DNA of 64,000 nt from Candidatus Zixiibacteriota bacterium (GTDB lineage: Bacteria; Zixibacteria; MSB-5A5; GN15; FEB-12): assembly GCA_024280215.1 (NCBI GenBank), contig JAJRQO010000015.1:1-64000 (forward strand), given 5' to 3'. The notes beneath the pieces are model-generated. The model was not told where the DNA came from, made no database searches, and saw nothing but the letters and a program-made list of their open reading frames with translations. Both the position numbers and the translations under genes were made by a program. The number at the start of each line of letters is the position of its first letter. Within the stretch, counting starts at the first letter, position 1. Positions 1 through 64,000 of this stretch are shown piece by piece.

Positions 1-3
1 AGT

Positions 4-17
4 CTCGCTTCGGCGAG
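4..17 (+). other. UUCG-loop hairpin upstream of the first gene
   Basis: A five-base-pair stem CTCGC/GCGAG closes a TTCG tetraloop about 20 bases before the first start codon. It lies at the very edge of the window, so its context is cut off. It has no T-tract and is not a terminator in the plus direction. Confidence 0.35.
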
Positions 18-37
18 GACACAAAGAAAAAACAAAA

Positions 38-1156
38 ATGAAAAACCCAACCCGAAAAAAACAACTATCACGATATTACCCAAAGAAGGGAGCTTTCCCT
101 AAAATAGTGATTCGTGAGCGTGACCGCACAATAATGAAGTTGATTTATGAGCACCGTTTTTTGGATACCAGTCTTATTTGGCATCTTCTGAAAACTGAAC
201 CTCCTGAGAATCAAGATTTCAAAATTGGCAAGGATGGCAAAAAACGCCCAACTAAATATGGCTTTGGCGAGAAAGCTTTATATAAGCGATTACAACAATT
301 ATTTCATGAGCGTTATCTTGAGCGGCACTTGATAACCGATGAGCCTGTTGGACGAGGTTATGGGAGTCCAAAAGCAATTTATGGTTTGGGGTTAAAGAGT
401 GCTCCAATAATTGCTGAGGTCGCTGGAATTTCTCCGCAAGACGTTAGAAATATAGTTCTTTCAAACAAAGTTAAATCTCCATTCTTGAGACATGCGTTAG
501 AGATTGCCATTTTCAGGGTAGCTCTTGAACTTGCCTGCCAAGCGACAGATGATAAAATTAAAGTTCTTTTTTGGGAACAAGGTCAAAGGCTTCAGGATTC
601 TGTTTTTGGAAAAAATGAGAAAAACAGAGAGGAGCGTTTCTCTGTTTTTCCAGACGCATTTTTCGGGATTGAAGTTAAAGACAAAGGCAAGGCTCATTAC
701 TTTATTGAAGTTGATAGGGGAACTATGCCGATTATTGCTTCCAAGAATCGCTCTGATATTCGCAAGAAGATATTTGGTTATTATTATTATCGTAAATCAG
801 GGAAATGTGCAACACGTTATGCCTATCGGAATCTTCCCGATGGTGAAGTTTCAGGATTGTGTTTTTTCGATGAAGCAAATAAACGAGATGAATATATACA
901 TGACAATCTTGAACCTATCAGAGGATTTCGAGTACTTTTTTTAGTTCCCGGAAAAATTGATCAAAATGGTAAACCATCTGGCAGGATGGCAAATATAATT
1001 TCTGCGTTCCCAAGTTTTGGGCGACAATTCTCATCGACATCTTTGTTCTGGTTTTCAAATATTAAAACCTACAATCCTGAATTTCCTGAAAAAGTTTTAG
1101 AGCCAACTTGGGTAACACCAAAATTGGAAGGCGGACTGCAAAGTCTGATTGAATAA
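38..1156 (+). CDS. Replication-relaxation family protein of a mobile element
   Basis: This 372-residue protein resembles the replication-relaxation family found on plasmids and integrative elements, usually beside TraG/VirD4-like ATPases. The first ~115 residues look like a winged-helix DNA-binding domain (RERDRTIMKLIYEHRFLD start, conserved YxRLxxL-like helix). Around residues 205-230 there is a PD...(F)IEVDRGT block, typical of the family's nuclease-like core. Its role in DNA relaxation or mobilisation is inferred from family association; no relaxase motif is visible. It is the leftmost gene of the element that ends at the tRNA-Arg gene near 7373. The upstream 37 bases show only a weak ribosome-binding site. 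Confidence 0.75.
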   Translation: MKNPTRKKQLSRYYPKKGAFPKIVIRERDRTIMKLIYEHRFLDTSLIWHLLKTEPPENQDFKIGKDGKKRPTKYGFGEKALYKRLQQLFHERYLERHLITDEPVGRGYGSPKAIYGLGLKSAPIIAEVAGISPQDVRNIVLSNKVKSPFLRHALEIAIFRVALELACQATDDKIKVLFWEQGQRLQDSVFGKNEKNREERFSVFPDAFFGIEVKDKGKAHYFIEVDRGTMPIIASKNRSDIRKKIFGYYYYRKSGKCATRYAYRNLPDGEVSGLCFFDEANKRDEYIHDNLEPIRGFRVLFLVPGKIDQNGKPSGRMANIISAFPSFGRQFSSTSLFWFSNIKTYNPEFPEKVLEPTWVTPKLEGGLQSLIE

Positions 1157-1481
1157 ATATGTTAAAATATTTAAAAGGAGTCTTGGCTTCATTCATTCTA
1201 TCTGCTCCGCAGTGGATCTCGCTATCCCGTGAGTACAAGGGGGAATATAGGGTGATATTTCTTTTTGGCTGGCATTGTTCTCACCCAGTTGGGTCAATGT
1301 CATCGTGGAATAGTGAAGCCGACATTCTTTTAAAGGAGAGAGCTGGCAGATGAAAAGAAAAAAAAGAACCAGATTTGAGGTCTGGTTCATTAGCGTGAAA
1401 GAATTTGGATTAAGAGCGAAGATTGTTTATAGAAAACGTATTCTTAACATTTCGTTTTATAAGTCTCATTCTCCATTTAAA
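1157..1481. other. Gap without a convincing gene
   Basis: Short open frames here lack ribosome-binding sites and look like chance frames. The only clear signal is the minus-strand terminator at 1355-1388. Confidence 0.5.
1355..1388 (-). terminator. Rho-independent terminator of the 60-residue gene
   Basis: Read on the minus strand, an 8-bp perfect stem (GAACCAGA/TCTGGTTC, seven-base loop) runs straight into a long T-tract, seen as the A-tract near 1355-1365 on the plus strand. It lies about 90 bases past the stop codon of the small minus-strand gene at 1482-1664. Confidence 0.75.
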
Positions 1482-1664
1482 CTATTCTTGGATCATATCG
1501 TCGATCAAATCGAGAAAACATTGAGACAAAGGCTCGTCTATTTTTTCGATTGTTTCCAAAAGTTTTTTCAATTGAGCGAATTTTTCAATATCATCTCGGT
1601 AAAGAGCTTTAGTCATTACTTGCAATTTAGCGAGCGTGACTGTCTGACGTATGGAACTAGCCAT
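1482..1664 (-). CDS. Small hypothetical protein of the mobile element
   Basis: This gene encodes a 60-residue, charged, probably all-helical protein (starts MASSIRQTVTLAK) of unknown function. A start 15 codons further upstream is possible. The ATG at 1664 is preferred because AAAGGAG lies nine bases before it. The gene has its own downstream terminator and sits between the replication-relaxation gene and the membrane-protein operon. A longer plus-strand frame of 153 codons covers the same bases but has a poorly spaced ribosome-binding site and odd composition. The unit could be a small regulator; nothing in the sequence proves that. Confidence 0.6.
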   Translation of the reverse strand: MASSIRQTVTLAKLQVMTKALYRDDIEKFAQLKKLLETIEKIDEPLSQCFLDLIDDMIQE

Positions 1665-1803
1665 GATTATTTTCTCCTTTGTTCGCAGATTCGGTGCTGG
1701 CTTCAGCATATTATCTCAAGCCAATCCTACTACAGACAAAGAAAATATCACGAAATAACTATTCAGACTATCATAGATAAAGCGTTTTGTCAAGGGAGGC
1801 AGG

Positions 1804-2910
1804 ATGGGTAAAGAAATAAACAAGGATATCTTTGGACGCTTTGTCGTTGGTGGAATTGTCGCATTTCTAATGTTTCATTATAACGTTGAAATAATTCATT
1901 TACTTGAAAGTGGGAATAACTATTTATTATCACTCGATAAATCATTCATGGCGAATCTTGGACGTACTTTTGATGATGCGGGGATTCTTTTAGCTTTTGT
2001 ATTGCTCATCGTGATGATAATTTATACTATTTTAAAAATAGTCATACTACTATTAGCATGGGTTATTGTTTCAATATTAGGTTTTCTTAATGATATTTAC
2101 GTCTTACCACTTTTGATTCCACTCTTAATAGTATATTCAAAATTTAGTTATTCATTTATTGCGACACCTATTTTATGGGTACCCAAAAAGGTGCTTGGGC
2201 TATTGGTTGCCGTTGGACGGTTTTTATCCAAGCTGTTTAATCTATTAGTTGTTGTCCCAATAGCCGAAGTTATTGCTTTAAAGAAGTCACCCAAAAAACA
2301 ATTCTACAAAATCGTTACTTCTTTACTTTTTGTCTTTGGCTTATGCGGAGTTGTTATAGGTGGGACGGGAGTTGCTGTTAAGATAATTCAAGACGGTAGT
2401 TTTGTTGGGGGAGTACAAGCATTTGTCAAAAATAATCTACCAGATGTTTTCTCAGAAGATATCTATACTAATATCAAACGTCAGGCAGTAATACAAGCAT
2501 CAACTCCTAATTGGACTAAGACTTCAATTCAATTAAAGAAAGGTGATGTTATAACATTTACAGCAACTGGAAAAATAAAATGCATTTCACCGCTCAAAGG
2601 TGGGTTGTCTGTAACTACTCCGATGGGAGTATATCTTTTTAATGGCTATGTTGTTCCAGACCGACTGACAAAATCATATCGACGAAAAGGTTTTTATCCA
2701 AGCAACTACATACTTCCTGGAGAAAATATTAACTGCTTAATGGCTAAAGTAGGTAAGGGAGGAGCATTTTTTGTCGGTACTAATAAAACCTATAAAGTAG
2801 AACATGACGGAGTTTTATTATTAGGGATAAATCAAGTATGGAAGTCGGGAGCGTGGAAAAAGAATTCAGGATATTTTGATATAAATATGATAGTAAGAAG
2901 AAAGGTGTAA
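1804..2910 (+). CDS. Unknown multi-pass membrane protein, first gene of the coupling-ATPase operon
   Basis: I do not recognise this 368-residue protein. The N-terminal ~200 residues hold about five hydrophobic segments (near 12-30, 58-90, 95-118, 125-150 and 165-192). The C-terminal ~165 residues are polar and beta-rich (repeated xxKKGDVITFTATGKI-like strands) and are presumably extracytoplasmic. GGGAGG precedes the ATG. The stop is followed one base later by the GTG start of the next gene, so the two are translationally linked and lead into the VirD4-like gene. The context suggests a role in element transfer or its membrane complex, but that is inference. Confidence 0.6.
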   Translation: MGKEINKDIFGRFVVGGIVAFLMFHYNVEIIHLLESGNNYLLSLDKSFMANLGRTFDDAGILLAFVLLIVMIIYTILKIVILLLAWVIVSILGFLNDIYVLPLLIPLLIVYSKFSYSFIATPILWVPKKVLGLLVAVGRFLSKLFNLLVVVPIAEVIALKKSPKKQFYKIVTSLLFVFGLCGVVIGGTGVAVKIIQDGSFVGGVQAFVKNNLPDVFSEDIYTNIKRQAVIQASTPNWTKTSIQLKKGDVITFTATGKIKCISPLKGGLSVTTPMGVYLFNGYVVPDRLTKSYRRKGFYPSNYILPGENINCLMAKVGKGGAFFVGTNKTYKVEHDGVLLLGINQVWKSGAWKKNSGYFDINMIVRRKV

Positions 2911-2911
2911 A

Positions 2912-3676
2912 GTGGAATATATCAGTAATGGATTCGGGCTATTACTTTTGTTTGGCATTGTAGCCCTGATTGCAGTTGGAGTTATGTTTTACAATCATAA
3001 GAATAATTTAAGACCGAAAGTAGGTAGGGCAGTGGTAAAAACAAATACAGAAGTAATTGATAAAGCAGGGGAATTGGTTGAATTAAATTCTAATTCATTA
3101 AAAGAATATCTAACTCCTCTTAGAAATGACCAGCCAGTGTTTATGCACGTAGTTGCTAATTTGCTTGAAAGAACTAAGAAATCAAGCGAAATAAAAGTTA
3201 TCCATGCCGTAACAAAACAGTTGGAAGCACAAAGTGAACTTTTATCTAAAATTGATGAATATGAAGAACAAATTCATACCCTTACTAGAAAAAAGGATAA
3301 TTTTAGACAAAGAGACGAAATGCAAGACCTTAAACATAATAGAGATAAAAAACGCATTCTCAATGAGATTGAAAACCTTGCTGATGAAGCAGGTGGCAGA
3401 GAGAAATCTCGCAAGCGTGAACTGGATAACCTTGAAGCTAAGCTTACTCATGAATATGCCAAGAAAAGGGTAGAAAACAGATTAGCAAGTATGGCTGACA
3501 GGGAGAAAAACGCTCAAAAAACTACGCAATTTAATGATATGAGAGATGTTTTTAATATCCAATATGAAGCAATAAAAAATGATAAGACTCTTACTCCCGC
3601 AGTTAGAAAGGAAACACTTAGAACGTTGGAACGAACCTTTATTGCACAATTAGATGAATTTACAGAGGGGCTATAA
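2912..3676 (+). CDS. Unknown membrane-anchored coiled-coil protein
   Basis: This 254-residue protein starts with GTG. One transmembrane helix (about residues 8-26) is followed by a long, highly charged, helical region rich in K and E (about 60-240) that should form a coiled coil. The start follows the upstream stop by one base, and the last base of its stop is the first base of the VirD4-like gene's ATG (TAATG). The three genes therefore form one operon. The architecture would suit a scaffold between the membrane and the coupling ATPase. I recognise no domain, so this role is only a suggestion. Confidence 0.6.
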   Translation: MEYISNGFGLLLLFGIVALIAVGVMFYNHKNNLRPKVGRAVVKTNTEVIDKAGELVELNSNSLKEYLTPLRNDQPVFMHVVANLLERTKKSSEIKVIHAVTKQLEAQSELLSKIDEYEEQIHTLTRKKDNFRQRDEMQDLKHNRDKKRILNEIENLADEAGGREKSRKRELDNLEAKLTHEYAKKRVENRLASMADREKNAQKTTQFNDMRDVFNIQYEAIKNDKTLTPAVRKETLRTLERTFIAQLDEFTEGL

Positions 3677-5448
3677 TGGGAAAAGTAGAAAAAAAACTGG
3701 AAGAGGTTAAGCAACTTCTTAATAAGAAGAAAAAAGCCAAACTGCCACGACTGCTTTTAGGGCATAGATATGATGATCCTTTTATTTTAAAAGGAAAAGA
3801 CCTTAATAATTCCTTTCATATTATGGGAGCGACAAGAGAAGGCAAAAGTAAACAGATTGAGAATATCTATCGTCAATTTATAGAGCAGGGAATTGGCGGA
3901 GCCGTAATTGATCCGCATGGATATTTATATGATGATTTGTTGGCATATTGCTCATACAAATCATCTCGAATGCCAGAAATTTTAGATAGAATCGTTTTGT
4001 TTGACCCAGGGGATGATAAAAGTGTTGTTGGATTTAACACACTTCAACAGATAGCAGGTCATGATATTGATACTCTGACCCTATCAAGAATGTATGCCAC
4101 GATAAAAGCAAGAGGAAAAGATAATTTTGATGAAATGCCAACAGCAAAAACTTGGCTTCAAAATATCTTTCATCCCTTAATCCAAAAAGGTCTGACTCTG
4201 ATTGAGGCAAAACATCTAATTGATAGAGGTTCAAGCGATAGTGATTTGTCTATGGCGATTGTTAAAGATTCAGGAGCCATGCTGATAGAGCATGATTGGG
4301 ATTGGTATGAGAAGCAAACAAAACAAACACAATATGCTGAATTGCTTAGCTCAGTAAATATGCTCAGAAGTTTTGTTTCATCAAAACGGATGGAGCTAAT
4401 ACTCGGACGTAAAGAGGGAGTCATTGATTTACGTAAAATTATGGATGAGGGAAAAATTCTCTTAGTGAATCTCAGTTCCCGAAAAATCCATCAAGATATT
4501 GCCCGATTACTCGGTACATTATTAGTTAATGAATTCTTCTTGGTTGCTAAAATGAGACCAAAAGATTCAAAACCGTTTTATCTTGCCATTGATGAATTTG
4601 AAAATTACGTGACACAGGATATCGCTGATGTTTTAGATCAGGGACCAAAATTCGGTATTCACCTCATTTTGGCTCATCATTCACTTGAGCAATTAAAAGA
4701 GAAGAATCAAAAAGTTTATGCGGCGGTTATGCAGAACGCCAAAATCAAAATAATTTATGGCGGACTAACTTATGAAAATTCTGAGATACTTATCAAGGAA
4801 CTTTTTAGTTATCGAGGCAGGGGAGGATTAAACCCTGATATGATAAAGAGAATTCAAAAATCTCCATATATTGAACCGACTGAATCAACGAGGACTGTAA
4901 GAAGTAATAGTGAAGGTCATTCTGAAACATTATCTTCTAGTAGTTCTTCGGGGAGCGGTAGTCAGTCAAGCGAAACAACTATTCCGATAGATGATTTATT
5001 TTTGTCTGATCAAGTTGTCAGTCATATCAATGCAAATTCAAGTACGTCTTCTTCTGGAGAATCAACAAGCAGTACCAGTAGTCATAGTCATACTGATTCA
5101 GTTGTCCCTTTTATGATTCAAGAACTCAAATGGTATATTTCCAGTATTCAGAATTATTCTTTAGAGGAACAAGTTTATCGTGTAATAGCAAGGATGAAGA
5201 ATCTGCCTCAACAAATCTGCATGGTGAAATTACCTAAACAGCCTGTCAAAACGATTAAGACTAATTTCGTAGAGGAATATCATGAACTTGATAATGAAGT
5301 TGAAGATTTTACGGAACAAGTTAATGAACTATCTCCTTACCATATAACACCACTGGAGGCTATAACGGAACGTGAAAAAATTACTCAAGGTATTTTATCA
5401 CGAATAGAATTTGAACAACCTGATGAAGAAGATGACCGTTGGCAATAA
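3676..5448 (+). CDS. VirD4/TraG-like type IV coupling ATPase
   Basis: A 590-residue P-loop ATPase of the conjugative coupling-protein group (TraG/TraD/VirD4, TraM-recognition). Walker A is GATREGKS at residues 51-58. The Walker B strand FYLAIDE ends at D306-E307. It is followed by the conserved block LDQGPKFGIHLILAHHSLEQL. Unlike classic VirD4 it has no N-terminal transmembrane helices, so membrane attachment may come from the two membrane proteins encoded just upstream. A serine-rich stretch near residues 405-475 looks disordered. The gene would move DNA of the integrative element between cells or to a transfer apparatus. No relaxase or VirB4 is visible in the window. Confidence 0.8.
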   Translation: MGKVEKKLEEVKQLLNKKKKAKLPRLLLGHRYDDPFILKGKDLNNSFHIMGATREGKSKQIENIYRQFIEQGIGGAVIDPHGYLYDDLLAYCSYKSSRMPEILDRIVLFDPGDDKSVVGFNTLQQIAGHDIDTLTLSRMYATIKARGKDNFDEMPTAKTWLQNIFHPLIQKGLTLIEAKHLIDRGSSDSDLSMAIVKDSGAMLIEHDWDWYEKQTKQTQYAELLSSVNMLRSFVSSKRMELILGRKEGVIDLRKIMDEGKILLVNLSSRKIHQDIARLLGTLLVNEFFLVAKMRPKDSKPFYLAIDEFENYVTQDIADVLDQGPKFGIHLILAHHSLEQLKEKNQKVYAAVMQNAKIKIIYGGLTYENSEILIKELFSYRGRGGLNPDMIKRIQKSPYIEPTESTRTVRSNSEGHSETLSSSSSSGSGSQSSETTIPIDDLFLSDQVVSHINANSSTSSSGESTSSTSSHSHTDSVVPFMIQELKWYISSIQNYSLEEQVYRVIARMKNLPQQICMVKLPKQPVKTIKTNFVEEYHELDNEVEDFTEQVNELSPYHITPLEAITEREKITQGILSRIEFEQPDEEDDRWQ

Positions 5449-5474
5449 TTATCTGCACTAAACGATACTTGAAT

Positions 5475-5516
5475 TGACAGTCATTTACCTCTAAGAGGTT
5501 ATAGTTTATGCTGTCA
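5475..5516. other. Bipartite inverted repeat between convergent genes
   Basis: Outer arms TGACAG/CTGTCA enclose an inner palindrome ACCTCT-A-AGAGGT. It lies between the coupling-ATPase stop and the antitoxin stop. There is no T-tract on either side, so it is a weak terminator at best; it could be a protein-binding site. Confidence 0.35.
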
Positions 5517-5543
5517 GTTTATCATCATTTTCCATGCTTGTTT

Positions 5544-5894
5544 TTAAGCCGTTTGTTTTGCTCTAGTTATTTTACGAGTAGGTTTGTTGGGGATGATGTG
5601 AATATCAATCTTTCCGTTGCAAGCGTTGGATATTTTCTGGAGTGTTGCAACATTGAAATTATTACAACCTTTTCTTTCCCATCTGCTAATTGCTGTTTTT
5701 TGCGTACCGATTTTATTGGCAAGTTCTTCTTGGGTCATTCCAGATTTGGATCTTAGATTATAAATCTGCTGAGAAATTTCTAATCTAATCTTTGCTTTGG
5801 CAACATCCTTTTTAAATTTAGTAATTTTATCTGAATCGTCGCCGACAGCAAGTTTAGTTAAAAGCTCGACTGCTTTTGATGTTTTCTTTTTCAT
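5544..5894 (-). CDS. XRE-family antitoxin (HigA-like)
   Basis: A 116-residue protein with a helix-turn-helix of the XRE/Cro type at about residues 48-100 (RSKSGMTQEELANKIG, then KTAISRWERKG). It is the second gene after a RelE/HigB-like toxin, 11 bases apart, which is the HigBA order. The start is supported by GAGGAT five bases upstream. It should neutralise the toxin and repress the pair through the repeats at 6288-6309. About 45 residues precede the HTH and are rich in lysine and helix; this is probably the toxin-binding part. The pair lies inside the integrative element and probably stabilises it. Confidence 0.8.
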   Translation of the reverse strand: MKKKTSKAVELLTKLAVGDDSDKITKFKKDVAKAKIRLEISQQIYNLRSKSGMTQEELANKIGTQKTAISRWERKGCNNFNVATLQKISNACNGKIDIHIIPNKPTRKITRAKQTA

Positions 5895-5905
5895 ATTATC
5901 CTCAC

Positions 5906-6259
5906 TTACATAGTATGCTTAGATGGATTAGCCTTGAATTTTTTCATTCTTTTGACGGCTAAGTCAATTTCTCTATTTGGAACAGCTCTTGTCTTTTTAG
6001 TAATGGCATGAGTCATAATAACCGCTTCCTTGTCATGGTAGAAGTATAGGATTCTGAACTGTCCTCTTGAAGTTATTATTCTTAACTCATTTATTTTATC
6101 TCTTAATGGTGCTGAATGAGGTCTTTGCAGTTTATGACCTTGTTCTGCAAGTAATTCTATCATCGCAGTGAATTCTACCTGAATAAGGTGATCCACTTTC
6201 TTATACCATTCAAGCACAGGTGATTTTCTATTTTCTTTATAGAATTCAATTTGTGCCAT
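5906..6259 (-). CDS. RelE/HigB-like toxin (phage Gp49-like family)
   Basis: A 117-residue toxin of the RelE superfamily, Gp49-like/HigB branch, which in characterised members cleaves mRNA on the ribosome. Family features are present: VLEWYKKV near residue 18, LRDKINELRI and the GQFRILYFYHD strand pair near 65-80, and the KKTRAVPNREIDLAVKRMKKF tail. AGGAGT six bases before the ATG supports the start. Toxin-first order with a downstream XRE antitoxin gives a HigBA-type module. Codons and composition match the rest of the element. Confidence 0.82.
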   Translation of the reverse strand: MAQIEFYKENRKSPVLEWYKKVDHLIQVEFTAMIELLAEQGHKLQRPHSAPLRDKINELRIITSRGQFRILYFYHDKEAVIMTHAITKKTRAVPNREIDLAVKRMKKFKANPSKHTM

Positions 6260-6287
6260 TTAAACTCCTATGTTCTGGCTATCGGTA

Positions 6288-6309
6288 AGTTAACATAAAA
6301 GTTAACATT
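6288..6309 (-). promoter_or_regulatory. Putative toxin-antitoxin operator
   Basis: AAGTTAACAT occurs twice, starting at 6288 and 6300, 12 bases apart, so both GTTAAC palindromes fall nearly on the same face of the helix. The sites lie 29-50 bases upstream of the toxin start, where an XRE antitoxin would be expected to bind and autoregulate the operon. Confidence 0.55.
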
Positions 6310-6342
6310 GTCAAGCTGTTTTTTTTGGGTCGCTTTAAAAAT

Positions 6343-7278
6343 TTACACACTAATAGCATTACTTGGGCTGAAGTGGCTATACGTATCAATCATATCCTGA
6401 TTACTCATATGTAAATAATTCTGAGTAACAGTCAGAGATGTATGTCCCATAATTTTTTGTAAAATTACAGGAGAACCTCCTTGCCTGATAAAGTAGGTTG
6501 CCGAACTATGTCGAATAAGGTGAGGGTAAAGAGTGAATCCTGCTTTCTTGCCAATATCCTGAATAATTTTATGGCAATGCCGAGAAGTAATAGGTTTACC
6601 GTTGCGCTGACAAAACAATAATTCACCTGTGGTATCTGCTCGCCACCGATTGAGATAGAAGTGCATGGTCTTAATCATTCTGGCACCCATAGGAACTTGA
6701 CGTTCTTTTCTGCCTTTTCCGTAAACTTTAATAAGTCCGCCTCGCAAATCTATATTAGAAAGTTTCAAAGTAATAAGTTCTTCTTTTCTTATCATGGCAT
6801 CCCAAAATAGCATGACCATTGTCAGGTTACGATAGCCTTCATAAGTTCTTTTATTCAAAGTATGAAGAGCAAGCTGGATTTGCTCAGGGGAAAGGACAGG
6901 TTTAATTCGTTTTTCTGCTCTGATGAGTTTTATTTTATAAGTTGGATTTGGTTTATCCCAAATACCTTCTTCTTCAAGGTAATTGAAGAATCTACGATAT
7001 ACACGTATCCGCCCATTGACGGTTTCGTCTGCGACGTTTCCGATTAACTCCATCAGGTAATTTTGAATATCCTGTTTGGTTACATCTTCTATGTCGATGC
7101 CCTTTTTTTCGAGATGTTTGGCAAGGTAGCCTAAACGTTCGGCGTATACGTTGAGGGTGCGTGGTGCTAAGTTTCTGATTTTACAACCGAAGACAAACGC
7201 ATCGACGTATGTCTTCCAGTTTGAATTCACATTAAAAGTATCGACCAATTGGTACAATCTCTTGAGATGATCTTCCAT
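6343..7278 (-). CDS. Tyrosine recombinase (element integrase)
   Basis: A 311-residue XerC/D-like tyrosine integrase. The SAM-like core-binding domain covers about residues 18-105 and the catalytic domain about 125-300. All catalytic residues are visible: R164, K188, H253-x-x-R256, H279 and the nucleophile Y288 (TQNYLHMS). The gene lies only about 95 bases from the 3' end of tRNA-Arg and reads away from it, the usual position for an integrase that targets a tRNA. It is therefore more likely the element's own integrase than the chromosomal dimer-resolution enzyme. Confidence 0.88.
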   Translation of the reverse strand: MEDHLKRLYQLVDTFNVNSNWKTYVDAFVFGCKIRNLAPRTLNVYAERLGYLAKHLEKKGIDIEDVTKQDIQNYLMELIGNVADETVNGRIRVYRRFFNYLEEEGIWDKPNPTYKIKLIRAEKRIKPVLSPEQIQLALHTLNKRTYEGYRNLTMVMLFWDAMIRKEELITLKLSNIDLRGGLIKVYGKGRKERQVPMGARMIKTMHFYLNRWRADTTGELLFCQRNGKPITSRHCHKIIQDIGKKAGFTLYPHLIRHSSATYFIRQGGSPVILQKIMGHTSLTVTQNYLHMSNQDMIDTYSHFSPSNAISV

Positions 7279-7372
7279 GTCTTCTCCTACCAGTCAGAGG
7301 CCCTTTAGGGCTATCTGAGCTAACTTTGTGGTTTGGGTAATCGCTGGAAGTTGTTGTCTGCGTGGATTTTAA

Positions 7373-7392
7373 TACCCCGGACAGGACTCGAA
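7373..7392 (-). other. Putative attachment-site end of the integrative element
   Basis: The 3' end of tRNA-Arg faces the integrase gene, so the right junction (attR or attL) is expected within the last bases of the tRNA. No second copy of this tRNA 3' segment is visible between 1 and 7372, so the partner site must lie left of the window. This is an inference from position. Confidence 0.45.
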
Positions 7393-7446
7393 CCTGTTAC
7401 CCTCTGCTTAGAAGGCAGATGCTCTATCCAGATGAGCTACTGGGGC
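7373..7446 (-). tRNA. tRNA-Arg (anticodon UCU)
   Basis: The minus strand folds into a cloverleaf. The D arm is GCTC/GAGC, the anticodon stem TCTGC/GCAGA has loop CTTCTAA (anticodon TCT, arginine AGA), and the T arm is ACAGG-TTCGAGT-CCTGT. The acceptor GCCCCAG pairs with CCGGGGT, with a G-U pair at the end and one A-C mismatch at the sixth position. CCA is not encoded. The imperfect acceptor could reflect integration of the element at its 3' end. Confidence 0.92.
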
Positions 7447-7556
7447 ATATCAAAAGCTTGATTTATATACAATTCAACTCTTATTAAAGCAAATTGAACC
7501 AATTTACACAATAAAAAAAACACCCTGAGACTACGCTAAGGGCGACTATATAAAAA

Positions 7557-7630
7557 TCGGGGTGAGAGGATTCGAACCTCCGGCATCTTGCTCCCAAAGC
7601 AAGCGCGCTACCGGACTGCGCCACACCCCG
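7557..7630 (-). tRNA. tRNA-Pro (anticodon UGG)
   Basis: The minus strand folds into a full cloverleaf. The acceptor CGGGGTG/CACCCCG is perfect, the anticodon stem CTTGC/GCAAG has loop TTTGGGA (anticodon TGG, proline CCA), and the T loop is TTCGAAT. CCA is not encoded. It lies about 110 bases upstream of tRNA-Arg on the same strand. Confidence 0.95.
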
Positions 7631-7787
7631 ATTAAGGAACCACATAATACAGCTTGATTTACAATATGTCAAGATGATAATATAAGAGTTTTCATATTAC
7701 TCAATTTTATTAAATTCATACTATGAAAGAGTATATAAGACTACTTTTCGGTTGCAAATTCCTATAATTCAGCTACATTTAACAATT

Positions 7788-8843
7788 ATGAAGAAAATTA
7801 ACTTACTCGGATATTCTCTCTCAGATTTAGAACAACTCATGCTCGACATGGGCGAAAAGAAATTTCGAGGCGGACAGCTTTTTAAATGGCTCTACAGAGA
7901 CCATCAGACCGAATTTGAGCTTATGACCGATTTTAGCAAGGAATTACGTCAAAAGCTCGATGAAAAATTTGAATTTAAATCAATGCAACTTCTGCATTCG
8001 CAAACATCAGAAGATGGCACAATCAAGTTTCTGTTTAATCTTGATGATAATTTACCGGTCGAAACTGTATTAATCCCCGATTTTGGTTCAGAACGGAAAA
8101 CGGTCTGTATTTCGTCGCAGGTTGGCTGTGCGGTCAATTGTGGCTTTTGTGCTACAGGGAAGATGGGTTTCTCACGAGATTTGACGGCTGGCGAGATTAT
8201 CGGACAGCTTGTGTATCTTCGCGAAGAATTTGGGCTGGATGCTTTTTCCAATGTCGTTATGATGGGTATGGGTGAGCCTCTTGCTAATTTTGACAATGTC
8301 GTCAAAGCGGTCGAACTGATGCTTGCTCCGACAGGGATGATGCTTAGTCGCAAAAAAGTGACTATCTCAACCTCGGGGAATTCGCCAAAAATCAAGAAAT
8401 TAGCCGATACTGGGCTCGATATCTGTCTGGCGATTTCGCTCCATGCAGCGACTCAAGAGAAGCGTGTCAAGATTATGCCGATAGCCGAGACATTTGGAAT
8501 TGAAAAATTAATGCAAGCAATTCGATATTATTCAGAAAAAAGTCGAACTCAAGTGATGTTTGAGTATATAATATTTGATAACTTTAATGACAAGATGGAA
8601 GATGTTCATGCATTGGCAAAATTAGTGCGAGGACTTCCATGTAAAATAAATTTGTTGGCGTACAACCCTGTAGAAGGACTTGATTTTAAACGTCCGTCTG
8701 AAGAAAAGATGAACTGGTTCGGTGGGCAACTTTCCCCACGGGTGCCAGTTGTGACGGTTCGCAAAAGCAGAGGTCGTGATATTGATGCTGCCTGTGGACA
8801 ACTTGCCGCAAAACAACAATTAGGGAGAAAATTAGATGTATAA
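7788..8843 (+). CDS. rlmN: 23S rRNA (A2503-C2)/tRNA A37 methyltransferase RlmN
   Basis: A 351-residue radical-SAM methyltransferase that makes 2-methyladenosine in 23S rRNA and some tRNAs. The radical-SAM cluster motif is CAVNCGFCATG (C-x3-C-x2-C), followed by the family blocks SNVVMMGMGEPLANFDNV and ISTSGNSPKI. The C-terminal part contains CKINLLAYNPVEG, and VTVRKSRGRDIDAACGQL carries the conserved late cysteine that is methylated during catalysis. ATG at 7788 is preferred over an upstream TTG at 7752 because the family starts at about MKKINLLGYS. Its 3' end overlaps the next gene by eight bases. Confidence 0.95.
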   Translation: MKKINLLGYSLSDLEQLMLDMGEKKFRGGQLFKWLYRDHQTEFELMTDFSKELRQKLDEKFEFKSMQLLHSQTSEDGTIKFLFNLDDNLPVETVLIPDFGSERKTVCISSQVGCAVNCGFCATGKMGFSRDLTAGEIIGQLVYLREEFGLDAFSNVVMMGMGEPLANFDNVVKAVELMLAPTGMMLSRKKVTISTSGNSPKIKKLADTGLDICLAISLHAATQEKRVKIMPIAETFGIEKLMQAIRYYSEKSRTQVMFEYIIFDNFNDKMEDVHALAKLVRGLPCKINLLAYNPVEGLDFKRPSEEKMNWFGGQLSPRVPVVTVRKSRGRDIDAACGQLAAKQQLGRKLDV

Positions 8844-10242
8844 ATTTGTAAAAGTTTTATTGATTCTCACAATGATTACAATTCCTTTTACTGTTTCAGC
8901 TGATGATGGTGATATTCACGTCGGTGAAGTTGATCTTTCTGGGTTAGGATGGGGAAACCAAACGGTAAATATTGACATTGAAAATAAAACCCAAAATGTC
9001 AAATTCATCGTCGCACGTACGCACCTATTGTTTGAGGGTCTCTATGCAAATCCAGAGTTTACTACAAAAAAAGTTTATATCCTTGAGCCAGAACAAAAAC
9101 TAATGATTGCTCCCGAGATATTTATCCCTGGTAATTATGGTACTGCCAATATTGAATTTAAGTTATATGATGTGGTTGATACGCTTGATGAGTTGATGCC
9201 ATGGACTAAGTTTTTTGAACAACCATTTATTGTTAAGTTTCATCCGACCGATGAAATTCTTCCTTATCTTCAGGAAAAAGTTACTTTTCCTCCAAGAGTC
9301 GATGTCCATCCTCTGTTTAATAATGAATTTATTCGAATCCTGATTACTCTTTTAGCTGAGGGTAAAAATCTTGAAGAAATTGCGAAAATGAACAAATGTA
9401 AAGTTTCATTTGTTGAAGAACAAGTTCATCTTTTAATCAAAAAAAAATATGTTGAGGTCGATGGTGATTCGTATAAAACTACTTTTCCGTATATTACCAG
9501 AAAAGAAGCAGAAGACGGTAAACGTATCGCTGATATAGCATCCGACAAATTAGCTGATTTAATAGCCAAAAATATTAAATCGTATCCTTCGGTTCTTGAA
9601 TCTATGATACAAGCGAAAATGATTCCGAATGATAAACATGATTTTTTATCGGGAGCAACGCTTCTCTTTAACCCAACACCTGTGGTTTCTGTTTTAGCCT
9701 TATGGTTTGAAATGGGCAAAAACTTTATTAGCCGTTCAGCACCATTGTTGATTTATAATGGAACCGATGTATGTAATGCTGAGATTTTACAATATATGTA
9801 TATGGTTGATGGTGGTCCGTTTGTAAACGGCTCTCAATTTTTTGGTCTATTTTATGGAGAAGATTCCTACTCATTGATGTTCTCAGAAGGTCCATTACAA
9901 ATTAATTGTAAAGAAGATTTTAATCTTTACAAAGTGAAACGAACTGGTGTTTGGAACTATGACGTAAAAAATCTTCCTGAGTTTTTTATTATTGATACCG
10001 CTGATGCCAGACCGTTGATTAACATGTTAACAATTGGAAGTAAAGTTATTTTGGAAGATGCTTATAATGCTTTGAAGAAAAACAGTTACAAGCATGGTCA
10101 AGATAATGTCTATATCGGTCATCGTTACTGGATGTGGAATTTGATAGCGACCCTTACGTTAGAAAAACTTTATGCAAATGGCACTCTTGAAAAATCTGAT
10201 AAAGAAGAAGTTTTCTACCGTTTTGATAAGGTAAAAGGGTAA
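8836..10242 (+). CDS. Unknown secreted protein with a helix-turn-helix-like middle
   Basis: I do not recognise this 468-residue protein. It starts with a clear signal peptide (residues 1-22, ending VSADD). The next ~130 residues look like a beta-rich domain (NQTVNIDIENKTQNVKFIVART). A segment near residues 160-205 (FIRILITLLAEGKNLEEIAKMNKCK...VEEQVHLLIKKKYVEVDGD) reads like a winged helix, which is unusual in an exported protein. The remaining 250 residues are mixed alpha/beta with no known motif. The start overlaps the end of rlmN by eight bases, and a small lipoprotein follows six bases after the stop. Confidence 0.65.
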   Translation: MYKFVKVLLILTMITIPFTVSADDGDIHVGEVDLSGLGWGNQTVNIDIENKTQNVKFIVARTHLLFEGLYANPEFTTKKVYILEPEQKLMIAPEIFIPGNYGTANIEFKLYDVVDTLDELMPWTKFFEQPFIVKFHPTDEILPYLQEKVTFPPRVDVHPLFNNEFIRILITLLAEGKNLEEIAKMNKCKVSFVEEQVHLLIKKKYVEVDGDSYKTTFPYITRKEAEDGKRIADIASDKLADLIAKNIKSYPSVLESMIQAKMIPNDKHDFLSGATLLFNPTPVVSVLALWFEMGKNFISRSAPLLIYNGTDVCNAEILQYMYMVDGGPFVNGSQFFGLFYGEDSYSLMFSEGPLQINCKEDFNLYKVKRTGVWNYDVKNLPEFFIIDTADARPLINMLTIGSKVILEDAYNALKKNSYKHGQDNVYIGHRYWMWNLIATLTLEKLYANGTLEKSDKEEVFYRFDKVKG

Positions 10243-10247
10243 TAAGT

Positions 10248-10667
10248 ATGAGACGGTTCTTTCTACTTTTAACTTTTATTTTAGCTATTGGGTGTGGAAC
10301 TGAAAAGGTAAGTCGGAACCATTTTCCTATTATTAAAGCAAACTTGTATAAACTACAAGTCGCAGTTAAAGAGAAAAATTTAGCTCAGATAGATTCTTTG
10401 TTGTCTGTTAAAATCTTAGATAAGAAACAAAGTTCTGACTCACTGATTAAGTTTGTCTATGGTGTTGATGGGAGTTTTCAATTCAGACAATTTGGTAATG
10501 CCGAAATTATTCATTCAAATAACCAAGCTCGTATTGATTGTTATGTTATGGATTCTACTGGTTCAACAGAGCGACCTATGGTCTTTTTCCTAACGGTAGA
10601 ACATGAAATGTGGTTGTTTTCAGCATTTGATGAAAAGAAAGAATCTGATAGTTTACGATTTGAATAG
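10248..10667 (+). CDS. Unknown small lipoprotein
   Basis: A 139-residue protein with a lipoprotein signal (hydrophobic residues 5-15, then LAIGC with the acylated cysteine at residue 16). The mature part is a compact alpha/beta domain of ~120 residues that resembles nuclear-transport-factor-2-like or DUF4440-style folds in general layout (long helix, then strands). That fold guess is weak. It follows the secreted protein at 8836 by five bases, so they probably form a unit, and a terminator follows. Confidence 0.6.
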   Translation: MRRFFLLLTFILAIGCGTEKVSRNHFPIIKANLYKLQVAVKEKNLAQIDSLLSVKILDKKQSSDSLIKFVYGVDGSFQFRQFGNAEIIHSNNQARIDCYVMDSTGSTERPMVFFLTVEHEMWLFSAFDEKKESDSLRFE

Positions 10668-10683
10668 TAAAATTTAAGTCACA

Positions 10684-10713
10684 AAAAAACCCGCCTATAA
10701 GCGGGTTTTTTTT
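10684..10713. terminator. Bidirectional terminator
   Basis: AAAAACCCGC/GCGGGTTTTT with a six-base loop and T-tracts on both strands. It lies between the lipoprotein gene and the convergent protease gene and can serve both. Confidence 0.9.
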
Positions 10714-10729
10714 ATCTAAAGTTGAAATC

Positions 10730-12538
10730 TTATAGTTCGGCTTTTTTCATACCTTTTGAAAGCATTGTTGAATATTCTGATGGGGATTGTATTAGCTCAA
10801 CTGCTCGTTGAACAGTTTTATCCGTTGGGAGAATGATGTTTTCATAGACGCCACGTTCACCAGCGATAGATGAAACAATCTCACGCTTGATAGTACGTTT
10901 GATATAGACTAATGATTCGTTGAAGTCATCTTCTTTTTCTGAGTCAATCAAACCATGCATATTTTTAATTGAAGATTCAAAAGCATCTTTACTTCCATCT
11001 TCTTCAACTTCACCTTCAAATTTTTCTAAAGCAACTTGTAAAGCTGTTTTGTAATCAAAATCTTTCGACTTGATAAAATCTCTAAATTGTTCGACGATTT
11101 CATCACTGATTTCGATTGTCGGTTTTACATTTGGATGATCGGCAACATATTGAATAGCAAAATCGAAGAATAAAGAGTTGCGAGTTAAGTTGATTTCAAT
11201 CGGTTTCCATAATTCTCTATCGACTTCAACATCTGGAATAATACCACCACCACCATAAACAATCCGTCCACCGTTGGTGTAGAAAATTGGCTCGTCAGAA
11301 ATTTTCAACGAGTCTTTATCTTCTTTAGCTTCCATAGCAGCAGCATGTGATGCAGCGTTGTTTTTGCCTTGTTTGTCAGCTTTTTGAATACATCTGCCAG
11401 ATGGTACATAATATTTAGCAGTAGTTAGTTTAAGATGATAGTCATTATCATTATCAATATTTATCAGTCTTTGTACTAATCCTTTGCCATACGTATTGGC
11501 ACCAAGAATCAAGCCACGATCCCAATCCTGAATTGCTCCAGAAACAATTTCAGATGCCGAGGCTGTGCCTTCGTCGACTAAAATAATCAATGGTTTGGTT
11601 GGGTAAATTGGAGGTCTTGAGGAATAGTAATGAGTTTCGTTTTTAACAAATTGACCTTTTGTATAGACTACTTCAGATGCTTCAGGGATAAAAAGTTCTG
11701 ATGTCTCAACAGCTTGGTCTAAAAGTCCACCACCGTTTGAACGAAGGTCAAAAATGAGTCCATCGATATCTTGTTTATTTAAAGCGTTTATAGCATCACG
11801 AAGTTCATGAGATGTTTCTTTGGCGAATCGTGAAAGACGGACATAACCAATATTAGTGTTTGGTACAATACCAGAATAATTTACAGATTTTAAAGCGATA
11901 ACCGCACGCTCAACTTCAAACTCTAACATATCGTCAATTCCAGCTCGCTTAATCGTAAGCATAACAGATGTACCAGCTTTACCACGCATAAGCTTGGATG
12001 CGTCAGATGTCGACATACCGTCAGTTGGTTTGTCATTTATTTTCCAAATTGAATCACCAGCACGGAGACCTTTACGGTCAGCAGGAGTACCTTCAATAGG
12101 GGCTACGATGACAATATGATTGTCACGAGCATCAATTTGCATTCCGAGTCCTTGATATTTTCCATCAGTGGATTCCATCAAAGAGTTATAAGCGACTGGT
12201 TCCATTAAGACTGAATAGCGATCTAAGCTCGAAAGCATTCCCTTAATACCAGCTTTGATAATTTTTTCGGTATCAACCTCTTCCATATAGTTTTCACGAA
12301 TGTTGTAGGCTGTTTGTGTTAATTTTCGAATATCACGTAAAAATGAATCACGAGTGTTTTTCTTTTTTACGACCTTTTTTTCAGTGCCAGGTTCGGATAC
12401 ATTCATATGAACAGTATCAGCCCATAGTACTTCAGAGCCTGTGCTTGCTGTTTCGACTGCTTCACCTGTTCCGACAACCCAAATAAGAGCGATGGCAAAG
12501 ACCGTTAAACCAAATAGTTGAACTGAAAATCGAATCAT
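10730..12538 (-). CDS. C-terminal processing protease (S41 family)
   Basis: A 602-residue periplasmic serine protease of the CtpA/Prc family, which trims the C-termini of envelope proteins. A hydrophobic export segment covers residues 4-24. The PDZ domain is near 125-205 (GLGMQIDARDNHIVIVAPIEGTPA). The S41 core follows, with GLIFDLRSNGGG at 260-271, catalytic S327 in GTASASE and K352 in TYGKG, 25 residues apart as expected for the Ser-Lys dyad. About 180 residues follow the core, longer than in short CtpA enzymes and closer to the Bacteroidetes/Prc style. It stands alone, convergent with the lipoprotein gene. Confidence 0.92.
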   Translation of the reverse strand: MIRFSVQLFGLTVFAIALIWVVGTGEAVETASTGSEVLWADTVHMNVSEPGTEKKVVKKKNTRDSFLRDIRKLTQTAYNIRENYMEEVDTEKIIKAGIKGMLSSLDRYSVLMEPVAYNSLMESTDGKYQGLGMQIDARDNHIVIVAPIEGTPADRKGLRAGDSIWKINDKPTDGMSTSDASKLMRGKAGTSVMLTIKRAGIDDMLEFEVERAVIALKSVNYSGIVPNTNIGYVRLSRFAKETSHELRDAINALNKQDIDGLIFDLRSNGGGLLDQAVETSELFIPEASEVVYTKGQFVKNETHYYSSRPPIYPTKPLIILVDEGTASASEIVSGAIQDWDRGLILGANTYGKGLVQRLINIDNDNDYHLKLTTAKYYVPSGRCIQKADKQGKNNAASHAAAMEAKEDKDSLKISDEPIFYTNGGRIVYGGGGIIPDVEVDRELWKPIEINLTRNSLFFDFAIQYVADHPNVKPTIEISDEIVEQFRDFIKSKDFDYKTALQVALEKFEGEVEEDGSKDAFESSIKNMHGLIDSEKEDDFNESLVYIKRTIKREIVSSIAGERGVYENIILPTDKTVQRAVELIQSPSEYSTMLSKGMKKAEL

Positions 12539-12854
12539 ATATTATCTCCTAATGAAGGATATTATTTTACAATTTTAGAAAGTCTTTATAAGAGACTTAA
12601 TTTATACATATTATACGCACTACTATATTGAACAGTTGCAAATTTGTTGCCCGAAACAACAAATGAACTAATCTGTTGTCAGAACATTACTTGCAAAAAA
12701 TTTCCTGAGCAATGTAACATCTGAGTGGGTTTTCACGTTTAACAAATATGAAAACCTGTGCATCTTGTTGTAATGTATCGGTTTTTTTTATAAGAATAAA
12801 GAAGAATTTAAAAAATTTGTTCACATTTTATACAGAGAAAAGTATATTATAGCT
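12539..12854. promoter_or_regulatory. Divergent intergenic region with two hairpins
   Basis: This gap separates the divergent protease gene and the S26-like gene, so it must hold promoters for both. Two perfect inverted repeats are visible: ATTTGTTG/CAACAAAT (12642-12664, seven-base loop) and GGTTTTCA/TGAAAACC (12728-12756). They could be binding sites or leader structures of the protease mRNA. I could not assign -10/-35 boxes with confidence. Confidence 0.35.
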
Positions 12855-13634
12855 ATGCGAATTGAAAAATCTAAATTTGTCTCACTGATTTTAAACTTAT
12901 TTATGCCTGGCTTGGGGCATTTCTTTTGGAAAGAATACATCTTTGGGTTGTTTGTCTTTCTGATTGTTTTAATCGGTGTCATCCTCTTTTTTGTCTCATT
13001 TTTTATAGAACTATCGACTGGTTTGATTGTTGGCTTATTAGCCCTCCCAGTTATTTTCTACTTTTTTACATTTGTCGATTTACTGAAAACAATTAAAGAG
13101 AAAACTAAAACAACCCATCGTACTCGAAATACAACATTTATATTTATTGTAGCAGGCTCAGCTTTTCAAATTTTTGCTCCGATTACACCTACCAATTTTA
13201 TAATACGCAATTTCCCTGAATATTTTATCGTTGAGCAAAATAATTTGAGTCCATTGTATCGTCAGGGGGATATTTTAAAAGCTGACAGACTGGCTTACAT
13301 CGTTGATATTTTCTTTTTGGAAAAACCACTTTTGACAGATTTACCAAGTAGGTATGAAATTATTAGGTTTCATAATGCCAATGACTACAAACAAGTCGGC
13401 ATTGTCATTGGATTACCAAAAGAAGAAATTGAAATGGTAAATGGTATTTTGCTTGTTGATGGGAATCCAGATTTAAATCTTCCACCTGGAAATTTATCAT
13501 TTATTGGTGATTTAGAGTGGACACGGGTTGATGATTATTCTATTTTAGTGGCTACATTAAAATTAGGTACGATTGACAATGTCTACGAAATTGATTTTTC
13601 GGACATCATTGGGAAAGTAGAAAAAGTTTTTTGA
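12855..13634 (+). CDS. Membrane protein with a degenerate signal-peptidase (S26) domain
   Basis: A 259-residue protein. The N-terminal ~105 residues form about four transmembrane helices (LNLFMPGLGHFFWKEYIFGLF start, like small TM2-type proteins). The rest aligns by eye with signal peptidase I. LSPLYRQGD (S132) matches the SMxPTL...GD motif, VIGLPKEEIEMVNGILLVDG (184-203) matches the VGLPGDxI box, and PPGNLSFIGDLEW matches the VPxGxxFVMGDN box. At the position of the catalytic lysine (the K of KRxVGLPGD) there is glycine 182, so it is probably not an active peptidase unless K179 substitutes. The next gene starts inside its stop codon, so the two are coupled. Confidence 0.6.
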   Translation: MRIEKSKFVSLILNLFMPGLGHFFWKEYIFGLFVFLIVLIGVILFFVSFFIELSTGLIVGLLALPVIFYFFTFVDLLKTIKEKTKTTHRTRNTTFIFIVAGSAFQIFAPITPTNFIIRNFPEYFIVEQNNLSPLYRQGDILKADRLAYIVDIFFLEKPLLTDLPSRYEIIRFHNANDYKQVGIVIGLPKEEIEMVNGILLVDGNPDLNLPPGNLSFIGDLEWTRVDDYSILVATLKLGTIDNVYEIDFSDIIGKVEKVF

Positions 13635-14281
13635 AAAATTTACAAACTATAATCTTTGATTTAGACGGTACTCTCATTGATTCATCTGATGGAGTAGTGG
13701 AGGCAGTAAATTATTCACTGGAAAAAATGGGAGAACCTTTGCAATCGCCTGATAAAATTAAACCATTTATTGGATTTCCATTATCGGTGATGTACCCGTA
13801 TTTTTCAGATAAACCTCTACAAGAGCTTTATGCACATTTTCAGACAAAAGCTGCCGAGACTGTCGTCGCATCGACGGTTGTTTTACCTGGAGTAGAGGAT
13901 GTTTTAGCACAATTAAAAGATTCAGGTTATACGATGACAATTGCCTCGACAAAAATTAGAAAACATATCACAGGTGTTATTGATAAGTTTGGTTGGGATA
14001 AATATTTCGACGCTTATAGTGGTGGCGATGAGGTCAAGCGTGTCAAACCTGCCCCTGACATATTTTCTCTGACTATGGATAAAGTTAATGTCGACAATTC
14101 AACAAGCATAGTTGTAGGTGACACTATCAACGACGTCTACGCTGCTCAGGCAATTGAACTGACTGTGATTGCGGTACATTCTCCCTATGGAGATAAAGAA
14201 GAACTAATCCAAAGTAAGCCAAATTATATTCTTGATTCGATAGAAGAGTTGGTGCCACTTTTAAAAGGCAAAACAGATTGA
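13631..14281 (+). CDS. HAD-family phosphatase, phosphoglycolate-phosphatase-like
   Basis: A 216-residue hydrolase of the haloacid dehalogenase superfamily. Motif I is FDLDGTLIDS (nucleophile D10, acid D12), motif II is the TIASTK block, the motif III lysine lies in RVKPAPDIF, and motif IV is VVGDTINDVYAA. The helical cap between motifs I and II (about residues 18-85) gives the subclass I fold of phosphoglycolate phosphatase and beta-phosphoglucomutase. The substrate cannot be told from sequence. The start is TTG, overlapping the upstream stop by four bases. Confidence 0.82.
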   Translation: MKNLQTIIFDLDGTLIDSSDGVVEAVNYSLEKMGEPLQSPDKIKPFIGFPLSVMYPYFSDKPLQELYAHFQTKAAETVVASTVVLPGVEDVLAQLKDSGYTMTIASTKIRKHITGVIDKFGWDKYFDAYSGGDEVKRVKPAPDIFSLTMDKVNVDNSTSIVVGDTINDVYAAQAIELTVIAVHSPYGDKEELIQSKPNYILDSIEELVPLLKGKTD

Positions 14282-14332
14282 TTAAAAATAAAACAGAATT
14301 TAGATGCAAAAAAAATTAAAAGGGAAAGACAG

Positions 14333-15433
14333 ATGGATCCACGCGTACAAAAACTTGCCAAAATCTTAATTCATTATTCATTAAAACTCAAAAAAGGACA
14401 GTTGTTTAAAATTCAAGGGCAAGCGGTTGCGATGCCATTGATGATTGCTGCCTATGAAGAAGCCCTCAAAGTTGGAGCTCATCCGTATATCGTGACTCAT
14501 CAACCTGAAGCTGAAGAGTTGTTTTTTAAATATGCCAATGACAGTCAGATGAAATACGTCTCTCCAATGACAAAACTTGAGATTAATAAAATGGACGCCC
14601 TCCTTTCCATTTGGGGGTCGCAAAATACAAAACATCTATCGGGTGTTGATTCTAAAAAACAAGCCAAAGTGCAGATGTATCGTAAGCCTATTATTTCAAA
14701 GCTTTTTAAACGTATCGGCGATAAGTCACTAAACTGGGTCGGTACACAATTTCCAACTCATGCTGATGCACAAGACGCTGAGATGTCACTTGCCGATTAT
14801 GAAAATTTTGTCTATGGTGCTGGGCATCTTGATGATAAAGACCCTGTCAAACATTGGTTGAAAGTTGCCAAAGAACAAGACCGTCTGATTAAAATTATGA
14901 ATAAATTTAAAAATATCCATATCCAATCACCGAACGCTGATTTGAAAATGTCTGTAAAAGGCCGGAAATGGATAAACTGTGCGGGAACTGAAAACTTCCC
15001 TGATGGTGAAATTTTTACCGGACCGATTGAAGATTCAGCTGAAGGGTGGATTCGTTATTCCTATCCTGCTGTCTATGGAGGACGTGAGGTAGAGGGTGTC
15101 TGTTTGGAATTCAAAAAAGGAAAAGTTGTCAAAGAGTCGGCGACCAAAAATAAGAAGTTTTTAACCGATATGCTTAATATGGATAAAGGTGCACGGTTTG
15201 TTGGTGAATTTGCCATTGGCACAAACTACGACATTCAGCAGTTTTCAAAAAACATATTGTTTGATGAAAAAATTGGTGGTACGTGTCATCTTGCCGTGGG
15301 AGCATCTATTCCTGAATCAGGTGGTGTTAATAAAAGCTCACTGCATTGGGACATGGTTTGTGACTTGAAAAAAGATTCAACGATTACTGCCGATGGAAAA
15401 ATCATCTACAAAAACGGTAAGTTCAAGATATAG
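14333..15433 (+). CDS. Aminopeptidase, M29 family (AmpS/PepS type)
   Basis: A 366-residue metallo-aminopeptidase of the M29 (thermophilic AmpS/PepS) family, which releases N-terminal residues from peptides using a two-metal centre. The match rests on overall similarity: MDPRVQKLAKILIHYSL start, GEFAIGTN block with the ligand E near 287, HLAVGASIPESGG, and the C-terminal SLHWDMVCDL with the H and D ligands. The usual length is 370-410, so this is complete. AAGGGAAAG before the ATG supports the start. A terminator follows at 15533. Confidence 0.88.
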   Translation: MDPRVQKLAKILIHYSLKLKKGQLFKIQGQAVAMPLMIAAYEEALKVGAHPYIVTHQPEAEELFFKYANDSQMKYVSPMTKLEINKMDALLSIWGSQNTKHLSGVDSKKQAKVQMYRKPIISKLFKRIGDKSLNWVGTQFPTHADAQDAEMSLADYENFVYGAGHLDDKDPVKHWLKVAKEQDRLIKIMNKFKNIHIQSPNADLKMSVKGRKWINCAGTENFPDGEIFTGPIEDSAEGWIRYSYPAVYGGREVEGVCLEFKKGKVVKESATKNKKFLTDMLNMDKGARFVGEFAIGTNYDIQQFSKNILFDEKIGGTCHLAVGASIPESGGVNKSSLHWDMVCDLKKDSTITADGKIIYKNGKFKI

Positions 15434-15462
15434 GTTGGGTATGTCCGAATCGTATTTGTAGC

Positions 15463-15481
15463 GACAGGGCATTGCCCTGTC
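15463..15481. repeat. Dispersed palindromic repeat, copy 1
   Basis: GACAGGGCATTGCCCTGTC, a near-perfect 19-base palindrome. The same 19 bases occur at 42511, 56058 and 56363, always in intergenic DNA near gene ends. This copy is followed by a second palindrome at 15495. Confidence 0.85.
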
Positions 15482-15494
15482 TGAACCTTTCTTA

Positions 15495-15514
15495 GGAACA
15501 GGCATGCCTGTTCC
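15495..15514. repeat. Companion palindrome of the dispersed repeat
   Basis: GGAACAGGCATGCCTGTTCC is a perfect 20-base palindrome. A variant (GGAACAGGCAAGACAGTTCC) lies at the same place after repeat copy 3 (56082-56101), and both are followed by CTAC. The two palindromes therefore travel together as one composite element. Confidence 0.75.
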
Positions 15515-15532
15515 CTACATAAATAAAAGTAG

Positions 15533-15562
15533 GGCAGAACTCTTTAGTAGTTCTGCCTTTTT
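15533..15562 (+). terminator. Terminator of the aminopeptidase gene
   Basis: GGCAGAACT/AGTTCTGCC, a nine-bp perfect stem with a seven-base loop followed by TTTTT. Confidence 0.88.
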
Positions 15563-15678
15563 GTATCGTAATGACAGGGTTTTGGGTTCCGCTTTCGAAT
15601 GTGATTGACATGCGAAACTAAATCAATTAAACAAATAAGCGATAAAAAAGTCAATATCTTATACAGCTTTTATAGGAG

Positions 15679-15921
15679 GTGGAAAATGAAGCGATTTATT
15701 CTGTTAGCCAACTACCAATTGATTCAGTAGCAATTTTTTTATCAAATACAACTATAACTACATCATTCTATTCTGATAGTTTATGTGTTTTTGATTATGT
15801 TATTTTGGGTAGAGGAGTACAGGGTATAGTTTTTAAGAAAGATGGATATGATACTAAATTTTTGGATATAAATTTTAGTGACAATCCTACAGATATAAAA
15901 ATCGAATTAGAAAAACAATAA
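15679..15921 (+). pseudogene. Probable remnant of a secreted protein gene (PEGA-like end)
   Basis: A strong AGGAGG precedes the ATG at 15686, which reads MKRFILLA (start of a signal peptide) but meets a stop after 14 codons. Another frame is open from 15679 and encodes ~75 residues ending with VFKKDGYDTKFLDINF, which resembles the last strands of a PEGA or carboxypeptidase-regulatory-like domain. The two parts look like one gene joined out of frame by a deletion or frameshift. Alternatively the GTG frame at 15679 is a real 80-residue protein, but its ribosome-binding site would then be misplaced. Confidence 0.5.
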
Positions 15922-16085
15922 ATTTAAGATGTTGTAAAATCTTTTAAAGCAATTAAGTAAATAAGATAACTTCTTAGTAGTAGTTTTTGTACATAAACTA
16001 TCTTCTGGATTCCCAATCAAGTTGGGAATGACATTGTTGACGACCCTTCGACTCCGCTCAGGGTGACATTGTTTTACAAAAATAA
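15922..16085. repeat. Gap with two common short palindromic repeats
   Basis: At 16009-16029 ATTCCCAA/TTGGGAAT surround a five-base loop. At 16044-16068 there is CCCTTCGACTCCGCTCAGGG followed by TGACA. The second motif reappears twice, in opposite orientations, at 56229-56301. These look like non-coding dispersed repeats. Confidence 0.7.
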
Positions 16086-16114
16086 AGCGAACCCGAAAAG
16101 AGTTCGCCTTTTTT
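16086..16114. terminator. Bidirectional terminator
   Basis: GCGAAC/GTTCGC with a nine-base loop. TTTTTT follows on the plus strand and TTTATTTTT on the minus strand. It ends the secreted protease transcript on the minus strand and any transcript from the remnant at 15679. Confidence 0.78.
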
Positions 16115-16160
16115 AGTATTGAAGTCTGTCAAGCGAGGACGCATGACATCACATAATAAT

Positions 16161-18524
16161 CTACGGAGAAACTGGGGCTGGCCCATCTTGGAACATGTAA
16201 GCAACCAGATAAACTATGTCACCAATGTCCATTGATAAATCTGCATTTACATCAAAAGTTTGATTAGAAACTCCCGGTAGTCCATCAGTGAATGAAAAGC
16301 TAACCATCGCCACCAAATCAGCTATGTCGATTTGAAAATCATAATTCAAATCTCCACGCAATACCGTTGTAGATATAATAGAACCATTTTGAAAATTTGG
16401 ACCATAAACAAAAGCTGGTGAAGTTAGTTCAATTGAGAAAGGAGCTGTTGTTGAATCGACCAAGTAGCTTAATCCGCCTAATTCCCATTCATTGATAGTA
16501 AAGTGGATTTGCATTATTTCGCCAGAGCCAGATGGTAAGTCAGGAGAGCCGCCACCATTATCAGCTCTTAGACGGTAGGTGTATTTATTGTTCCAAGCAT
16601 CAAATGCAATCGCAGAAAATTCTTCGAAGTATGAAGTTCTGGCACCAAGAGTGACAGAGTCTAATACAATTTTAGGGTTATCAAAAAACTGAAATGGTAC
16701 ATGAATCTCAGAAAGAGGTTGTGTGTTGACCAATGAGACCGAAAGCACTGCTGGGTCTCCTGCAAAGGCTGAGTCAGTAACAAAAGTCATGGTGTCACCA
16801 AGAACAGCAATATATCCAGTTTGATAATTTTCAATAATCCCCGCATCAGTATCAACAGTTAAGCTGACATCAAAGAGTCCTGTTGAAGTATATGTGTGTG
16901 TAGGGCTTTGTGCTGTTGAAAAGTTTCCATCACCAAAATCCCATGACCAAGATGTTACTGTTAGTGGAGATGTCCCAACAAAGTTTACTGTGATAGGAGC
17001 ATCACCTGTTTGAATATCAGAAGCAATAGTTGCTCCCCATCCTAAGGCAGCATCAACATCAATAATCCCCCAACCATAAGTATTATCAGGTGTACTTGCT
17101 TGGCTGGCAGTTTCCATAAAAGCTTGTCGAATGTGTAATGGACTAAACATTGGACGAGCTTCAATCAACAAACAAGCCGCACCCGCAACTAAAGGAGTAG
17201 AAAGTGAAGTACCACTTGCGGTCGTATAGTTGTTGTCACCTGATGATGATGCTGAAAAAGTTGAAACACCTTGAGCACATACTTCAGGTTTCGTTCGACC
17301 GTCTGCTGTCGGTCCTCTTGAAGAAAAAGATGCGATATCGCCTGATGAATTTACTGCTCCAATTGAAAGAATATCAAAGGCATCGGCTGGAGCTGATAGT
17401 GAAGTTGCTCCAGGTCCAGAGTTCCCCATAGAGTTACAAAGGACAATTCCAAGTGATGCACATGTATTGGCGGCAAGAGTTATAGTCGCAGTATTGCCGT
17501 CATAGTCAGCTGATGTATACCAATCAGAGTAGCCGAGTGAGGTCGAGATAACATCGGCACCCAATGAGTCAGCCCATTCTAAAGCAGCGACCCAGTTATC
17601 TTCTTCAACTGGTGATTCTGTAGGGACATCCTCTGTTTTGGCAAGAAGGATATTTGCATTGTAGGCAGGACCATATATTTGTCCGGAAAGATTACCAGCA
17701 GAGACTGACCAAATCAGTGTTCCATGACTCCATTGGTCTGAAACATCACCTGCTTCGTTAGCAGTATTAGAATCGTTATTGATGAAATCATATTCAGCAA
17801 TTACCCGACCCGCAGCATAGGCGGCAGCAAAGGCAGCGTGAGATTTTCTGTATCCTGTGTCTGTGAGACAAAGAGTGACTCCAGCCCCACTATATCCTTT
17901 AAGATGTACCGCTGGGACGTTAATTTGTTCAAGCTGTACGAACGAGGAACCGTAGCTGAGAACTTCAGCAGAAAATGGAGACTGCTGATACTTCTCAGGT
18001 TGAAAATCATTTACAACAGAGAGTTCCGAATAGTCTTTCTTAAAACTGACCATCGGTTTTACAGATTTTACAAATGGTAAGTTTGAAATTTTATCAATAT
18101 CAGTTAAAGGAATTTCAAATGAAGCAGCGTTGAGCCATCTTGAACTTCTTCGATGGGTTGCCCCTAATTCATTTATTTGTGAAACATAATTGTTTGAAAC
18201 AGGAAGATCGACAAACAAAATTTGATTGATACCTGCTTTTGCTCTTCGTTTTAAAACTTTATCGCTCAATTGAACTGAGGATGCAGCGGTCGAAAAAGAT
18301 GCTTTGTTTGAAAATCCTTTGTCGGTGAAAAAGACCCATACTTTCACTCGCTCAGAATTTTGGTTAGTTAGATATGCGGAAGTTTGTGAATTAACAACTT
18401 CTATATCTTTTTCAACAACAAAATTAGTTGCATTAATGTCTATTCGAGATTTAGCGGTAAGAGAAATTGTGAGGAGAAATATCAGACAGGCGGATGTCGT
18501 CAAAGCTCTTAGAGTGGTAAACAT
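16161..18524 (-). CDS. Secreted subtilisin-like protease with PKD and dockerin-like domains
   Basis: A 787-residue secreted S8 serine protease. Its parts in order are: signal peptide 1-24; a prodomain-like region to ~160; the catalytic domain with D222 (LTDTG), H267 (SHGT), the oxyanion-hole N368 (GNSG) and S440 (GTSLSTP); a PKD domain near 505-570 (WSWDFGDGNFS); a cohesin-like beta domain near 580-710; and a C-terminal dockerin-like pair of calcium loops (GDLNYDFQIDIADLV and DVNADLSMDIGDIVYLV) ending GPAP. The last module is typical of exported proteins in Zixibacteria-like genomes. It probably degrades extracellular protein or is displayed on the cell surface. It is a single-gene unit with a terminator downstream. 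Confidence 0.92.
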   Translation of the reverse strand: MFTTLRALTTSACLIFLLTISLTAKSRIDINATNFVVEKDIEVVNSQTSAYLTNQNSERVKVWVFFTDKGFSNKASFSTAASSVQLSDKVLKRRAKAGINQILFVDLPVSNNYVSQINELGATHRRSSRWLNAASFEIPLTDIDKISNLPFVKSVKPMVSFKKDYSELSVVNDFQPEKYQQSPFSAEVLSYGSSFVQLEQINVPAVHLKGYSGAGVTLCLTDTGYRKSHAAFAAAYAAGRVIAEYDFINNDSNTANEAGDVSDQWSHGTLIWSVSAGNLSGQIYGPAYNANILLAKTEDVPTESPVEEDNWVAALEWADSLGADVISTSLGYSDWYTSADYDGNTATITLAANTCASLGIVLCNSMGNSGPGATSLSAPADAFDILSIGAVNSSGDIASFSSRGPTADGRTKPEVCAQGVSTFSASSSGDNNYTTASGTSLSTPLVAGAACLLIEARPMFSPLHIRQAFMETASQASTPDNTYGWGIIDVDAALGWGATIASDIQTGDAPITVNFVGTSPLTVTSWSWDFGDGNFSTAQSPTHTYTSTGLFDVSLTVDTDAGIIENYQTGYIAVLGDTMTFVTDSAFAGDPAVLSVSLVNTQPLSEIHVPFQFFDNPKIVLDSVTLGARTSYFEEFSAIAFDAWNNKYTYRLRADNGGGSPDLPSGSGEIMQIHFTINEWELGGLSYLVDSTTAPFSIELTSPAFVYGPNFQNGSIISTTVLRGDLNYDFQIDIADLVAMVSFSFTDGLPGVSNQTFDVNADLSMDIGDIVYLVAYMFQDGPAPVSP

Positions 18525-18833
18525 GTGTCGATTCCTTTCGGATATTTTGATTATCTGTAGTATTTATGCAGTAGTTTCTTTTTTAAAGTATATCAAAACT
18601 ACATTTTGTCAACATAAATAGCTTCATACCTCTATATATAGGAATATTCCCATATAAAATGAACAGTTTCTGCGATTTAATTGTTCATCCAAATAAGGAT
18701 AATGATAAAAATAGTCTTATAACATACGCTTCAATACAGAGTTATGGATAAAATTGTTAGATAAAATTATTTTGGTACGAATTATGCATAATTTAAGATG
18801 AAAATAGAAAAGAATGAAGATAAGGTTGATATT
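18525..18833. promoter_or_regulatory. Divergent promoter region
   Basis: An AT-rich gap between the divergent protease and pseudopilin genes. It must contain promoters for both. I see no clear operator or structured RNA in it. Confidence 0.35.
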
Positions 18834-19337
18834 ATGAAAAGAAACAATATAAAAGGTTTTACTCTTATTGAGTTGATGACTACGGTTGTTCTTATAGGAA
18901 TAGTAGCCTCGATGGCAGTACCACGTTTTTCTAAAGCGTATGAACGGATGGAATTCAAATCTGCCAATAGAGATTTAACATCGACACTCAGATTAGCACG
19001 TTCTATGGCGATTTCTAATAAAGAAGTCTTCGGAGTAAATTTTGACTCAGACTCAAAATTAATTTCACTTTTCAAGAAAGATACTTCGTCTGTGTTATTT
19101 TCTACTTTTGAGGCAACAGACTCGCTTATAAGTGTCGATTCAATGTCAAATACTTATAGTACGATTTCAACTGATGTGAGTAATAATACAATTTCATTCA
19201 GACCAAATGGGTCGGCAGTATTTACCGGTGGTGGTAATATTGTGTGTATGGCTTATACTGATAACATGGTTGGAATTAGCCAATTTAACATCTTAGCATC
19301 AACAGGACGGATTAAATCTGAAGGTCATTATTACTAA
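18834..19337 (+). CDS. Type IV pilin-like pseudopilin (GspH/FimT-like)
   Basis: A small pilin-like protein with a class III signal: GFTLIELMTTVVLIGIVAS. Cleavage after the G is expected and glutamate follows at position 5 of the mature protein. A globular beta domain of ~140 residues follows (NRDLTSTLRLARSMAISNKEVFGV, as in GspH/FimT minor pseudopilins). ATG at 18834 with AAGG upstream gives the usual short leader (MKRNNIKG); an ATG at 18798 would add 12 residues. The pilus-assembly genes start 270 bases further on, beyond a terminator, so it is probably an independent unit with a shared function. Confidence 0.85.
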   Translation: MKRNNIKGFTLIELMTTVVLIGIVASMAVPRFSKAYERMEFKSANRDLTSTLRLARSMAISNKEVFGVNFDSDSKLISLFKKDTSSVLFSTFEATDSLISVDSMSNTYSTISTDVSNNTISFRPNGSAVFTGGGNIVCMAYTDNMVGISQFNILASTGRIKSEGHYY

Positions 19338-19369
19338 TTTTCTTGTTTTACGTCATGTTTTACTCCCTC

Positions 19370-19396
19370 AAAGCCCGCTTCTGCGGGCTTTATTTT
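19370..19396 (+). terminator. Terminator of the pseudopilin gene
   Basis: AAAGCCCGC/GCGGGCTTT, nine bp with a four-base loop, followed by a T-rich tract. Confidence 0.88.
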
Positions 19397-19605
19397 TATA
19401 TATCCCAATAAGTTAGCATTTATTCTCAGGTAGTTGTAAAGCTTGTCACCTGACTATCCGATAGAGAAGGAACAGATTTAAATGATTTTAAATCAGAAAA
19501 AGAGATTAAAATACCAGAATTTCTAAATTAACGGTTAAATACTGTATAAATGTGACGATATAAAAAAAAAGAAAATTAACTTAAAGAATAAAGAGTGTTG
19601 AGCTT

Positions 19606-20658
19606 ATGATGTTCTCACGAAACAAAAAAAGTATAGTCGGTTTAGATATTGGGACAAATTCTGTAAAGTTGGTCAAACTTGATCAAACAAAAACAGGTTA
19701 TTCTGTCTCAGCTATCGGCATCCGTGAGTTTCCGCCGGAAGCGATCGTAGCTGACGAAATTAGAGATCGGGAAGCGGTTATTTTTAGTATTCAATCGCTT
19801 ATTGATCAAACTGATCCAAAAATTAAAGATGTAGTCGTTTCTGTTGGTGGTCATGGTGTCATTACTGACCGTTTTACCATTGACAAAAAATCAGGTACTG
19901 AAGCTGAACAAGCTATCCTGTTTGAAACTGAACAGCGTGCTCCGTTTGATGTTGATGATGTATCTTTAGATTATCACATTATTGAGACTGATGATGATGC
20001 CAATAAAATGGACGTTCTCTTAGTCGCCGCACGTAAAGAATTTTTACAAAGTTATCTTGATTTGGTCGAAGACTGTGGTCTTCAGCCTATCTGTGTTGAT
20101 GATGATGCGTTGGCAATTTATAATTCCTATGTAGGAAATTATGATGTCGATCCTACTCGGATTACTGCACTCATGAATATTGGTAATGATATTACAAATA
20201 TTACATATCTACATGATGGAAAATTTCATGCGACTCGTGACGTTTCTGCGGGTACCAGAGATATTTACAATGCGATTCAAAAAGAATTTAGACTGAATCC
20301 AGAACTTACCTCAAAAGCTATTAAAGGTGAGATGAAAGATTCTATTGATGAAGATATGCTAAAAGCAACAATCGTTTCAGCAACAGATGAGCTAATTTCA
20401 GGAATTGAATTAGCCTTTTCATACTATAAATCACAAGCAAAAGTTGACTCTATTGAATGGATTGTCTTATCAGGTGGCGGAGCATTGATTCCATATCTTC
20501 CTGAATTCCTTCAAACAAAACTCAATGTACCGCTTGAAATTGCAAACCCTTTGAGAAATTTAGACTATGATCCTGAACTTTTCCAATATCTCCAACCGGA
20601 AAAAATCGCTCCATTATTGTCTGTCGCAATTGGTCTTGCAATGCGGAAGGTGAGGTAA
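19606..20658 (+). CDS. pilM: Type IV pilus assembly ATPase-fold protein PilM
   Basis: A 350-residue actin-like cytoplasmic protein of the pilus alignment complex, which binds the N-terminus of PilN. Actin-fold motifs are visible: phosphate-1 VGLDIGTNSVKLVKL near residues 10-25, the second Asp block LMNIGNDITNITYL near 193-206, and the adenosine motif VLSGGGALIPYL near 288-300. Two adjacent ATGs (19606 and 19609) are possible starts. It opens a run of five genes with gaps of 3 to 20 bases, so they form one operon. Confidence 0.92.
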   Translation: MMFSRNKKSIVGLDIGTNSVKLVKLDQTKTGYSVSAIGIREFPPEAIVADEIRDREAVIFSIQSLIDQTDPKIKDVVVSVGGHGVITDRFTIDKKSGTEAEQAILFETEQRAPFDVDDVSLDYHIIETDDDANKMDVLLVAARKEFLQSYLDLVEDCGLQPICVDDDALAIYNSYVGNYDVDPTRITALMNIGNDITNITYLHDGKFHATRDVSAGTRDIYNAIQKEFRLNPELTSKAIKGEMKDSIDEDMLKATIVSATDELISGIELAFSYYKSQAKVDSIEWIVLSGGGALIPYLPEFLQTKLNVPLEIANPLRNLDYDPELFQYLQPEKIAPLLSVAIGLAMRKVR

Positions 20659-20661
20659 GGG

Positions 20662-21390
20662 ATGCAAAATTTTATTGAAATAAATCTACTACCCAAAAAT
20701 TATAATAAGAAATCTTTAGATTTCTCACTCGGAAAAACTGGAATCTATGCCGTAGCCGCTGCTGCTGTTATTGTGGTTATGTTGATTTCAGTATCATTTT
20801 ATCAGCAAAATAAATTGTCTGAACTTGATGAAAATATCATCAAAGCCAAACAACGGGCAACCATGCTTCAAAAAGATATTCAACTCGTTGACGCTTTAAC
20901 TGAAGTAAAGAACAAAGTAAAAGCACGAATGACTGCTGTTGAAAAACTGGATTCACATCGTTCTTCATGGGTACGAATTTTAGAAAACATGGCTCGCAAT
21001 GTTCCTGAATTTGTTTGGATGGGGCGTTTTGAAGAAAAACCTTTAATTGTAGCAGCCGCTCCGAAGAATAAAAAGAACAAAAATAAAAAACAAGCAGAAC
21101 CTACCAAAGAAGTCTATACGATTCCAACTGTACGTACTGCTGAAATAGAAGGCTATGCTTTCACATTAAATGCATTGGCTTCATTTATGATTAAAATGAT
21201 GCGTTCTGATTATTTTGATGAAGTTGAATTAGTAAATACAAAAGAGATTGAACTCGAAGAGAAAAAAGCGTACAACTTTACTATTTCTTGTAATGTACAT
21301 TATCTCTCCGATGAAGCACTGCGGAAAAATATTGCTGCAGTGACAACAAAAAATAAACAGGCTTCCACAAGCCACAAAAGCTTAAACTAG
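20662..21390 (+). CDS. pilN: Type IV pilus inner-membrane protein PilN
   Basis: A 242-residue protein. The N-terminus carries the conserved INLLPKNY motif that docks in PilM (residues 6-13), then one transmembrane helix (about 29-46), a coiled-coil region and a periplasmic ferredoxin-like domain. A lysine- and asparagine-rich insert (KNKKNKNKKQ, near residue 135) breaks the periplasmic part and looks like a linker. It lies between pilM and pilO, the conserved order. Confidence 0.88.
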   Translation: MQNFIEINLLPKNYNKKSLDFSLGKTGIYAVAAAAVIVVMLISVSFYQQNKLSELDENIIKAKQRATMLQKDIQLVDALTEVKNKVKARMTAVEKLDSHRSSWVRILENMARNVPEFVWMGRFEEKPLIVAAAPKNKKNKNKKQAEPTKEVYTIPTVRTAEIEGYAFTLNALASFMIKMMRSDYFDEVELVNTKEIELEEKKAYNFTISCNVHYLSDEALRKNIAAVTTKNKQASTSHKSLN

Positions 21391-21400
21391 GATTATAAGT

Positions 21401-22027
21401 ATGGATTTTAAAGATTCTAAAACTCAAAAAATAGTTCTGGGAGCATTAGCTTTCTTTATTGTTGTCTATTTTTGGTATTCAAGAGCCTATTCAGTAAATG
21501 AAAACAAAATTGCTCAGAAGACTACCGAATTTGAAACAATAACTACAAATTTACGCCGTGTGGAAATGAAAGCCAAATCGCTTGATGCCTTAAAGATTGA
21601 ATATTCTGATTTAGTTGAACGGTATCACGAAATTGAAGAACTTCTCCCAGAGGTAAAACAGATTCCATCATTTTTGGTGCAACTACATACTGCATCATCA
21701 TTGACTGGAACAAAGATTACTTCTATTCAACCACTTCCAAATGAAGCACAAGAATTTTATAACGTTGTCTCTTTTGAAGTGGAACTGACAGGTACTTACC
21801 ATGACTTTGGTACATTTATAAGTTATGTCGCTAACTTCCCATTTATTACAAATGTTTCCGACATGAATATCAAAGCTCAAAACATCGCTATTTCAAAATC
21901 CCTTTCTCAAATGGAAAAAGATGAAGGGGTTCAAGAGATAAAAAAACAAGAAACTATGACAGCAACCTTTAAACTATCCACATATTTTGTGAAAGAAGAC
22001 GAACGTCTTCAAGAACTGAATATCTAG
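21401..22027 (+). CDS. pilO: Type IV pilus inner-membrane protein PilO
   Basis: A 208-residue bitopic protein with a short cytoplasmic N-terminus, a transmembrane helix (about 10-26), a coiled coil (to ~80) and a periplasmic domain with the family's VVSFEVELTGTYHDFGTFISYVANFP core. With PilN it forms the heterodimer that links PilM to PilP. AGGAT and an ATG at 21401 fix the start. Confidence 0.88.
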   Translation: MDFKDSKTQKIVLGALAFFIVVYFWYSRAYSVNENKIAQKTTEFETITTNLRRVEMKAKSLDALKIEYSDLVERYHEIEELLPEVKQIPSFLVQLHTASSLTGTKITSIQPLPNEAQEFYNVVSFEVELTGTYHDFGTFISYVANFPFITNVSDMNIKAQNIAISKSLSQMEKDEGVQEIKKQETMTATFKLSTYFVKEDERLQELNI

Positions 22028-22037
22028 GAGGATGAAC

Positions 22038-23471
22038 GTGAAAAAAATTCTTTATATAGTGATCGCGTTAGCAGTTGTTTTAGCTGCATCTGTAAACGCC
22101 TCCCAAGTAAAAAATGTGGAACTTCAATATAAAGATGGTTTTACATCTGCTATTATTTCTATTGATGGTCCTGTTCGCTTTACACATCAAACTGAAGACG
22201 CAAAAGATGGCAAACCATTTCGAGTGATTGTAGATATTTTATCTGCAACTCATGAACTTGGAAGTAAAAATTTCCATGAGCTACCAAATTGTCCTGTACA
22301 ATCAATTCGTACATCTCAATTTTCTGTAATTCCTGAAAAGGTTGTCCGTTTTGTATTTGATATGGATTCTGAAAGAGTCTATCGTGTTGATTCAGATAAA
22401 AATTCTGTATCACTCTTTTTCTCTGACAAATCGACTCAAAAATTTACAAGTTGGTCATCTTCTAATAATGTATTGAAAAAGAAAAAACCTGTCTACGCAA
22501 AGACAGCTGTTGATAAAACAAAAAAACGAACGACTTCTAAAACAGTCGCTTCATTAAATAAATCTATAAATAGTGATAGGCTTTCATCTTTTGAAAGTAA
22601 TAGTAGTGCGGCAAAAAAAGACGTTTCAAAACCTCAACCAAAAGTTACAAAAAAAGTTGAGTTCTATGGACCTGAAATAGACGCTGATTTACTTGCACAA
22701 GATTTAGAAGTTGAAAAAATAGCTGAAGCGGCTAAGCTTGCTAAAGTTGAAAAAGCCAAACTTGCTAAAGCTCAAGCAGACAAAAAAGCAAAAGCCGACG
22801 CAACTAAACTTGCGAAAGCTCAAGCAGACAAAAAAGCAAAAGCTGACGCAACTAAACTTGCTAAAGCCAAAGCAGACAAAAAAGCAAAAGCTGACGCAAC
22901 TAAACTTGCGAAAGCTCAAGCAGACAAAAAAGCAAAAGCTGACGCAGCTAAACTTGCGAAAGCCAAAGCAGACAAAAAAGCGAAAGCTAACGCAACTAAA
23001 CTTGCGAAAGCCAAAGCAGACAAAAAAGCAAAAGCTGATGCGGCACTTCTCGCAAAAGCAAAAGCAGACAAAAAGAAAAAATCAACTTCACGTTTTCGTC
23101 GCAACCCAGCTTCCAATAAAATTAAAGGGACTATGGTCGCACAATTTCCAAAACGTTTAGTTATAAAATATAAATCAAAATCGTATCGTGATCCATTTGC
23201 GACGTTAATTGATGAGTCTAAAACTTATAACAATCCTGTTGAGAAAAAAATACCGAATGTAGAAGGGTTGCAATTGGTTGGTATTATTCAGGCAGAACAA
23301 AAATCAGATAACAGAGCATTGTTTGAAGATAATGATGGCTATGGATATATTTTAAAAACTGGCGACAAGGTCCGCAAAGGATATGTCTTGCGAGTTAACT
23401 CAGATAAAGTGTATTTCCAAATTTTTGAATATGGTTGGAGCCGAACTGTTGCTCTGACATTAGAAAGCTAA
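22038..23471 (+). CDS. pilP: AMIN-PilP fusion pilus protein with an Ala-Lys repeat linker
   Basis: A 477-residue exported protein. Signal peptide residues 1-20; an AMIN domain (about 24-130: VKNVELQYKDGFTSAIISIDG ... VVRFVFDM) which in other bacteria sits at the front of PilQ and binds peptidoglycan; a basic linker; six to seven tandem 16-residue repeats of the type KLAKAQADKKAKADAT (about 241-350); then a C-terminal PilP-like domain (YRDPFATLIDE ... VEGLQLVGIIQAEQKSDNRALFEDNDG ... GYVLRVNSDKVYF). GTG at 22038 is preferred because AGGAGG ends six bases before it, whereas the ATG at 22032 directly touches that site. The gene lies between pilO and pilQ, where pilP is expected. Confidence 0.82.
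   Translation: MKKILYIVIALAVVLAASVNASQVKNVELQYKDGFTSAIISIDGPVRFTHQTEDAKDGKPFRVIVDILSATHELGSKNFHELPNCPVQSIRTSQFSVIPEKVVRFVFDMDSERVYRVDSDKNSVSLFFSDKSTQKFTSWSSSNNVLKKKKPVYAKTAVDKTKKRTTSKTVASLNKSINSDRLSSFESNSSAAKKDVSKPQPKVTKKVEFYGPEIDADLLAQDLEVEKIAEAAKLAKVEKAKLAKAQADKKAKADATKLAKAQADKKAKADATKLAKAKADKKAKADATKLAKAQADKKAKADAAKLAKAKADKKAKANATKLAKAKADKKAKADAALLAKAKADKKKKSTSRFRRNPASNKIKGTMVAQFPKRLVIKYKSKSYRDPFATLIDESKTYNNPVEKKIPNVEGLQLVGIIQAEQKSDNRALFEDNDGYGYILKTGDKVRKGYVLRVNSDKVYFQIFEYGWSRTVALTLES
22758..23081 (+). repeat. 48-base in-frame tandem repeat
   Basis: Six full units of 48 bases (starting at 22758, 22806, 22854, 22902, 22950 and 22998) and a diverged seventh. Each encodes a K-L-A-K-A-(Q/K)-A-D-K-K-A-K-A-D-A-(T/A) helix. 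Units differ at a few positions only, so copy number may vary between strains without changing frame. Confidence 0.92.
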
Positions 23472-23490
23472 TGAAAGGCAGGACTTTATA

Positions 23491-24780
23491 ATGAAATTGA
23501 GTACATTCAGCAAATTATTTTTCACTTCACTGTTAACAGTAGCGGCTCTGTTCTCTATTGCTTTAGCAGCCGATGTAGAAAAAGATCCGCAGGCTCCAAT
23601 TAAGAACCTGCAGTTTCAGTCAGCAGATATTAATTCTGTTTTGACATTTCTTTCCGATTATGGAAATGTCAATGTTGTTGTTTCCCCTGAAGTAAAAGGA
23701 AACGTTACTATTAAGCTTAATGATGTTCACTGGCGTACTGCTATGGAAATCATTGGAAGAACCTATGACTTAGCGGTTGTTGATGAGGATGAAGGATATA
23801 TCCGAGTTCTTCCAGCTGATCAATATCGTAAAGAAATAACTCAACAAGAAAAACATAGCAAAGAAAAAAGAGAACTCGCAGCTTTAGAAACTAAGATTAT
23901 TAAAATTGCGAACTCGACATCAGATGATATCGTCAAAGCAGTCAAATCTCTTATGACCAATAGAGGTAAAGCCTCATCTGATTCTCGTTCTAATTCAATT
24001 ATCATTCAAGAAGTGCCATCTAATATGCCAACTGTTTTGAGCTTTGTTGAACAGCTTGACAAACCAGCTGCACAAATTAGAATCTCAACAAGACTACTTG
24101 AAATCTCTACAAAAGGGATTGAAGAATTAGGAATTAATTGGTCAATCAATGGTACCTATACCTCAGAGTCTGGTCGTTCATATCCTCAGTCTGCATCTGT
24201 TAATGCCCTTCGTAATACTGACCAAGCTGGTCAATATGTTGTGAAAGCATTACAACATGGTTGGGATGTTGACGCTATCATTCAGGCAATTGTCAAAGAT
24301 GATAAAGGACGTATTGTTGCTCATCCTGAAATCACAACATTAGATAACAAAGAAGCCAAAATTCAGATGGGTCAAAAAATTCCTGTCAAACAATTTGATG
24401 CTTCTGGTAACTTAGTTATTAAATTTGAAGAAGTAGGAACGATTTTAACAGTGACTCCACATATTACAGCTGAAAATCAAATCCTTATGGAACTTGCTCC
24501 TGAACGTTCTACTTATCAGTTTGATCCAAATGGTGTCATCATTAATACAAGTAATGCGAAAACTACAGTGATTGTTGCAAACGGTCAAACTGCCGTTATC
24601 GGTGGTTTAACAACTGAAGATGAAGTGATTACTGAAGTTGGTGTTCCAGTATTAAAGGATATTCCATTGATTGGTAGACTTTTTAAATATACAAACAAAC
24701 GAATCGAAAGTCGTGACCTTGTTATATTTGTAACTCCTACTATTGTTGAGAGTTCATTAGCGGTCAATACAGACGGATAA
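23491..24780 (+). CDS. pilQ: Short secretin PilQ/GspD-like
   Basis: A 429-residue outer-membrane secretin. A signal peptide (1-26) is followed by a secretin-and-TonB N-terminal domain (ADINSVLTFLSDYGNVNVVVSPEVKG, about 40-110), a secretin_N/N1-type domain (about 125-190, DSRSNSIIIQEVP) and the secretin pore domain (about 200-420) with VGTILTVTPHI, TTVIVANGQTAVIGGL and the signature VPVLKDIPLIGRLFK. It is much shorter than typical PilQ (600-900) because it has no AMIN domains; the neighbouring PilP protein has one instead. It is the last gene of the pil operon, followed by a terminator. Confidence 0.92.
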   Translation: MKLSTFSKLFFTSLLTVAALFSIALAADVEKDPQAPIKNLQFQSADINSVLTFLSDYGNVNVVVSPEVKGNVTIKLNDVHWRTAMEIIGRTYDLAVVDEDEGYIRVLPADQYRKEITQQEKHSKEKRELAALETKIIKIANSTSDDIVKAVKSLMTNRGKASSDSRSNSIIIQEVPSNMPTVLSFVEQLDKPAAQIRISTRLLEISTKGIEELGINWSINGTYTSESGRSYPQSASVNALRNTDQAGQYVVKALQHGWDVDAIIQAIVKDDKGRIVAHPEITTLDNKEAKIQMGQKIPVKQFDASGNLVIKFEEVGTILTVTPHITAENQILMELAPERSTYQFDPNGVIINTSNAKTTVIVANGQTAVIGGLTTEDEVITEVGVPVLKDIPLIGRLFKYTNKRIESRDLVIFVTPTIVESSLAVNTDG

Positions 24781-24803
24781 TAAATTTTTGAATTTGCTGA
24801 ATG

Positions 24804-24836
24804 AACCCTCTCTTTAAGTAAGAGGGGGTTTTTTAT
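24804..24836 (+). terminator. Terminator of the pil operon
   Basis: AACCCTCTCTT/AAGAGGGGGTT, an eleven-bp stem with one wobble pair and a five-base loop, then TTTTT. Confidence 0.88.
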
Positions 24837-24884
24837 AAAACAAGAAAACAAAAATAAACATTTATAAAATTTTTAGGAGTGAAC

Positions 24885-27035
24885 ATGACACGCAAGAAAA
24901 ATTCAACCTGGTTTATTTGTATGACTATGGTTGTTTCAATCGCATTAATCGCACTTATTGGGTGTGATTCTAAATCCGTACTTGATGATGTTCCAGCAGG
25001 GACAACATCTGTCTCAGTCTCATCAAGTCCAGCCTCGATAACTGAAAACACAACGTCTATTATTGAAGCAACAGTTATTTCTAATTCTGTTGGGTTAGCT
25101 AATCAATCTGTTACATTTGCTGTCTCTCCAGCATCAGCGGGTTATTTTACCCCTGCAGTTGGAACAACAGATTCAAGTGGTGTTGTAGCAACTGTCTTTA
25201 CTGGAATCTCTGTCGGTACTGCTACAATTACTTGTACAGTTGGTGGTGGGGCAACCTCAGGAACGACTGCTATGTCTGTAACTACAAGTACCCAATCAGG
25301 TACGGGTGGTAATGTAGGTATTTCAGCTTCACCGACAGTCATCTTTGCTGGTGGTACTGATACATCTGTTGTTACTATCGTAGTAAGAGATGCAAATGGG
25401 CAACCTGCTCCAGACTCTACTCTTGTGAAACTAACGGCTGGCGAACAGTTTATCGATATAGATGGAAATGGTTACTGGTCGGCAGGTGACTCTTTGTTAG
25501 TTGATGCCAATAATAACGGAATATGGGACGCTATTGGTGCCATCTCTCCAATTCCAGCATTTACCTCAGGCGGTACTGGGCAGGTAACAGTGAATTATAT
25601 CTCTGGTTCAGAACCTACATCAGTATTTATTAAAGCAACCGTTGATGAAAATGGTATTTCAGGTACTATTGAAACTCCAATATTGCTAACTCCAGATGCT
25701 ACTATTGCTTCGATTTACATGAATTCAGACTCTGTCAGTTTAGTTATTAAAGGTACAGGCGGAATTGAAACTTCAGTTTTGTTTGCTACTGGGTATGATT
25801 ATTTAGGGAATCCAGTCCCTGAAGGGCTACCAATAATATTTTCAATTATTGACAATCCATATAATCCACTTTTCCCAGGTAATGACTCTGCTCATTTAGC
25901 AGATGTATTACCACATGAAACTTTTACCGCATATACAAATAGCCAGGGTGTTGCACAATGTGCTATCTCATCTGGACATTATTCTGGTACGGTTAGAATT
26001 CGTGCGAAAAATGGTCCTGCTCTATCTGAAGCGACACAACTGCTTATTGCTTCTGGTCCTCCAGTCAATATCTGGGTTGGTATTGGTGCTGAAGATGATT
26101 GCAATGTACCATATTGGAATATTGTAAATGAACGTGTTGATGTTGTCGCTGTTGTAAGTGATTACATGCATAACCCAGTCAACGATTCAACTGTTGTTTA
26201 TTTTACAACTGATGAAAGTACGGTGAAATCTCATGAAGCAAGAACTCAAGACGGTGATGGTACCGCATCCACAGAATGGATTTCTGGTCAAACCTCAGCA
26301 CCTGCTGACGGTATCGTATGGGTCATTGCTGAAACTGCTGGTGGAACTGTGAAAGATTCTGCTTGGATCTTTAGTTCTGGTATTACTGCTGGTGTCACAA
26401 ATAGTGGAGCAAGTGATACTATCTCTGTCTTTGCTGATGGTGACTCAAAGTTCTTAATAACTTTCCTTGGTACAGATGTGAATGGCAATCCTGTCGATGA
26501 CGGAACACCATATAAAATGTACTCAACGTATTTAGATGTTTCTGATGATCTTTTTGAAGGTGTTTGTGGTGCTGCTGTTGCGGAAGTTGAAGTAACATCG
26601 ATGACTCTCAAGGCGGATTATTCTATGACAGGTGGTTCTGATGATGGAATCGGTGCAGTTGATTTTCTTAACTTGAGTTCTTTTGGCGGTTCAAGTGGGT
26701 ATACAATTTTACTGCAAACTGGTATTGCTAACAAATCTATGTCTACTGGCAATGCTGATCCATCTACAGTAAGACTCTCTGGTTACACAGACATCGATGT
26801 CTTTATCGCTGACAGATGGGGTAACCCATTGGGTGACCATACTCTCAATATGACCTCATCTACTGGTACGGTTACAGGAGCTACACAGAATACAAATATG
26901 TATGGTGAAGCGACTGGATTCCGTTGGACTGCTCCTGCTGACTCAGCATCTATTGGCGACCATGTTGTCACTATTACTGATACAGACGCAAGAGGAAATA
27001 ATCTTGTCCTCAATGTAAAAGTAACAGTCGAATAA
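24885..27035 (+). CDS. Surface lipoprotein with bacterial Ig-like (invasin/Big_1) domains
   Basis: A 716-residue lipoprotein with a lipobox LIGC at about residue 26. At least three invasin-type Ig-like domains follow; the first runs from about 40 to 130 (SSPASITENTTSIIEATV ... DSSGVVATVFTGISVGTATITCTV). A calcium-loop-like segment DIDGNGYWSAGDSLLVDANNNGIWD-type lies near residue 190. The last domain includes RWGNPLGDHTLNMTSSTG. Such proteins act in adhesion or the cell surface. AGGAG five bases before ATG 24885 fixes the start; an in-frame GTG at 24879 overlaps that site. It lies directly after the pil operon but beyond its terminator, so a link with the pilus is only suggested. Confidence 0.8.
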   Translation: MTRKKNSTWFICMTMVVSIALIALIGCDSKSVLDDVPAGTTSVSVSSSPASITENTTSIIEATVISNSVGLANQSVTFAVSPASAGYFTPAVGTTDSSGVVATVFTGISVGTATITCTVGGGATSGTTAMSVTTSTQSGTGGNVGISASPTVIFAGGTDTSVVTIVVRDANGQPAPDSTLVKLTAGEQFIDIDGNGYWSAGDSLLVDANNNGIWDAIGAISPIPAFTSGGTGQVTVNYISGSEPTSVFIKATVDENGISGTIETPILLTPDATIASIYMNSDSVSLVIKGTGGIETSVLFATGYDYLGNPVPEGLPIIFSIIDNPYNPLFPGNDSAHLADVLPHETFTAYTNSQGVAQCAISSGHYSGTVRIRAKNGPALSEATQLLIASGPPVNIWVGIGAEDDCNVPYWNIVNERVDVVAVVSDYMHNPVNDSTVVYFTTDESTVKSHEARTQDGDGTASTEWISGQTSAPADGIVWVIAETAGGTVKDSAWIFSSGITAGVTNSGASDTISVFADGDSKFLITFLGTDVNGNPVDDGTPYKMYSTYLDVSDDLFEGVCGAAVAEVEVTSMTLKADYSMTGGSDDGIGAVDFLNLSSFGGSSGYTILLQTGIANKSMSTGNADPSTVRLSGYTDIDVFIADRWGNPLGDHTLNMTSSTGTVTGATQNTNMYGEATGFRWTAPADSASIGDHVVTITDTDARGNNLVLNVKVTVE

Positions 27036-27053
27036 ATTAACAATCTTGATATA

Positions 27054-27083
27054 AAAACCGCCTCTTGAGGCGGTTTTTTTTAT
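27054..27083 (+). terminator. Terminator of the Ig-like lipoprotein gene
   Basis: AAAACCGCC/GGCGGTTTT with loop TCTTGA, followed by a run of T. Confidence 0.9.
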
Positions 27084-27141
27084 GACTAATTTTGTCGGTT
27101 TTTGCTTTCCAAATTAAGACTTTTTGTATAACTTTATACCT

Positions 27142-28815
27142 ATGCATACTATTGTTGAGACAAAAACAAAAAAGAAGACAAACCTTTTTAATCGCTTCGC
27201 TCTGACAGTTCAAAAGAACCCTGACCACATTGCTTTTAAAGCAAGTGGGGGGAAAGGGAAGTCGTACAGCTATAAAGAGGTCTTACTACTTGTTCGAAAA
27301 CTCGCTGACTTTATAAGTAGAAGTTCAATCTCTTCAAACAACGAAATTGGTCTTATCTCAGAAAATAGACCAGAATGGGGAATCGCATATTTAGCTATTT
27401 CAGCAGCTGGCAAAACTGTTGTTCCTATTGATGCAAATTTAAAAGAAAAAGAAATTGCTTATATCTTTGATCATTCAAATATCGACACAATGTTTACATC
27501 TGTTCGGTTTGAGGCATTTTTACAAGATAATTATAATAATCTAAACCTAATTTCATTCAACGAAGCATCGCCAAATTACTGGATGAATCAGTTATCGGAT
27601 GATAATCTTTTAGAAGAATCCTTAGCCGATGAAAATGATGTCGCTGTCCTTATCTACACCTCTGGGACAACTGGTGACCCCAAAGCAGTCGAGCTGACTC
27701 ATGGCAATCTGATTTCTAATTTAGATGGAATTCAGGCAGCTTTTGAGTTTCAAAAAGATGACATCTTTTTGTCTCTCTTGCCACTGCATCATACTTTTGA
27801 AGCGACCTGTGGTTTTCTAACTCCCTTGATGAATGAGTGTACTATTGTATACGCTCGTTCGCTCAAATCAAAAGAGATTGTTGAAGATATTAAATTCAAT
27901 CAAGCAACTATCATGATAGGCGTACCTCTACTGTTTGAAAAAATGTACCACTCTATTTTACGTTCAATCAATGCTGCTCCAAAATCTAAACAGATTCTTT
28001 TCAAAACTTTATTTCAACTTTCGGGGTTGAGTTGGAAATCTGGTGGTAAGTTAGGAAAAAAAATATTTCTATCACTTCGTGTAAAAGGGGGTCTCGATTC
28101 TATTCGGATGTTTATCTCGGGTGGAGCCGCTATTCCTCCTCATATAAGTAAATTTTACAATTATATAGGCTTTGATTTTATTCAGGGATTTGGCATGACC
28201 GAATGTTCCCCTGTGGTGACTGCCAATCGACCTGAAGATATTCGCTTTGGTTCATGTGGAATACCGCTTATTGATGTCGAAGTAAAAATTACTGACAAAG
28301 ATACTTTCGGTGTTGGCGAGATTATTACGCGTGGGAAAAATGTCACACCAGGTTACCGCAACAATGCAAAAGAGACCTCTAATCTTATCAAAGATGGCTG
28401 GCTCTATACGGGCGATTTAGGTAAAATAGTAAAAGGCCATCTCTATATAACTGGTCGCAAGAAAAATCTTATTGTCTCGGCGGCGGGTAAAAATATCTAC
28501 CCTGAACAGATTGAAGAAAATCTACTCGGTTCAAATCTTATTATGGAAGCGGTTGTTTTTGGACGTGCCAAACAAGGCAAACAGGGTGAAGATGTTTGTG
28601 CTATTATAGTTCCTGATATGGAGCAGTTACAAGTTGAACATAATGTTGATGTTGAAAAACCAAATTTAGAATCTATCCGTGCGATTTTTGATGCCGAAGT
28701 AAAACGTATCAACGCCGAGGTTACCGAACATAAACGGGTCAACAGTTTTGAAGTGCAGCTTGAAGAACTCGAAAAAACTTCTACCAAAAAAGTAAAACGT
28801 TTTATTTATACATAA
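27142..28815 (+). CDS. Long-chain acyl-CoA synthetase (AMP-forming)
   Basis: A 557-residue member of the ANL adenylating family, closest in style to FadD15-like long-chain fatty-acid-CoA ligases. Motifs: P-loop-like YTSGTTGDPKAVELTHGNL near 171-189; the LPLHHTFE substrate block; GFGMTECSPV near 350; YTGDLG near 420; and the C-terminal hinge GRKKNLIVSAAGKNIYPEQIE. It should activate fatty acids with ATP and CoA. ATG 27142 is preferred over TTG 27124, which would fall in a poorly supported leader. It stands alone between a terminator and the interrupted gene at 28890. Confidence 0.9.
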   Translation: MHTIVETKTKKKTNLFNRFALTVQKNPDHIAFKASGGKGKSYSYKEVLLLVRKLADFISRSSISSNNEIGLISENRPEWGIAYLAISAAGKTVVPIDANLKEKEIAYIFDHSNIDTMFTSVRFEAFLQDNYNNLNLISFNEASPNYWMNQLSDDNLLEESLADENDVAVLIYTSGTTGDPKAVELTHGNLISNLDGIQAAFEFQKDDIFLSLLPLHHTFEATCGFLTPLMNECTIVYARSLKSKEIVEDIKFNQATIMIGVPLLFEKMYHSILRSINAAPKSKQILFKTLFQLSGLSWKSGGKLGKKIFLSLRVKGGLDSIRMFISGGAAIPPHISKFYNYIGFDFIQGFGMTECSPVVTANRPEDIRFGSCGIPLIDVEVKITDKDTFGVGEIITRGKNVTPGYRNNAKETSNLIKDGWLYTGDLGKIVKGHLYITGRKKNLIVSAAGKNIYPEQIEENLLGSNLIMEAVVFGRAKQGKQGEDVCAIIVPDMEQLQVEHNVDVEKPNLESIRAIFDAEVKRINAEVTEHKRVNSFEVQLEELEKTSTKKVKRFIYT

Positions 28816-28889
28816 TATATTTTTTTAAACAGGTTTTAATCTAAAACGTTTATTTGTAAACAAGATGTAATATAGGGAGTGTGTAGATT

Positions 28890-29576
28890 ATGAAAACACA
28901 ATTTACAATATTTTTATTTATTATTTTAATATGTGCCTCAAAGATATTTCCTTTGTCTGATGAATATAAAATCCAAACTAAAGAACAAGCATATGATGTT
29001 GCTATTCAAGTTACAGGCTTTTAAGAAGAGACGTTTCCCTTTGATAGCTTGGTTCTAAGCGAGATTGTCTTAGATACTATCTTTGATGAAAATATCCCGT
29101 TTTGGGTGCCAGAAGAGTTAGGTACTCCTGTTTGGGTTGTAACTTTTGACGAGTTAAAGTATCTTCCTAGAAAAGGAAATAAGAAGGCTTACAAAGTATA
29201 TCTAAAAGCAAAAACAAAACAGTTGATTAAAATCATAGGTCAAGAGGACATATTAAAAAATTTCTTCTTTGATGAATTTAGCAAAGAATCTTTAAAGAAA
29301 AAATTATATTCGACAAATTTAGAAGAATGGGTGAGCTTTCCAGAAAGAATAGGATGCCCCTTAGATCAAGCTTTGGGGAGGGCTGTGCCAAGACCTTTTC
29401 CAGCTAAGGAAATATATGCTGTGTGTGTGAATATGAAGGATTCGAGTAATGACTCAAGATTAGTGTGGATTGTTATTTGTAACGGAAGACCGAAAGATAA
29501 TATCCTTCCATCTAACCGTATTATATTATTTATGAATGGTAACTCTGGACACGCAATAAGTGCTGGTACTTTTTAG
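28890..29576 (+). pseudogene. Secreted protein gene interrupted by an in-frame TAA
   Basis: GGGAG precedes ATG 28890, which opens a signal peptide (MKTQFTIFLFIILICASKIF). After 44 codons a TAA (29022-29024) occurs. The same frame then stays open for another 183 codons to 29576 with protein-like composition (for example PFWVPEELGTPVWVVTFDELKYLPRKG). Without that stop it would be a single secreted protein of 228 residues. I do not recognise the family. Possible explanations are a recent nonsense mutation, a sequencing error, or stop-codon read-through. A restart at TTG 29049 has no good ribosome-binding site. Confidence 0.65.
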
Positions 29577-29654
29577 TATTCTATCAAGTTGTACTTGAGT
29601 TCATTCTTTTCTCTTCTTATACTGTCCCATAAGAATAATACGAAGGAACCAACA

Positions 29655-30656
29655 TTGAACTTTAAAACGCTTGAACTCACCGACAACAAACTCAGGTGGA
29701 TTGACCAAACAAAACTTCCCCTCGAAGTTGTCTATAAAATATCCGACGATTATAACGAAATCATTACCGCGATAAAACGTCTTGAAATCCGTGGAGCTCC
29801 TGCGATAGGAATCGCAGCGGGTTACTCCTTTGCTATTGCGGCTCATAAAGCCCAAGATGTATCCGAAAAATTCATTCTAAATGTCGCTGATCAACTCAAC
29901 GCTTCACGACCAACAGCCGTTAATCTATTTTGGGCGGTTGCTCGAATGGTTGAGATGTATCATAAATACAAAGACGAATCCAAAAAAGTCATCATTGAAG
30001 AGCTCTTTTTTGAAGCAAAATGTATACATAACGAAGATATCGAAATGTGTCTCGGAATCGGCAAACATGGTGCAGAGCTTATCAAAGATGGTGACACAAT
30101 TTTGACTCACTGCAATGCAGGTGCCTTAGCAACTGGGGGGATAGGAACTGCTCTTGCAGTCATATATACCTGTAAAGCACAGGGGAAGACGCTCAAGGTC
30201 TTTGCCGATGAAACCCGCCCACTTCTCCAAGGGGCCAGATTGACTGCGTGGGAGCTTCAACAGGAAAATATCGACGTGACCCTGATTACAGATAATACCG
30301 CAGGGATGCTCATGCGTCTGGGCAAAATCGACCACGTTATAGTCGGTGCCGACCGAGTAACAGCTAATGGTGATGTTGCTAACAAAATAGGAACTTACGC
30401 AGTAGCAGTATTGGCAAAAGAAAACAATATACCATTTTATGTCGCGGTACCAGAATCGACATTTGATCGTTCGCTTGAAACTGGTGATGAGATAATTATC
30501 GAAGAGCGTTCATCTGAGGAAGTCACCAAAGGCTTCGGTAATCAAACTGCACCCGATGGTGTGAAAGTTTACTCACCTGCTTTTGATGTCACTCCAGCAA
30601 AATATATCAGTTATTATATTACCGATACGGGACTCAAAAAAGGAATGCGGGAGTAG
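29655..30656 (+). CDS. mtnA: S-methyl-5-thioribose-1-phosphate isomerase
   Basis: A ~334-residue enzyme of the methionine-salvage pathway that converts methylthioribose-1-phosphate to methylthioribulose-1-phosphate. It is a paralogue of eIF2B subunits. Motifs: RLEIRGAPAIGIAAGY near residue 45, the catalytic-cysteine block LTHCNAGALATGGIGTAL, DETRPLLQGARLTAWEL, and the catalytic-aspartate block IVGADRVTANGDVANKIGTY. TTG at 29655 with AAGGA seven bases upstream gives the normal N-terminus; an earlier TTG at 29589 would add 22 atypical residues. No other methionine-salvage gene is near. Confidence 0.92.
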   Translation: MNFKTLELTDNKLRWIDQTKLPLEVVYKISDDYNEIITAIKRLEIRGAPAIGIAAGYSFAIAAHKAQDVSEKFILNVADQLNASRPTAVNLFWAVARMVEMYHKYKDESKKVIIEELFFEAKCIHNEDIEMCLGIGKHGAELIKDGDTILTHCNAGALATGGIGTALAVIYTCKAQGKTLKVFADETRPLLQGARLTAWELQQENIDVTLITDNTAGMLMRLGKIDHVIVGADRVTANGDVANKIGTYAVAVLAKENNIPFYVAVPESTFDRSLETGDEIIIEERSSEEVTKGFGNQTAPDGVKVYSPAFDVTPAKYISYYITDTGLKKGMRE

Positions 30657-30671
30657 CACGGTATTTTATTT

Positions 30672-31250
30672 ATGAAAAAAACAATCCGTAAAATTTTCAG
30701 AGCTTTTAACTACGATCTTTTCGGTCAAACTCCAACAATAGAACCGTCCCATGTTGAACTGCCATCTTCATTTCTTAAAATTGAAACTCCACCCAAAGCT
30801 GATTTACCGTCGATTGAAGAACTCTATATCATGTTTGACAAGATTAACGCTTTCTATTTTGCTAACAAACTTCCTCAGGCAAAAATTGAATACTCCTCTC
30901 GCATGACCAATGCGGGTTCATATACACCAGCCCTCAAGCTAATCAAAATTTCAAAGAAATATCATCAGATTTTCCCCGATGATATCGAAGATACTCTCAA
31001 ACATGAGATGATTCATATTATTCATTTTTATCATAATGCTGAATTTAAAAAAGAAGCTCTCCGAATTGGCACTTCTTTAAAAGCAAAACCCCATCCTGCT
31101 CTGCGTCGCAAACCCAAATATCTTTATCTCTGCCCAGGCTGTAAAAAAGAATACCCTCGTCAAAAAAGGCTCCGAATGGCGTCATGTGGAGACTGTTCTG
31201 ATAAGGGCAGATTTGATAATCGTTTCAAATTGAAACTGTATAAATCTTAA
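30672..31250 (+). CDS. SprT-like zinc metalloprotease-fold protein
   Basis: A 192-residue SprT-family protein. The zincin motif is HEMIH (LKHEMIHIIHFYHN, near residue 116), and a C-terminal four-cysteine zinc ribbon (CPGC...SCGDC, near 156-180) is present, as in SprT/Spartan proteins. Bacterial SprT function is unclear; eukaryotic Spartan cleaves DNA-protein crosslinks. It follows mtnA by 15 bases and overlaps the next, convergent gene by four bases. Confidence 0.82.
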   Translation: MKKTIRKIFRAFNYDLFGQTPTIEPSHVELPSSFLKIETPPKADLPSIEELYIMFDKINAFYFANKLPQAKIEYSSRMTNAGSYTPALKLIKISKKYHQIFPDDIEDTLKHEMIHIIHFYHNAEFKKEALRIGTSLKAKPHPALRRKPKYLYLCPGCKKEYPRQKRLRMASCGDCSDKGRFDNRFKLKLYKS

Positions 31251-31531
31251 ACTTTTGTAGCTATTTGTGTCTGAGTTGTTTCCGAATCACTTTCTAATAC
31301 TTCATTGATTAGGGCTGTGACTTCGCTTAGGGCTTCGATGTTGCCAGTCGAAGCAAAGAATTTAATGAGCTTTAAAAGTACTACCTGAGGGTTTCCGACA
31401 CAACTGACAATCCGACCATCTTTAGAAACGCCTAAACCTGCTTTTTTGGCATGTTCTAAGGCTAATTCTTTCCCTACAACTTTTGCTTGTTTTTGTATCG
31501 CTTTTTCAAATAATGCTAAATAGGTTTCCAT
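31247..31531 (-). CDS. Unknown small protein
   Basis: A 94-residue protein of unknown function. It starts METYLALFEKAIQKQAKVVGKELALEHAKKAGLGVSKDG-style and appears mainly helical at both ends, with a short beta segment DGRIVSCVGNPQ in the middle. ATG at 31531 is chosen because AAAAGGA lies eight bases before it; an ATG at 31555 would add eight residues. It is convergent with the SprT-like gene. Confidence 0.65.
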   Translation of the reverse strand: METYLALFEKAIQKQAKVVGKELALEHAKKAGLGVSKDGRIVSCVGNPQVVLLKLIKFFASTGNIEALSEVTALINEVLESDSETTQTQIATKV

Positions 31532-31713
31532 GATTTTCCTTTTAGTCGGGAACAAAATCTGTCAGTCTCATATTATATATCGGTAGAACGTAAAAGAAAT
31601 AAAGTAGAATATCTGCTTGGATTATGGTCGAATTATATGTAATATGAGCAGGTAAAATTGAATGTAGTTAAAATAAACCTTTTTAAGATACGATAGAATA
31701 AGGAATCAAAAAA

Positions 31714-32301
31714 ATGGAACAAGATTTTATGCAACCAAAAGTAGCTGTCGGAGCTCCTGCTCCAACATTTGAACTTATGGCTTATCAAAACAACGAGTTT
31801 AAATCTGTTAAACTTGAAGACTATAAAGGCAAATGGGTTGTCCTGTTTTTCTACCCAGCTGACTTTACATTTGTTTGCCCAACTGAGCTTGGTGACCTTG
31901 CTGATAACTATGCCAAATTTCAGGAAATGAATGTTGAAATTTTAGCTATTTCAACAGACTCACATTTTTGTCATAAAGCATGGCACGACTCATCGGAATC
32001 AATCAAAAAAATTACGTACCCAATGCTTTCCGATAGAACTGGTGAAGTCTCTTGGAACTACGGCGTTCTCATTGAAGAAGCACACGAGACACATCGTGGT
32101 ACATTTATCATCGACCCAGAAGGAAGCTTGCGCTCTATTGAAGTGAATCATGACCAAATCGGTCGTTCTATTTCAGAATTAATGCGTAAATTACAAGTTG
32201 CTCAGTTTGTTCACAGCAATGACGGTACTGTTTGCCCTATGAACTGGAAACCAGGCGATGAACCATTAAAACCTGGTATGGATTTAGTTGGGAAGATATA
32301 A
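31714..32301 (+). CDS. Typical 2-Cys peroxiredoxin (AhpC/TSA, Prx1 group)
   Basis: A 195-residue thiol peroxidase. The peroxidatic cysteine is C55 in DFTFVCPTEL and the resolving cysteine is about C174 in GTVCPMNW, the arrangement of dimeric Prx1-type enzymes. It also has the Arg block (YPMLSDRTGEVSWNYGV). It detoxifies hydrogen peroxide and organic peroxides using thioredoxin or an AhpF-like partner; no such partner is adjacent. A single-gene unit followed by a terminator. Confidence 0.94.
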   Translation: MEQDFMQPKVAVGAPAPTFELMAYQNNEFKSVKLEDYKGKWVVLFFYPADFTFVCPTELGDLADNYAKFQEMNVEILAISTDSHFCHKAWHDSSESIKKITYPMLSDRTGEVSWNYGVLIEEAHETHRGTFIIDPEGSLRSIEVNHDQIGRSISELMRKLQVAQFVHSNDGTVCPMNWKPGDEPLKPGMDLVGKI

Positions 32302-32317
32302 GATAATTTGCTTTGCT

Positions 32318-32352
32318 AAACGCCTAAACAGTAGATGTTTGGGCGTTTTATT
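32318..32352 (+). terminator. Terminator of the peroxiredoxin gene
   Basis: AAACGCCTAAACA/TGTTTGGGCGTTT with a GTAGA loop (one T-G pair), followed by TATTTTA. Confidence 0.85.
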
Positions 32353-32390
32353 TTACTAAAATAGGTTTATCGACTTCATGAAATATATGA

Positions 32391-32459
32391 TAAAGCCATT
32401 AAGTAGTAGGTGTCCAATAGGATACGCCCATGAATCGGGTGGAGGTAGCCACGGTTTTA
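32391..32459 (+). ncRNA. Candidate structured leader of rplM-rpsI
   Basis: A closing stem TAAAGCC/GGTTTTA (32391-32397 with 32453-32459) would enclose three small hairpins: GTGTCC-AATA-GGATAC (32410-32425), CCC/GGG around a seven-base loop (32427-32439) and TGG/CCA (32440-32451). The element lies downstream of the peroxiredoxin terminator and about 110 bases upstream of the rplM start, where L13 autoregulatory leaders occur in other bacteria. This is a fold by eye only; it does not match any riboswitch consensus I know. Confidence 0.45.
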
Positions 32460-32570
32460 ATCTAAAAAACATTGGTTTATTTTAAATTCACCTGTTGACT
32501 TCTCAGTTTATTTTTATATCTTTGAAAGCTATTTTAGAAAAAAATATTTACGTATATAATAGGAATAGAA

Positions 32571-33005
32571 ATGAAAACATTTATACCGAAGATTGACCCA
32601 GCTACAAAAAAGTGGCATGTCATTGATTTAAATGATGTGGTACTTGGTAGAGCAGCTTGTAAAGTTGCTGATATTTTACGTGGGAAAAACAAACCAATTT
32701 TTACTCCCCATATGGATTGTGGTGATCATGTGATTATTATCAATGCCGAAAAAGTAAAAATTCAAGGTAGAAACAAGCACGACCAGCTTCGTTACTATAA
32801 CTATTCTGGATATCCAGGAGGTTTGACAACAACGACTTTTGATCAGATGATGAAAAGGAAGCCTGGAGATGTTTTTAAGCTTGCCGTCAAACGTATGCTC
32901 CCAAAAAACAAACTTGGTCGTAAAATTTACAAAAAATTACATGTTTATGCGGGTGAAAATCATCCTCATTCAGCACAACAACCTCAAGAAACAAAATTGT
33001 TTTAA
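32571..33005 (+). CDS. rplM: Large ribosomal subunit protein L13
   Basis: A 144-residue ribosomal protein uL13. Family signature blocks are present: KKWHVIDLNDVVLGRAACKVADILRGKNKP at the start, GDHVIIINAEKVKIQGRN, and the C-terminal LPKNKLGRKIYKKLHVYAGENHPHSAQQP. It is the first gene of the rplM-rpsI pair, which is conserved across bacteria. Confidence 0.97.
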   Translation: MKTFIPKIDPATKKWHVIDLNDVVLGRAACKVADILRGKNKPIFTPHMDCGDHVIIINAEKVKIQGRNKHDQLRYYNYSGYPGGLTTTTFDQMMKRKPGDVFKLAVKRMLPKNKLGRKIYKKLHVYAGENHPHSAQQPQETKLF

Positions 33006-33019
33006 GATAAAGAAAGAAT

Positions 33020-33412
33020 ATGGAAAAACAAAAATTTGCAGCAACAGGACGACGTAAAGAGTCCACAGCGCGTGCGACATTAGTTCCTGGTTCTGGTAGA
33101 AATTCTGTCAACGGTAAAAAGTTGGAAGATTACCTTACTCGTGACACATTGATCAATCATGCTTTGCGTCCACTCGAAGCAACAGAAAATCTCGGTAAAT
33201 ACGATGTTATCTGTTCCGCTCGAGGTGGAGGTATTTCTGGACAAGCTGGTGCTATTCGCTTAGCTATTGCTCGTGCATTAAAAATAATGAATCCTGACCT
33301 TCATGCGATTCTTCGTGCTGGTGGTTTCTTAACTCGCGATGCTCGTGAAGTTGAACGTAAAAAATACGGACAACCTAAAGCTCGTAAAAAATTCCAATAC
33401 TCAAAGCGTTAA
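33020..33412 (+). CDS. rpsI: Small ribosomal subunit protein S9
   Basis: A 130-residue ribosomal protein uS9 with the expected GRRKESTARATLVPGSG start, the GGGISGQAGAIRLAIARAL block and the basic tail ending QYSKR, which reaches the tRNA in the P site. It follows rplM by 14 bases. Confidence 0.97.
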   Translation: MEKQKFAATGRRKESTARATLVPGSGRNSVNGKKLEDYLTRDTLINHALRPLEATENLGKYDVICSARGGGISGQAGAIRLAIARALKIMNPDLHAILRAGGFLTRDAREVERKKYGQPKARKKFQYSKR

Positions 33413-33427
33413 GCCGAGTATTAGCAA

Positions 33428-33521
33428 TCCCTTTCTATTTATGTAGAGAGGGAAATAAACAGTCTCGACAGACTTATCTATTGGTCCCGTTTTGTGGGTG
33501 TAGATAAGAATGACGTCGGGG
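33428..33521 (+). ncRNA. Candidate structured leader of rpsB-tsf
   Basis: Three helices can be drawn in the 139-base gap before rpsB. The first is a nine-bp hairpin CCCTTTCTA/TAGAGAGGG (33429-33452). The second is a closing stem TCTCGAC/GTCGGGG (33463-33469 with 33515-33521). The third is an internal eight-bp helix CTTATCTA/TAGATAAG (33473-33480 with 33501-33508) capped by CCC/GGG. No T-tract follows, so it is not a simple terminator. Position and shape suggest a leader bound by ribosomal protein S2. Confidence 0.5.
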
Positions 33522-33551
33522 TAAAGTAAACCGTATTACCAAAGGATTCAA

Positions 33552-34343
33552 ATGTTATCTCCTGAAGTAAAAGAGCTTCTTGAAGCTGGGGTACATTTTG
33601 GTCATCAGACCAGACGATGGAACCCAAAAATGAAACCGTTTATCTTCTGTGCAAGAAACGGTATCTACATTATCGATTTATCAAAAACTCTCAGTTCATT
33701 AAACAAAGCCAAAGAAAAAGTTCGCGAAGTTGTTGGTCGTGGAAAAACTATTTTGTTTGTTGGTACAAAAAAACAAGCGAAAGAAGTTTTGGTTGGCGAA
33801 GCACAACGTTGTGGTGGATTTTGGATTACTGAACGTTGGCTTGGCGGTATGTTGACCAATTTTAACACTATCAAAGAGTCTATCAAAAAGCTCAAAGATA
33901 TCGAGCGTATGAAAGAAGATGGTACTTTAGATAAATTCACTAAAAAAGAACGTGGGAAAATTGAGCTCAAAGCGGTGAAACTTGAAAAAGTTTTAGGCGG
34001 AATCAAACATATGAACTTCCTTCCCGGTCTTATGATTGTTGTTGATGCTAAAAAAGAAGCTATCGCTGTTGCCGAAGCAAAAATCTTAGGTATTCCAGTT
34101 ATTGGTATTATTGATACAAATGCTGATCCTGACCCTATTGATTTTCCAATTGCTGCCAATGATGATGCTATTAAATCTATCAGAATTCTTATCAAACAAT
34201 TAGTTGATGTCGCTTATGAAACTAAACATTCTGTTTCACAAGAAATGATTGAAACTGCTGTTGAAGAAGATAGAAAAACAACAACGAGTACATATGTTTC
34301 TGAAGAAAAAACAGAAGCTAAAGACGAAAAAAAAGATAAATAG
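33552..34343 (+). CDS. rpsB: Small ribosomal subunit protein S2
   Basis: A 263-residue ribosomal protein uS2 with the [15 protein letters not shown] start, [11 protein letters not shown] block and [13 protein letters not shown] motif. The last ~35 residues are acidic and lysine-rich and extend past the usual end. ATG 33552 is preceded by AAAGGA. First gene of rpsB-tsf-pyrH-frr. Confidence 0.97.
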
Positions 34344-34362
34344 TTTTTAGAAAGTATATAAA

Positions 34363-34956
34363 ATGGAAATAAATGCAAAAATGGTGAAAGAGCTTCGGGA
34401 CAAAACTGGAGCTGGAATGATGGACTGCAAAAAAGCCCTCAAAGAGACTGACGGTGACCAAGAAAAAGCAGCCGCATATTTAAGAGAACATGGTATCGCA
34501 AAAGCAGCTTCAAAAGAAGGTCGTGCTACAGCCGAAGGTGCTATCGCAACGTATATTCATGCTGGTGAGAAACTCGGAGTGATGGTTGAAATCAATTGTG
34601 AAACTGATTTTGTTGCTCGTACAGATAATTTTAAAGCTTTCTGCAAAGATATTGCTATGCACATCGCTGCTGCTAATCCTCAATGTGTCTCTCGTGAAGA
34701 AGCAGACCAAGAAGCTATTGCCAAAGAACGTGAAATGTTTAAAAATGAAATGTTGAACGAAGGCAAACCTGAAAAAATTATTGACAAAATTGTTGAAGGT
34801 AAAATTGAAAAATATCTCAGCGAAATTGTTTTGATGGAACAACCATTTGTTAAAGATAATGATCTCACTATTGGCGAACTCTTAAAAAGAACCATTGGTG
34901 AACTTGGTGAAAATATGGGAATTAAAAGATTTACTCGCTTTAGTTTAGGTGAGTAA
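34363..34956 (+). CDS. tsf: Translation elongation factor Ts
   Basis: A 197-residue EF-Ts of the short type. It has the N-terminal UBA-like domain [21 protein letters not shown], the nucleotide-exchange core ([16 protein letters not shown]) and one dimerisation region. It recharges EF-Tu with GTP. The conserved neighbours rpsB and pyrH confirm it. Confidence 0.96.
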
Positions 34957-34957
34957 T

Positions 34958-35686
34958 ATGGATTCTGATAGTTCATTAAAACCTCATTATAAAAGAATTC
35001 TTCTAAAAGTTTCCGGAGAAGCCCTCATGGGATCTGGAAACTTTGGTATCGACACCAAAACTGTCGAATTTATTTGTGATCAAATCAAAGAAATAAAAGA
35101 TCTCGGGATTGAAACTGGGATTGTTGTTGGTGGCGGAAATATCTTCCGTGGGCTTGGTGCCTCCGAACGGGGTATGGATAGAGTCACTGCTGACAATATG
35201 GGCATGCTCGCAACAGTTATCAATTCACTTGCTTTAATGGATACTCTTGAACAGATGGGAATCTATACAAGAGTGATGTCAGCGATTAGTATGGAAGCAT
35301 TTGCCGAGCCATACATCAGGCGTCGTGCTGTACGTCATATGGAAAAAGGCCGATTAGCTATTTTTGCTGCTGGTACAGGTAATCCATATTTCACTACAGA
35401 CACTGCCGCATCACTACGTGCTATCGAAGTAGGGGCTGAGCTTTTTATTAAAGCGACCAATGTTGATGGTGTCTATTCTGCTGACCCAAAAAAAGATGCA
35501 AATGCTGAGTTTTATCCTACATTAAAATATATGGAAGTATTAACGAAAGAATTAAAAGTTATCGATGCGACCGCAATATCTTTACTCACAGATAACTGTA
35601 TTCCTAGTCGTATAATTGATTTACACACTCCTGGTAATCTCAAAAGAGTTGTCATGGGTGAAAAAATTGGAACTTTAATTTCTTAA
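34958..35686 (+). CDS. pyrH: UMP kinase
   Basis: A 242-residue bacterial UMP kinase (amino-acid-kinase fold) that makes UDP from UMP. Motifs: [53 protein letters not shown] and [16 protein letters not shown] 34958 lies just after the tsf stop. A GTG at 34949 inside tsf is in frame but would only add three residues. Confidence 0.96.
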
Positions 35687-35717
35687 ACAGCTTAAACCTT
35701 AAGCGGGAGTAACAAGT

Positions 35718-36275
35718 ATGTTAGAAGAATTGAAAAAAGATGCCGCTGAAAGAATGCACAAAAGTGTAGAAGCGACAGCCAAAGATTTAGGAACTATCAG
35801 AACTGGAAAAGCATCGATTCATTTGCTTGATACTGTTAAAGTAGAAGCGTATGGCTCGCTGATGCCTCTTAACCAAGTAGCAACAGCATCAACACCTGAA
35901 CCACGTCTGCTTGTTGTTACTGCTTTTGATAAAACAACAGTTGGAAATATTATCAAAGGAATTCAAAAAGCAGATTTGGGATTAAACCCTCAAGCTGATG
36001 GTGGTATTATTCGAATTCCAATTCCAGCTCTCAATGAAGACCGTAGAAAAGAACTCGCCAGACATTGTAAAAAGTCTGCTGAGGATGGTAAAATTGCAGT
36101 ACGTAATGTTCGTCGGGATGCAAACGAACATATCAAAAAAGCAAAACAGGCAAAAGAAATTTCTGAGGATCAGGAAGCTGATTTGCACGATGAAATTCAG
36201 GCTCTGACAGATAAGCATACAAAAGAGATTGATGAAATGCTTGTCAAAAAAGAAGCTGAGGTAATGGAAATCTAA
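35718..36275 (+). CDS. frr: Ribosome recycling factor
   Basis: A 185-residue RRF that splits post-termination ribosomes together with EF-G. It has the family's GTIRTGKAS block, PEPRLLVVTAFDK, GLNPQADGGIIRIPIPALNEDRRKELARHCKK and the RNVRRDANEHIKKA helix. It ends the translation operon, 39 bases before a terminator. Confidence 0.97.
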   Translation: MLEELKKDAAERMHKSVEATAKDLGTIRTGKASIHLLDTVKVEAYGSLMPLNQVATASTPEPRLLVVTAFDKTTVGNIIKGIQKADLGLNPQADGGIIRIPIPALNEDRRKELARHCKKSAEDGKIAVRNVRRDANEHIKKAKQAKEISEDQEADLHDEIQALTDKHTKEIDEMLVKKEAEVMEI

Positions 36276-36313
36276 TTTGTCTATTACATTTTTTATCTAA
36301 ATAAGAATTGAAG

Positions 36314-36342
36314 AAGCGAGGTAGGTGCTACCTCGCTTTTTG
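36314..36342 (+). terminator. Terminator of the rpsB-tsf-pyrH-frr operon
   Basis: AAGCGAGGTAG/CTACCTCGCTT, eleven bp with a three-base loop, followed by TTTTT. On the minus strand the T-run is weak, but it may also help end the convergent CBS gene. Confidence 0.9.
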
Positions 36343-36353
36343 ATATTAATCTA

Positions 36354-36791
36354 TTATCCCGGATATGAGCCATCGATATATTGTTTTAAGTACCTATTTT
36401 CAAATACCATATCTTTTTCTTTTGCTTTGACTATATCACCAATAGAAATAAGTCCAGTTAACTTTTGTTCATTTACAATGGGAATATGACGAATACGATT
36501 TTTGGTCATCAGGTTAGAAATATACTCGATATTATCTTCAGCAACTCCCACGATAAGGTCTGTTGCCATAAAATTTGAAACGGTCAACTCATCAAAATGA
36601 GACCTGTTTTCAAATATCGCTCGAAAAATATCCTTATCGGAAATAATACCGATTAAACTATTATTTTCGATGATAGGGAGACAACTTATCTGATTATGCA
36701 GTAAGCATTCCATTGCTTTGACAATAGTTTCATGCTTTTCAATTGTATGAATGACAGATGTTTTTGCGTGGAGCAACTCTTGGACGGTCAT
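36354..36791 (-). CDS. CBS-domain pair protein
   Basis: A 145-residue protein made only of two CBS repeats (a Bateman module), about residues 5-65 and 70-130. Each has the typical end (LIGIISDKDIFRAI and LTGLISIGDIVKA). Such proteins bind adenine nucleotides and regulate other proteins. AGGT upstream supports the ATG at 36791. It stands alone, convergent with frr. Confidence 0.88.
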   Translation of the reverse strand: MTVQELLHAKTSVIHTIEKHETIVKAMECLLHNQISCLPIIENNSLIGIISDKDIFRAIFENRSHFDELTVSNFMATDLIVGVAEDNIEYISNLMTKNRIRHIPIVNEQKLTGLISIGDIVKAKEKDMVFENRYLKQYIDGSYPG

Positions 36792-36922
36792 GAATACCTC
36801 CAGTTTTATGAGATTAAATTTCTACTTGTATTTTTGCAACAAATTTATCTTTAAAAAAGTGCCTGAATTGTTTGATATTCTTTGAGTCTTTTGTGGCTTT
36901 CGTATTTATAAAGATATATATT

Positions 36923-37600
36923 ATGTGCGATATGTCAAGAGAAAACAAGTATACGTGGATGTCAATAGTCTTTGTTGTCGCATTGCTCTGTGTTAAAACA
37001 GCACACGCTCAGAATGAAGTAGACGATATTCTTATTCATTATCAAACCAGAGCGAGTGAAGTTTTTGATGGGAGAAATCCAATTGTTTCTGGAGTTTCAT
37101 TTTCATTTGAAGCGAAAAGATATAATCTGATTTATGACCAACAAATGCGTAAGAAAATTATTGATTCAACTATTGCAAAATATTTCTATAGCTTTGGTGA
37201 ATTAGACTCTATGGTCGTTTTGATCGAACCAAAAAATTCGTTTGATTCTCTTGATGTTAGTTATCCTAATGTTTTTGCAAATAATTATACTTTTAATTTT
37301 TTTCCAAATGATACTGGTGGTCAAAATCTCGCAATAGGATATGATAGTCATAACTTTGATGTCTCTCTGCCAGTTGGCATGGCAATAATTGATAGGGAAC
37401 GTTATTTTCTCAAACAGCTCTATTTGCATTTTATGGCTGAAAAGAAAATTGACCGTAAGTCAAAAGTTATCAGATTTGTTGAACATGAAGGCTTTGTCTT
37501 TCCTGACTCCTTATGGGAGATTAGAGTTAAAAGTGCGATTTTTTCAAGCGAAATCCTTAGAACCGAAACTGGTATTACAAACATTCAAATTCAGAGATAA
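36923..37600 (+). CDS. Unknown secreted protein upstream of uppS
   Basis: A ~225-residue exported protein of unknown function. The signal peptide ends near ...CVKTAHAQ. The mature part has alternating strands and mentions no known motif; the C-terminal ~70 residues (VEHEGFVFPDSLWEIRVKSAIFSSEI) are the most regular. ATG at 36923 or 36932 is likely; an earlier TTG/GTG frame start at 36872 would put an extra hydrophobic stretch before the signal peptide. It ends 12 bases before uppS and may be co-transcribed with it. Confidence 0.6.
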   Translation: MCDMSRENKYTWMSIVFVVALLCVKTAHAQNEVDDILIHYQTRASEVFDGRNPIVSGVSFSFEAKRYNLIYDQQMRKKIIDSTIAKYFYSFGELDSMVVLIEPKNSFDSLDVSYPNVFANNYTFNFFPNDTGGQNLAIGYDSHNFDVSLPVGMAIIDRERYFLKQLYLHFMAEKKIDRKSKVIRFVEHEGFVFPDSLWEIRVKSAIFSSEILRTETGITNIQIQR

Positions 37601-37612
37601 AATCTAATTATT

Positions 37613-38377
37613 ATGACTGATTCTATAGAGCTTCTTAAAGAGAAAATTTTAGAAAATAAAGATAAAGTCCCAAAACATATTGCTATTATCATGGATGGCA
37701 ATGGCAGATGGGCGGAAAAACGTAACAAACCGAGAACCTACGGACACGAAGCAGGGGTCTCTGCGGTGCGTGAGGTCGTAAGAGCGGCATCCGATGTTGG
37801 TGTCACATACCTGACCCTTTACACATTTTCAATTCAGAACTGGAACCGTCCCAAGGATGAAGTCTCGGCACTGATGTCACTTCTCAGTCGTACAACTAAA
37901 AATGAAATTTCTGAAATGATAAAAAATGATGTTAAGCTCCGTACTATTGGACATGTACATACATTGCCGCTCATTCGTCGTAAAGTGTTAGAATTAGCAG
38001 TATCCCAAACAAAAAACAACAAGGGTTTGATTCTGACTTTAGCACTCAACTATGGTGGACGGACAGAAATTTTAGATGCTGTTAAAGCGTTGGCAAATTC
38101 TGTCCGAAGCGGGCTGATGGATTTGCACGAAATCGACGAGGAACTTTTTTCTGAATTCCTCTATACTTCCGATATGCCTGACCCTGACCTTATGATACGA
38201 ACTTCTGGTGAACAACGGATTTCTAATTTTCTCCTCTGGCAGACAAGTTATACAGAGTTGTATATCAATGATACTCTTTGGCCAGATTTCAAACGGGAAG
38301 AGATGTTCAAAGCGATTTTGGATTATCAAAGTAGAGAGCGTCGTTTCGGAAAAGTGAGTGCTGACCAAGATGAGTAA
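37613..38377 (+). CDS. uppS: Isoprenyl transferase (undecaprenyl diphosphate synthase)
   Basis: A 254-residue cis-prenyltransferase that builds the C55 carrier for peptidoglycan and surface glycans. Motifs: HIAIIMDGNGRWAEKR with the catalytic Asp, GHEAG, YLTLYTFSIQNWNRP, LALNYGGRTEI, and PDPDLMIRTSGEQRISNFLLWQ. It is followed by cdsA with an eight-base overlap, the usual pairing. Confidence 0.96.
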   Translation: MTDSIELLKEKILENKDKVPKHIAIIMDGNGRWAEKRNKPRTYGHEAGVSAVREVVRAASDVGVTYLTLYTFSIQNWNRPKDEVSALMSLLSRTTKNEISEMIKNDVKLRTIGHVHTLPLIRRKVLELAVSQTKNNKGLILTLALNYGGRTEILDAVKALANSVRSGLMDLHEIDEELFSEFLYTSDMPDPDLMIRTSGEQRISNFLLWQTSYTELYINDTLWPDFKREEMFKAILDYQSRERRFGKVSADQDE

Positions 38378-39245
38378 AAATCTTATAGCACGCATTTCCG
38401 TTGCCCTTGTCGCCATCCCGCTTATATTGTGGATATGTTATCAGGGTGGATATTGGTTAAGTAGTATGGTAACATTGTTTGTATTAATAGCCATGAATGA
38501 ATTCTTATACAATGAAAAGTGTACCCCCAAAAATATTGCTTTTTGGGTGTTAAACATAGTATTATTATTTTCTTTTATACCATACTTACCTCTCAAAGAA
38601 TTGGTCTCTATAGATAATAGTATAATAAATACATTGTATTATCGTATCCAATTGTTTGTTATGGCAAGAGGTCCTGTTGTTATTATTCTACTGATTGGAA
38701 TGTTGTTCTCAGTTAGTAAAGAGTCACCATCAATACTGTTTACTAAATATTCTCGATTACTATTTGGGTTTATATATATTAGTATGTTATATCCTTTTAT
38801 CGTTGATATTGGGTTCTTTAAATATTTAGAAATTTCTGGTGGCGATTGGCTCTTGTTTCTTTTTGCTATTCTTTGGACAGGTGACTCGATGGCTCTTTTC
38901 ATTGGTAAAGCATTCGGCAAACACAAACTCGCTCCTTCAGTTTCGCCTAATAAAACAGTAGAAGGATTTGTTGGCGGCTTACTCGGAGCAATGATAGTAG
39001 GCGTCATTATGTACTTCTGGAAATTTGATGTCATCGCTTGGTATCATATTATGCTCATCGCAATCGGCTGTTCAATCTTTGGTCAACTTGGTGATTTAGT
39101 CGAATCGATGTGGAAGCGTTCTATAAATATTAAAGATTCATCAAATCTTATTCCTGGGCATGGTGGGATTCTCGACAGGTTTGACTCCCTGCTCTTTGCC
39201 GCACCATTTATGTATTTCTATATTCAAACACTTAGAGCGTTTTGA
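38370..39245 (+). CDS. cdsA: Phosphatidate cytidylyltransferase
   Basis: A 291-residue polytopic membrane enzyme (about seven to eight helices) that makes CDP-diacylglycerol for phospholipid synthesis. The C-terminal signature SMWKRSINIKDSSNLIPGHGGILDRFDSL is intact, as is SVSPNKTVEGFVGG. The ATG at 38370 overlaps the uppS stop. The gene ends inside the start of the UbiA-like gene (TTGA overlap). Confidence 0.95.
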   Translation: MSKNLIARISVALVAIPLILWICYQGGYWLSSMVTLFVLIAMNEFLYNEKCTPKNIAFWVLNIVLLFSFIPYLPLKELVSIDNSIINTLYYRIQLFVMARGPVVIILLIGMLFSVSKESPSILFTKYSRLLFGFIYISMLYPFIVDIGFFKYLEISGGDWLLFLFAILWTGDSMALFIGKAFGKHKLAPSVSPNKTVEGFVGGLLGAMIVGVIMYFWKFDVIAWYHIMLIAIGCSIFGQLGDLVESMWKRSINIKDSSNLIPGHGGILDRFDSLLFAAPFMYFYIQTLRAF

Positions 39246-40153
39246 AAATCCTTGATTACATATTCGCCGCTCGACCACTTTTACATCTACCAGTCTGGTC
39301 TATCTATTTAGTCACCCTACATTATCATCTTGAACTTTCAAAGGATAGTTTTGCTCTTTCAGATATTCTTATGCTACTTGCTTTAACGCTCGCTACATCG
39401 GCGTCATATTATATCAACCAAATTTATGACTATGAATCCGATTTACTAAACGACAAACTCGGGTTTTTGCAAAAAGAATATATATCTTTCGCAGAAATAA
39501 AAACGCTCTATTACCTATGTGCTGCAATTTCAATCGGCATCGCTTTTTATCTCTCAAATCTCGCAGGCTTTTTAATTTTAGCCTTAATCGTTCTCGGGGC
39601 AATCTATTCCGCCCCGCCACTAAGGCTCAAAGACCGCCCAATATCGGGACTCCTCGCCAACGCTATCGGTTACGGTTTTATCGTCCCACTCACCGTCATG
39701 CCCGATATGACCCTGCACAATGATGGCTTACTCGGATGGGATAATCCGTTTTATTTTACCTTAACAATCGGAGCAATCTATTTACTCACTACAATCCCCG
39801 ACAAAGAGGGCGACCGAAAAGCTGGCAAACGAACATTAGCAGTAATACTTTCAACGCCACTTGTTAAGCTCTTAGCACTCATCCTGTTAATTGACTCGGT
39901 CGTAATAGCACACAGTTCAAATTTTCTGCTATTAGTCATTTTGTCAGCAATTTCTATATTGATACTTATTATCTCATTATTTTCAGAATCTGAGAAAATT
40001 CTCTTTTTCGCAATCAAAATGCCGATACTACTATTAACACTCTTGGCTGGTTATTTTTTCTTTTACTACGTATTGTTTATTGTTGCTCTGCTAATTGGAA
40101 CACGGCTATATTATCGCAAACGTTTTAATATGGATTACCCAAAACTGACATGA
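39242..40153 (+). CDS. UbiA-family prenyltransferase
   Basis: A 303-residue membrane protein with about eight helices. Both Asp-rich motifs of the UbiA superfamily are visible: NQIYDYESD near residues 59-67 and DKEGDRKAGKRT near 185-196. The family transfers prenyl chains to aromatic or glycerol acceptors (quinone, haem O, chlorophyll or archaeal-type lipids); the acceptor here cannot be told. The TTG start overlaps cdsA by four bases, and the stop overlaps the next gene by four. Confidence 0.85.
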   Translation: MKILDYIFAARPLLHLPVWSIYLVTLHYHLELSKDSFALSDILMLLALTLATSASYYINQIYDYESDLLNDKLGFLQKEYISFAEIKTLYYLCAAISIGIAFYLSNLAGFLILALIVLGAIYSAPPLRLKDRPISGLLANAIGYGFIVPLTVMPDMTLHNDGLLGWDNPFYFTLTIGAIYLLTTIPDKEGDRKAGKRTLAVILSTPLVKLLALILLIDSVVIAHSSNFLLLVILSAISILILIISLFSESEKILFFAIKMPILLLTLLAGYFFFYYVLFIVALLIGTRLYYRKRFNMDYPKLT

Positions 40154-40647
40154 AAAAGATACTGTTACTCATAATTATTTTCTCACTTATCGGATGCGTC
40201 ACTCACCCACGGTACCGCACAGGTGGTTATGAAACCCGCCCAGAGGTCAGGCATCTTGATGGTTCTCCGACGACATCGGAAAATATCAAGCTTGGACTTG
40301 TCATGCAATCGTATCTTGGCAAACCATACAAAGGGAAATCTAAATACGAAGAGGGGCTTGATTGTTCCCATTTTACTCGTTCAGTTTTCAAACGATATAA
40401 TCGTTCGACTCTTCCACAAACTGCAGCACTGCAATATGCCGGTGGGAAAGAAATTCACTTTCGTCATATTCGTTATGGTGATTTAATATTTTTCAAAACG
40501 GATAAGAAAAAAGTATCCCATGTCGGAATATATGTCGGTGACCGTCAATTTATCCATGCCTCAACATCACGAGGTGTCATTGTCAGTCATTTAGATGAAA
40601 AATATTGGGCAAAACGATATGTTGGTGCAAGACGCTATTTGAAATAA
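40150..40647 (+). CDS. NlpC/P60-family peptidoglycan hydrolase lipoprotein
   Basis: A 165-residue lipoprotein (lipobox LIGC at residue 16) with one NlpC/P60 papain-fold domain. The catalytic cysteine is in LDCSHFTR (about residue 75), the first histidine in VSHVGIYVG and the third polar residue in FIHAS. It should cut murein peptides. Overlap with the UbiA-like gene by four bases places it in the uppS-cdsA operon. Confidence 0.9.
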   Translation: MKKILLLIIIFSLIGCVTHPRYRTGGYETRPEVRHLDGSPTTSENIKLGLVMQSYLGKPYKGKSKYEEGLDCSHFTRSVFKRYNRSTLPQTAALQYAGGKEIHFRHIRYGDLIFFKTDKKKVSHVGIYVGDRQFIHASTSRGVIVSHLDEKYWAKRYVGARRYLK

Positions 40648-40672
40648 TCAATTTAATTCCGTATATTCTTTT

Positions 40673-42496
40673 ATGTCAAAGACTGATCTAAAACTCAAGC
40701 TCCAAAATCTCCCAAAATCTTCAGGGGTTTATCTCTTTAAAAACAAAGCTGGAAAATATATTTATATTGGTAAAGCAAAAAATCTGAAAAATCGTGTCCG
40801 TACCTATTTTCATTCGTCAAATAATTTAGATCCAAAAACTGCACGGATGATTTCAAAAGCGGTCGATTTTGAACTGATGGAAACTGCTAACGAGGTAGAG
40901 GCTTTAATTCTTGAGGCGAATCTTGTTCGTGAACATAAACCGCAATACAATGTTGATTTACGTGATGACAAACATTTTCCTTATATAAAAATAACTACCA
41001 AAGAACCGTTTCCACGAGTATTAATTGTTCGTAAAATGGAACAAGATGGTTCTACTTATTTTGGTCCGTACACCAATGCAAAAGGGATGCGACGTACTGT
41101 CCATTTTCTCAAAGGCCTTTTTAAAATTCGCAATTGTTCCTACACTATTCCACATCCAAAAGGGAAGCTATACGAAGTTTGTTTAGACTATCGTATCAAC
41201 AGATGCGGAGGTCCATGTGCAGGACACCAAACTGAATCAGACTACAAAACTCAAGTCAATTCTGTGCTGATGGTTCTTTCTGGAAAATCTAATAAACTAA
41301 TTGCAAACCTTACGGAAAAAATGAAAAATGCATCAGCAGAAATGAATTTTGAAGATGCTGCCGAAGCACGTGACCAAATCGAAGCCTTGCAATCTATCAA
41401 AGTAAAACAAAATGTCGATGTTGGCGAAATTGTCAATCGTGATATTGTTTCAGTCGCTCGGGAAGATAAAGATGCCGTTGCGGTCGTGCTTCAAATTCGT
41501 GAGGGTGCTTTGATTGGTCGACAGGATTTTCAACTTCGCTCTGAAATTGATGAGACCGATCAAAATATTTACCATACTTTTGTAACACAGTACTATAATC
41601 ATCAACCAAATATACCATCACAAATCTTCCTCCCGTTTGAACTGTCTGATGTGAAATTACTTGAAGCATGGTTCAAAGAAGATAAAAGAAGTAAAGTCAA
41701 AATTGTAACTCCAAAAATTGGGGACAAAGTTCGCTTAGTCGATTTAGCGGCTCGTAATGCACGTTTGCTTTTGGATGAACTGCTAATAAAAAAGATGACC
41801 TACACCGAGCGGACATCCAAGATGGTGACGTCGCTTAAAGATGATTTAGGACTTACACGCTCGCCACGTTCGGTGGTCTGTTTTGATATTTCCAATACTG
41901 GTGAGACCGATACCGTTGGTTCATGTGTTTATTTTGAAAATGGGAAACCAAAAAAATCAGAGTACCGTCATTTTAAAATCAAAGGAGTTAAGGGACAGGA
42001 TGATTTTAAGATGATGAGGGAAATTATTGGTCGTTATTTTTTCAGAATCAAAGATGAAAAGAAAACGCCTCCCGACTTAGTTGTTGTTGATGGTGGCAAG
42101 GGACAACTTTCATCGGCGGTTGCCGAACTGACTTATCTTGGCTTTGAAAAACAACCTGTGATTGGTCTTGCCAAACGTCTTGAAGAAGTTTTCCTCCCAA
42201 ACCAAAGCGACCCTATGACGATTAGTAAATCTTCGCCGTCGCTGATTCTGCTAAAGCAGGTTCGTGATGAAGCCCATCGTTTTGCGATAACCTATAACCG
42301 TAAGGTTCGTTCAAAACGGACAATTACATCAGCACTTGATAAAATCAAAGGGGTTGGTCCATCGAAGCGGGATGCATTGCTGAAAACATTTGGCTCGGTC
42401 AAACGTATAAAAGAAAAAACAGCCGAACAGCTTGCTGAAATCAAAGGTATCAATATCACTCTCTCCAAAAAAATCCTCACCGAACTTAATAAATAA
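40673..42496 (+). CDS. uvrC: Excinuclease ABC subunit C
   Basis: A 607-residue UvrC that makes both cuts in nucleotide excision repair. Domains: GIY-YIG nuclease (SSGVYLFKNKAGKYIYIGKAKNLKNRV, about 15-95), a cysteine-containing region (YEVCLDYRINRCGGPCAG, about 155-185), the UVR helix pair that binds UvrB (about 200-240), the RNase-H-like nuclease (CFDISNTGETDTVGSCVYF and VVDGGKGQL, about 375-540), and tandem helix-hairpin-helix motifs at the end (IKGVGPSKRDALLKTFGS). Last gene of the run from uppS. Confidence 0.97.
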   Translation: MSKTDLKLKLQNLPKSSGVYLFKNKAGKYIYIGKAKNLKNRVRTYFHSSNNLDPKTARMISKAVDFELMETANEVEALILEANLVREHKPQYNVDLRDDKHFPYIKITTKEPFPRVLIVRKMEQDGSTYFGPYTNAKGMRRTVHFLKGLFKIRNCSYTIPHPKGKLYEVCLDYRINRCGGPCAGHQTESDYKTQVNSVLMVLSGKSNKLIANLTEKMKNASAEMNFEDAAEARDQIEALQSIKVKQNVDVGEIVNRDIVSVAREDKDAVAVVLQIREGALIGRQDFQLRSEIDETDQNIYHTFVTQYYNHQPNIPSQIFLPFELSDVKLLEAWFKEDKRSKVKIVTPKIGDKVRLVDLAARNARLLLDELLIKKMTYTERTSKMVTSLKDDLGLTRSPRSVVCFDISNTGETDTVGSCVYFENGKPKKSEYRHFKIKGVKGQDDFKMMREIIGRYFFRIKDEKKTPPDLVVVDGGKGQLSSAVAELTYLGFEKQPVIGLAKRLEEVFLPNQSDPMTISKSSPSLILLKQVRDEAHRFAITYNRKVRSKRTITSALDKIKGVGPSKRDALLKTFGSVKRIKEKTAEQLAEIKGINITLSKKILTELNK

Positions 42497-42510
42497 AAGT
42501 AAATTGTAGT

Positions 42511-42529
42511 GACAGGGCATTGCCCTGTC
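42511..42529. repeat. Dispersed palindromic repeat, copy 2
   Basis: GACAGGGCATTGCCCTGTC again, alone in the 40-base space between the convergent uvrC and acyl-CoA dehydrogenase genes. TGTAG precedes it as at copy 1. It may also serve as a terminator hairpin here. Confidence 0.85.
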
Positions 42530-42536
42530 ATCTATT

Positions 42537-43739
42537 TTACTGGTCGACTTTTGGGAGGTCGAGTTCGAGTTGTTTGTCATGACGGAAACCGAGAACATAG
42601 TCGGCTTGCATCAAGGTATGAATCTCACGAGTACCTTCATAAATCGAAGCACCTTTTGAGTTACGGTAGAACCGTTCGACAGGATATTCATCGGAGAAGC
42701 CATAGGCACCATGCACTTGTACGGCATTGGCGGCGGATGCTTCCGCTTCTTTACATGCAATCCATTTTGCCATCGAGGTCGCTTTGGTCGAACGCAGTCC
42801 TTGGTTTTTCAACCAGCCTGCTTTCATCCATAAGTAAGTTGAGTATTCGTAGCCCGCTTCCATATTGGCAATCATCTGTTTGACCAACTGGTGTTCTTCG
42901 ATATTGACGCCAAAGGTCTGACGTTCTTTGGAATATTTGACACATGCATCACGTGAGGCTTTGATAAGTCCGCATGAACCAGCGGCAACGGTGTACCGCC
43001 CTTGGTCAAGGCAGAACATGGCGATTTTAAAACCAGCACCTTCTTTGTAGAGTAAGTTTTCCGCAGGGACTTTGACATCCTGCATCGAGATAAATCCTGT
43101 ATTGCCAGCACGAACTCCGAGTTTGCCGTGGATTGCTCCAGTAGTGATGCCATCAAATTCACGTTCGACAATAAAACAGGAAATGCCAGAATGGTCACGA
43201 TTTTTCTTTTTATCAAGGTCTGTCCATGCAAAGATTAAAAACTGGTCGGCAACATCGGCGAGAGAAATCCACATTTTCTCACCATTTAAAATATAGGAGT
43301 CACCATCTTTGACGGCTGTTGTCTGAAGTCCGACAACATCGGAACCAGCGGCTGGTTCGGTGAGTCCGAAGGTCGCAATTTTTTCACCTTTGGCTGCTGG
43401 GATAAGATATTTTTGTTTCTGCTCTTCGGTTCCATAAGTCAAAAGTGGGAGAGAAAAAAGACCAATATGCACCGATAAAATTACTCGACAGGAAGTATCT
43501 CCATATTCCATTTCCTCAGATGCCAAGCCGAGTGAAATGTAGTCCATTCCCAATCCGCCATATTGTTCTGGGATACAGAATCCAAGCAGATTTGCTTCAG
43601 CCATTGCTGGAAGCAGAGCAGGGTTCATCTCTTGTTTACGGTCATATTCGGCTATATTTGGAATAATGACTTTGGCGGCAAGTTCTCGTGCCATATCTCG
43701 AACAGCGAGTTGATTTTCGGTGAATGAAAAATCTATCAT
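42537..43739 (-). CDS. Acyl-CoA dehydrogenase
   Basis: A 400-residue FAD-dependent acyl-CoA dehydrogenase. N-terminal helical domain FSFTENQLAVRDMARELA, the FAD/substrate block FGLTEPAAGSDV, the WISLADVADQ strand, and the C-terminal QVHGAYGFSDEYPVERFYRNSKGASIYEGTREIH. The last block carries the catalytic glutamate and resembles glutaryl-CoA-dehydrogenase-like members. The exact acyl substrate is uncertain. The ATG at 43739 has GAAAGTG upstream; an in-frame GTG at 43748 is less likely. It is a single gene with no beta-oxidation partners adjacent. Confidence 0.9.
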   Translation of the reverse strand: MIDFSFTENQLAVRDMARELAAKVIIPNIAEYDRKQEMNPALLPAMAEANLLGFCIPEQYGGLGMDYISLGLASEEMEYGDTSCRVILSVHIGLFSLPLLTYGTEEQKQKYLIPAAKGEKIATFGLTEPAAGSDVVGLQTTAVKDGDSYILNGEKMWISLADVADQFLIFAWTDLDKKKNRDHSGISCFIVEREFDGITTGAIHGKLGVRAGNTGFISMQDVKVPAENLLYKEGAGFKIAMFCLDQGRYTVAAGSCGLIKASRDACVKYSKERQTFGVNIEEHQLVKQMIANMEAGYEYSTYLWMKAGWLKNQGLRSTKATSMAKWIACKEAEASAANAVQVHGAYGFSDEYPVERFYRNSKGASIYEGTREIHTLMQADYVLGFRHDKQLELDLPKVDQ

Positions 43740-43938
43740 AATTTTCACTTTCTTTCATATTATGTTTGTTTGCTTCGGTATATATAGGTGACTGGAGCTT
43801 ATTAGTCAATACTTATTAAATCAGAATTTAATCAATTGCTTGTATTATAGGTCTACGTAATAGGTTAAATAAGAAGAGATTTAAAACTTGTAAAAACAAA
43901 TTATTTTATGTATTTACATTTTAACTAAAAGGAAAAGT

Positions 43939-45828
43939 ATGTTTCAATTTGACATTGCTATAACTATATCTTTGGCTCTTTTTGCTGGGCTAATTGCCCA
44001 GTCGCTTGCTCATCATCTGCGTATACCTGGGATTGTTTTACTTCTTATTACTGGGGCATTGCTTGGACCCGAGGGAATTCAACTGGTTGATCCAAAATTG
44101 TATCACGAATCACTACATATGTTAGTCGGATTTGCAGTTGCTGTGATTTTATTTGAGGGTGGGCTAAATTTAAACATTAAGCGAATCAAAAAAGAATCCA
44201 AAGCTATACGAAGTTTAATTACATTTGGAGCGGCGATAACTATTCTTGGAGCGATGTGTGTAGCTCATTTTGTGTTACAATGGAGTTGGCAATTATCATT
44301 TTTGTTCGGAACATTAGTTTCGGTGACTGGACCGACAGTTGTGAATCCTCTATTGAAACGTATAAAATTAAACAGTTCTGTTAAAACAGTTTTAGAGGGT
44401 GAAGGATTACTTATTGATCCAATAGGTGCTTTGGTTGCGATTATCGCATTGGAGATAGTTGTGTATCCTAATGATAGTTCCTTTTATAGTGGTATTATGC
44501 ATTTGGTAACACGATTAGGCTTTGGAGTTTTAGTAGGTGCCATTGGAGGATTCTTGGTTGCCTATATTATTAAGCCTAAGAAACTAATTCCTCAACATCT
44601 GAAAAATATTTTTGTACTGACTTTTGTGTTAGCGTTATATCATTTTTCTAATTACTTCCTACCAGAGAGTGGGATTGGAGCTGTTACAATTGCAGGTATT
44701 GTTGTGGGGAATATAAAAAGTAAGGTCTTACATGAATTAGTAGAATTTAAAGAGCAGTTGACCTCGATGTTTATTGCGATGCTTTTTGTAATGCTTGCTG
44801 CAGATGTGAAGTTCGCAGATATTCAAACATTGGGTTATCCAGGGTTGCTTGTAGTTGGATTATTAATGTTTGTAGTTAGACCTATCAATGTGTTTACATC
44901 TACTGTTGGTACAGATCTGAAATTGAATGAAAAAATGTTTCTCTCATGGTTGGCTCCAAGAGGAATTGTCGCTGCTGCTATTGCATCGTTTTTTGCCGTG
45001 ACATTGGATGATGCAGGTATGGAAGGTGGTTCACTCTTGCGAGCTTTAGTCTTCATGGTCATTGCTGTGACCGTGACAGTACAAGGAATGTCAGGAGCGA
45101 CTATTGCTGGTTTATTAAAAGTTAGTAAAAAAGTAAACAATGGTTTTGCGATTTTGGGTGCAAATCCGGTTGCCCTTGAAATGGCAAAAGGGTTACAAAG
45201 CTCCGAAGGAGATATTCTCTTTATAGATTCAAATACTGATGCAGTTCGCCATGCTGAAGAATTACAGTACAAAGTGTTGTTTGGAAATGGATTGGATGAT
45301 AATCTTTTGGCTCGTGGTTCAGTTAGTACTATGAGAGGGTGTATTGCGTTAACTCCGAATGAAGAAGTGAATCTTCTGTTTACAAAAAAAATGTCGAGTG
45401 AGTTAAAAATTGATAAGGTTTATATGCCCCTTCATATTAATGCTGGACATGTGACTACTGAGATGGTAGACGAAGCTGGGGGAAGTTTGCTCTTTGGTGT
45501 TAAGCGTGATTTAGATTTATGGAATGTTAGATTAAGAAAGAAAACTGCTACCGTAGAAAAATGGCAATGCGGTGCTGATGAGTCTATGCTACTTGTTGGA
45601 ACTGATAGTCAGGATGCAGTCATCAATAAATATCTGCTTCCGCTTGTTTGTATTCATAATGAAAAAGCAGAACCAGTAGTACAAGGACTAAAAGTGAAAT
45701 CAGGCGATGATGTTCTCTTCGTGATATTTGAAGAAAATCGTAAAGAAGTCAACGACTGGTTTGCCAAAGAAGGGTGGGGTTTTCACCACTCAGATAGTGA
45801 TGAAGCTGACTATGAACTTATTGCGTAA
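43939..45828 (+). CDS. CPA1-type cation:proton antiporter with a TrkA/RCK-like domain
   Basis: A 629-residue protein. Residues 1-395 form about 12-13 helices of the NhaP/CPA1 antiporter fold, including VTGPTVVNPLL and GEGLLIDPIGA, where the family's ND/SD motif reads ID. A Rossmann-like RCK_N domain follows (VNNGFAILGANPVALEMAKGL, about 398-515) and a second regulatory TrkA_C-like end. It probably exchanges Na+ or K+ for H+ under nucleotide control. AAAGGA precedes the ATG. The 3' end overlaps the last gene of the haem operon by 11 bases tail to tail. Confidence 0.88.
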   Translation: MFQFDIAITISLALFAGLIAQSLAHHLRIPGIVLLLITGALLGPEGIQLVDPKLYHESLHMLVGFAVAVILFEGGLNLNIKRIKKESKAIRSLITFGAAITILGAMCVAHFVLQWSWQLSFLFGTLVSVTGPTVVNPLLKRIKLNSSVKTVLEGEGLLIDPIGALVAIIALEIVVYPNDSSFYSGIMHLVTRLGFGVLVGAIGGFLVAYIIKPKKLIPQHLKNIFVLTFVLALYHFSNYFLPESGIGAVTIAGIVVGNIKSKVLHELVEFKEQLTSMFIAMLFVMLAADVKFADIQTLGYPGLLVVGLLMFVVRPINVFTSTVGTDLKLNEKMFLSWLAPRGIVAAAIASFFAVTLDDAGMEGGSLLRALVFMVIAVTVTVQGMSGATIAGLLKVSKKVNNGFAILGANPVALEMAKGLQSSEGDILFIDSNTDAVRHAEELQYKVLFGNGLDDNLLARGSVSTMRGCIALTPNEEVNLLFTKKMSSELKIDKVYMPLHINAGHVTTEMVDEAGGSLLFGVKRDLDLWNVRLRKKTATVEKWQCGADESMLLVGTDSQDAVINKYLLPLVCIHNEKAEPVVQGLKVKSGDDVLFVIFEENRKEVNDWFAKEGWGFHHSDSDEADYELIA

Positions 45829-47200
45829 TCTGGTTGGCTATCTTAAATGATTGCTTAATACAATCATTTAAACTAATGCCGTAATATGCATTACCTGTCA
45901 GATAAACATTACCTTGTCTTTTCAATTCCTTTTCAAGTTTCAACATAATCTCAGCATGACCAATTTTAAACTGAGGGATGCCTTTTGCCCAACGGTAAAT
46001 TTTTGTCAAAACTGGTTTGCCGTTGATACCAACAATTGAATCTAAATCGTGTTCGATAGTCTTGATAAGTTCCGCATCGGATAGATTTATAGATTCATGG
46101 TCTCCATCGCCACCAATCATTGTTCTAAACTGTACCATGCCATCGGGAGCACGATTTTCAAATATAGATGATGTCCAGATAGAACCTAAAATTTTCAAAT
46201 TTTCTTTTTTCGGGACTAAAAATCCGAATCCATCAAGTTTGTGCTGAATGTCATCTTTTTTGTAACCCAAACAAACAACAGAAATCGGAGCGTATGGAAT
46301 TGAGTTTAATGATTGAGCAAGTGAAGTTGAAAAACTGGTCACAAGGTCGGCAGCTTTATAGGTTGGTGTTGCTAAGATGACATGTTTAGTCGTAACTTCG
46401 GTTCCATCTTCAAAAGTTACATGATAAGAGTTCTCTTGTTTGGTGATAGATTTTGCTCTCATACCGCATGAGATGTCATCATTGTAATTTTTTTGAAATT
46501 GTTCAATGACAGAGTAAAGACCACCTTTGAATGATGTCAACCATCCGCCAGGTCCACTTGGTGAACCAGATTTTTTCTTTTTAGCCTTTGCTTGTTTTGC
46601 TTTAGCAATCATTGCTTTAAACAATGAACCGTAATCATCTTCCATCTCACGCATTATGGGAAAACAGGATTGTAATGAAAGTCTGTCGGCAACACCACCA
46701 TAGACACCCGATACCATTGGCTGTACTAAGTAGTCAGCTGCTTGGACACCGATACGTCGTTTGACAAAATCATAAATAGATTCGTCTATTCCCTCTGGTC
46801 GAGTTTTGGCAAATGGTTCCATCATGACCCGTAACCGGCCCGAAATAGGGAGGATGCTTGAGGTCATAAATTTTGGTGGCGACATAGGCACAGGTCGAAG
46901 TTTACCTGCTCGTAAAATAAACCGATTGGATACGTTGTCATTGGCACGTTCTAAAGAGTCAGTTATGCCTAATTGTTCAACTAACTCTAAAGTAAGTGGT
47001 TCTCTATCTAAGAATCCGTTTGGTCCCCAGTCTAAAGAAAAACCTTCGATGTTGTCGGTGCCGATAGTACCACCAAGTCGAGTGTCGGCTTCATATAATT
47101 TTATTTTTAAAGATGAATCATTTTGTTTGAGAAAATGAAGGGCGGATAATCCTGAGATTCCACCACCGATAATTAGGACATCATATTTATTTTCAGTCAT
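45818..47200 (-). CDS. hemY: Protoporphyrinogen oxidase, HemY type (FAD)
   Basis: A 460-residue flavoprotein that oxidises protoporphyrinogen IX (or coproporphyrinogen III in the coproporphyrin branch). The N-terminal FAD-binding motif is VLIIGGGISGLSALHFL and the second block is YEADTRLGGTIGT. The C-terminal GNAYYGISLNDCIKQ closes the FAD site. It normally uses oxygen. It overlaps hemH by eight bases and ends the nine-gene haem operon. Confidence 0.93.
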   Translation of the reverse strand: MTENKYDVLIIGGGISGLSALHFLKQNDSSLKIKLYEADTRLGGTIGTDNIEGFSLDWGPNGFLDREPLTLELVEQLGITDSLERANDNVSNRFILRAGKLRPVPMSPPKFMTSSILPISGRLRVMMEPFAKTRPEGIDESIYDFVKRRIGVQAADYLVQPMVSGVYGGVADRLSLQSCFPIMREMEDDYGSLFKAMIAKAKQAKAKKKKSGSPSGPGGWLTSFKGGLYSVIEQFQKNYNDDISCGMRAKSITKQENSYHVTFEDGTEVTTKHVILATPTYKAADLVTSFSTSLAQSLNSIPYAPISVVCLGYKKDDIQHKLDGFGFLVPKKENLKILGSIWTSSIFENRAPDGMVQFRTMIGGDGDHESINLSDAELIKTIEHDLDSIVGINGKPVLTKIYRWAKGIPQFKIGHAEIMLKLEKELKRQGNVYLTGNAYYGISLNDCIKQSFKIANQITQ

Positions 47201-48137
47201 CGAGATGCTCCAATACTAAATTGGCAAGTAAAGCACCAAAGTTGCGGTCATCGTTAAACATCGGCATGCGACGGATATTTTTTGTGTCGCTGACGAGCTC
47301 TTTTAATTCTATATCAATTTCAAACATTGTTTCAATATGATCACATACAAAAGAAATCGGTACGATGAATAATTTTTTACCATCGGCAAGAAGTCGTTTG
47401 GTTTCATCAACGGTGTCAGGACCGACCCACTTGACTGGCCCTGTTCTACTTTGAAATGATAAGAAATAATCTCGCTCACCTGCGACTTGCTTGGCGGTGA
47501 ACTTTACTTGCGAGACATAGGGGTCGTTGTCATCGACAAACTTTTGAGGTATTGAGTGAGCAGAAAAAAGTAGGGTCTCATCATCTTGTATGTTGTCATC
47601 GATATATGATTTGAGGAGTTTCAAGTATGCCTTGTCGTTATGAAAATCTTTGATGAAAATTGACTTTATGGCAGGTTGATTTAGTAAGACTCGTTTTGCT
47701 TCTGAAAATGATGAACCAGTAGTTGCTTTACAATACTGTGGATACATTGGAAGAAATATAATTTTATTATACTCTGCATCGACTGCTTGTTGAATAGCTG
47801 ATTCAATCGTTGGCGTAAAATATCTCATGCCGATGAAAACGTCAAAGCGTCCTAATGTGGGAGAGAGAATAAATTCAAGATGTTCCTTTTGTGATTCTGT
47901 CCATTTTAGTAGAGGAGAAGAACCGCCTATGAGGCTATAATTGTTTTGTACCTTTCTATGACGTAATCTACTAATTAGTTTAGCAAATGGTTTTTGAAAA
48001 AGTGAACCACCTGGCAGTTGAATAATCTCTCTGTCTGAAAATATATTATATAAGAATGGTTTTATGTTATCAAGCGAATCAGGTCCACCCATACCCAATA
48101 GAATAACGCAAACTTTATCAGAATCATTTTTTGACAT
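47193..48137 (-). CDS. hemH: Ferrochelatase
   Basis: A 314-residue ferrochelatase that inserts iron into the porphyrin. Motifs: VILLGMGGPDS start, GGSSPL, LPMYPQYCKATTGSS, the active-site histidine in LFSAHSIPQKF, and the conserved glutamate in SFVCDHIETMFEID. There is no C-terminal iron-sulfur extension. The order hemN-hemH-hemY is tightly packed. Confidence 0.95.
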   Translation of the reverse strand: MSKNDSDKVCVILLGMGGPDSLDNIKPFLYNIFSDREIIQLPGGSLFQKPFAKLISRLRHRKVQNNYSLIGGSSPLLKWTESQKEHLEFILSPTLGRFDVFIGMRYFTPTIESAIQQAVDAEYNKIIFLPMYPQYCKATTGSSFSEAKRVLLNQPAIKSIFIKDFHNDKAYLKLLKSYIDDNIQDDETLLFSAHSIPQKFVDDNDPYVSQVKFTAKQVAGERDYFLSFQSRTGPVKWVGPDTVDETKRLLADGKKLFIVPISFVCDHIETMFEIDIELKELVSDTKNIRRMPMFNDDRNFGALLANLVLEHLDD

Positions 48138-48145
48138 AGAGCCTC

Positions 48146-49537
48146 TTAAATCGTTCTTGAAAAAGTTGGTTTTTTACCATCTGATTCTTTATTTAAATAT
48201 GCATCAAAAACCATTGCGATATTCCGAATAAAAGTCCGGCCAACTTCAGTAATTTTCAGACCACCATTTGGAGCATCCAAGAAATTATCTACAAAGAATT
48301 CAGAGAGTTCTTTATGTTCCTTATGGAAATAGTCGTGATACTGGATGTTAAACTTTTTATAGAAATCAGAAAACTGTAATTGAAAATTGCACATGAGCGA
48401 ATTAATGACATATTGACGAATCAAATCATCTTCATTGAGTTTCATACCACGAAAAACGGCGAATTCATTTTGTTCGACAGTATCCATATATTTTGAAAGG
48501 GTAGGATGCGATTGGAAAAATGAATTGTCGATATATCCGATTGATGACATGCCAAAGCCAACCATTTCAGGTGATGCCTGAACGGTGTAGCCCATGAAAT
48601 TACGATGGAGCCGTCCGTCGTTTTGAGCGATTGATAGTTCATCCTTTGGTAAGGCAAAATGATCCATACCAATTTGTATATATCCTGCTTCTGTGAATAG
48701 TTCAACAGCCAAAGCAAAAAGTTTGTATTTATCTTCTGTTACAGGGAGTTCAGATTCTATGATTTTCATCTGGTTTGCTTTTACTGACGGAAGATATGCG
48801 AAGCTATAAAGTGCGACTCTGTCAGGGTGTAGAGTTATTGCTTTTTTGAGAGTATCGGTGAAACTTTCAATAGTTTGTTTTGGAAGTCCATAGATCAAAT
48901 CAATGTTGACCCCTTCAAAATTCAGAGACTTACAAAAATTAACTTTTTTCTCAACTAATTCAAATGGTTGAATTCGACCGATTGCTATCTGTACATCGTT
49001 GTCGAAATCCTGTACACCCATCGAAATTCGATTAAAACCACGGTTGACTAATGCTTTGATCTGTTCGTTGGTTGTCACTCTTGGATCAATTTCAATCGAC
49101 TTTTCACAACCCTCTACAAAGTTGAAACAATTTTCAAGGGTATCAAGAATTTCATTAAACTGTTCAATAGTCAGATAGGTCGGGGTGCCACCACCAAAAT
49201 GTAATTGATTGACAAGTTTACGATTTTTTAGATGCTTGGCAGTGTTGGTAATCTCCTGTTTCATCGTATCAATATACAAACGAACTTTATCAGAATTTTT
49301 GGTTATGACCGTGTTACACCCGCAATAATAACAACGACATTCGCAAAAAGGGATGTGGCAGTAAATTGCAAATGCTTCATCTTCATTCACGGATGCATTT
49401 TGAAGAGCTTGCATATAAGATTCTGAACCAACTTCATTTGACCAAACTGGAACTGTTGGGTAGCTTGTATAGCGAGGACCCGGTCGGTCATATTTTCTGA
49501 GCAGGTCAATTGGAATTGAAGTTTTTTTCTTGTCCAT
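48146..49537 (-). CDS. hemN: Oxygen-independent coproporphyrinogen III oxidase
   Basis: A 463-residue radical-SAM enzyme that decarboxylates coproporphyrinogen III without oxygen. The iron-sulfur motif is YCHIPFCECRCYYCGC (C-x3-C-x2-C followed by the family's extra C). It has HFGGGTPTYL, the conserved RISMGVQDF and the C-terminal domain of true HemN (LMCNFQLQF block, MNYMGYT-like VQAS region), so it is not the HemW homologue. It is spaced five bases after hemE. Confidence 0.95.
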   Translation of the reverse strand: MDKKKTSIPIDLLRKYDRPGPRYTSYPTVPVWSNEVGSESYMQALQNASVNEDEAFAIYCHIPFCECRCYYCGCNTVITKNSDKVRLYIDTMKQEITNTAKHLKNRKLVNQLHFGGGTPTYLTIEQFNEILDTLENCFNFVEGCEKSIEIDPRVTTNEQIKALVNRGFNRISMGVQDFDNDVQIAIGRIQPFELVEKKVNFCKSLNFEGVNIDLIYGLPKQTIESFTDTLKKAITLHPDRVALYSFAYLPSVKANQMKIIESELPVTEDKYKLFALAVELFTEAGYIQIGMDHFALPKDELSIAQNDGRLHRNFMGYTVQASPEMVGFGMSSIGYIDNSFFQSHPTLSKYMDTVEQNEFAVFRGMKLNEDDLIRQYVINSLMCNFQLQFSDFYKKFNIQYHDYFHKEHKELSEFFVDNFLDAPNGGLKITEVGRTFIRNIAMVFDAYLNKESDGKKPTFSRTI

Positions 49538-49542
49538 TTTAT

Positions 49543-50568
49543 TTACCTAAAGTTTTGTACTGTTTCCACAACCATCTGTACCGACTCTATCGGTGTTTTT
49601 GGTTGAATGCCATGACCCAAGTTAAATATTAGTCTATCAAGATTGTCAAAGTTTTGTAATTGCTGAAGAGTTTTTTCTTTGACATGTTCAGGTGTTCCGA
49701 ATAAAACAGATGGGTCTAAATTTCCTTGAACAGATTTATTTTTAAGAACAGATGCGGCTTTATTTATATCCATGCGATAATCAACACCAACAACTTCACA
49801 ATCGATTTCATTTACTAAATCAAGATATGGAGAGAGGTTATTGACAAACATTATCCGAGGAACGTTTCTATCTTTGACTTGTCCAAAAATTTTGTTGGCT
49901 GGTTTGACTGTGAATTCATAGAAATCATCACGGGACAAAATACCGTCCCAGCTTCCGAATAGTTGGACACAATCGGCTCCTGCGTTGATTTGTTCATTTA
50001 AATATCTGCCTGTAATATCAGCAAGCATATCAAAAAGGTCGGTTGCTGCTTCACGATAAGTGTGCATGAATATTTTTGGTTTATCAAAAGCTTTTGAACC
50101 CTGACCTTCGATGAGATAACAGGAAATTGTAAATGGTGAGCCAGCAAAACCGATGAGTGGTGTCTCTGGAATTGTTTCTTTGATTGCTTTGATTCCGTTT
50201 AAGGCAAACGAGAGTTCTTTTTTTATATCAAAGTCATGTAACTTTTTTATGTCATCAGGTGTTGAAATTGGGTCGGCAATTTTTGGTCCGCCTTGGTCAG
50301 GGAATGAAACCGATGCACCAAGTGGATCTAAAAATGTCAGGATGTCTGAAAACAAAATTGCAGCATCAAGATTAAACCGATCAAGAGGTTGTTTGACAAC
50401 TTTGGTGATAAGTTCTGGTGACTGGCATAGTTCTTTGAAAGTTGCCTTGGAACGTACTTCAAGATATTCAGGTAAGTAGCGTCCTGCTTGACGCATAATC
50501 CAAATTGGGATTGAGCCGTCATTTTTACCATAACATGCCTTTATAAAATTGCTATTTTTTAGTTCCAT
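49543..50568 (-). CDS. hemE: Uroporphyrinogen decarboxylase
   Basis: A 341-residue TIM-barrel decarboxylase that makes coproporphyrinogen III. Signatures: IWIMRQAGRYLPEY near residue 22, DAAILFSDILTFLDPLG, GFAGSPFTISCYLIEGQGS and LGHGIQPKTP near the end. Its start overlaps the hemL end by ten bases. Confidence 0.97.
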   Translation of the reverse strand: MELKNSNFIKACYGKNDGSIPIWIMRQAGRYLPEYLEVRSKATFKELCQSPELITKVVKQPLDRFNLDAAILFSDILTFLDPLGASVSFPDQGGPKIADPISTPDDIKKLHDFDIKKELSFALNGIKAIKETIPETPLIGFAGSPFTISCYLIEGQGSKAFDKPKIFMHTYREAATDLFDMLADITGRYLNEQINAGADCVQLFGSWDGILSRDDFYEFTVKPANKIFGQVKDRNVPRIMFVNNLSPYLDLVNEIDCEVVGVDYRMDINKAASVLKNKSVQGNLDPSVLFGTPEHVKEKTLQQLQNFDNLDRLIFNLGHGIQPKTPIESVQMVVETVQNFR

Positions 50569-51854
50569 GAGTGAGCCTCTTGGCGAATGATGCCAGCTAA
50601 AGTGTTTGCAGAGTTGGAAAGCATATTTTCAGGATGTGCCGCAGAAATAAAACAAACTTCATATCCTGATGGTGGGAGGTAGATACCACGGTTTAAAACT
50701 TTTTCGTGTATTCGATTATAGTGAGTAATACCTGCGGTTTTTATTGCTCCTGCAGAACGTGGCAGTTCTGGTTGGAAGACAAGCCAAAAAATTGATGCGA
50801 CTCCAGCGATGTTTACTTTGCAGTCACGAAGTTGTTCGGTCATATCAGTTACAAAGCGTCGGTTGTTTTCTTCAAGCTTTTTATAGATAGTTCCATCTTC
50901 AAGTTTTTTGAGCGTTGTCAGACCAGCGACCATTGCAAGTGGGTTTCCAGAAAGTGTGCCAGCTTGATAGACTGGTCCGAGTGGTGAGAGCATATCCATG
51001 ATTTCTGCTCTACCGCCAAAAGCACCAACAGGCATACCGCCACCGATTATTTTACCATAGGTCAGTAAGTCAGGTGTGATGCCGTAATATGCAGCAGCTC
51101 CGCCTAAGCCTAATCTGAAACCAGTGATGACTTCATCAAAAATCAGTAAGGCACCATGTTTTTCAGTTAAGGCACGGATGAGTCTGATGTAATCATGACG
51201 TTGGATGAGTAGTCCGTTGTTGGCTGGGATTCCTTCAATGATAACAGCGGCAAGTTTGTCGCCGTGTTCTTCAAAAAAGTTTTCGAGCACTTCTTCATCA
51301 TCGAGAGGAAGTACGGCTGTTTGTGATGTTATTGACTCAGGTACACCCGCAGAGGATGGCGTGCCAAATGTTGCCAATCCTGAACCAGCAGCGACTAATA
51401 AATGGTCTGAATGACCGTGATAACATCCGTCAAATTTTAAAATCAAATCACGTTCAGTAAATCCGCGAGCAAGGCGAATCGCCGACATGACCGCTTCTGT
51501 TCCAGATGACACAAATCGAACTTTTTCAACTGGTTCAACATTATCAACGATGAACTGTGCTAAATTTAGTTCATGCTCGGTTGAAGTTCCGTATGTCATT
51601 CCCAGTTCGCATTGTTCTTGAACCGCTTTGACGACATCCTTGTCGGCATGCCCTAAAATAAGCGGTCCCCAGGAGGAAGAAAAATCGATATAAGAGTTGT
51701 CGTCAACATCGGTTAGGTAAGCACCTTCACCTTTTTTTATAATGCGAGGTGTACCTCCAACTGAGTGAAAGGCTCGTACTGGAGAGTTCACTCCGCCCGG
51801 TGTTACTTTTTCTGCTTTTTGAATTATTGCCTGTGATTTACCTGTTTTAAGCAT
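50559..51854 (-). CDS. hemL: Glutamate-1-semialdehyde 2,1-aminomutase
   Basis: A 431-residue PLP enzyme that makes 5-aminolevulinate in the C5 pathway. PGGVNSPVRAF start, FDGCYHGHSDHLLV, LLIFDEVITGFR, and the PLP lysine in LLTYGKIIGGGMPVGAFGG. It overlaps hemB by eight bases. Confidence 0.97.
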   Translation of the reverse strand: MLKTGKSQAIIQKAEKVTPGGVNSPVRAFHSVGGTPRIIKKGEGAYLTDVDDNSYIDFSSSWGPLILGHADKDVVKAVQEQCELGMTYGTSTEHELNLAQFIVDNVEPVEKVRFVSSGTEAVMSAIRLARGFTERDLILKFDGCYHGHSDHLLVAAGSGLATFGTPSSAGVPESITSQTAVLPLDDEEVLENFFEEHGDKLAAVIIEGIPANNGLLIQRHDYIRLIRALTEKHGALLIFDEVITGFRLGLGGAAAYYGITPDLLTYGKIIGGGMPVGAFGGRAEIMDMLSPLGPVYQAGTLSGNPLAMVAGLTTLKKLEDGTIYKKLEENNRRFVTDMTEQLRDCKVNIAGVASIFWLVFQPELPRSAGAIKTAGITHYNRIHEKVLNRGIYLPPSGYEVCFISAAHPENMLSNSANTLAGIIRQEAHSWN

Positions 51855-52827
51855 TGTGCCATCCGTTTTTTAAAATATCCCGTAAATGGTAGGTGAGAAT
51901 AATCGATGCCCCCGCTCTACTGATTGCGGTGAGGTTTTCGATTACCATTATGTTTTCATCTGCTAAATTTTCTTTTACTAATAATTTGACTGCGGTGTAT
52001 TCGCCTGAAACATTGTACGCGGCAACTGGTAGAGAAGTGTTTTGTCGGAAGTCTGAAATAATATCAAGGTACGCCATTGCAGGTTTGACCATGACGATAT
52101 CGGCACCTTCGGCTTCATCAAGTTCAAGCTCTGTTATTGCTTCGGAGCGATTTCTGAAATCCATCTGGTAGCCTTTGCGATCACCTTTGCCAGGGGCAGA
52201 GTTGGCAGCGTTGCGAAATGGACCGTAGTATGATGATGAGTATTTAGCGGAGTATGCCATGATAAGCGTATCTTTAAAATTGTTGTTCTCAAGAGTTGTT
52301 CGTATTGCTCCTACTCGTCCGTCCATCATGTCGGATGGTGCGACGATGTCGCATCCTGACTCAGCCAACCGAAGTGCCATGAGCGAAAGTATCTCGGCTG
52401 ATTTATCGTTGTTGATGACATCATGTTCGGAAACACCACAATGACCAGTGTCGGTGTAAGCACAAAGGCAAACGTCGGCACCAATAAGGAGTTCGTTTGG
52501 AAATTGTTTTTTTAGTTCTTTTATTGCTTGGATAACAGGGTTTTTGTCATCGGCGGCTGATGATGCCATTGCATCTTTTCTATCGGTCACTCCAAAGAGC
52601 ATGATTTTTTTTATACCAAGTTTTAAATCTGTTTCGATAGTTTTTGTCAATGAGTCGACTGTTTCACGGTAAATTCCTGGGAGTCCATTTATTTCATCTT
52701 TGGTGTTGGTACCATCGCATACAAAGTATGGTTGAATCAAACTGTTGACATTGAGAGTTGTCTCAGCTACTAATTCACGTGTTAAGCTGTTTTGTCTTAA
52801 CCGTCGTGGTCGTGAAAAAAGTTCCAT
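51847..52827 (-). CDS. hemB: Delta-aminolevulinic acid dehydratase (porphobilinogen synthase)
   Basis: A 326-residue TIM-barrel enzyme that condenses two 5-aminolevulinates. Both Schiff-base lysines are visible, in MAYSAKYSSSYYGPFRNAA and VMVKPAMAYLDII. DVCLCAYTDTGHCGV has the cysteine pattern of zinc-using enzymes, instead of the aspartate-rich magnesium type. Start and hemD stop share one base (TAATG-like overlap). Confidence 0.97.
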   Translation of the reverse strand: MELFSRPRRLRQNSLTRELVAETTLNVNSLIQPYFVCDGTNTKDEINGLPGIYRETVDSLTKTIETDLKLGIKKIMLFGVTDRKDAMASSAADDKNPVIQAIKELKKQFPNELLIGADVCLCAYTDTGHCGVSEHDVINNDKSAEILSLMALRLAESGCDIVAPSDMMDGRVGAIRTTLENNNFKDTLIMAYSAKYSSSYYGPFRNAANSAPGKGDRKGYQMDFRNRSEAITELELDEAEGADIVMVKPAMAYLDIISDFRQNTSLPVAAYNVSGEYTAVKLLVKENLADENIMVIENLTAISRAGASIILTYHLRDILKNGWHNA

Positions 52828-53522
52828 TATATTTGCTCCAAAACGCTTTCAATTTCTGGTTTACTTAAAATAAAATCTGTCGTCCAATTATTTTTATCAA
52901 TTGCTTCTTTTGTACTATTTCCGATTGCTATTAGTTTTGCTCTTGGTGAACCAAACTGTTTTTTATAGGAAATTACTGTTGATGGTGCTGTAAATAAGAG
53001 ATAGTCAGAGGATGATAATTTGTCGACTTCTGATTTGTTTACATCATGTTCTACCGATCTATACGCAATCAGTTCGTTGTATTTAATATTTGAGTGTGCT
53101 AAAAATTGTTGTGCGTCAAAATTTACTTTTTCAGCACGGATATATAAAATTTGTAAAGATTGTTCAGAATAGTTCGCTTGGAATTCTTCAAAAAGATTTT
53201 TACCGTAAGCATTGGTTGGGCGAAAATGAATTTCCAAACCATACGAATGCACCGCATCGGCTGTTTTCTTACCAACAACAGCAATCTTTATCGTAGAAGG
53301 GAGAATCTCTTTATTACAAGCCGCAAAAAAAGTATGAACTCCATTTGCTGAAGAAAAAAAGAGCCAGTCTATCTTGTTGAAATCAGGTAGTGATTCAACT
53401 TCAGCCATAAGAGTTTCAATAATCGTTACAGGAAGTGCAACAATATTAATCTGCTTTTTATTAGCTAATGTAATCAAAGAAGTAAGTTGGTTTTTATCTC
53501 GTGTGATTCCAAGGTTGAGCAT
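52827..53522 (-). CDS. hemD: Uroporphyrinogen III synthase
   Basis: A 231-residue protein with the two-domain HemD fold: FFSSANGVHTFF near residue 60, IAVVGKKTADAV, ILYIRAEK, and SSDYLLFTAPSTVISYKKQFG followed by LIAIGNSTKEAI. HemD is weakly conserved, and the call rests partly on its position between hemC and hemB. It closes the hydroxymethylbilane ring with inversion of ring D. Confidence 0.9.
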   Translation of the reverse strand: MLNLGITRDKNQLTSLITLANKKQINIVALPVTIIETLMAEVESLPDFNKIDWLFFSSANGVHTFFAACNKEILPSTIKIAVVGKKTADAVHSYGLEIHFRPTNAYGKNLFEEFQANYSEQSLQILYIRAEKVNFDAQQFLAHSNIKYNELIAYRSVEHDVNKSEVDKLSSSDYLLFTAPSTVISYKKQFGSPRAKLIAIGNSTKEAIDKNNWTTDFILSKPEIESVLEQI

Positions 53523-53529
53523 GATGAGC

Positions 53530-54435
53530 CTACTTTAGTCCTTCAAATGCGTCCATGACAAGTTTCTCTATATCTTTGCCAGTGAGATCAATGGTTTTCG
53601 GTTCGACCCATTGTTCATTTTCAAAAACACCAAGAACCGCTTTGAGGCGATAAGAGTCACCATTTACTTCGGAGTATACACCCAAAGGCAATGTACAACC
53701 TAATTCGTATTTTGCTAATAGTCCTCGTTCGAGTGCGGCAGACTTTGCATCGGTTGTATCATTCATTTTAGAAATAACTGCTTCAACTTTTGGAAGATCG
53801 TTGCGAATTTGAATACCTAAAATACCTTGTGCTGGAGCTGGGAGGAAAATTTGTGGATCAAGTTCGATAACAGTTAGGTCGGAGACATCAAGCTCTAAAC
53901 GTTTTACACCAGCGGCTGCAATCATGATTGCGTCGTACTCACCATCACGTAATTTTTTAATCCGTGTTGGGACATTCCCACGTAAATCTTTAATCTCAAG
54001 TTTGTTATTATATTGAACAATTTGACATTTACGTCTGTTTGATGATGTCCCTATAATGCCACCATCTTTGACAGGGAGGATTCCATCTGTCGTTGTTGAT
54101 TCTTTGCGAATTAAAAGCATCTCACGTTTGTCGGCACGATAGCCAACAGCACCAAGTTTGAGTGGAATTGGTTGATCAGTCATGAGGTCTTTGAGCGAGT
54201 GAACGGCAAGGTCGATTTCTTTGGCAAGAAGTGCTTCTTCGAGTTCTTTTGTGAAAAAGCCTTTACCTTCCATTTTGTCAAAAGAAAGATTGGTGATTTT
54301 ATCGCCAGTCGTTTTAATGATTTTTATTTCTACCGTACAATCTAATTTTTCTGTTAAGATAGACTGAATAAAATTCGCTTGGAATAAGGCCAAGTCTGAG
54401 CCTCGGGAGCCGATGACAAGATGTTGTTTGCTCAT
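53530..54435 (-). CDS. hemC: Porphobilinogen deaminase
   Basis: A 301-residue hydroxymethylbilane synthase. IGSRGSDLALFQA start, DLAVHSLKDLMTD, GTSSNRRKCQIVQY, RGNVPTRIKKL, and the dipyrromethane-cofactor cysteine in YELGCTLPLGVY. The ATG overlaps the hemA stop (ATGA). Confidence 0.97.
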   Translation of the reverse strand: MSKQHLVIGSRGSDLALFQANFIQSILTEKLDCTVEIKIIKTTGDKITNLSFDKMEGKGFFTKELEEALLAKEIDLAVHSLKDLMTDQPIPLKLGAVGYRADKREMLLIRKESTTTDGILPVKDGGIIGTSSNRRKCQIVQYNNKLEIKDLRGNVPTRIKKLRDGEYDAIMIAAAGVKRLELDVSDLTVIELDPQIFLPAPAQGILGIQIRNDLPKVEAVISKMNDTTDAKSAALERGLLAKYELGCTLPLGVYSEVNGDSYRLKAVLGVFENEQWVEPKTIDLTGKDIEKLVMDAFEGLK

Positions 54436-55691
54436 ACTACTTCCTTGTTTGAGTTATTTAGCTTCTCAAAGTTGAGATTTGTTTGTGCTTGTGCCATTTT
54501 TTCAGAAAGAACTTTTGATGGCTGAAATGATGCGTTGCTAATAAGTTTTGTTACTAAATTTTTAATCGAATTTTGTTCGTCGGCACTAAGTGAAGTGACT
54601 TTCTTTTTAAAGAGATCATCCATTGCGTTATGAGCAAGTTGGATAGACTCTTTAAAAGAAGTATGAAAAATTGGTTTGATTGAAACTTCAAGTTGAGAAC
54701 TGACAAATTTATAGACAGCATCTTTGATGATATTGTTGGCTTTGCCAGCTTCGACAAATTTTTTGCGAAGGTTGCCGTTTGCTTTAGTTTTTAGAGCAGG
54801 AATATCGACTAAAGTAATTTTTTCATGTTTGTGTATGTCATCGGAAAAATCACGAGGGATCGCTAAGTCAATTGCTAAAATTGGGTGAGCAAGTTTGTCG
54901 GCAAATGATGTATCGAAAATTGCATGCTTACATGCAGTTGCTGTAGCAATCACATGAACCTCTTGTGGGTTTGCTTTAAATTCTTTGAGAGAAATTGAAC
55001 TGCCACCAAACTCTTCTACAAATTTTTCTGCTTTTTCAACAGTACGGTTGACAAATAACAGATTTCCAAGATGTGCTTTTGTTATATATTTTGCGAATTT
55101 ATTTGTCATCTCGCCAGCACCAACTAAAGCAATTTTTCTATCTTTTTGACCGTCGAGATAATTTTTAATCTCCTGAGCCGCAAGCGATGCCATTGACTGA
55201 TGTCCATTTCCGATAGTTGTTTCTCTTTTTATTTTTTTGGAAACAGATAGTGCTTCGTCGGCTAATTTGTGGAGATAAAATCCAACATGTCCTGCACCGA
55301 GAGCATCTTGATAGGCTTCTTTGAACTGACCTGTTATTTGAGTTTCACCAACGACTAAAGATTCAAGAGAAGAGACAGTACGAAAGAGGTGAGTGATTGC
55401 TTCTTTGTCGGTGAAGTGGTAAAAATCATTTGGAAAGAAATTGAGGTCGGAGCCGTCGGAGAAAAAGAAGTCAATCAAACGGTGGAGAATACGGCTGTCG
55501 CTGGTTGGTTCATTGATGGTGTAGATGATTTCGACTCGATTACAAGTTGCGAGGTAGATGAGTTCGTCGATTCCAAGAGCTTCTTTGAGCTGATTAATTG
55601 TTTCAGATTTGTTGTCACGGTCGATAGTTATTTTTTCGAGGAGTTTCATATTCTGTTGCCAGATTGAAGTGCCGATTATACCAAATTCCAT
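54432..55691 (-). CDS. hemA: Glutamyl-tRNA reductase
   Basis: A 419-residue enzyme that starts the C5 route to haem. The catalytic cysteine is in YLATCNRVEIIYT, with VVGETQITGQFKEAY and the NADPH-binding ALVGAGEMTNKFA. It is the first gene of the operon, so the promoter should lie in 55692-55930. The only ALA route in the window is this one (HemA plus HemL); no ALA synthase is seen. Confidence 0.97.
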   Translation of the reverse strand: MEFGIIGTSIWQQNMKLLEKITIDRDNKSETINQLKEALGIDELIYLATCNRVEIIYTINEPTSDSRILHRLIDFFFSDGSDLNFFPNDFYHFTDKEAITHLFRTVSSLESLVVGETQITGQFKEAYQDALGAGHVGFYLHKLADEALSVSKKIKRETTIGNGHQSMASLAAQEIKNYLDGQKDRKIALVGAGEMTNKFAKYITKAHLGNLLFVNRTVEKAEKFVEEFGGSSISLKEFKANPQEVHVIATATACKHAIFDTSFADKLAHPILAIDLAIPRDFSDDIHKHEKITLVDIPALKTKANGNLRKKFVEAGKANNIIKDAVYKFVSSQLEVSIKPIFHTSFKESIQLAHNAMDDLFKKKVTSLSADEQNSIKNLVTKLISNASFQPSKVLSEKMAQAQTNLNFEKLNNSNKEVV

Positions 55692-56053
55692 ACTATATTC
55701 CTAACATCTTTATATTACTATTTTTATGTTAATCTGAATTAACTGTCTTTAGCTTCTTTAATGTCAAAGTTCTGTCATGCTTGTGAAAAAAAGTACAAAT
55801 ACTGGTTTTAATGTTAAACTCTTATTAAGGTGATAAAAGCAATGTAAAGATAAGTGATATAAAGAGATAAGTGTGATAAAAGAGGTCTTGGTTGAAATTG
55901 AGTTTCATTTAGATGTCATGCTGATGTCATGGTATATATAGATAAAAAAATCAGTTTAAAAGAGTCGGGTTCGGTATACTGTTTCACGAAGCGTCCTTTT
56001 TTTATTCGGTCATTACTTTATAGGATTCAGATCTATCTAAACCTTTTAAACTG
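55692..56053. promoter_or_regulatory. Upstream region of the haem operon
   Basis: AT-rich DNA before hemA with no convincing gene. It must hold the haem promoter; no haem-responsive or iron-responsive operator could be named from sequence. Confidence 0.35.
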
Positions 56054-56057
56054 TACC

Positions 56058-56076
56058 GACAGGGCATTGCCCTGTC
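56058..56076. repeat. Dispersed palindromic repeat, copy 3
   Basis: GACAGGGCATTGCCCTGTC, followed at 56082-56101 by a variant of the companion palindrome and then CTAC, as at 15463-15518. A perfect hairpin CTCCGGC-GAA-GCCGGAG follows at 56120-56136. Confidence 0.85.
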
Positions 56077-56188
56077 TAAACGGAACAGGCAAGACAGTTC
56101 CCTACAAAACACTCCTCCTCTCCGGCGAAGCCGGAGTCCAGAAAAGATACAAGTTGGTAGCTGATAAAAGAATCATGCTGGGTAGACA

Positions 56189-56343
56189 ACCCCTTGGGGA
56201 CTGTTGAGAAACCTCTTATTTTGGAACATACTTCGACTCCGCTCAGTATGACAAATTATAAGCTGTTGTCTTTCAAGTCACCCTGAGCGGAGTCGAAGGG
56301 TCTTGAAAGACTGTTTGGACTTTATCAACAAGCCCCAAGGGGT
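56189..56343. repeat. Nested inverted repeat
   Basis: The outer arms 56189-56207 and 56325-56343 match at 17 of 19 positions (ACCCCTTGGGG..TGTTGA against TCAACA..CCCCAAGGGGT). Inside them, CTTCGACTCCGCTCAG (56231-56246) pairs perfectly with its reverse complement at 56283-56298. The whole can fold into one long interrupted hairpin of ~155 bases. The inner unit is the same motif as at 16044. No transposase is present. Confidence 0.75.
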
Positions 56344-56362
56344 GAGCTACACAGCTATTTTA

Positions 56363-56381
56363 GACAGGGCATTGCCCTGTC
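56363..56381. repeat. Dispersed palindromic repeat, copy 4
   Basis: GACAGGGCATTGCCCTGTC, followed by GGTA. Copy 3 is preceded by TACC, so the two flanks are mirror images around the nested inverted repeat. It lies 27 bases downstream of the TlpA-TPR gene stop (read on the minus strand). Confidence 0.85.
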
Positions 56382-56407
56382 GGTACAAATAATAGTTTCT
56401 CGAAAAT

Positions 56408-57523
56408 TTACGGGGCAGGGTAGAGTATATCAAGAGCGTCTCTGAAAGAAGTAATAGCGTTAGTCGTATCAGAGTCGTTGAGGTAAATAAGCCCTAAATA
56501 ATAGTAAGGGCGTGGATTTTGCAAATGTAGTTCTTGAGCTATCTTAAGATTTTCAAGGGCTTTTTCTTTGTCGCCTTGTTCTGAATAACAGAGAGCTAAA
56601 TTTAATAGTGCTGGAGCATAGAACTCATCTAAGCTAATAGCTCTGTTAAGTGCGGTAATGGCAGAGTCGATATGATTATTTTTTAAATGTAATTCTCCAA
56701 CACCATTCCATGCTGCGACAAAAGTAGAGTCCAAGGTGACCGCTTTTTTATAATAGTTGAGAGATTTTTCGTTTTCATGTAAAATATTGTAAATTTCTCC
56801 CATCAAACTGTATGGAACAGGAAAGAGGGAATCATTTTTTACAGCAATTTCAACATTAGCAAGAGCTCGTTCATACATCCGTTTATTTCGTAAGTTAAGA
56901 GCAAGATTGTAGTAGCGAGAAGATTTTAAATTCGGAATATATCCTTTTTTTAACGTATCTGAAACCGTTACTACTTTTTTGCCAAGTAAGACATCAATCG
57001 AATCAATTATTAAATCATGAGTTGTTAAAGAAAAACCGGCTGGTCCATATCGAATAACGCCAGTAGTGTCGGTAATTGCTGTTGAAGGAACAGCGATGAC
57101 ACCAAATTGATAGAATATCTCTAAATTGTTATCAATTATAACTGGGAATGGGAGGTCTAAATCTTTTGTAAACTGCACAACTTTTTCTGTAAGTTGTGCC
57201 GACATCTTTTGGCTTTCAACATTAACAGCAATAATTTTAAAACGGTCGTTAGGGTGTAGCAAAGTAATTTTTTTTAATGAGATAAGTTCTTCAACCGAAC
57301 GTTTTGACCAAGTCGACCAAAAAACAACAATAAGCATATTATTATCTTTGATAATCTTGTCAGTGCTAACTTTTTCACCAGTTAAAATATCTGTGTTGTT
57401 AATTATTGGAAGTTTCATTCCTTCCTGCAGGTATCGAAATGCTGCCGTTGCCGACGGGACAAATAAGACCGCAATAAGTAAGATTATGAAAAGATTGGTA
57501 GATTTGTGCTTAACGAATGACAT
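56408..57523 (-). CDS. Cysteine-less TlpA/thioredoxin-fold protein with TPR repeats
   Basis: A 371-residue exported protein. Signal or anchor segment 10-28; a TlpA/ResA-like thioredoxin fold (about 33-185) in which the active-site region reads FWSTWSKRS, so the usual WCxxC cysteines are serines 73 and 76; the cis-proline region is present (FGVIAVPSTAITD). About four TPR repeats follow (200-365; ALLNLALCYSEQGDKEKALENL). It cannot do normal thiol chemistry and is probably a binding or scaffold protein. It is the third gene of the cytochrome operon, eight bases after the TPR gene. Confidence 0.82.
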   Translation of the reverse strand: MSFVKHKSTNLFIILLIAVLFVPSATAAFRYLQEGMKLPIINNTDILTGEKVSTDKIIKDNNMLIVVFWSTWSKRSVEELISLKKITLLHPNDRFKIIAVNVESQKMSAQLTEKVVQFTKDLDLPFPVIIDNNLEIFYQFGVIAVPSTAITDTTGVIRYGPAGFSLTTHDLIIDSIDVLLGKKVVTVSDTLKKGYIPNLKSSRYYNLALNLRNKRMYERALANVEIAVKNDSLFPVPYSLMGEIYNILHENEKSLNYYKKAVTLDSTFVAAWNGVGELHLKNNHIDSAITALNRAISLDEFYAPALLNLALCYSEQGDKEKALENLKIAQELHLQNPRPYYYLGLIYLNDSDTTNAITSFRDALDILYPAP

Positions 57524-57531
57524 TATGTATA

Positions 57532-58050
57532 TTAGTTCCCTTTGTTGAGTGCTGTTTCAAGTCCGTTTTGTAAGTATTCTAATGCATTCGTTGTATCATT
57601 TTGATATAAGTATGTCAATCCACGTAGATATAATGTTTCTGCTTCATTCGGTTTAATTCTTAAAATTGCATCGAGCAGTTCCGATGCTTGTATATAATCT
57701 TTCTTCTCAATTTTAATTCTCGCAAGAAGTATCTTTATTCTGGTTGAGAGGGGAGCAAGAGCTACGCCCTGTGTGAGAGTCGAATCTGCTTTGGTGGTGT
57801 CATTTTTTTTTAGTTCAATTAAGCCTTTGTAATAAAAGCCATCTACATTTTTAGAATCAAAAAGTAAAAGTGAATCAATATAGATATAAGCAGAGTCTAC
57901 TTGTTGGGCATCAAAATATGACCGAGATTTTTTTAAGTAGAGACGTATCTGTTTTCTTTTTGCTCTTTTTTCTTCTTTGGTTAATTCTTGAGCAACAGTA
58001 ATGCTTGTACATAATATAGAGAAAATTAGAAAATATTTTATCAGTTTCAT
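57532..58050 (-). CDS. Exported TPR protein
   Basis: A 172-residue protein with a signal peptide (1-20, ending ITVAQE) and about three TPR motifs (for example ASELLDAILRIKPNEAETLYLRGLTYL-type helices). It sits between the multihaem cytochrome (10-base gap) and the TlpA-TPR gene, so it probably helps assemble or dock the cytochrome complex. Confidence 0.8.
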   Translation of the reverse strand: MKLIKYFLIFSILCTSITVAQELTKEEKRAKRKQIRLYLKKSRSYFDAQQVDSAYIYIDSLLLFDSKNVDGFYYKGLIELKKNDTTKADSTLTQGVALAPLSTRIKILLARIKIEKKDYIQASELLDAILRIKPNEAETLYLRGLTYLYQNDTTNALEYLQNGLETALNKGN

Positions 58051-58060
58051 TTGTTACCGT

Positions 58061-59332
58061 CTATTTTTTACGGTTATACTCTTTTGGTGAATGACAACCA
58101 ACAACACAACTTCCGCCATTTTCTAACTTAGTATAAGTCACAGGTAATTCCCAACTAATTTTTCCAAATGGAACCGATTCTCTTATATGTTTAGATTGCG
58201 ATGATGCGTGTACCTGGTGACAGGCTTTACAACTACGTCCTTTTTTCTCTTTGTTGACATGGAGAAAATGTAGATTGATATCCCCATCACGGAAGTCTGT
58301 CAGCGTTTTAGTTTTTTCGTTGAGAGCTATATCTTTATTGTGACATTGAAAACAAATTGCATAGTTGTCTGTATCATACGGCATATAAAATTCTTCAGGG
58401 AAATTGTCACGCAAAATCCGATGATACTCTGAACCATGTGGATCATGGCAGGCATTACAATCACCCTCTTTGACAGGGCCATGTTTGTATTTTTGATCAG
58501 AAACAAAATCACCCATTTCATTATGACAACTGAAACAAAGGGCTTCTTGTGGTTTTACAAACATACGAGGGTTATCTGAGGCGTGGACATCGTGGCAGTC
58601 CATACATTTACCCTCAGCAACTGGTGCATGCTGGTGCTTGGCTCCAACATAGGCAGCAATGTTTTCATGACAGCCATAACAAAGTTGTTCGTTGGCAGCA
58701 CCTAAAAGGAATTCTTCTTTGTTGGCGTGCGGATTATGACACTTGGTACAATCTTCAGCAACAGGAGAATGAATATGTCGTTTATTCATAATATCAGATT
58801 TTTCTTTATGGCAACTAAAACAGAGGTCTTTTTTAGGGGCAACCAGTTGTTTTTCATTGGCGGAGGCGTGTGGATTATGACAGACATTACAATCACCAGC
58901 AGCGATTGGACCGTGAACATATTCATTATCAAAATGTTCTTCAGCATGACAAGTAAAGCAAAGTTCGGAGGCATCACCTTTAAGAGTGTAGCGATAGTTT
59001 GATTGATGTGGATCATGACAACCAACGCAATTACCATCGGCAACAGGTGTGTGGAGATGTTCTTCAAGCATCATATCTCGCTTACCATCATGACAATTAA
59101 AGCAGAGTTCTTCTTGTTCGGCTGCGAAAATGAATTTATGTTTTTTACCTTCAACGGGGGTATGACAGATAGTACAAATACCAGCACCTACAGGTCCATG
59201 TATGAATTCCATTGTTCCCATTGTAACATGACACTTGTCAGTCTGACATCCAGCATCACCTTGAGCAGAGATAGGATGCGGGGTCAGTAGTAAAAGTAAA
59301 AATATAAAAACTACGGTCGAAATTTTGTTCAC
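58061..59332 (-). CDS. Multihaem c-type cytochrome (doubled CxxCH type)
   Basis: A 423-residue periplasmic cytochrome with signal peptide 1-23. It contains thirteen CxxCH motifs, mostly spaced in pairs of the doubled-CxxCH pattern (LCFxCHxxK then CxxCHxPHxS). Two non-standard sites add to these: CQTDKCH near the N-terminus (CX4CH) and CVVGCH near the C-terminus (CX3CH). Up to fifteen haems are therefore possible. Its likely task is electron transfer or storage across the periplasm or outer membrane. Upstream, TCCTCC/GGAGGA marks a strong ribosome-binding site. It is the first gene of a three-gene operon. Confidence 0.93.
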   Translation of the reverse strand: MNKISTVVFIFLLLLLTPHPISAQGDAGCQTDKCHVTMGTMEFIHGPVGAGICTICHTPVEGKKHKFIFAAEQEELCFNCHDGKRDMMLEEHLHTPVADGNCVGCHDPHQSNYRYTLKGDASELCFTCHAEEHFDNEYVHGPIAAGDCNVCHNPHASANEKQLVAPKKDLCFSCHKEKSDIMNKRHIHSPVAEDCTKCHNPHANKEEFLLGAANEQLCYGCHENIAAYVGAKHQHAPVAEGKCMDCHDVHASDNPRMFVKPQEALCFSCHNEMGDFVSDQKYKHGPVKEGDCNACHDPHGSEYHRILRDNFPEEFYMPYDTDNYAICFQCHNKDIALNEKTKTLTDFRDGDINLHFLHVNKEKKGRSCKACHQVHASSQSKHIRESVPFGKISWELPVTYTKLENGGSCVVGCHSPKEYNRKK

Positions 59333-59702
59333 AGTATCCTCCTAAGGAGTCAAAAACAGTTTGTCATTGTTTTGGCATTTAGCTCTTACAATTCTTTGTG
59401 AAAAAGATAACAAACTCCGTCTTGTTGTCAAGTGAAAAGTAGCTGTTGTTATCTTTATTTGTCATATAGAACTTACTTTCCAACTATTTTAATAGTGGTG
59501 AATACTGTCCTATAATATTCTTTGAACTTGTTGTAGTGTCGGCAGATAGGGAAGTAGTGTTAGCGTTTTTAGTGAAATATTCAATTTTTAGCGGATAACT
59601 GATTTCTGCTTGAGATTTATTGAAGAAAAATGTATCTTTATACGTATATCATTACAAGACAATAGTTCAATCAATTATATTGAAGTTTTTTAAGGGTTAC
59701 AA
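59333..59702. promoter_or_regulatory. Divergent intergenic region between cytochrome and pterin operons
   Basis: About 370 AT-rich bases between divergent operons. It must carry promoters for both. No gene, repeat or clear RNA structure was seen. Confidence 0.4.
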
Positions 59703-60242
59703 ATGGAAGAGTTATATAAAAAGTTATTAGAAGAAGTTGGCGAAGATGTAAATCGTGATGGCCTCAAATCAACTCCAAAAAGGGCAGCGAAAGCTTTTAA
59801 GTTTCTTACAAAAGGATATAATGAAAATATAGAAGAAATAATAAATGGAGCGCTTTTTCCGTCTGAAGCAAGCGAAATTGTTTTAGTCAAAAATATCGAA
59901 CTCTATTCTTTATGCGAGCATCACTTGTTACCCTTTATAGGCAAATGTCATGTTGCCTATATTCCAAGTGGTAAGGTTTTAGGGCTTTCAAAAATCGCAA
60001 GAATCGTTGATGTTTTCGCTCGGAGACTACAAATACAAGAACAACTTACTCGACAAATTGCAGAAACAATAAATAAATATACCAACGCCCAAGGTGTTGC
60101 TGTTGTCATTGAAGCAAAGCATTTGTGTATGATGATGCGTGGTGTTGAAAAGCAGAATTCTTCAATGGTTACTTCATGTGTTTTAGGAGAATTTCATGAT
60201 GACCCTTCAACCCGAGCGGAGTTTTTCTCTCTTATAAAATAA
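59703..60242 (+). CDS. folE: GTP cyclohydrolase I
   Basis: A 179-residue type I GTP cyclohydrolase that converts GTP to dihydroneopterin triphosphate. Zinc ligands C71, H74 ([10 protein letters not shown]) and C142 (HLCMMMRG) have the same spacing as in the E. coli enzyme, and H73 and H140 match its catalytic histidines. [21 protein letters not shown] and QNSSMVTS are the family blocks. It ends three bases before the PTPS fusion gene. No other folate gene (folB, folK, folP) is near, so in this operon its product is more likely meant for a biopterin-type cofactor. Confidence 0.95.
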
Positions 60243-60245
60243 ATT

Positions 60246-61466
60246 ATGTATTTAACAGTATCTAAAAGATTCGAAATTTCAATTTCTCATAGGATGTATA
60301 TTCATGACTGTACTGAAGCGGAAAATATTTCCATGTATGGTGATGAGTCAATAGGAGAGCATGGGCATGGTCATAATATTGTTGTGACTTTTATCTTTAA
60401 CGGGCAAGTCTCTTGCGATGATGGGATGATGTTAAATGTTACTGTTATTAAAGAGAAAATCAATAAGCTACTGCAAGAACGATATGATCATAAGTTTCTT
60501 AACGTTGATACTTCACCATTTGATAGAGAAATTCCAACATTTGAAAAAATAGCCCATGAGCTTTTAAAAGACGCCACTCCGTTGTTCGCAGATGAGTTAG
60601 CTCAATTGGTCGTTTGTCATATTTGCGAAGATAATGAATGGGAAGCGACTGCTTATGCAGATGGAAGAATTGAGCGAAGTTTTTATTTAGACTTTTGTGC
60701 TGCTCGTAGAACTTACTCACCATTTTTATCTGAATCTGAAAATAAAAAATTGTTTGGTGTTTCAGCAAGGCGTTCTGGGCATGGACATCATTATAATATG
60801 CGTGTTACATTTGACGGAAAACTTGATCCGAAAAGTAATTTAATTATTGATTTTGCAAAAGTACGACCTGTCTTAAATAAATTTTACCGAAAATATGACC
60901 ATCGAAATCTTACGACTGATTTACCCGAACTTCAGGGTAAACCACTAACGACTGAATCTTTGGCTCAGCATTTTTTTCAAGAGCTAAAAAAAGATTTTCC
61001 TCTTAATCGAATTCGCCTTCATGAAAATAATTATTTTTTCATAGAATATACAAAAGAAGATAAAATGTTCATGGGAGTGAAGACAAAATTTTATGCAGCT
61101 CATCGGTTGTATTCACCAAATATTTCCGAAGAAGAAAATATTAAGATGTATGGAAAGTGTAGCAACGACAGAGGTCATGGTCATACATATAAAGTTGAGA
61201 TGGTTTTAGAGGGAGAGTATGACCGTGATACAGGGACAATTTTTGATTTGGCTATCGTCTTAACGCAGCTTGAAGAAATTTTACATCATTGGAATTATAA
61301 ACATCTCAATTTAGAAACCGATGATTTTCAAAAGATTATTCCGACGGGTGAAAATATCTGTAAAATATTATGGGGTAAATTGTTTAATCTCTATGGAAAT
61401 CAGCTCATAAAGCTGTCATTGTCAGAGACTGCTAATAATCGTTTTACTATTAGAAAAGAAATTTAG
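60246..61466 (+). CDS. Triple-domain 6-pyruvoyl-tetrahydropterin synthase / QueD-like protein
   Basis: A 406-residue protein of three tandem PTPS-fold (T-fold) domains, about 1-135, 145-268 and 278-406. Domain 3 has everything: zinc ligands H286, H311 and H313, catalytic C305, triad H353 and substrate-anchoring E394. Domain 1 keeps H15, H41, H43, H82 and E128 but has S35 in place of the cysteine. Domain 2 keeps H179, H181, H219 and E260, has S173 for the cysteine and R154 for the first zinc histidine. PTPS normally is one ~120-140-residue subunit in trimers and hexamers with interface active sites, so this chain may be a built-in trimer. By context (folE before, reductase after, aromatic hydroxylase opposite) it should turn dihydroneopterin triphosphate into 6-pyruvoyl-tetrahydropterin; a queuosine role is the alternative. 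Confidence 0.88.
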   Translation: MYLTVSKRFEISISHRMYIHDCTEAENISMYGDESIGEHGHGHNIVVTFIFNGQVSCDDGMMLNVTVIKEKINKLLQERYDHKFLNVDTSPFDREIPTFEKIAHELLKDATPLFADELAQLVVCHICEDNEWEATAYADGRIERSFYLDFCAARRTYSPFLSESENKKLFGVSARRSGHGHHYNMRVTFDGKLDPKSNLIIDFAKVRPVLNKFYRKYDHRNLTTDLPELQGKPLTTESLAQHFFQELKKDFPLNRIRLHENNYFFIEYTKEDKMFMGVKTKFYAAHRLYSPNISEEENIKMYGKCSNDRGHGHTYKVEMVLEGEYDRDTGTIFDLAIVLTQLEEILHHWNYKHLNLETDDFQKIIPTGENICKILWGKLFNLYGNQLIKLSLSETANNRFTIRKEI

Positions 61467-61476
61467 AAAGAACAAT

Positions 61477-62163
61477 ATGAAAACAATTTTAATAACAGGT
61501 GCAAGCCGAGGTATAGGTAAAGCTATCGCACTAAAGTTTGCTTCGGGTAACAAAGTTATTTTAACAGGTCGTGATAAATCAAAATTGGATGAGACCGCAT
61601 CTTTGGTTGTTAAGAACGGTGGCGAAGCAATTGTCATAGAGGCGGATTTGTCGGTACCGCAAAATGTTATCGCTCTTACCAAAAATGAAAATCTGCCCCA
61701 ACTTGACTTGCTTATAAATAATGCTGGAATTGCACTTGTCGGTTCATTGGATGAGATAACTCTGGAAGATTGGCAGAAAACATTTGATGTTAATGTCACC
61801 GCACCTTTTTTACTTATACAAAAACTATCCAGCAAAATGCCGAAAGGTTCTTCTATTGTAAATATTGCATCGGTAGCATCAAAAAGTGGATTTCCTAATT
61901 GGAGTACTTATTGTATGAGTAAGTTTGCTTTAGATGGATTTACAAAGTCAATCAGAGAAGAGTTGCGTGAAAAAGATATAAGAGTTTTAAATATCTACCC
62001 AGGAGCTGTTGCAACTGATATTTGGAACGGTGTACCTGGAGAGCAAGACTTAAGTGCGATGATGCAACCTACTTCTGTCGCAGAAATTATTTTTACCGCT
62101 GTAGCACAACCTACTGGTACTGTTATAGAAGATATTACGATGCGGAATTTGCATGACTTTTAA
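61477..62163 (+). CDS. Short-chain dehydrogenase, probable sepiapterin-reductase-type step
   Basis: A 228-residue classical SDR. Nucleotide motif TGASRGIG (7-14), NNAG (81-84), catalytic S132, Y145 and K149 (YCMSK). It is ten bases downstream of the PTPS fusion gene. SDR sequence alone does not fix the substrate. From its place after folE and PTPS, it is the best candidate to reduce the 6-pyruvoyl side chain to tetrahydrobiopterin, as sepiapterin reductase does. The 3' end overlaps the aromatic hydroxylase gene by 29 bases, tail to tail. Confidence 0.85.
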   Translation: MKTILITGASRGIGKAIALKFASGNKVILTGRDKSKLDETASLVVKNGGEAIVIEADLSVPQNVIALTKNENLPQLDLLINNAGIALVGSLDEITLEDWQKTFDVNVTAPFLLIQKLSSKMPKGSSIVNIASVASKSGFPNWSTYCMSKFALDGFTKSIREELREKDIRVLNIYPGAVATDIWNGVPGEQDLSAMMQPTSVAEIIFTAVAQPTGTVIEDITMRNLHDF

Positions 62164-63970
62164 GCGGGTTGTCTGCTAAATTGATTCCATCATCTATTAG
62201 TTTTTTCAAGCTTGTATCGCTATTTTTCTTTTCAGTGAGAAAAATTCTAATTTCTTTTTCTAAATCAGATAATAATTTTTCGTCTATGAGAATTTCAAGA
62301 AGTTCTACAGCTAATAACCAATCGTAGCCGTGTTCTTTTTGGAGTGTCTGCCATACTTCCTCAAGAACAGTCTGATTCTTATCGCCAGCTCTGTATTCAC
62401 GTAATTGTTGATAGAGCTTGTGAAGATTTTTGTCTGCTTCAGAATATTTAACTTTTATAACTCTTGTTTTTGAAATTGCAGTTGGTTGTTCAAAGGCATC
62501 TTTGTCAGCGGCACCAGAAGAAACCGATATTATTTTTGAACCAACAGCCATGTCGTAAGTACCCCATGATGGGTCAAACAATGTTTTGTTTTGATAGGTA
62601 ACTGTGCAATCTTTGAAAGTTATAAGTATCAGTTTTTTGTTGTGGAATTTTATTGACGTACATGTTCCAGTGACTTGTATACCTGATTCAAAATTGAGAG
62701 TCACATCAGAATTAACTTTTATATTTTGATGCGTGAGATCATCATTATTGTAATCTTCAAAATCTTTTTGGCTATCCAAAAGATTTCCAACAGGTGAACT
62801 AAATCCATCTTTATGGTATTCAATAGAATGTCCATCAAGTTCTTTATTGTCAACAGCAAGATTTGTTTTACTGCTTGTCTTTATAAAAATTGGTTCATTG
62901 GAATCGTTGATGAGCATTTCAGAACATATACCTGAAACTTGCAAGCCCGACGAATAGAGGAGGGTAGCAGTGTTATGAGAATTTATAGCTTGTTCAACAC
63001 CATATTTTCCACCAATGCGAAATGCCATACTATTGGCAAATTGTTCAAGTATTTTTATAAGAGTTTTAAAATTATCGGTTACAAAAAGATGTGGTTGTTT
63101 TGTTGTGATGTCAAAAGGGTAATCCTGAGTTGATAAGTCGTATTTGATTTTTTTTACCTCATCAGACAAGCAGGTTGCAGCTTCACCAATTGATGATAGG
63201 ATACCTGCACCATAAATTTTTGGCTCATCCAAAGTACCTACTAAACCATATTCAACAGTCCACCAATGTAGACGTGACAAACGTGCCATCTCAGAAGGTT
63301 CTCCAAGATTATCTTGCTTGTGTAAAACATCTTTTTCTAGTGTATCTATTTTGTGCTGTGATGCTCCTGGAGTTTCTTTTAGAATAGAAAGTTTTCGAAT
63401 AGCTTCGTATAACTCAAAATCTTTTTTTGATGACATCGCCTTGGCACCTACCTCACCAAATCGTCTGAGATATTCAGCATATTCAGGGTCTGCTATAACT
63501 GGTGCATGTCCAGCAGCTTCATGGATGATGTCTGGGCTTGGAGTATATTCAATATGATTTATCTGTCGCATATCAGCAGCGATTACTAAAACTCGATGTT
63601 GTTGAAATTCCATAAATGCAGCAGGGGGGATAAACCCATCAACAGAAACTGCTCCCCATCCGATTTTTGAAAGGATTTCATTCATCTCTTCAATAGATGG
63701 GATGCCTTCGATTTTTAGACCAGTTTTTTCAAGCCCTTCAAAATAAATCTCGTGTGCATGTTCGATAAGAAACCGATGGTTTTGACGAAGGACATATCGC
63801 CAAACAGAATGGTCTATTGGAGTGTATGCTATATAATTTTGGTCAACGATAAACTGTTTGAGGTGATTGGGAAGTTTTTGTATCGCAGGATTTGTGTTTA
63901 ATTTTTGAAAAAAATCAGAGCCTTCAGAATTGTCGGGTATAGAATCAGATGATGGGTGCTTGCTGGTCAT
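62135..63970 (-). CDS. Aromatic amino acid hydroxylase, long bacterial type
   Basis: A 611-residue non-haem iron hydroxylase of the phenylalanine/tyrosine/tryptophan hydroxylase family, which uses tetrahydropterin and oxygen. The catalytic domain covers about 35-320 with iron ligands H150 and H155 (IIHEAAGHAPVIADPEYAEYLRRFGEVG) and E240 (HWWTVEYGLVGT). About 280 residues follow, including beta-rich segments (LNFESGIQVTGTC, PSWGTYDMAVGSKII) and a helical end. This long form also occurs in Bacteroidetes-type genomes. ATG 63970 is chosen because GGAGAAG lies six bases before it; an ATG at 63991 would add seven residues. It faces the pterin operon, so cofactor maker and cofactor user are neighbours. 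Confidence 0.92.
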   Translation of the reverse strand: MTSKHPSSDSIPDNSEGSDFFQKLNTNPAIQKLPNHLKQFIVDQNYIAYTPIDHSVWRYVLRQNHRFLIEHAHEIYFEGLEKTGLKIEGIPSIEEMNEILSKIGWGAVSVDGFIPPAAFMEFQQHRVLVIAADMRQINHIEYTPSPDIIHEAAGHAPVIADPEYAEYLRRFGEVGAKAMSSKKDFELYEAIRKLSILKETPGASQHKIDTLEKDVLHKQDNLGEPSEMARLSRLHWWTVEYGLVGTLDEPKIYGAGILSSIGEAATCLSDEVKKIKYDLSTQDYPFDITTKQPHLFVTDNFKTLIKILEQFANSMAFRIGGKYGVEQAINSHNTATLLYSSGLQVSGICSEMLINDSNEPIFIKTSSKTNLAVDNKELDGHSIEYHKDGFSSPVGNLLDSQKDFEDYNNDDLTHQNIKVNSDVTLNFESGIQVTGTCTSIKFHNKKLILITFKDCTVTYQNKTLFDPSWGTYDMAVGSKIISVSSGAADKDAFEQPTAISKTRVIKVKYSEADKNLHKLYQQLREYRAGDKNQTVLEEVWQTLQKEHGYDWLLAVELLEILIDEKLLSDLEKEIRIFLTEKKNSDTSLKKLIDDGINLADNPLKSHANSAS

Positions 63971-64000
63971 GGTACTTCTCCAATTAGTCATATGTAATAA

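Follow-up and report, generated by a model that had tools for sequence, protein, structure and literature searches.

The window, the whole stretch of 64,000 nucleotides that was analysed, encodes a protein in which three PTPS domains follow one another in a single chain. The reading that best accounts for the evidence, to which we assign a probability of about 0.78, is that this triple PTPS is a BH4-type PTPS-II enzyme carrying three ring subunits in one chain and a single complete, composite active site. As judged from its residues, no single domain of the protein carries a full site; since the PTPS triad is intersubunit, with the Cys here in domain 3 and the Asp-His pair in domains 1 and 2, the fused domains are expected to complement one another. 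Most probably it serves phenylalanine hydroxylase by carrying out the PTPS step of tetrahydrobiopterin synthesis.

A Pfam search recovered three separate PF01242 stretches in the 406-residue ORF (total E value 1.4e-64), and a profile search of the whole genome placed them at 60255-60635, 60690-61055 and 61077-61457, bearing out the three tandem domains proposed in the initial annotation. The triple ORF is not an assembly artefact, since 20 of 61 related genomes, its own among them, carry a full-length homologue in a single ORF (at 36-74% identity in the other 19) and 70 distinct triples were gathered. These comprise one divergent triple from Ardenticatena and 69 main-clade sequences, the number left after removal of three duplicates and the basis of all residue counts out of 69. 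A scan of named genomes located the main clade in Zixibacteria, in Chthoniobacterales (many Verrucomicrobia, including Udaeobacter) and in one MAG labelled Calditrichota/Calditrichaeota, with pairwise identities among the 69 triples ranging from 35% to 95% (median 49%). The coordinates of the gene, its domains, its putative active-site residues and its neighbours are collected in Table 1.

Table 1. The triple PTPS gene, its neighbours and the residues discussed in the text (window coordinates; counts refer to the 69 main-clade triples).
Feature	Position	Strand	Remarks
FolE, GTP cyclohydrolase I	59703..60242	+	TIGR00063 E 6.7e-76; 3 nt upstream of triple PTPS; only FolE found in the genome
Triple PTPS gene	60246..61466	+	ATG start, 406 aa plus stop
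Domain 1 (about aa 1-140)	60246..60665	+	PF01242 66.4 bits; own clade in domain tree 100/100
S35, Cys position of domain 1	60348..60350	+	Thr 33, Ser 16, Ala 12 and others of 69
D81-H82, domain 1 Asp-His pair, putative partner of the domain 2 pocket that lacks Cys	60486..60491	+	69/69
Domain 2 (about aa 141-272)	60666..61061	+	PF01242 73.1 bits; own clade 100/95
R154, replaces first zinc His of domain 2	60705..60707	+	Arg in 69/69
S173, Cys position of domain 2	60762..60764	+	Ala 57, Ser 11, Thr 1 of 69
H179-G-H181 of domain 2	60780..60788	+	68/69 and 69/69
D218-H219, domain 2 Asp-His pair, putative partner of C305	60897..60902	+	D 67/69, H 69/69
Domain 3 (about aa 273-406)	61062..61463	+	PF01242 86.7 bits; own clade 100/98
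H286, first zinc ligand in domain 3	61101..61103	+	invariant, 69/69
C305, catalytic Cys, PTPS-II motif CxxxxxHGH	61158..61160	+	invariant, 69/69
H311-G-H313, second and third zinc ligands in domain 3	61176..61184	+	invariant, 69/69
N350-Y351, site of the lost domain 3 Asp-His	61293..61298	+	Asp-His complete in 0/69
H353, domain-3-specific His, two residues past the lost His	61302..61304	+	invariant, 69/69
SDR oxidoreductase, probable sepiapterin reductase	61477..62163	+	PF00106
Aromatic amino acid (phenylalanine) hydroxylase, convergent	62135..63991	-	NF010657 E 1.6e-233; solved relative 7vgm E 1e-160

The triad of PTPS is made up of a Cys from one subunit and an Asp-His pair from the neighbouring subunit, these residues being Cys42, Asp88 and His89 in the rat enzyme. 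The title of Burgisser (1995), cited in PMC7546909, describes the triad as intersubunit. In the triple PTPS, the zinc His residues, Cys305, the Thr/Glu residues and the pterin-anchor Glu occur together in domain 3 only, where E394 is also kept in all 69 main-clade triples, and the Asp-His pair required for a PTPS-II triad is carried by domains 1 and 2 but not by domain 3. Ser at positions 35 and 173, Cys at position 305 and, in domain 2, Arg instead of the first zinc His had all been noted initially and are confirmed, with the Cys retained by domain 3 alone and the Arg shared by every main-clade homologue. The accompanying description of one intact and two altered sites stands in so far as only domain 3 has the Cys, but is imprecise about the supposedly intact site, whose Asp-His is replaced by N350-Y351 and is complete in none of the 69 sequences. 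Because its own Asp-His is lost, domain 3 would need a fused neighbour, and since domains 1 and 2 both retain the pair, its site could be completed by either of them. A chemistry based on Ser in the first two domains was considered and rejected as unlikely, because Ser is not conserved at the Cys position of either domain, being replaced by Ala in most triples in domain 2 and varying between Thr, Ser, Ala and others in domain 1.

The PTPS groups are told apart by their motifs: QueD (PTPS-I) carries CxxxHGH and lies in a queuosine gene context, and PTPS-III has ExxHGH in place of the Cys and lies in a folate context. For PTPS-II, the signature given in PMC5041015 is CxxxxxHGH. This signature is found in domain 3 (C305-SNDRG-HGH), together with the three zinc His residues of PTPS-II, and in neither of the other two domains. 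Folate-type (PTPS-III) or queuosine-type (QueD) chemistry is thus very improbable for the enzyme, even though the QueD profile TIGR03367 scores on it too and domain 1 of the window's protein formally holds an ExxHGH motif (E38). A QueD role was rejected on the spacing of Cys305, which is that of PTPS-II and not that of CxxxHGH, and on the presence of a separate QueD in a queuosine operon on another contig; a PTPS-III role of domain 1 was rejected because E38 is kept in only 8 of the 69 triples and no HPPK was found. Indeed, neither FolB nor HPPK was found in the genome, which is 96% complete, and for this reason de novo folate synthesis seems to be absent from it. The QueD gene, the genome's other PTPS gene, forms part of a queF-queC-queE-queD operon at positions 3591-5830 of its contig.

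The AF2 model of the triple PTPS, computed from a 20-row alignment, reached a pLDDT of 94.6 and a pTM of 0.91. Its best match among solved structures is human PTPS (Z 11.9 with an rmsd of 2.0 for 136 residues; by Foldseek, a target TM of 0.91), closely followed by rat PTPS (Z 11.8) and then by enzymes with tandem T-folds, among them urate oxidase. The T-fold, for which structure prediction had been suggested as a check, is accordingly present in the model. The asymmetric pseudo-trimer with one working site that the initial annotation had envisaged is, as a prediction, well supported by these confidence values, by the match to human PTPS and by family-wide conservation. Given its sequence, the chain cannot have exact three-fold symmetry. 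Upon closure, the chain, of about 47 kDa, would form a 12-strand pseudo-trimeric barrel in which Cys305 of domain 3 and the Asp-His of an adjoining fused domain, in all likelihood domain 2, would constitute the sole complete composite site. Domain 3 would provide the zinc ligands, Cys305 and the pterin anchor, and its neighbour the Asp-His; the resulting site would convert dihydroneopterin triphosphate to 6-pyruvoyltetrahydropterin, which the SDR would in turn reduce to tetrahydrobiopterin for the hydroxylase. The pocket of domain 1, facing the former Asp-His of domain 3, would be a decayed site, and that of domain 2, facing the Asp-His of domain 1, a conserved site lacking the Cys.

Underlying this arrangement is a cyclic pairing, which we infer from conservation, of each pocket with the Asp-His of the preceding domain, C305 being matched with domain 2. 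Pairing with the preceding domain is favoured because the two halves of each site then share the same conservation fate. In weighted conservation scores with a chain mean of 0.62, calculated from an alignment that includes the three duplicates, down-weighted by clustering, the domain 3 pocket scores 1.00 and the domain 2 Asp-His 0.97, the domain 2 pocket 0.95 and the domain 1 Asp-His 1.00, and the domain 1 pocket 0.46 and the domain 3 Asp-His 0.44. Under the opposite pairing, decayed halves would meet invariant ones. Domain 1 of the window's triple, like that of its genus, keeps all three zinc His residues, H15, H41 and H43; in most homologues its pocket is degenerate. The divergent Ardenticatena triple, in which the domain 1 pocket and the domain 3 Asp-His are lost and the other two sites are complete, also fits pairing with the preceding domain. 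The order of the strands appears to agree with it as well, the last strand of each domain running into the first strand of the next through about four residues (132-137 to 142-154) and the zinc site being located at the first two strands of a domain.

Such short linkers also bear on the possibility that the chain forms no ring of its own and that the third domains of several chains meet instead, with domains 1 and 2 acting as scaffolding. Homotypic contacts of this type are plausible in dual-domain relatives, because their second domain is complete in both Cys and Asp-His. For the triple PTPS they are improbable, considering that only about four residues separate the strands, that the pTM is 0.91 and that a homotrimer of domain 3, which has lost its Asp-His, would have no complete triad.

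It is possible, if somewhat doubtful, that the asymmetry results from neutral drift, spare sites having decayed after fusion with no functional meaning. Conservation of the domain 1 pocket and of the domain 3 Asp-His below the chain average points in this direction, and drift could operate alongside the preferred reading of a single composite site in everything apart from the domain 2 pocket. While it explains the decayed site, it does not explain the strong conservation of this Cys-less pocket (R154, H179, H181 and E260, the last kept in 68 of the 69 triples, with the Asp-His of domain 1), which may be either structurally required or endowed with a second function. A second working or regulatory site, making the enzyme bifunctional or feedback-controlled, would be in keeping with scores for the pocket and its proposed partner far above the chain mean and with the universal replacement of His by Arg. 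This seems rather unlikely, as the pocket lacks the Cys and its conservation may reflect the folding of the barrel; moreover, no PTPS that has such an R-H-H pocket and an assigned function is known to us. Only tentatively can the three composite sites be assigned three fates, one catalytic, one decayed and one re-used as a second pocket, in a bifunctional or feedback-regulated asymmetric enzyme.

The assignment of the triple PTPS to tetrahydrobiopterin synthesis is based on its gene neighbourhood. FolE lies upstream of the triple in 60 of the 63 loci with flanks (within 200 nt in 52); 52 of the 63 have an SDR downstream, and 37 have a convergent gene for an aromatic amino acid hydroxylase. The flanks of the 63 loci reach more than 600 nt upstream in 59 cases, more than 800 nt downstream in 60 and more than 3 kb downstream in 47. 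Because FolE is so regularly adjacent, usually in the company of a sepiapterin-reductase-like SDR and a phenylalanine hydroxylase, a role in providing tetrahydrobiopterin is the most likely one, with the hydroxylase as the likely user of the cofactor. Sepiapterin reductase 2bd0 is the second-best solved match of the window's SDR (E value 1.3e-32) and many other SDRs score closely; the protein is probably a sepiapterin reductase, an assignment made at family level, with its specificity inferred. With this qualification, the linkage of PTPS-II to FolE and a sepiapterin-reductase-like SDR is found here. A hydroxylase was detected in 15 of 20 triple-bearing relatives and in 3 of 41 triple-less ones (Fisher p = 1.3e-7, uncorrected for phylogeny). 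Counting against the tetrahydrobiopterin explanation are the five of the 20 triple-bearing genomes in which no hydroxylase was detected and the pterin-4a-carbinolamine dehydratase that was not found in the 96% complete genome. Sepiapterin formation and side-chain cleavage, put forward initially as examples of divergent chemistry, receive no positive support from a FolE-PTPS-SDR-phenylalanine hydroxylase cluster in a genome in which HPPK and FolB were not found.

The hydroxylase itself is a long protein (618 residues) of the PRK14056 type, in a genome with no detected carbinolamine dehydratase. On the other side of the cluster, the minus strand at 56408-59332 encodes a multihaem cytochrome with six paired-CXXCH stretches, which adjoins TPR and redoxin/TPR proteins. 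At the far end of the window, positions 1-7300 encode a replication-relaxation protein, several ORFs without a Pfam match and a tyrosine integrase (6343-7278, minus strand), and probably represent an integrated mobile element.

Relatives of the triple PTPS with fewer domains show a comparable division of residues. In one family of the same class, two-gene PTPS pairs adjoin FolE in five genomes. Gene A of these pairs has the zinc His residues, the Cys and the Asp-His, and gene B keeps the zinc His residues and the Cys and has lost the His of the Asp-His pair in all five cases (replaced by Arg, Tyr, Phe, Phe and Cys), making a heteromeric A/B enzyme likely. These pairs share with the triple the divided Cys and Asp-His and the adjacent FolE, but differ in having separate genes and a complete A. 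Dual-domain PTPS was found in records from Chloroflexi, Fimbriimonadales, Poribacteria, Paenibacillus and Armatimonadetes, the first domain lacking the Cys in four of the five examined, and sometimes the Asp-His, and the second being complete. In a domain tree of 137 columns, whose deep forks, which bear on the order of fusion, are weak, domains 1, 2 and 3 each form one group (support in Table 1), and domain 3 clusters with gene B and with the second domain of the dual-domain proteins (81/96). Together, these residue patterns and groupings suggest that the triple may be a covalent A-A-B ring.

Among characterized enzymes, animal PTPS (rat, 1gtq; human, 3i2b) shares with domain 3 the fold, the zinc triad, the Cys spacing, the Thr/Glu residues and the pterin-anchor Glu, and has the intersubunit Cys/Asp-His triad that is proposed for the triple. 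It is, however, a homohexamer of single-domain chains with six identical sites, whereas the triple has three specialized domains per chain. Urate oxidase, QueF of the Vibrio type and GTP cyclohydrolase IB likewise have tandem T-folds in one chain (Z of about 9-11), but with two T-folds per chain and with other chemistry and ring sizes. QueD has the COG0720 fold and the zinc site in common with the triple and differs in its CxxxHGH motif, queuosine operon and single domain. Bacterial PTPS is reportedly single- or dual-domain in the study by Kong and co-workers (FEBS Lett 580:4900), whose title names at most two domains. Kong et al. (2006) is cited, as reference 152, in PMC5041015 for single- and dual-domain bacterial PTPS. 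Fusion as such is therefore not new, dual-domain bacterial PTPS having been described in 2006; relative to these BH4-type PTPS-II enzymes with known tandem fusions, the triple adds a third domain and the division of Cys and Asp-His. A search for triple, bimodular or heteromeric PTPS returned nothing relevant in a literature collection with few subscription papers, and to this extent agrees with the initial annotation, which knew of no described triple PTPS.

The triple PTPS would represent an unusual natural case, widely distributed in Zixibacteria and in soil Chthoniobacterales such as Udaeobacter, in which a homotrimeric enzyme has become a covalent pseudo-trimer whose catalytic residues are divided among the domains. 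Since its relatives include single-domain, two-gene, dual-domain and triple-domain forms, the steps from a symmetric to an asymmetric ring are directly testable. Current family names (PTPS/QueD) would mislabel the protein, whose genomic context suggests that uncultured bacteria possess a complete pathway to tetrahydrobiopterin together with phenylalanine hydroxylase.
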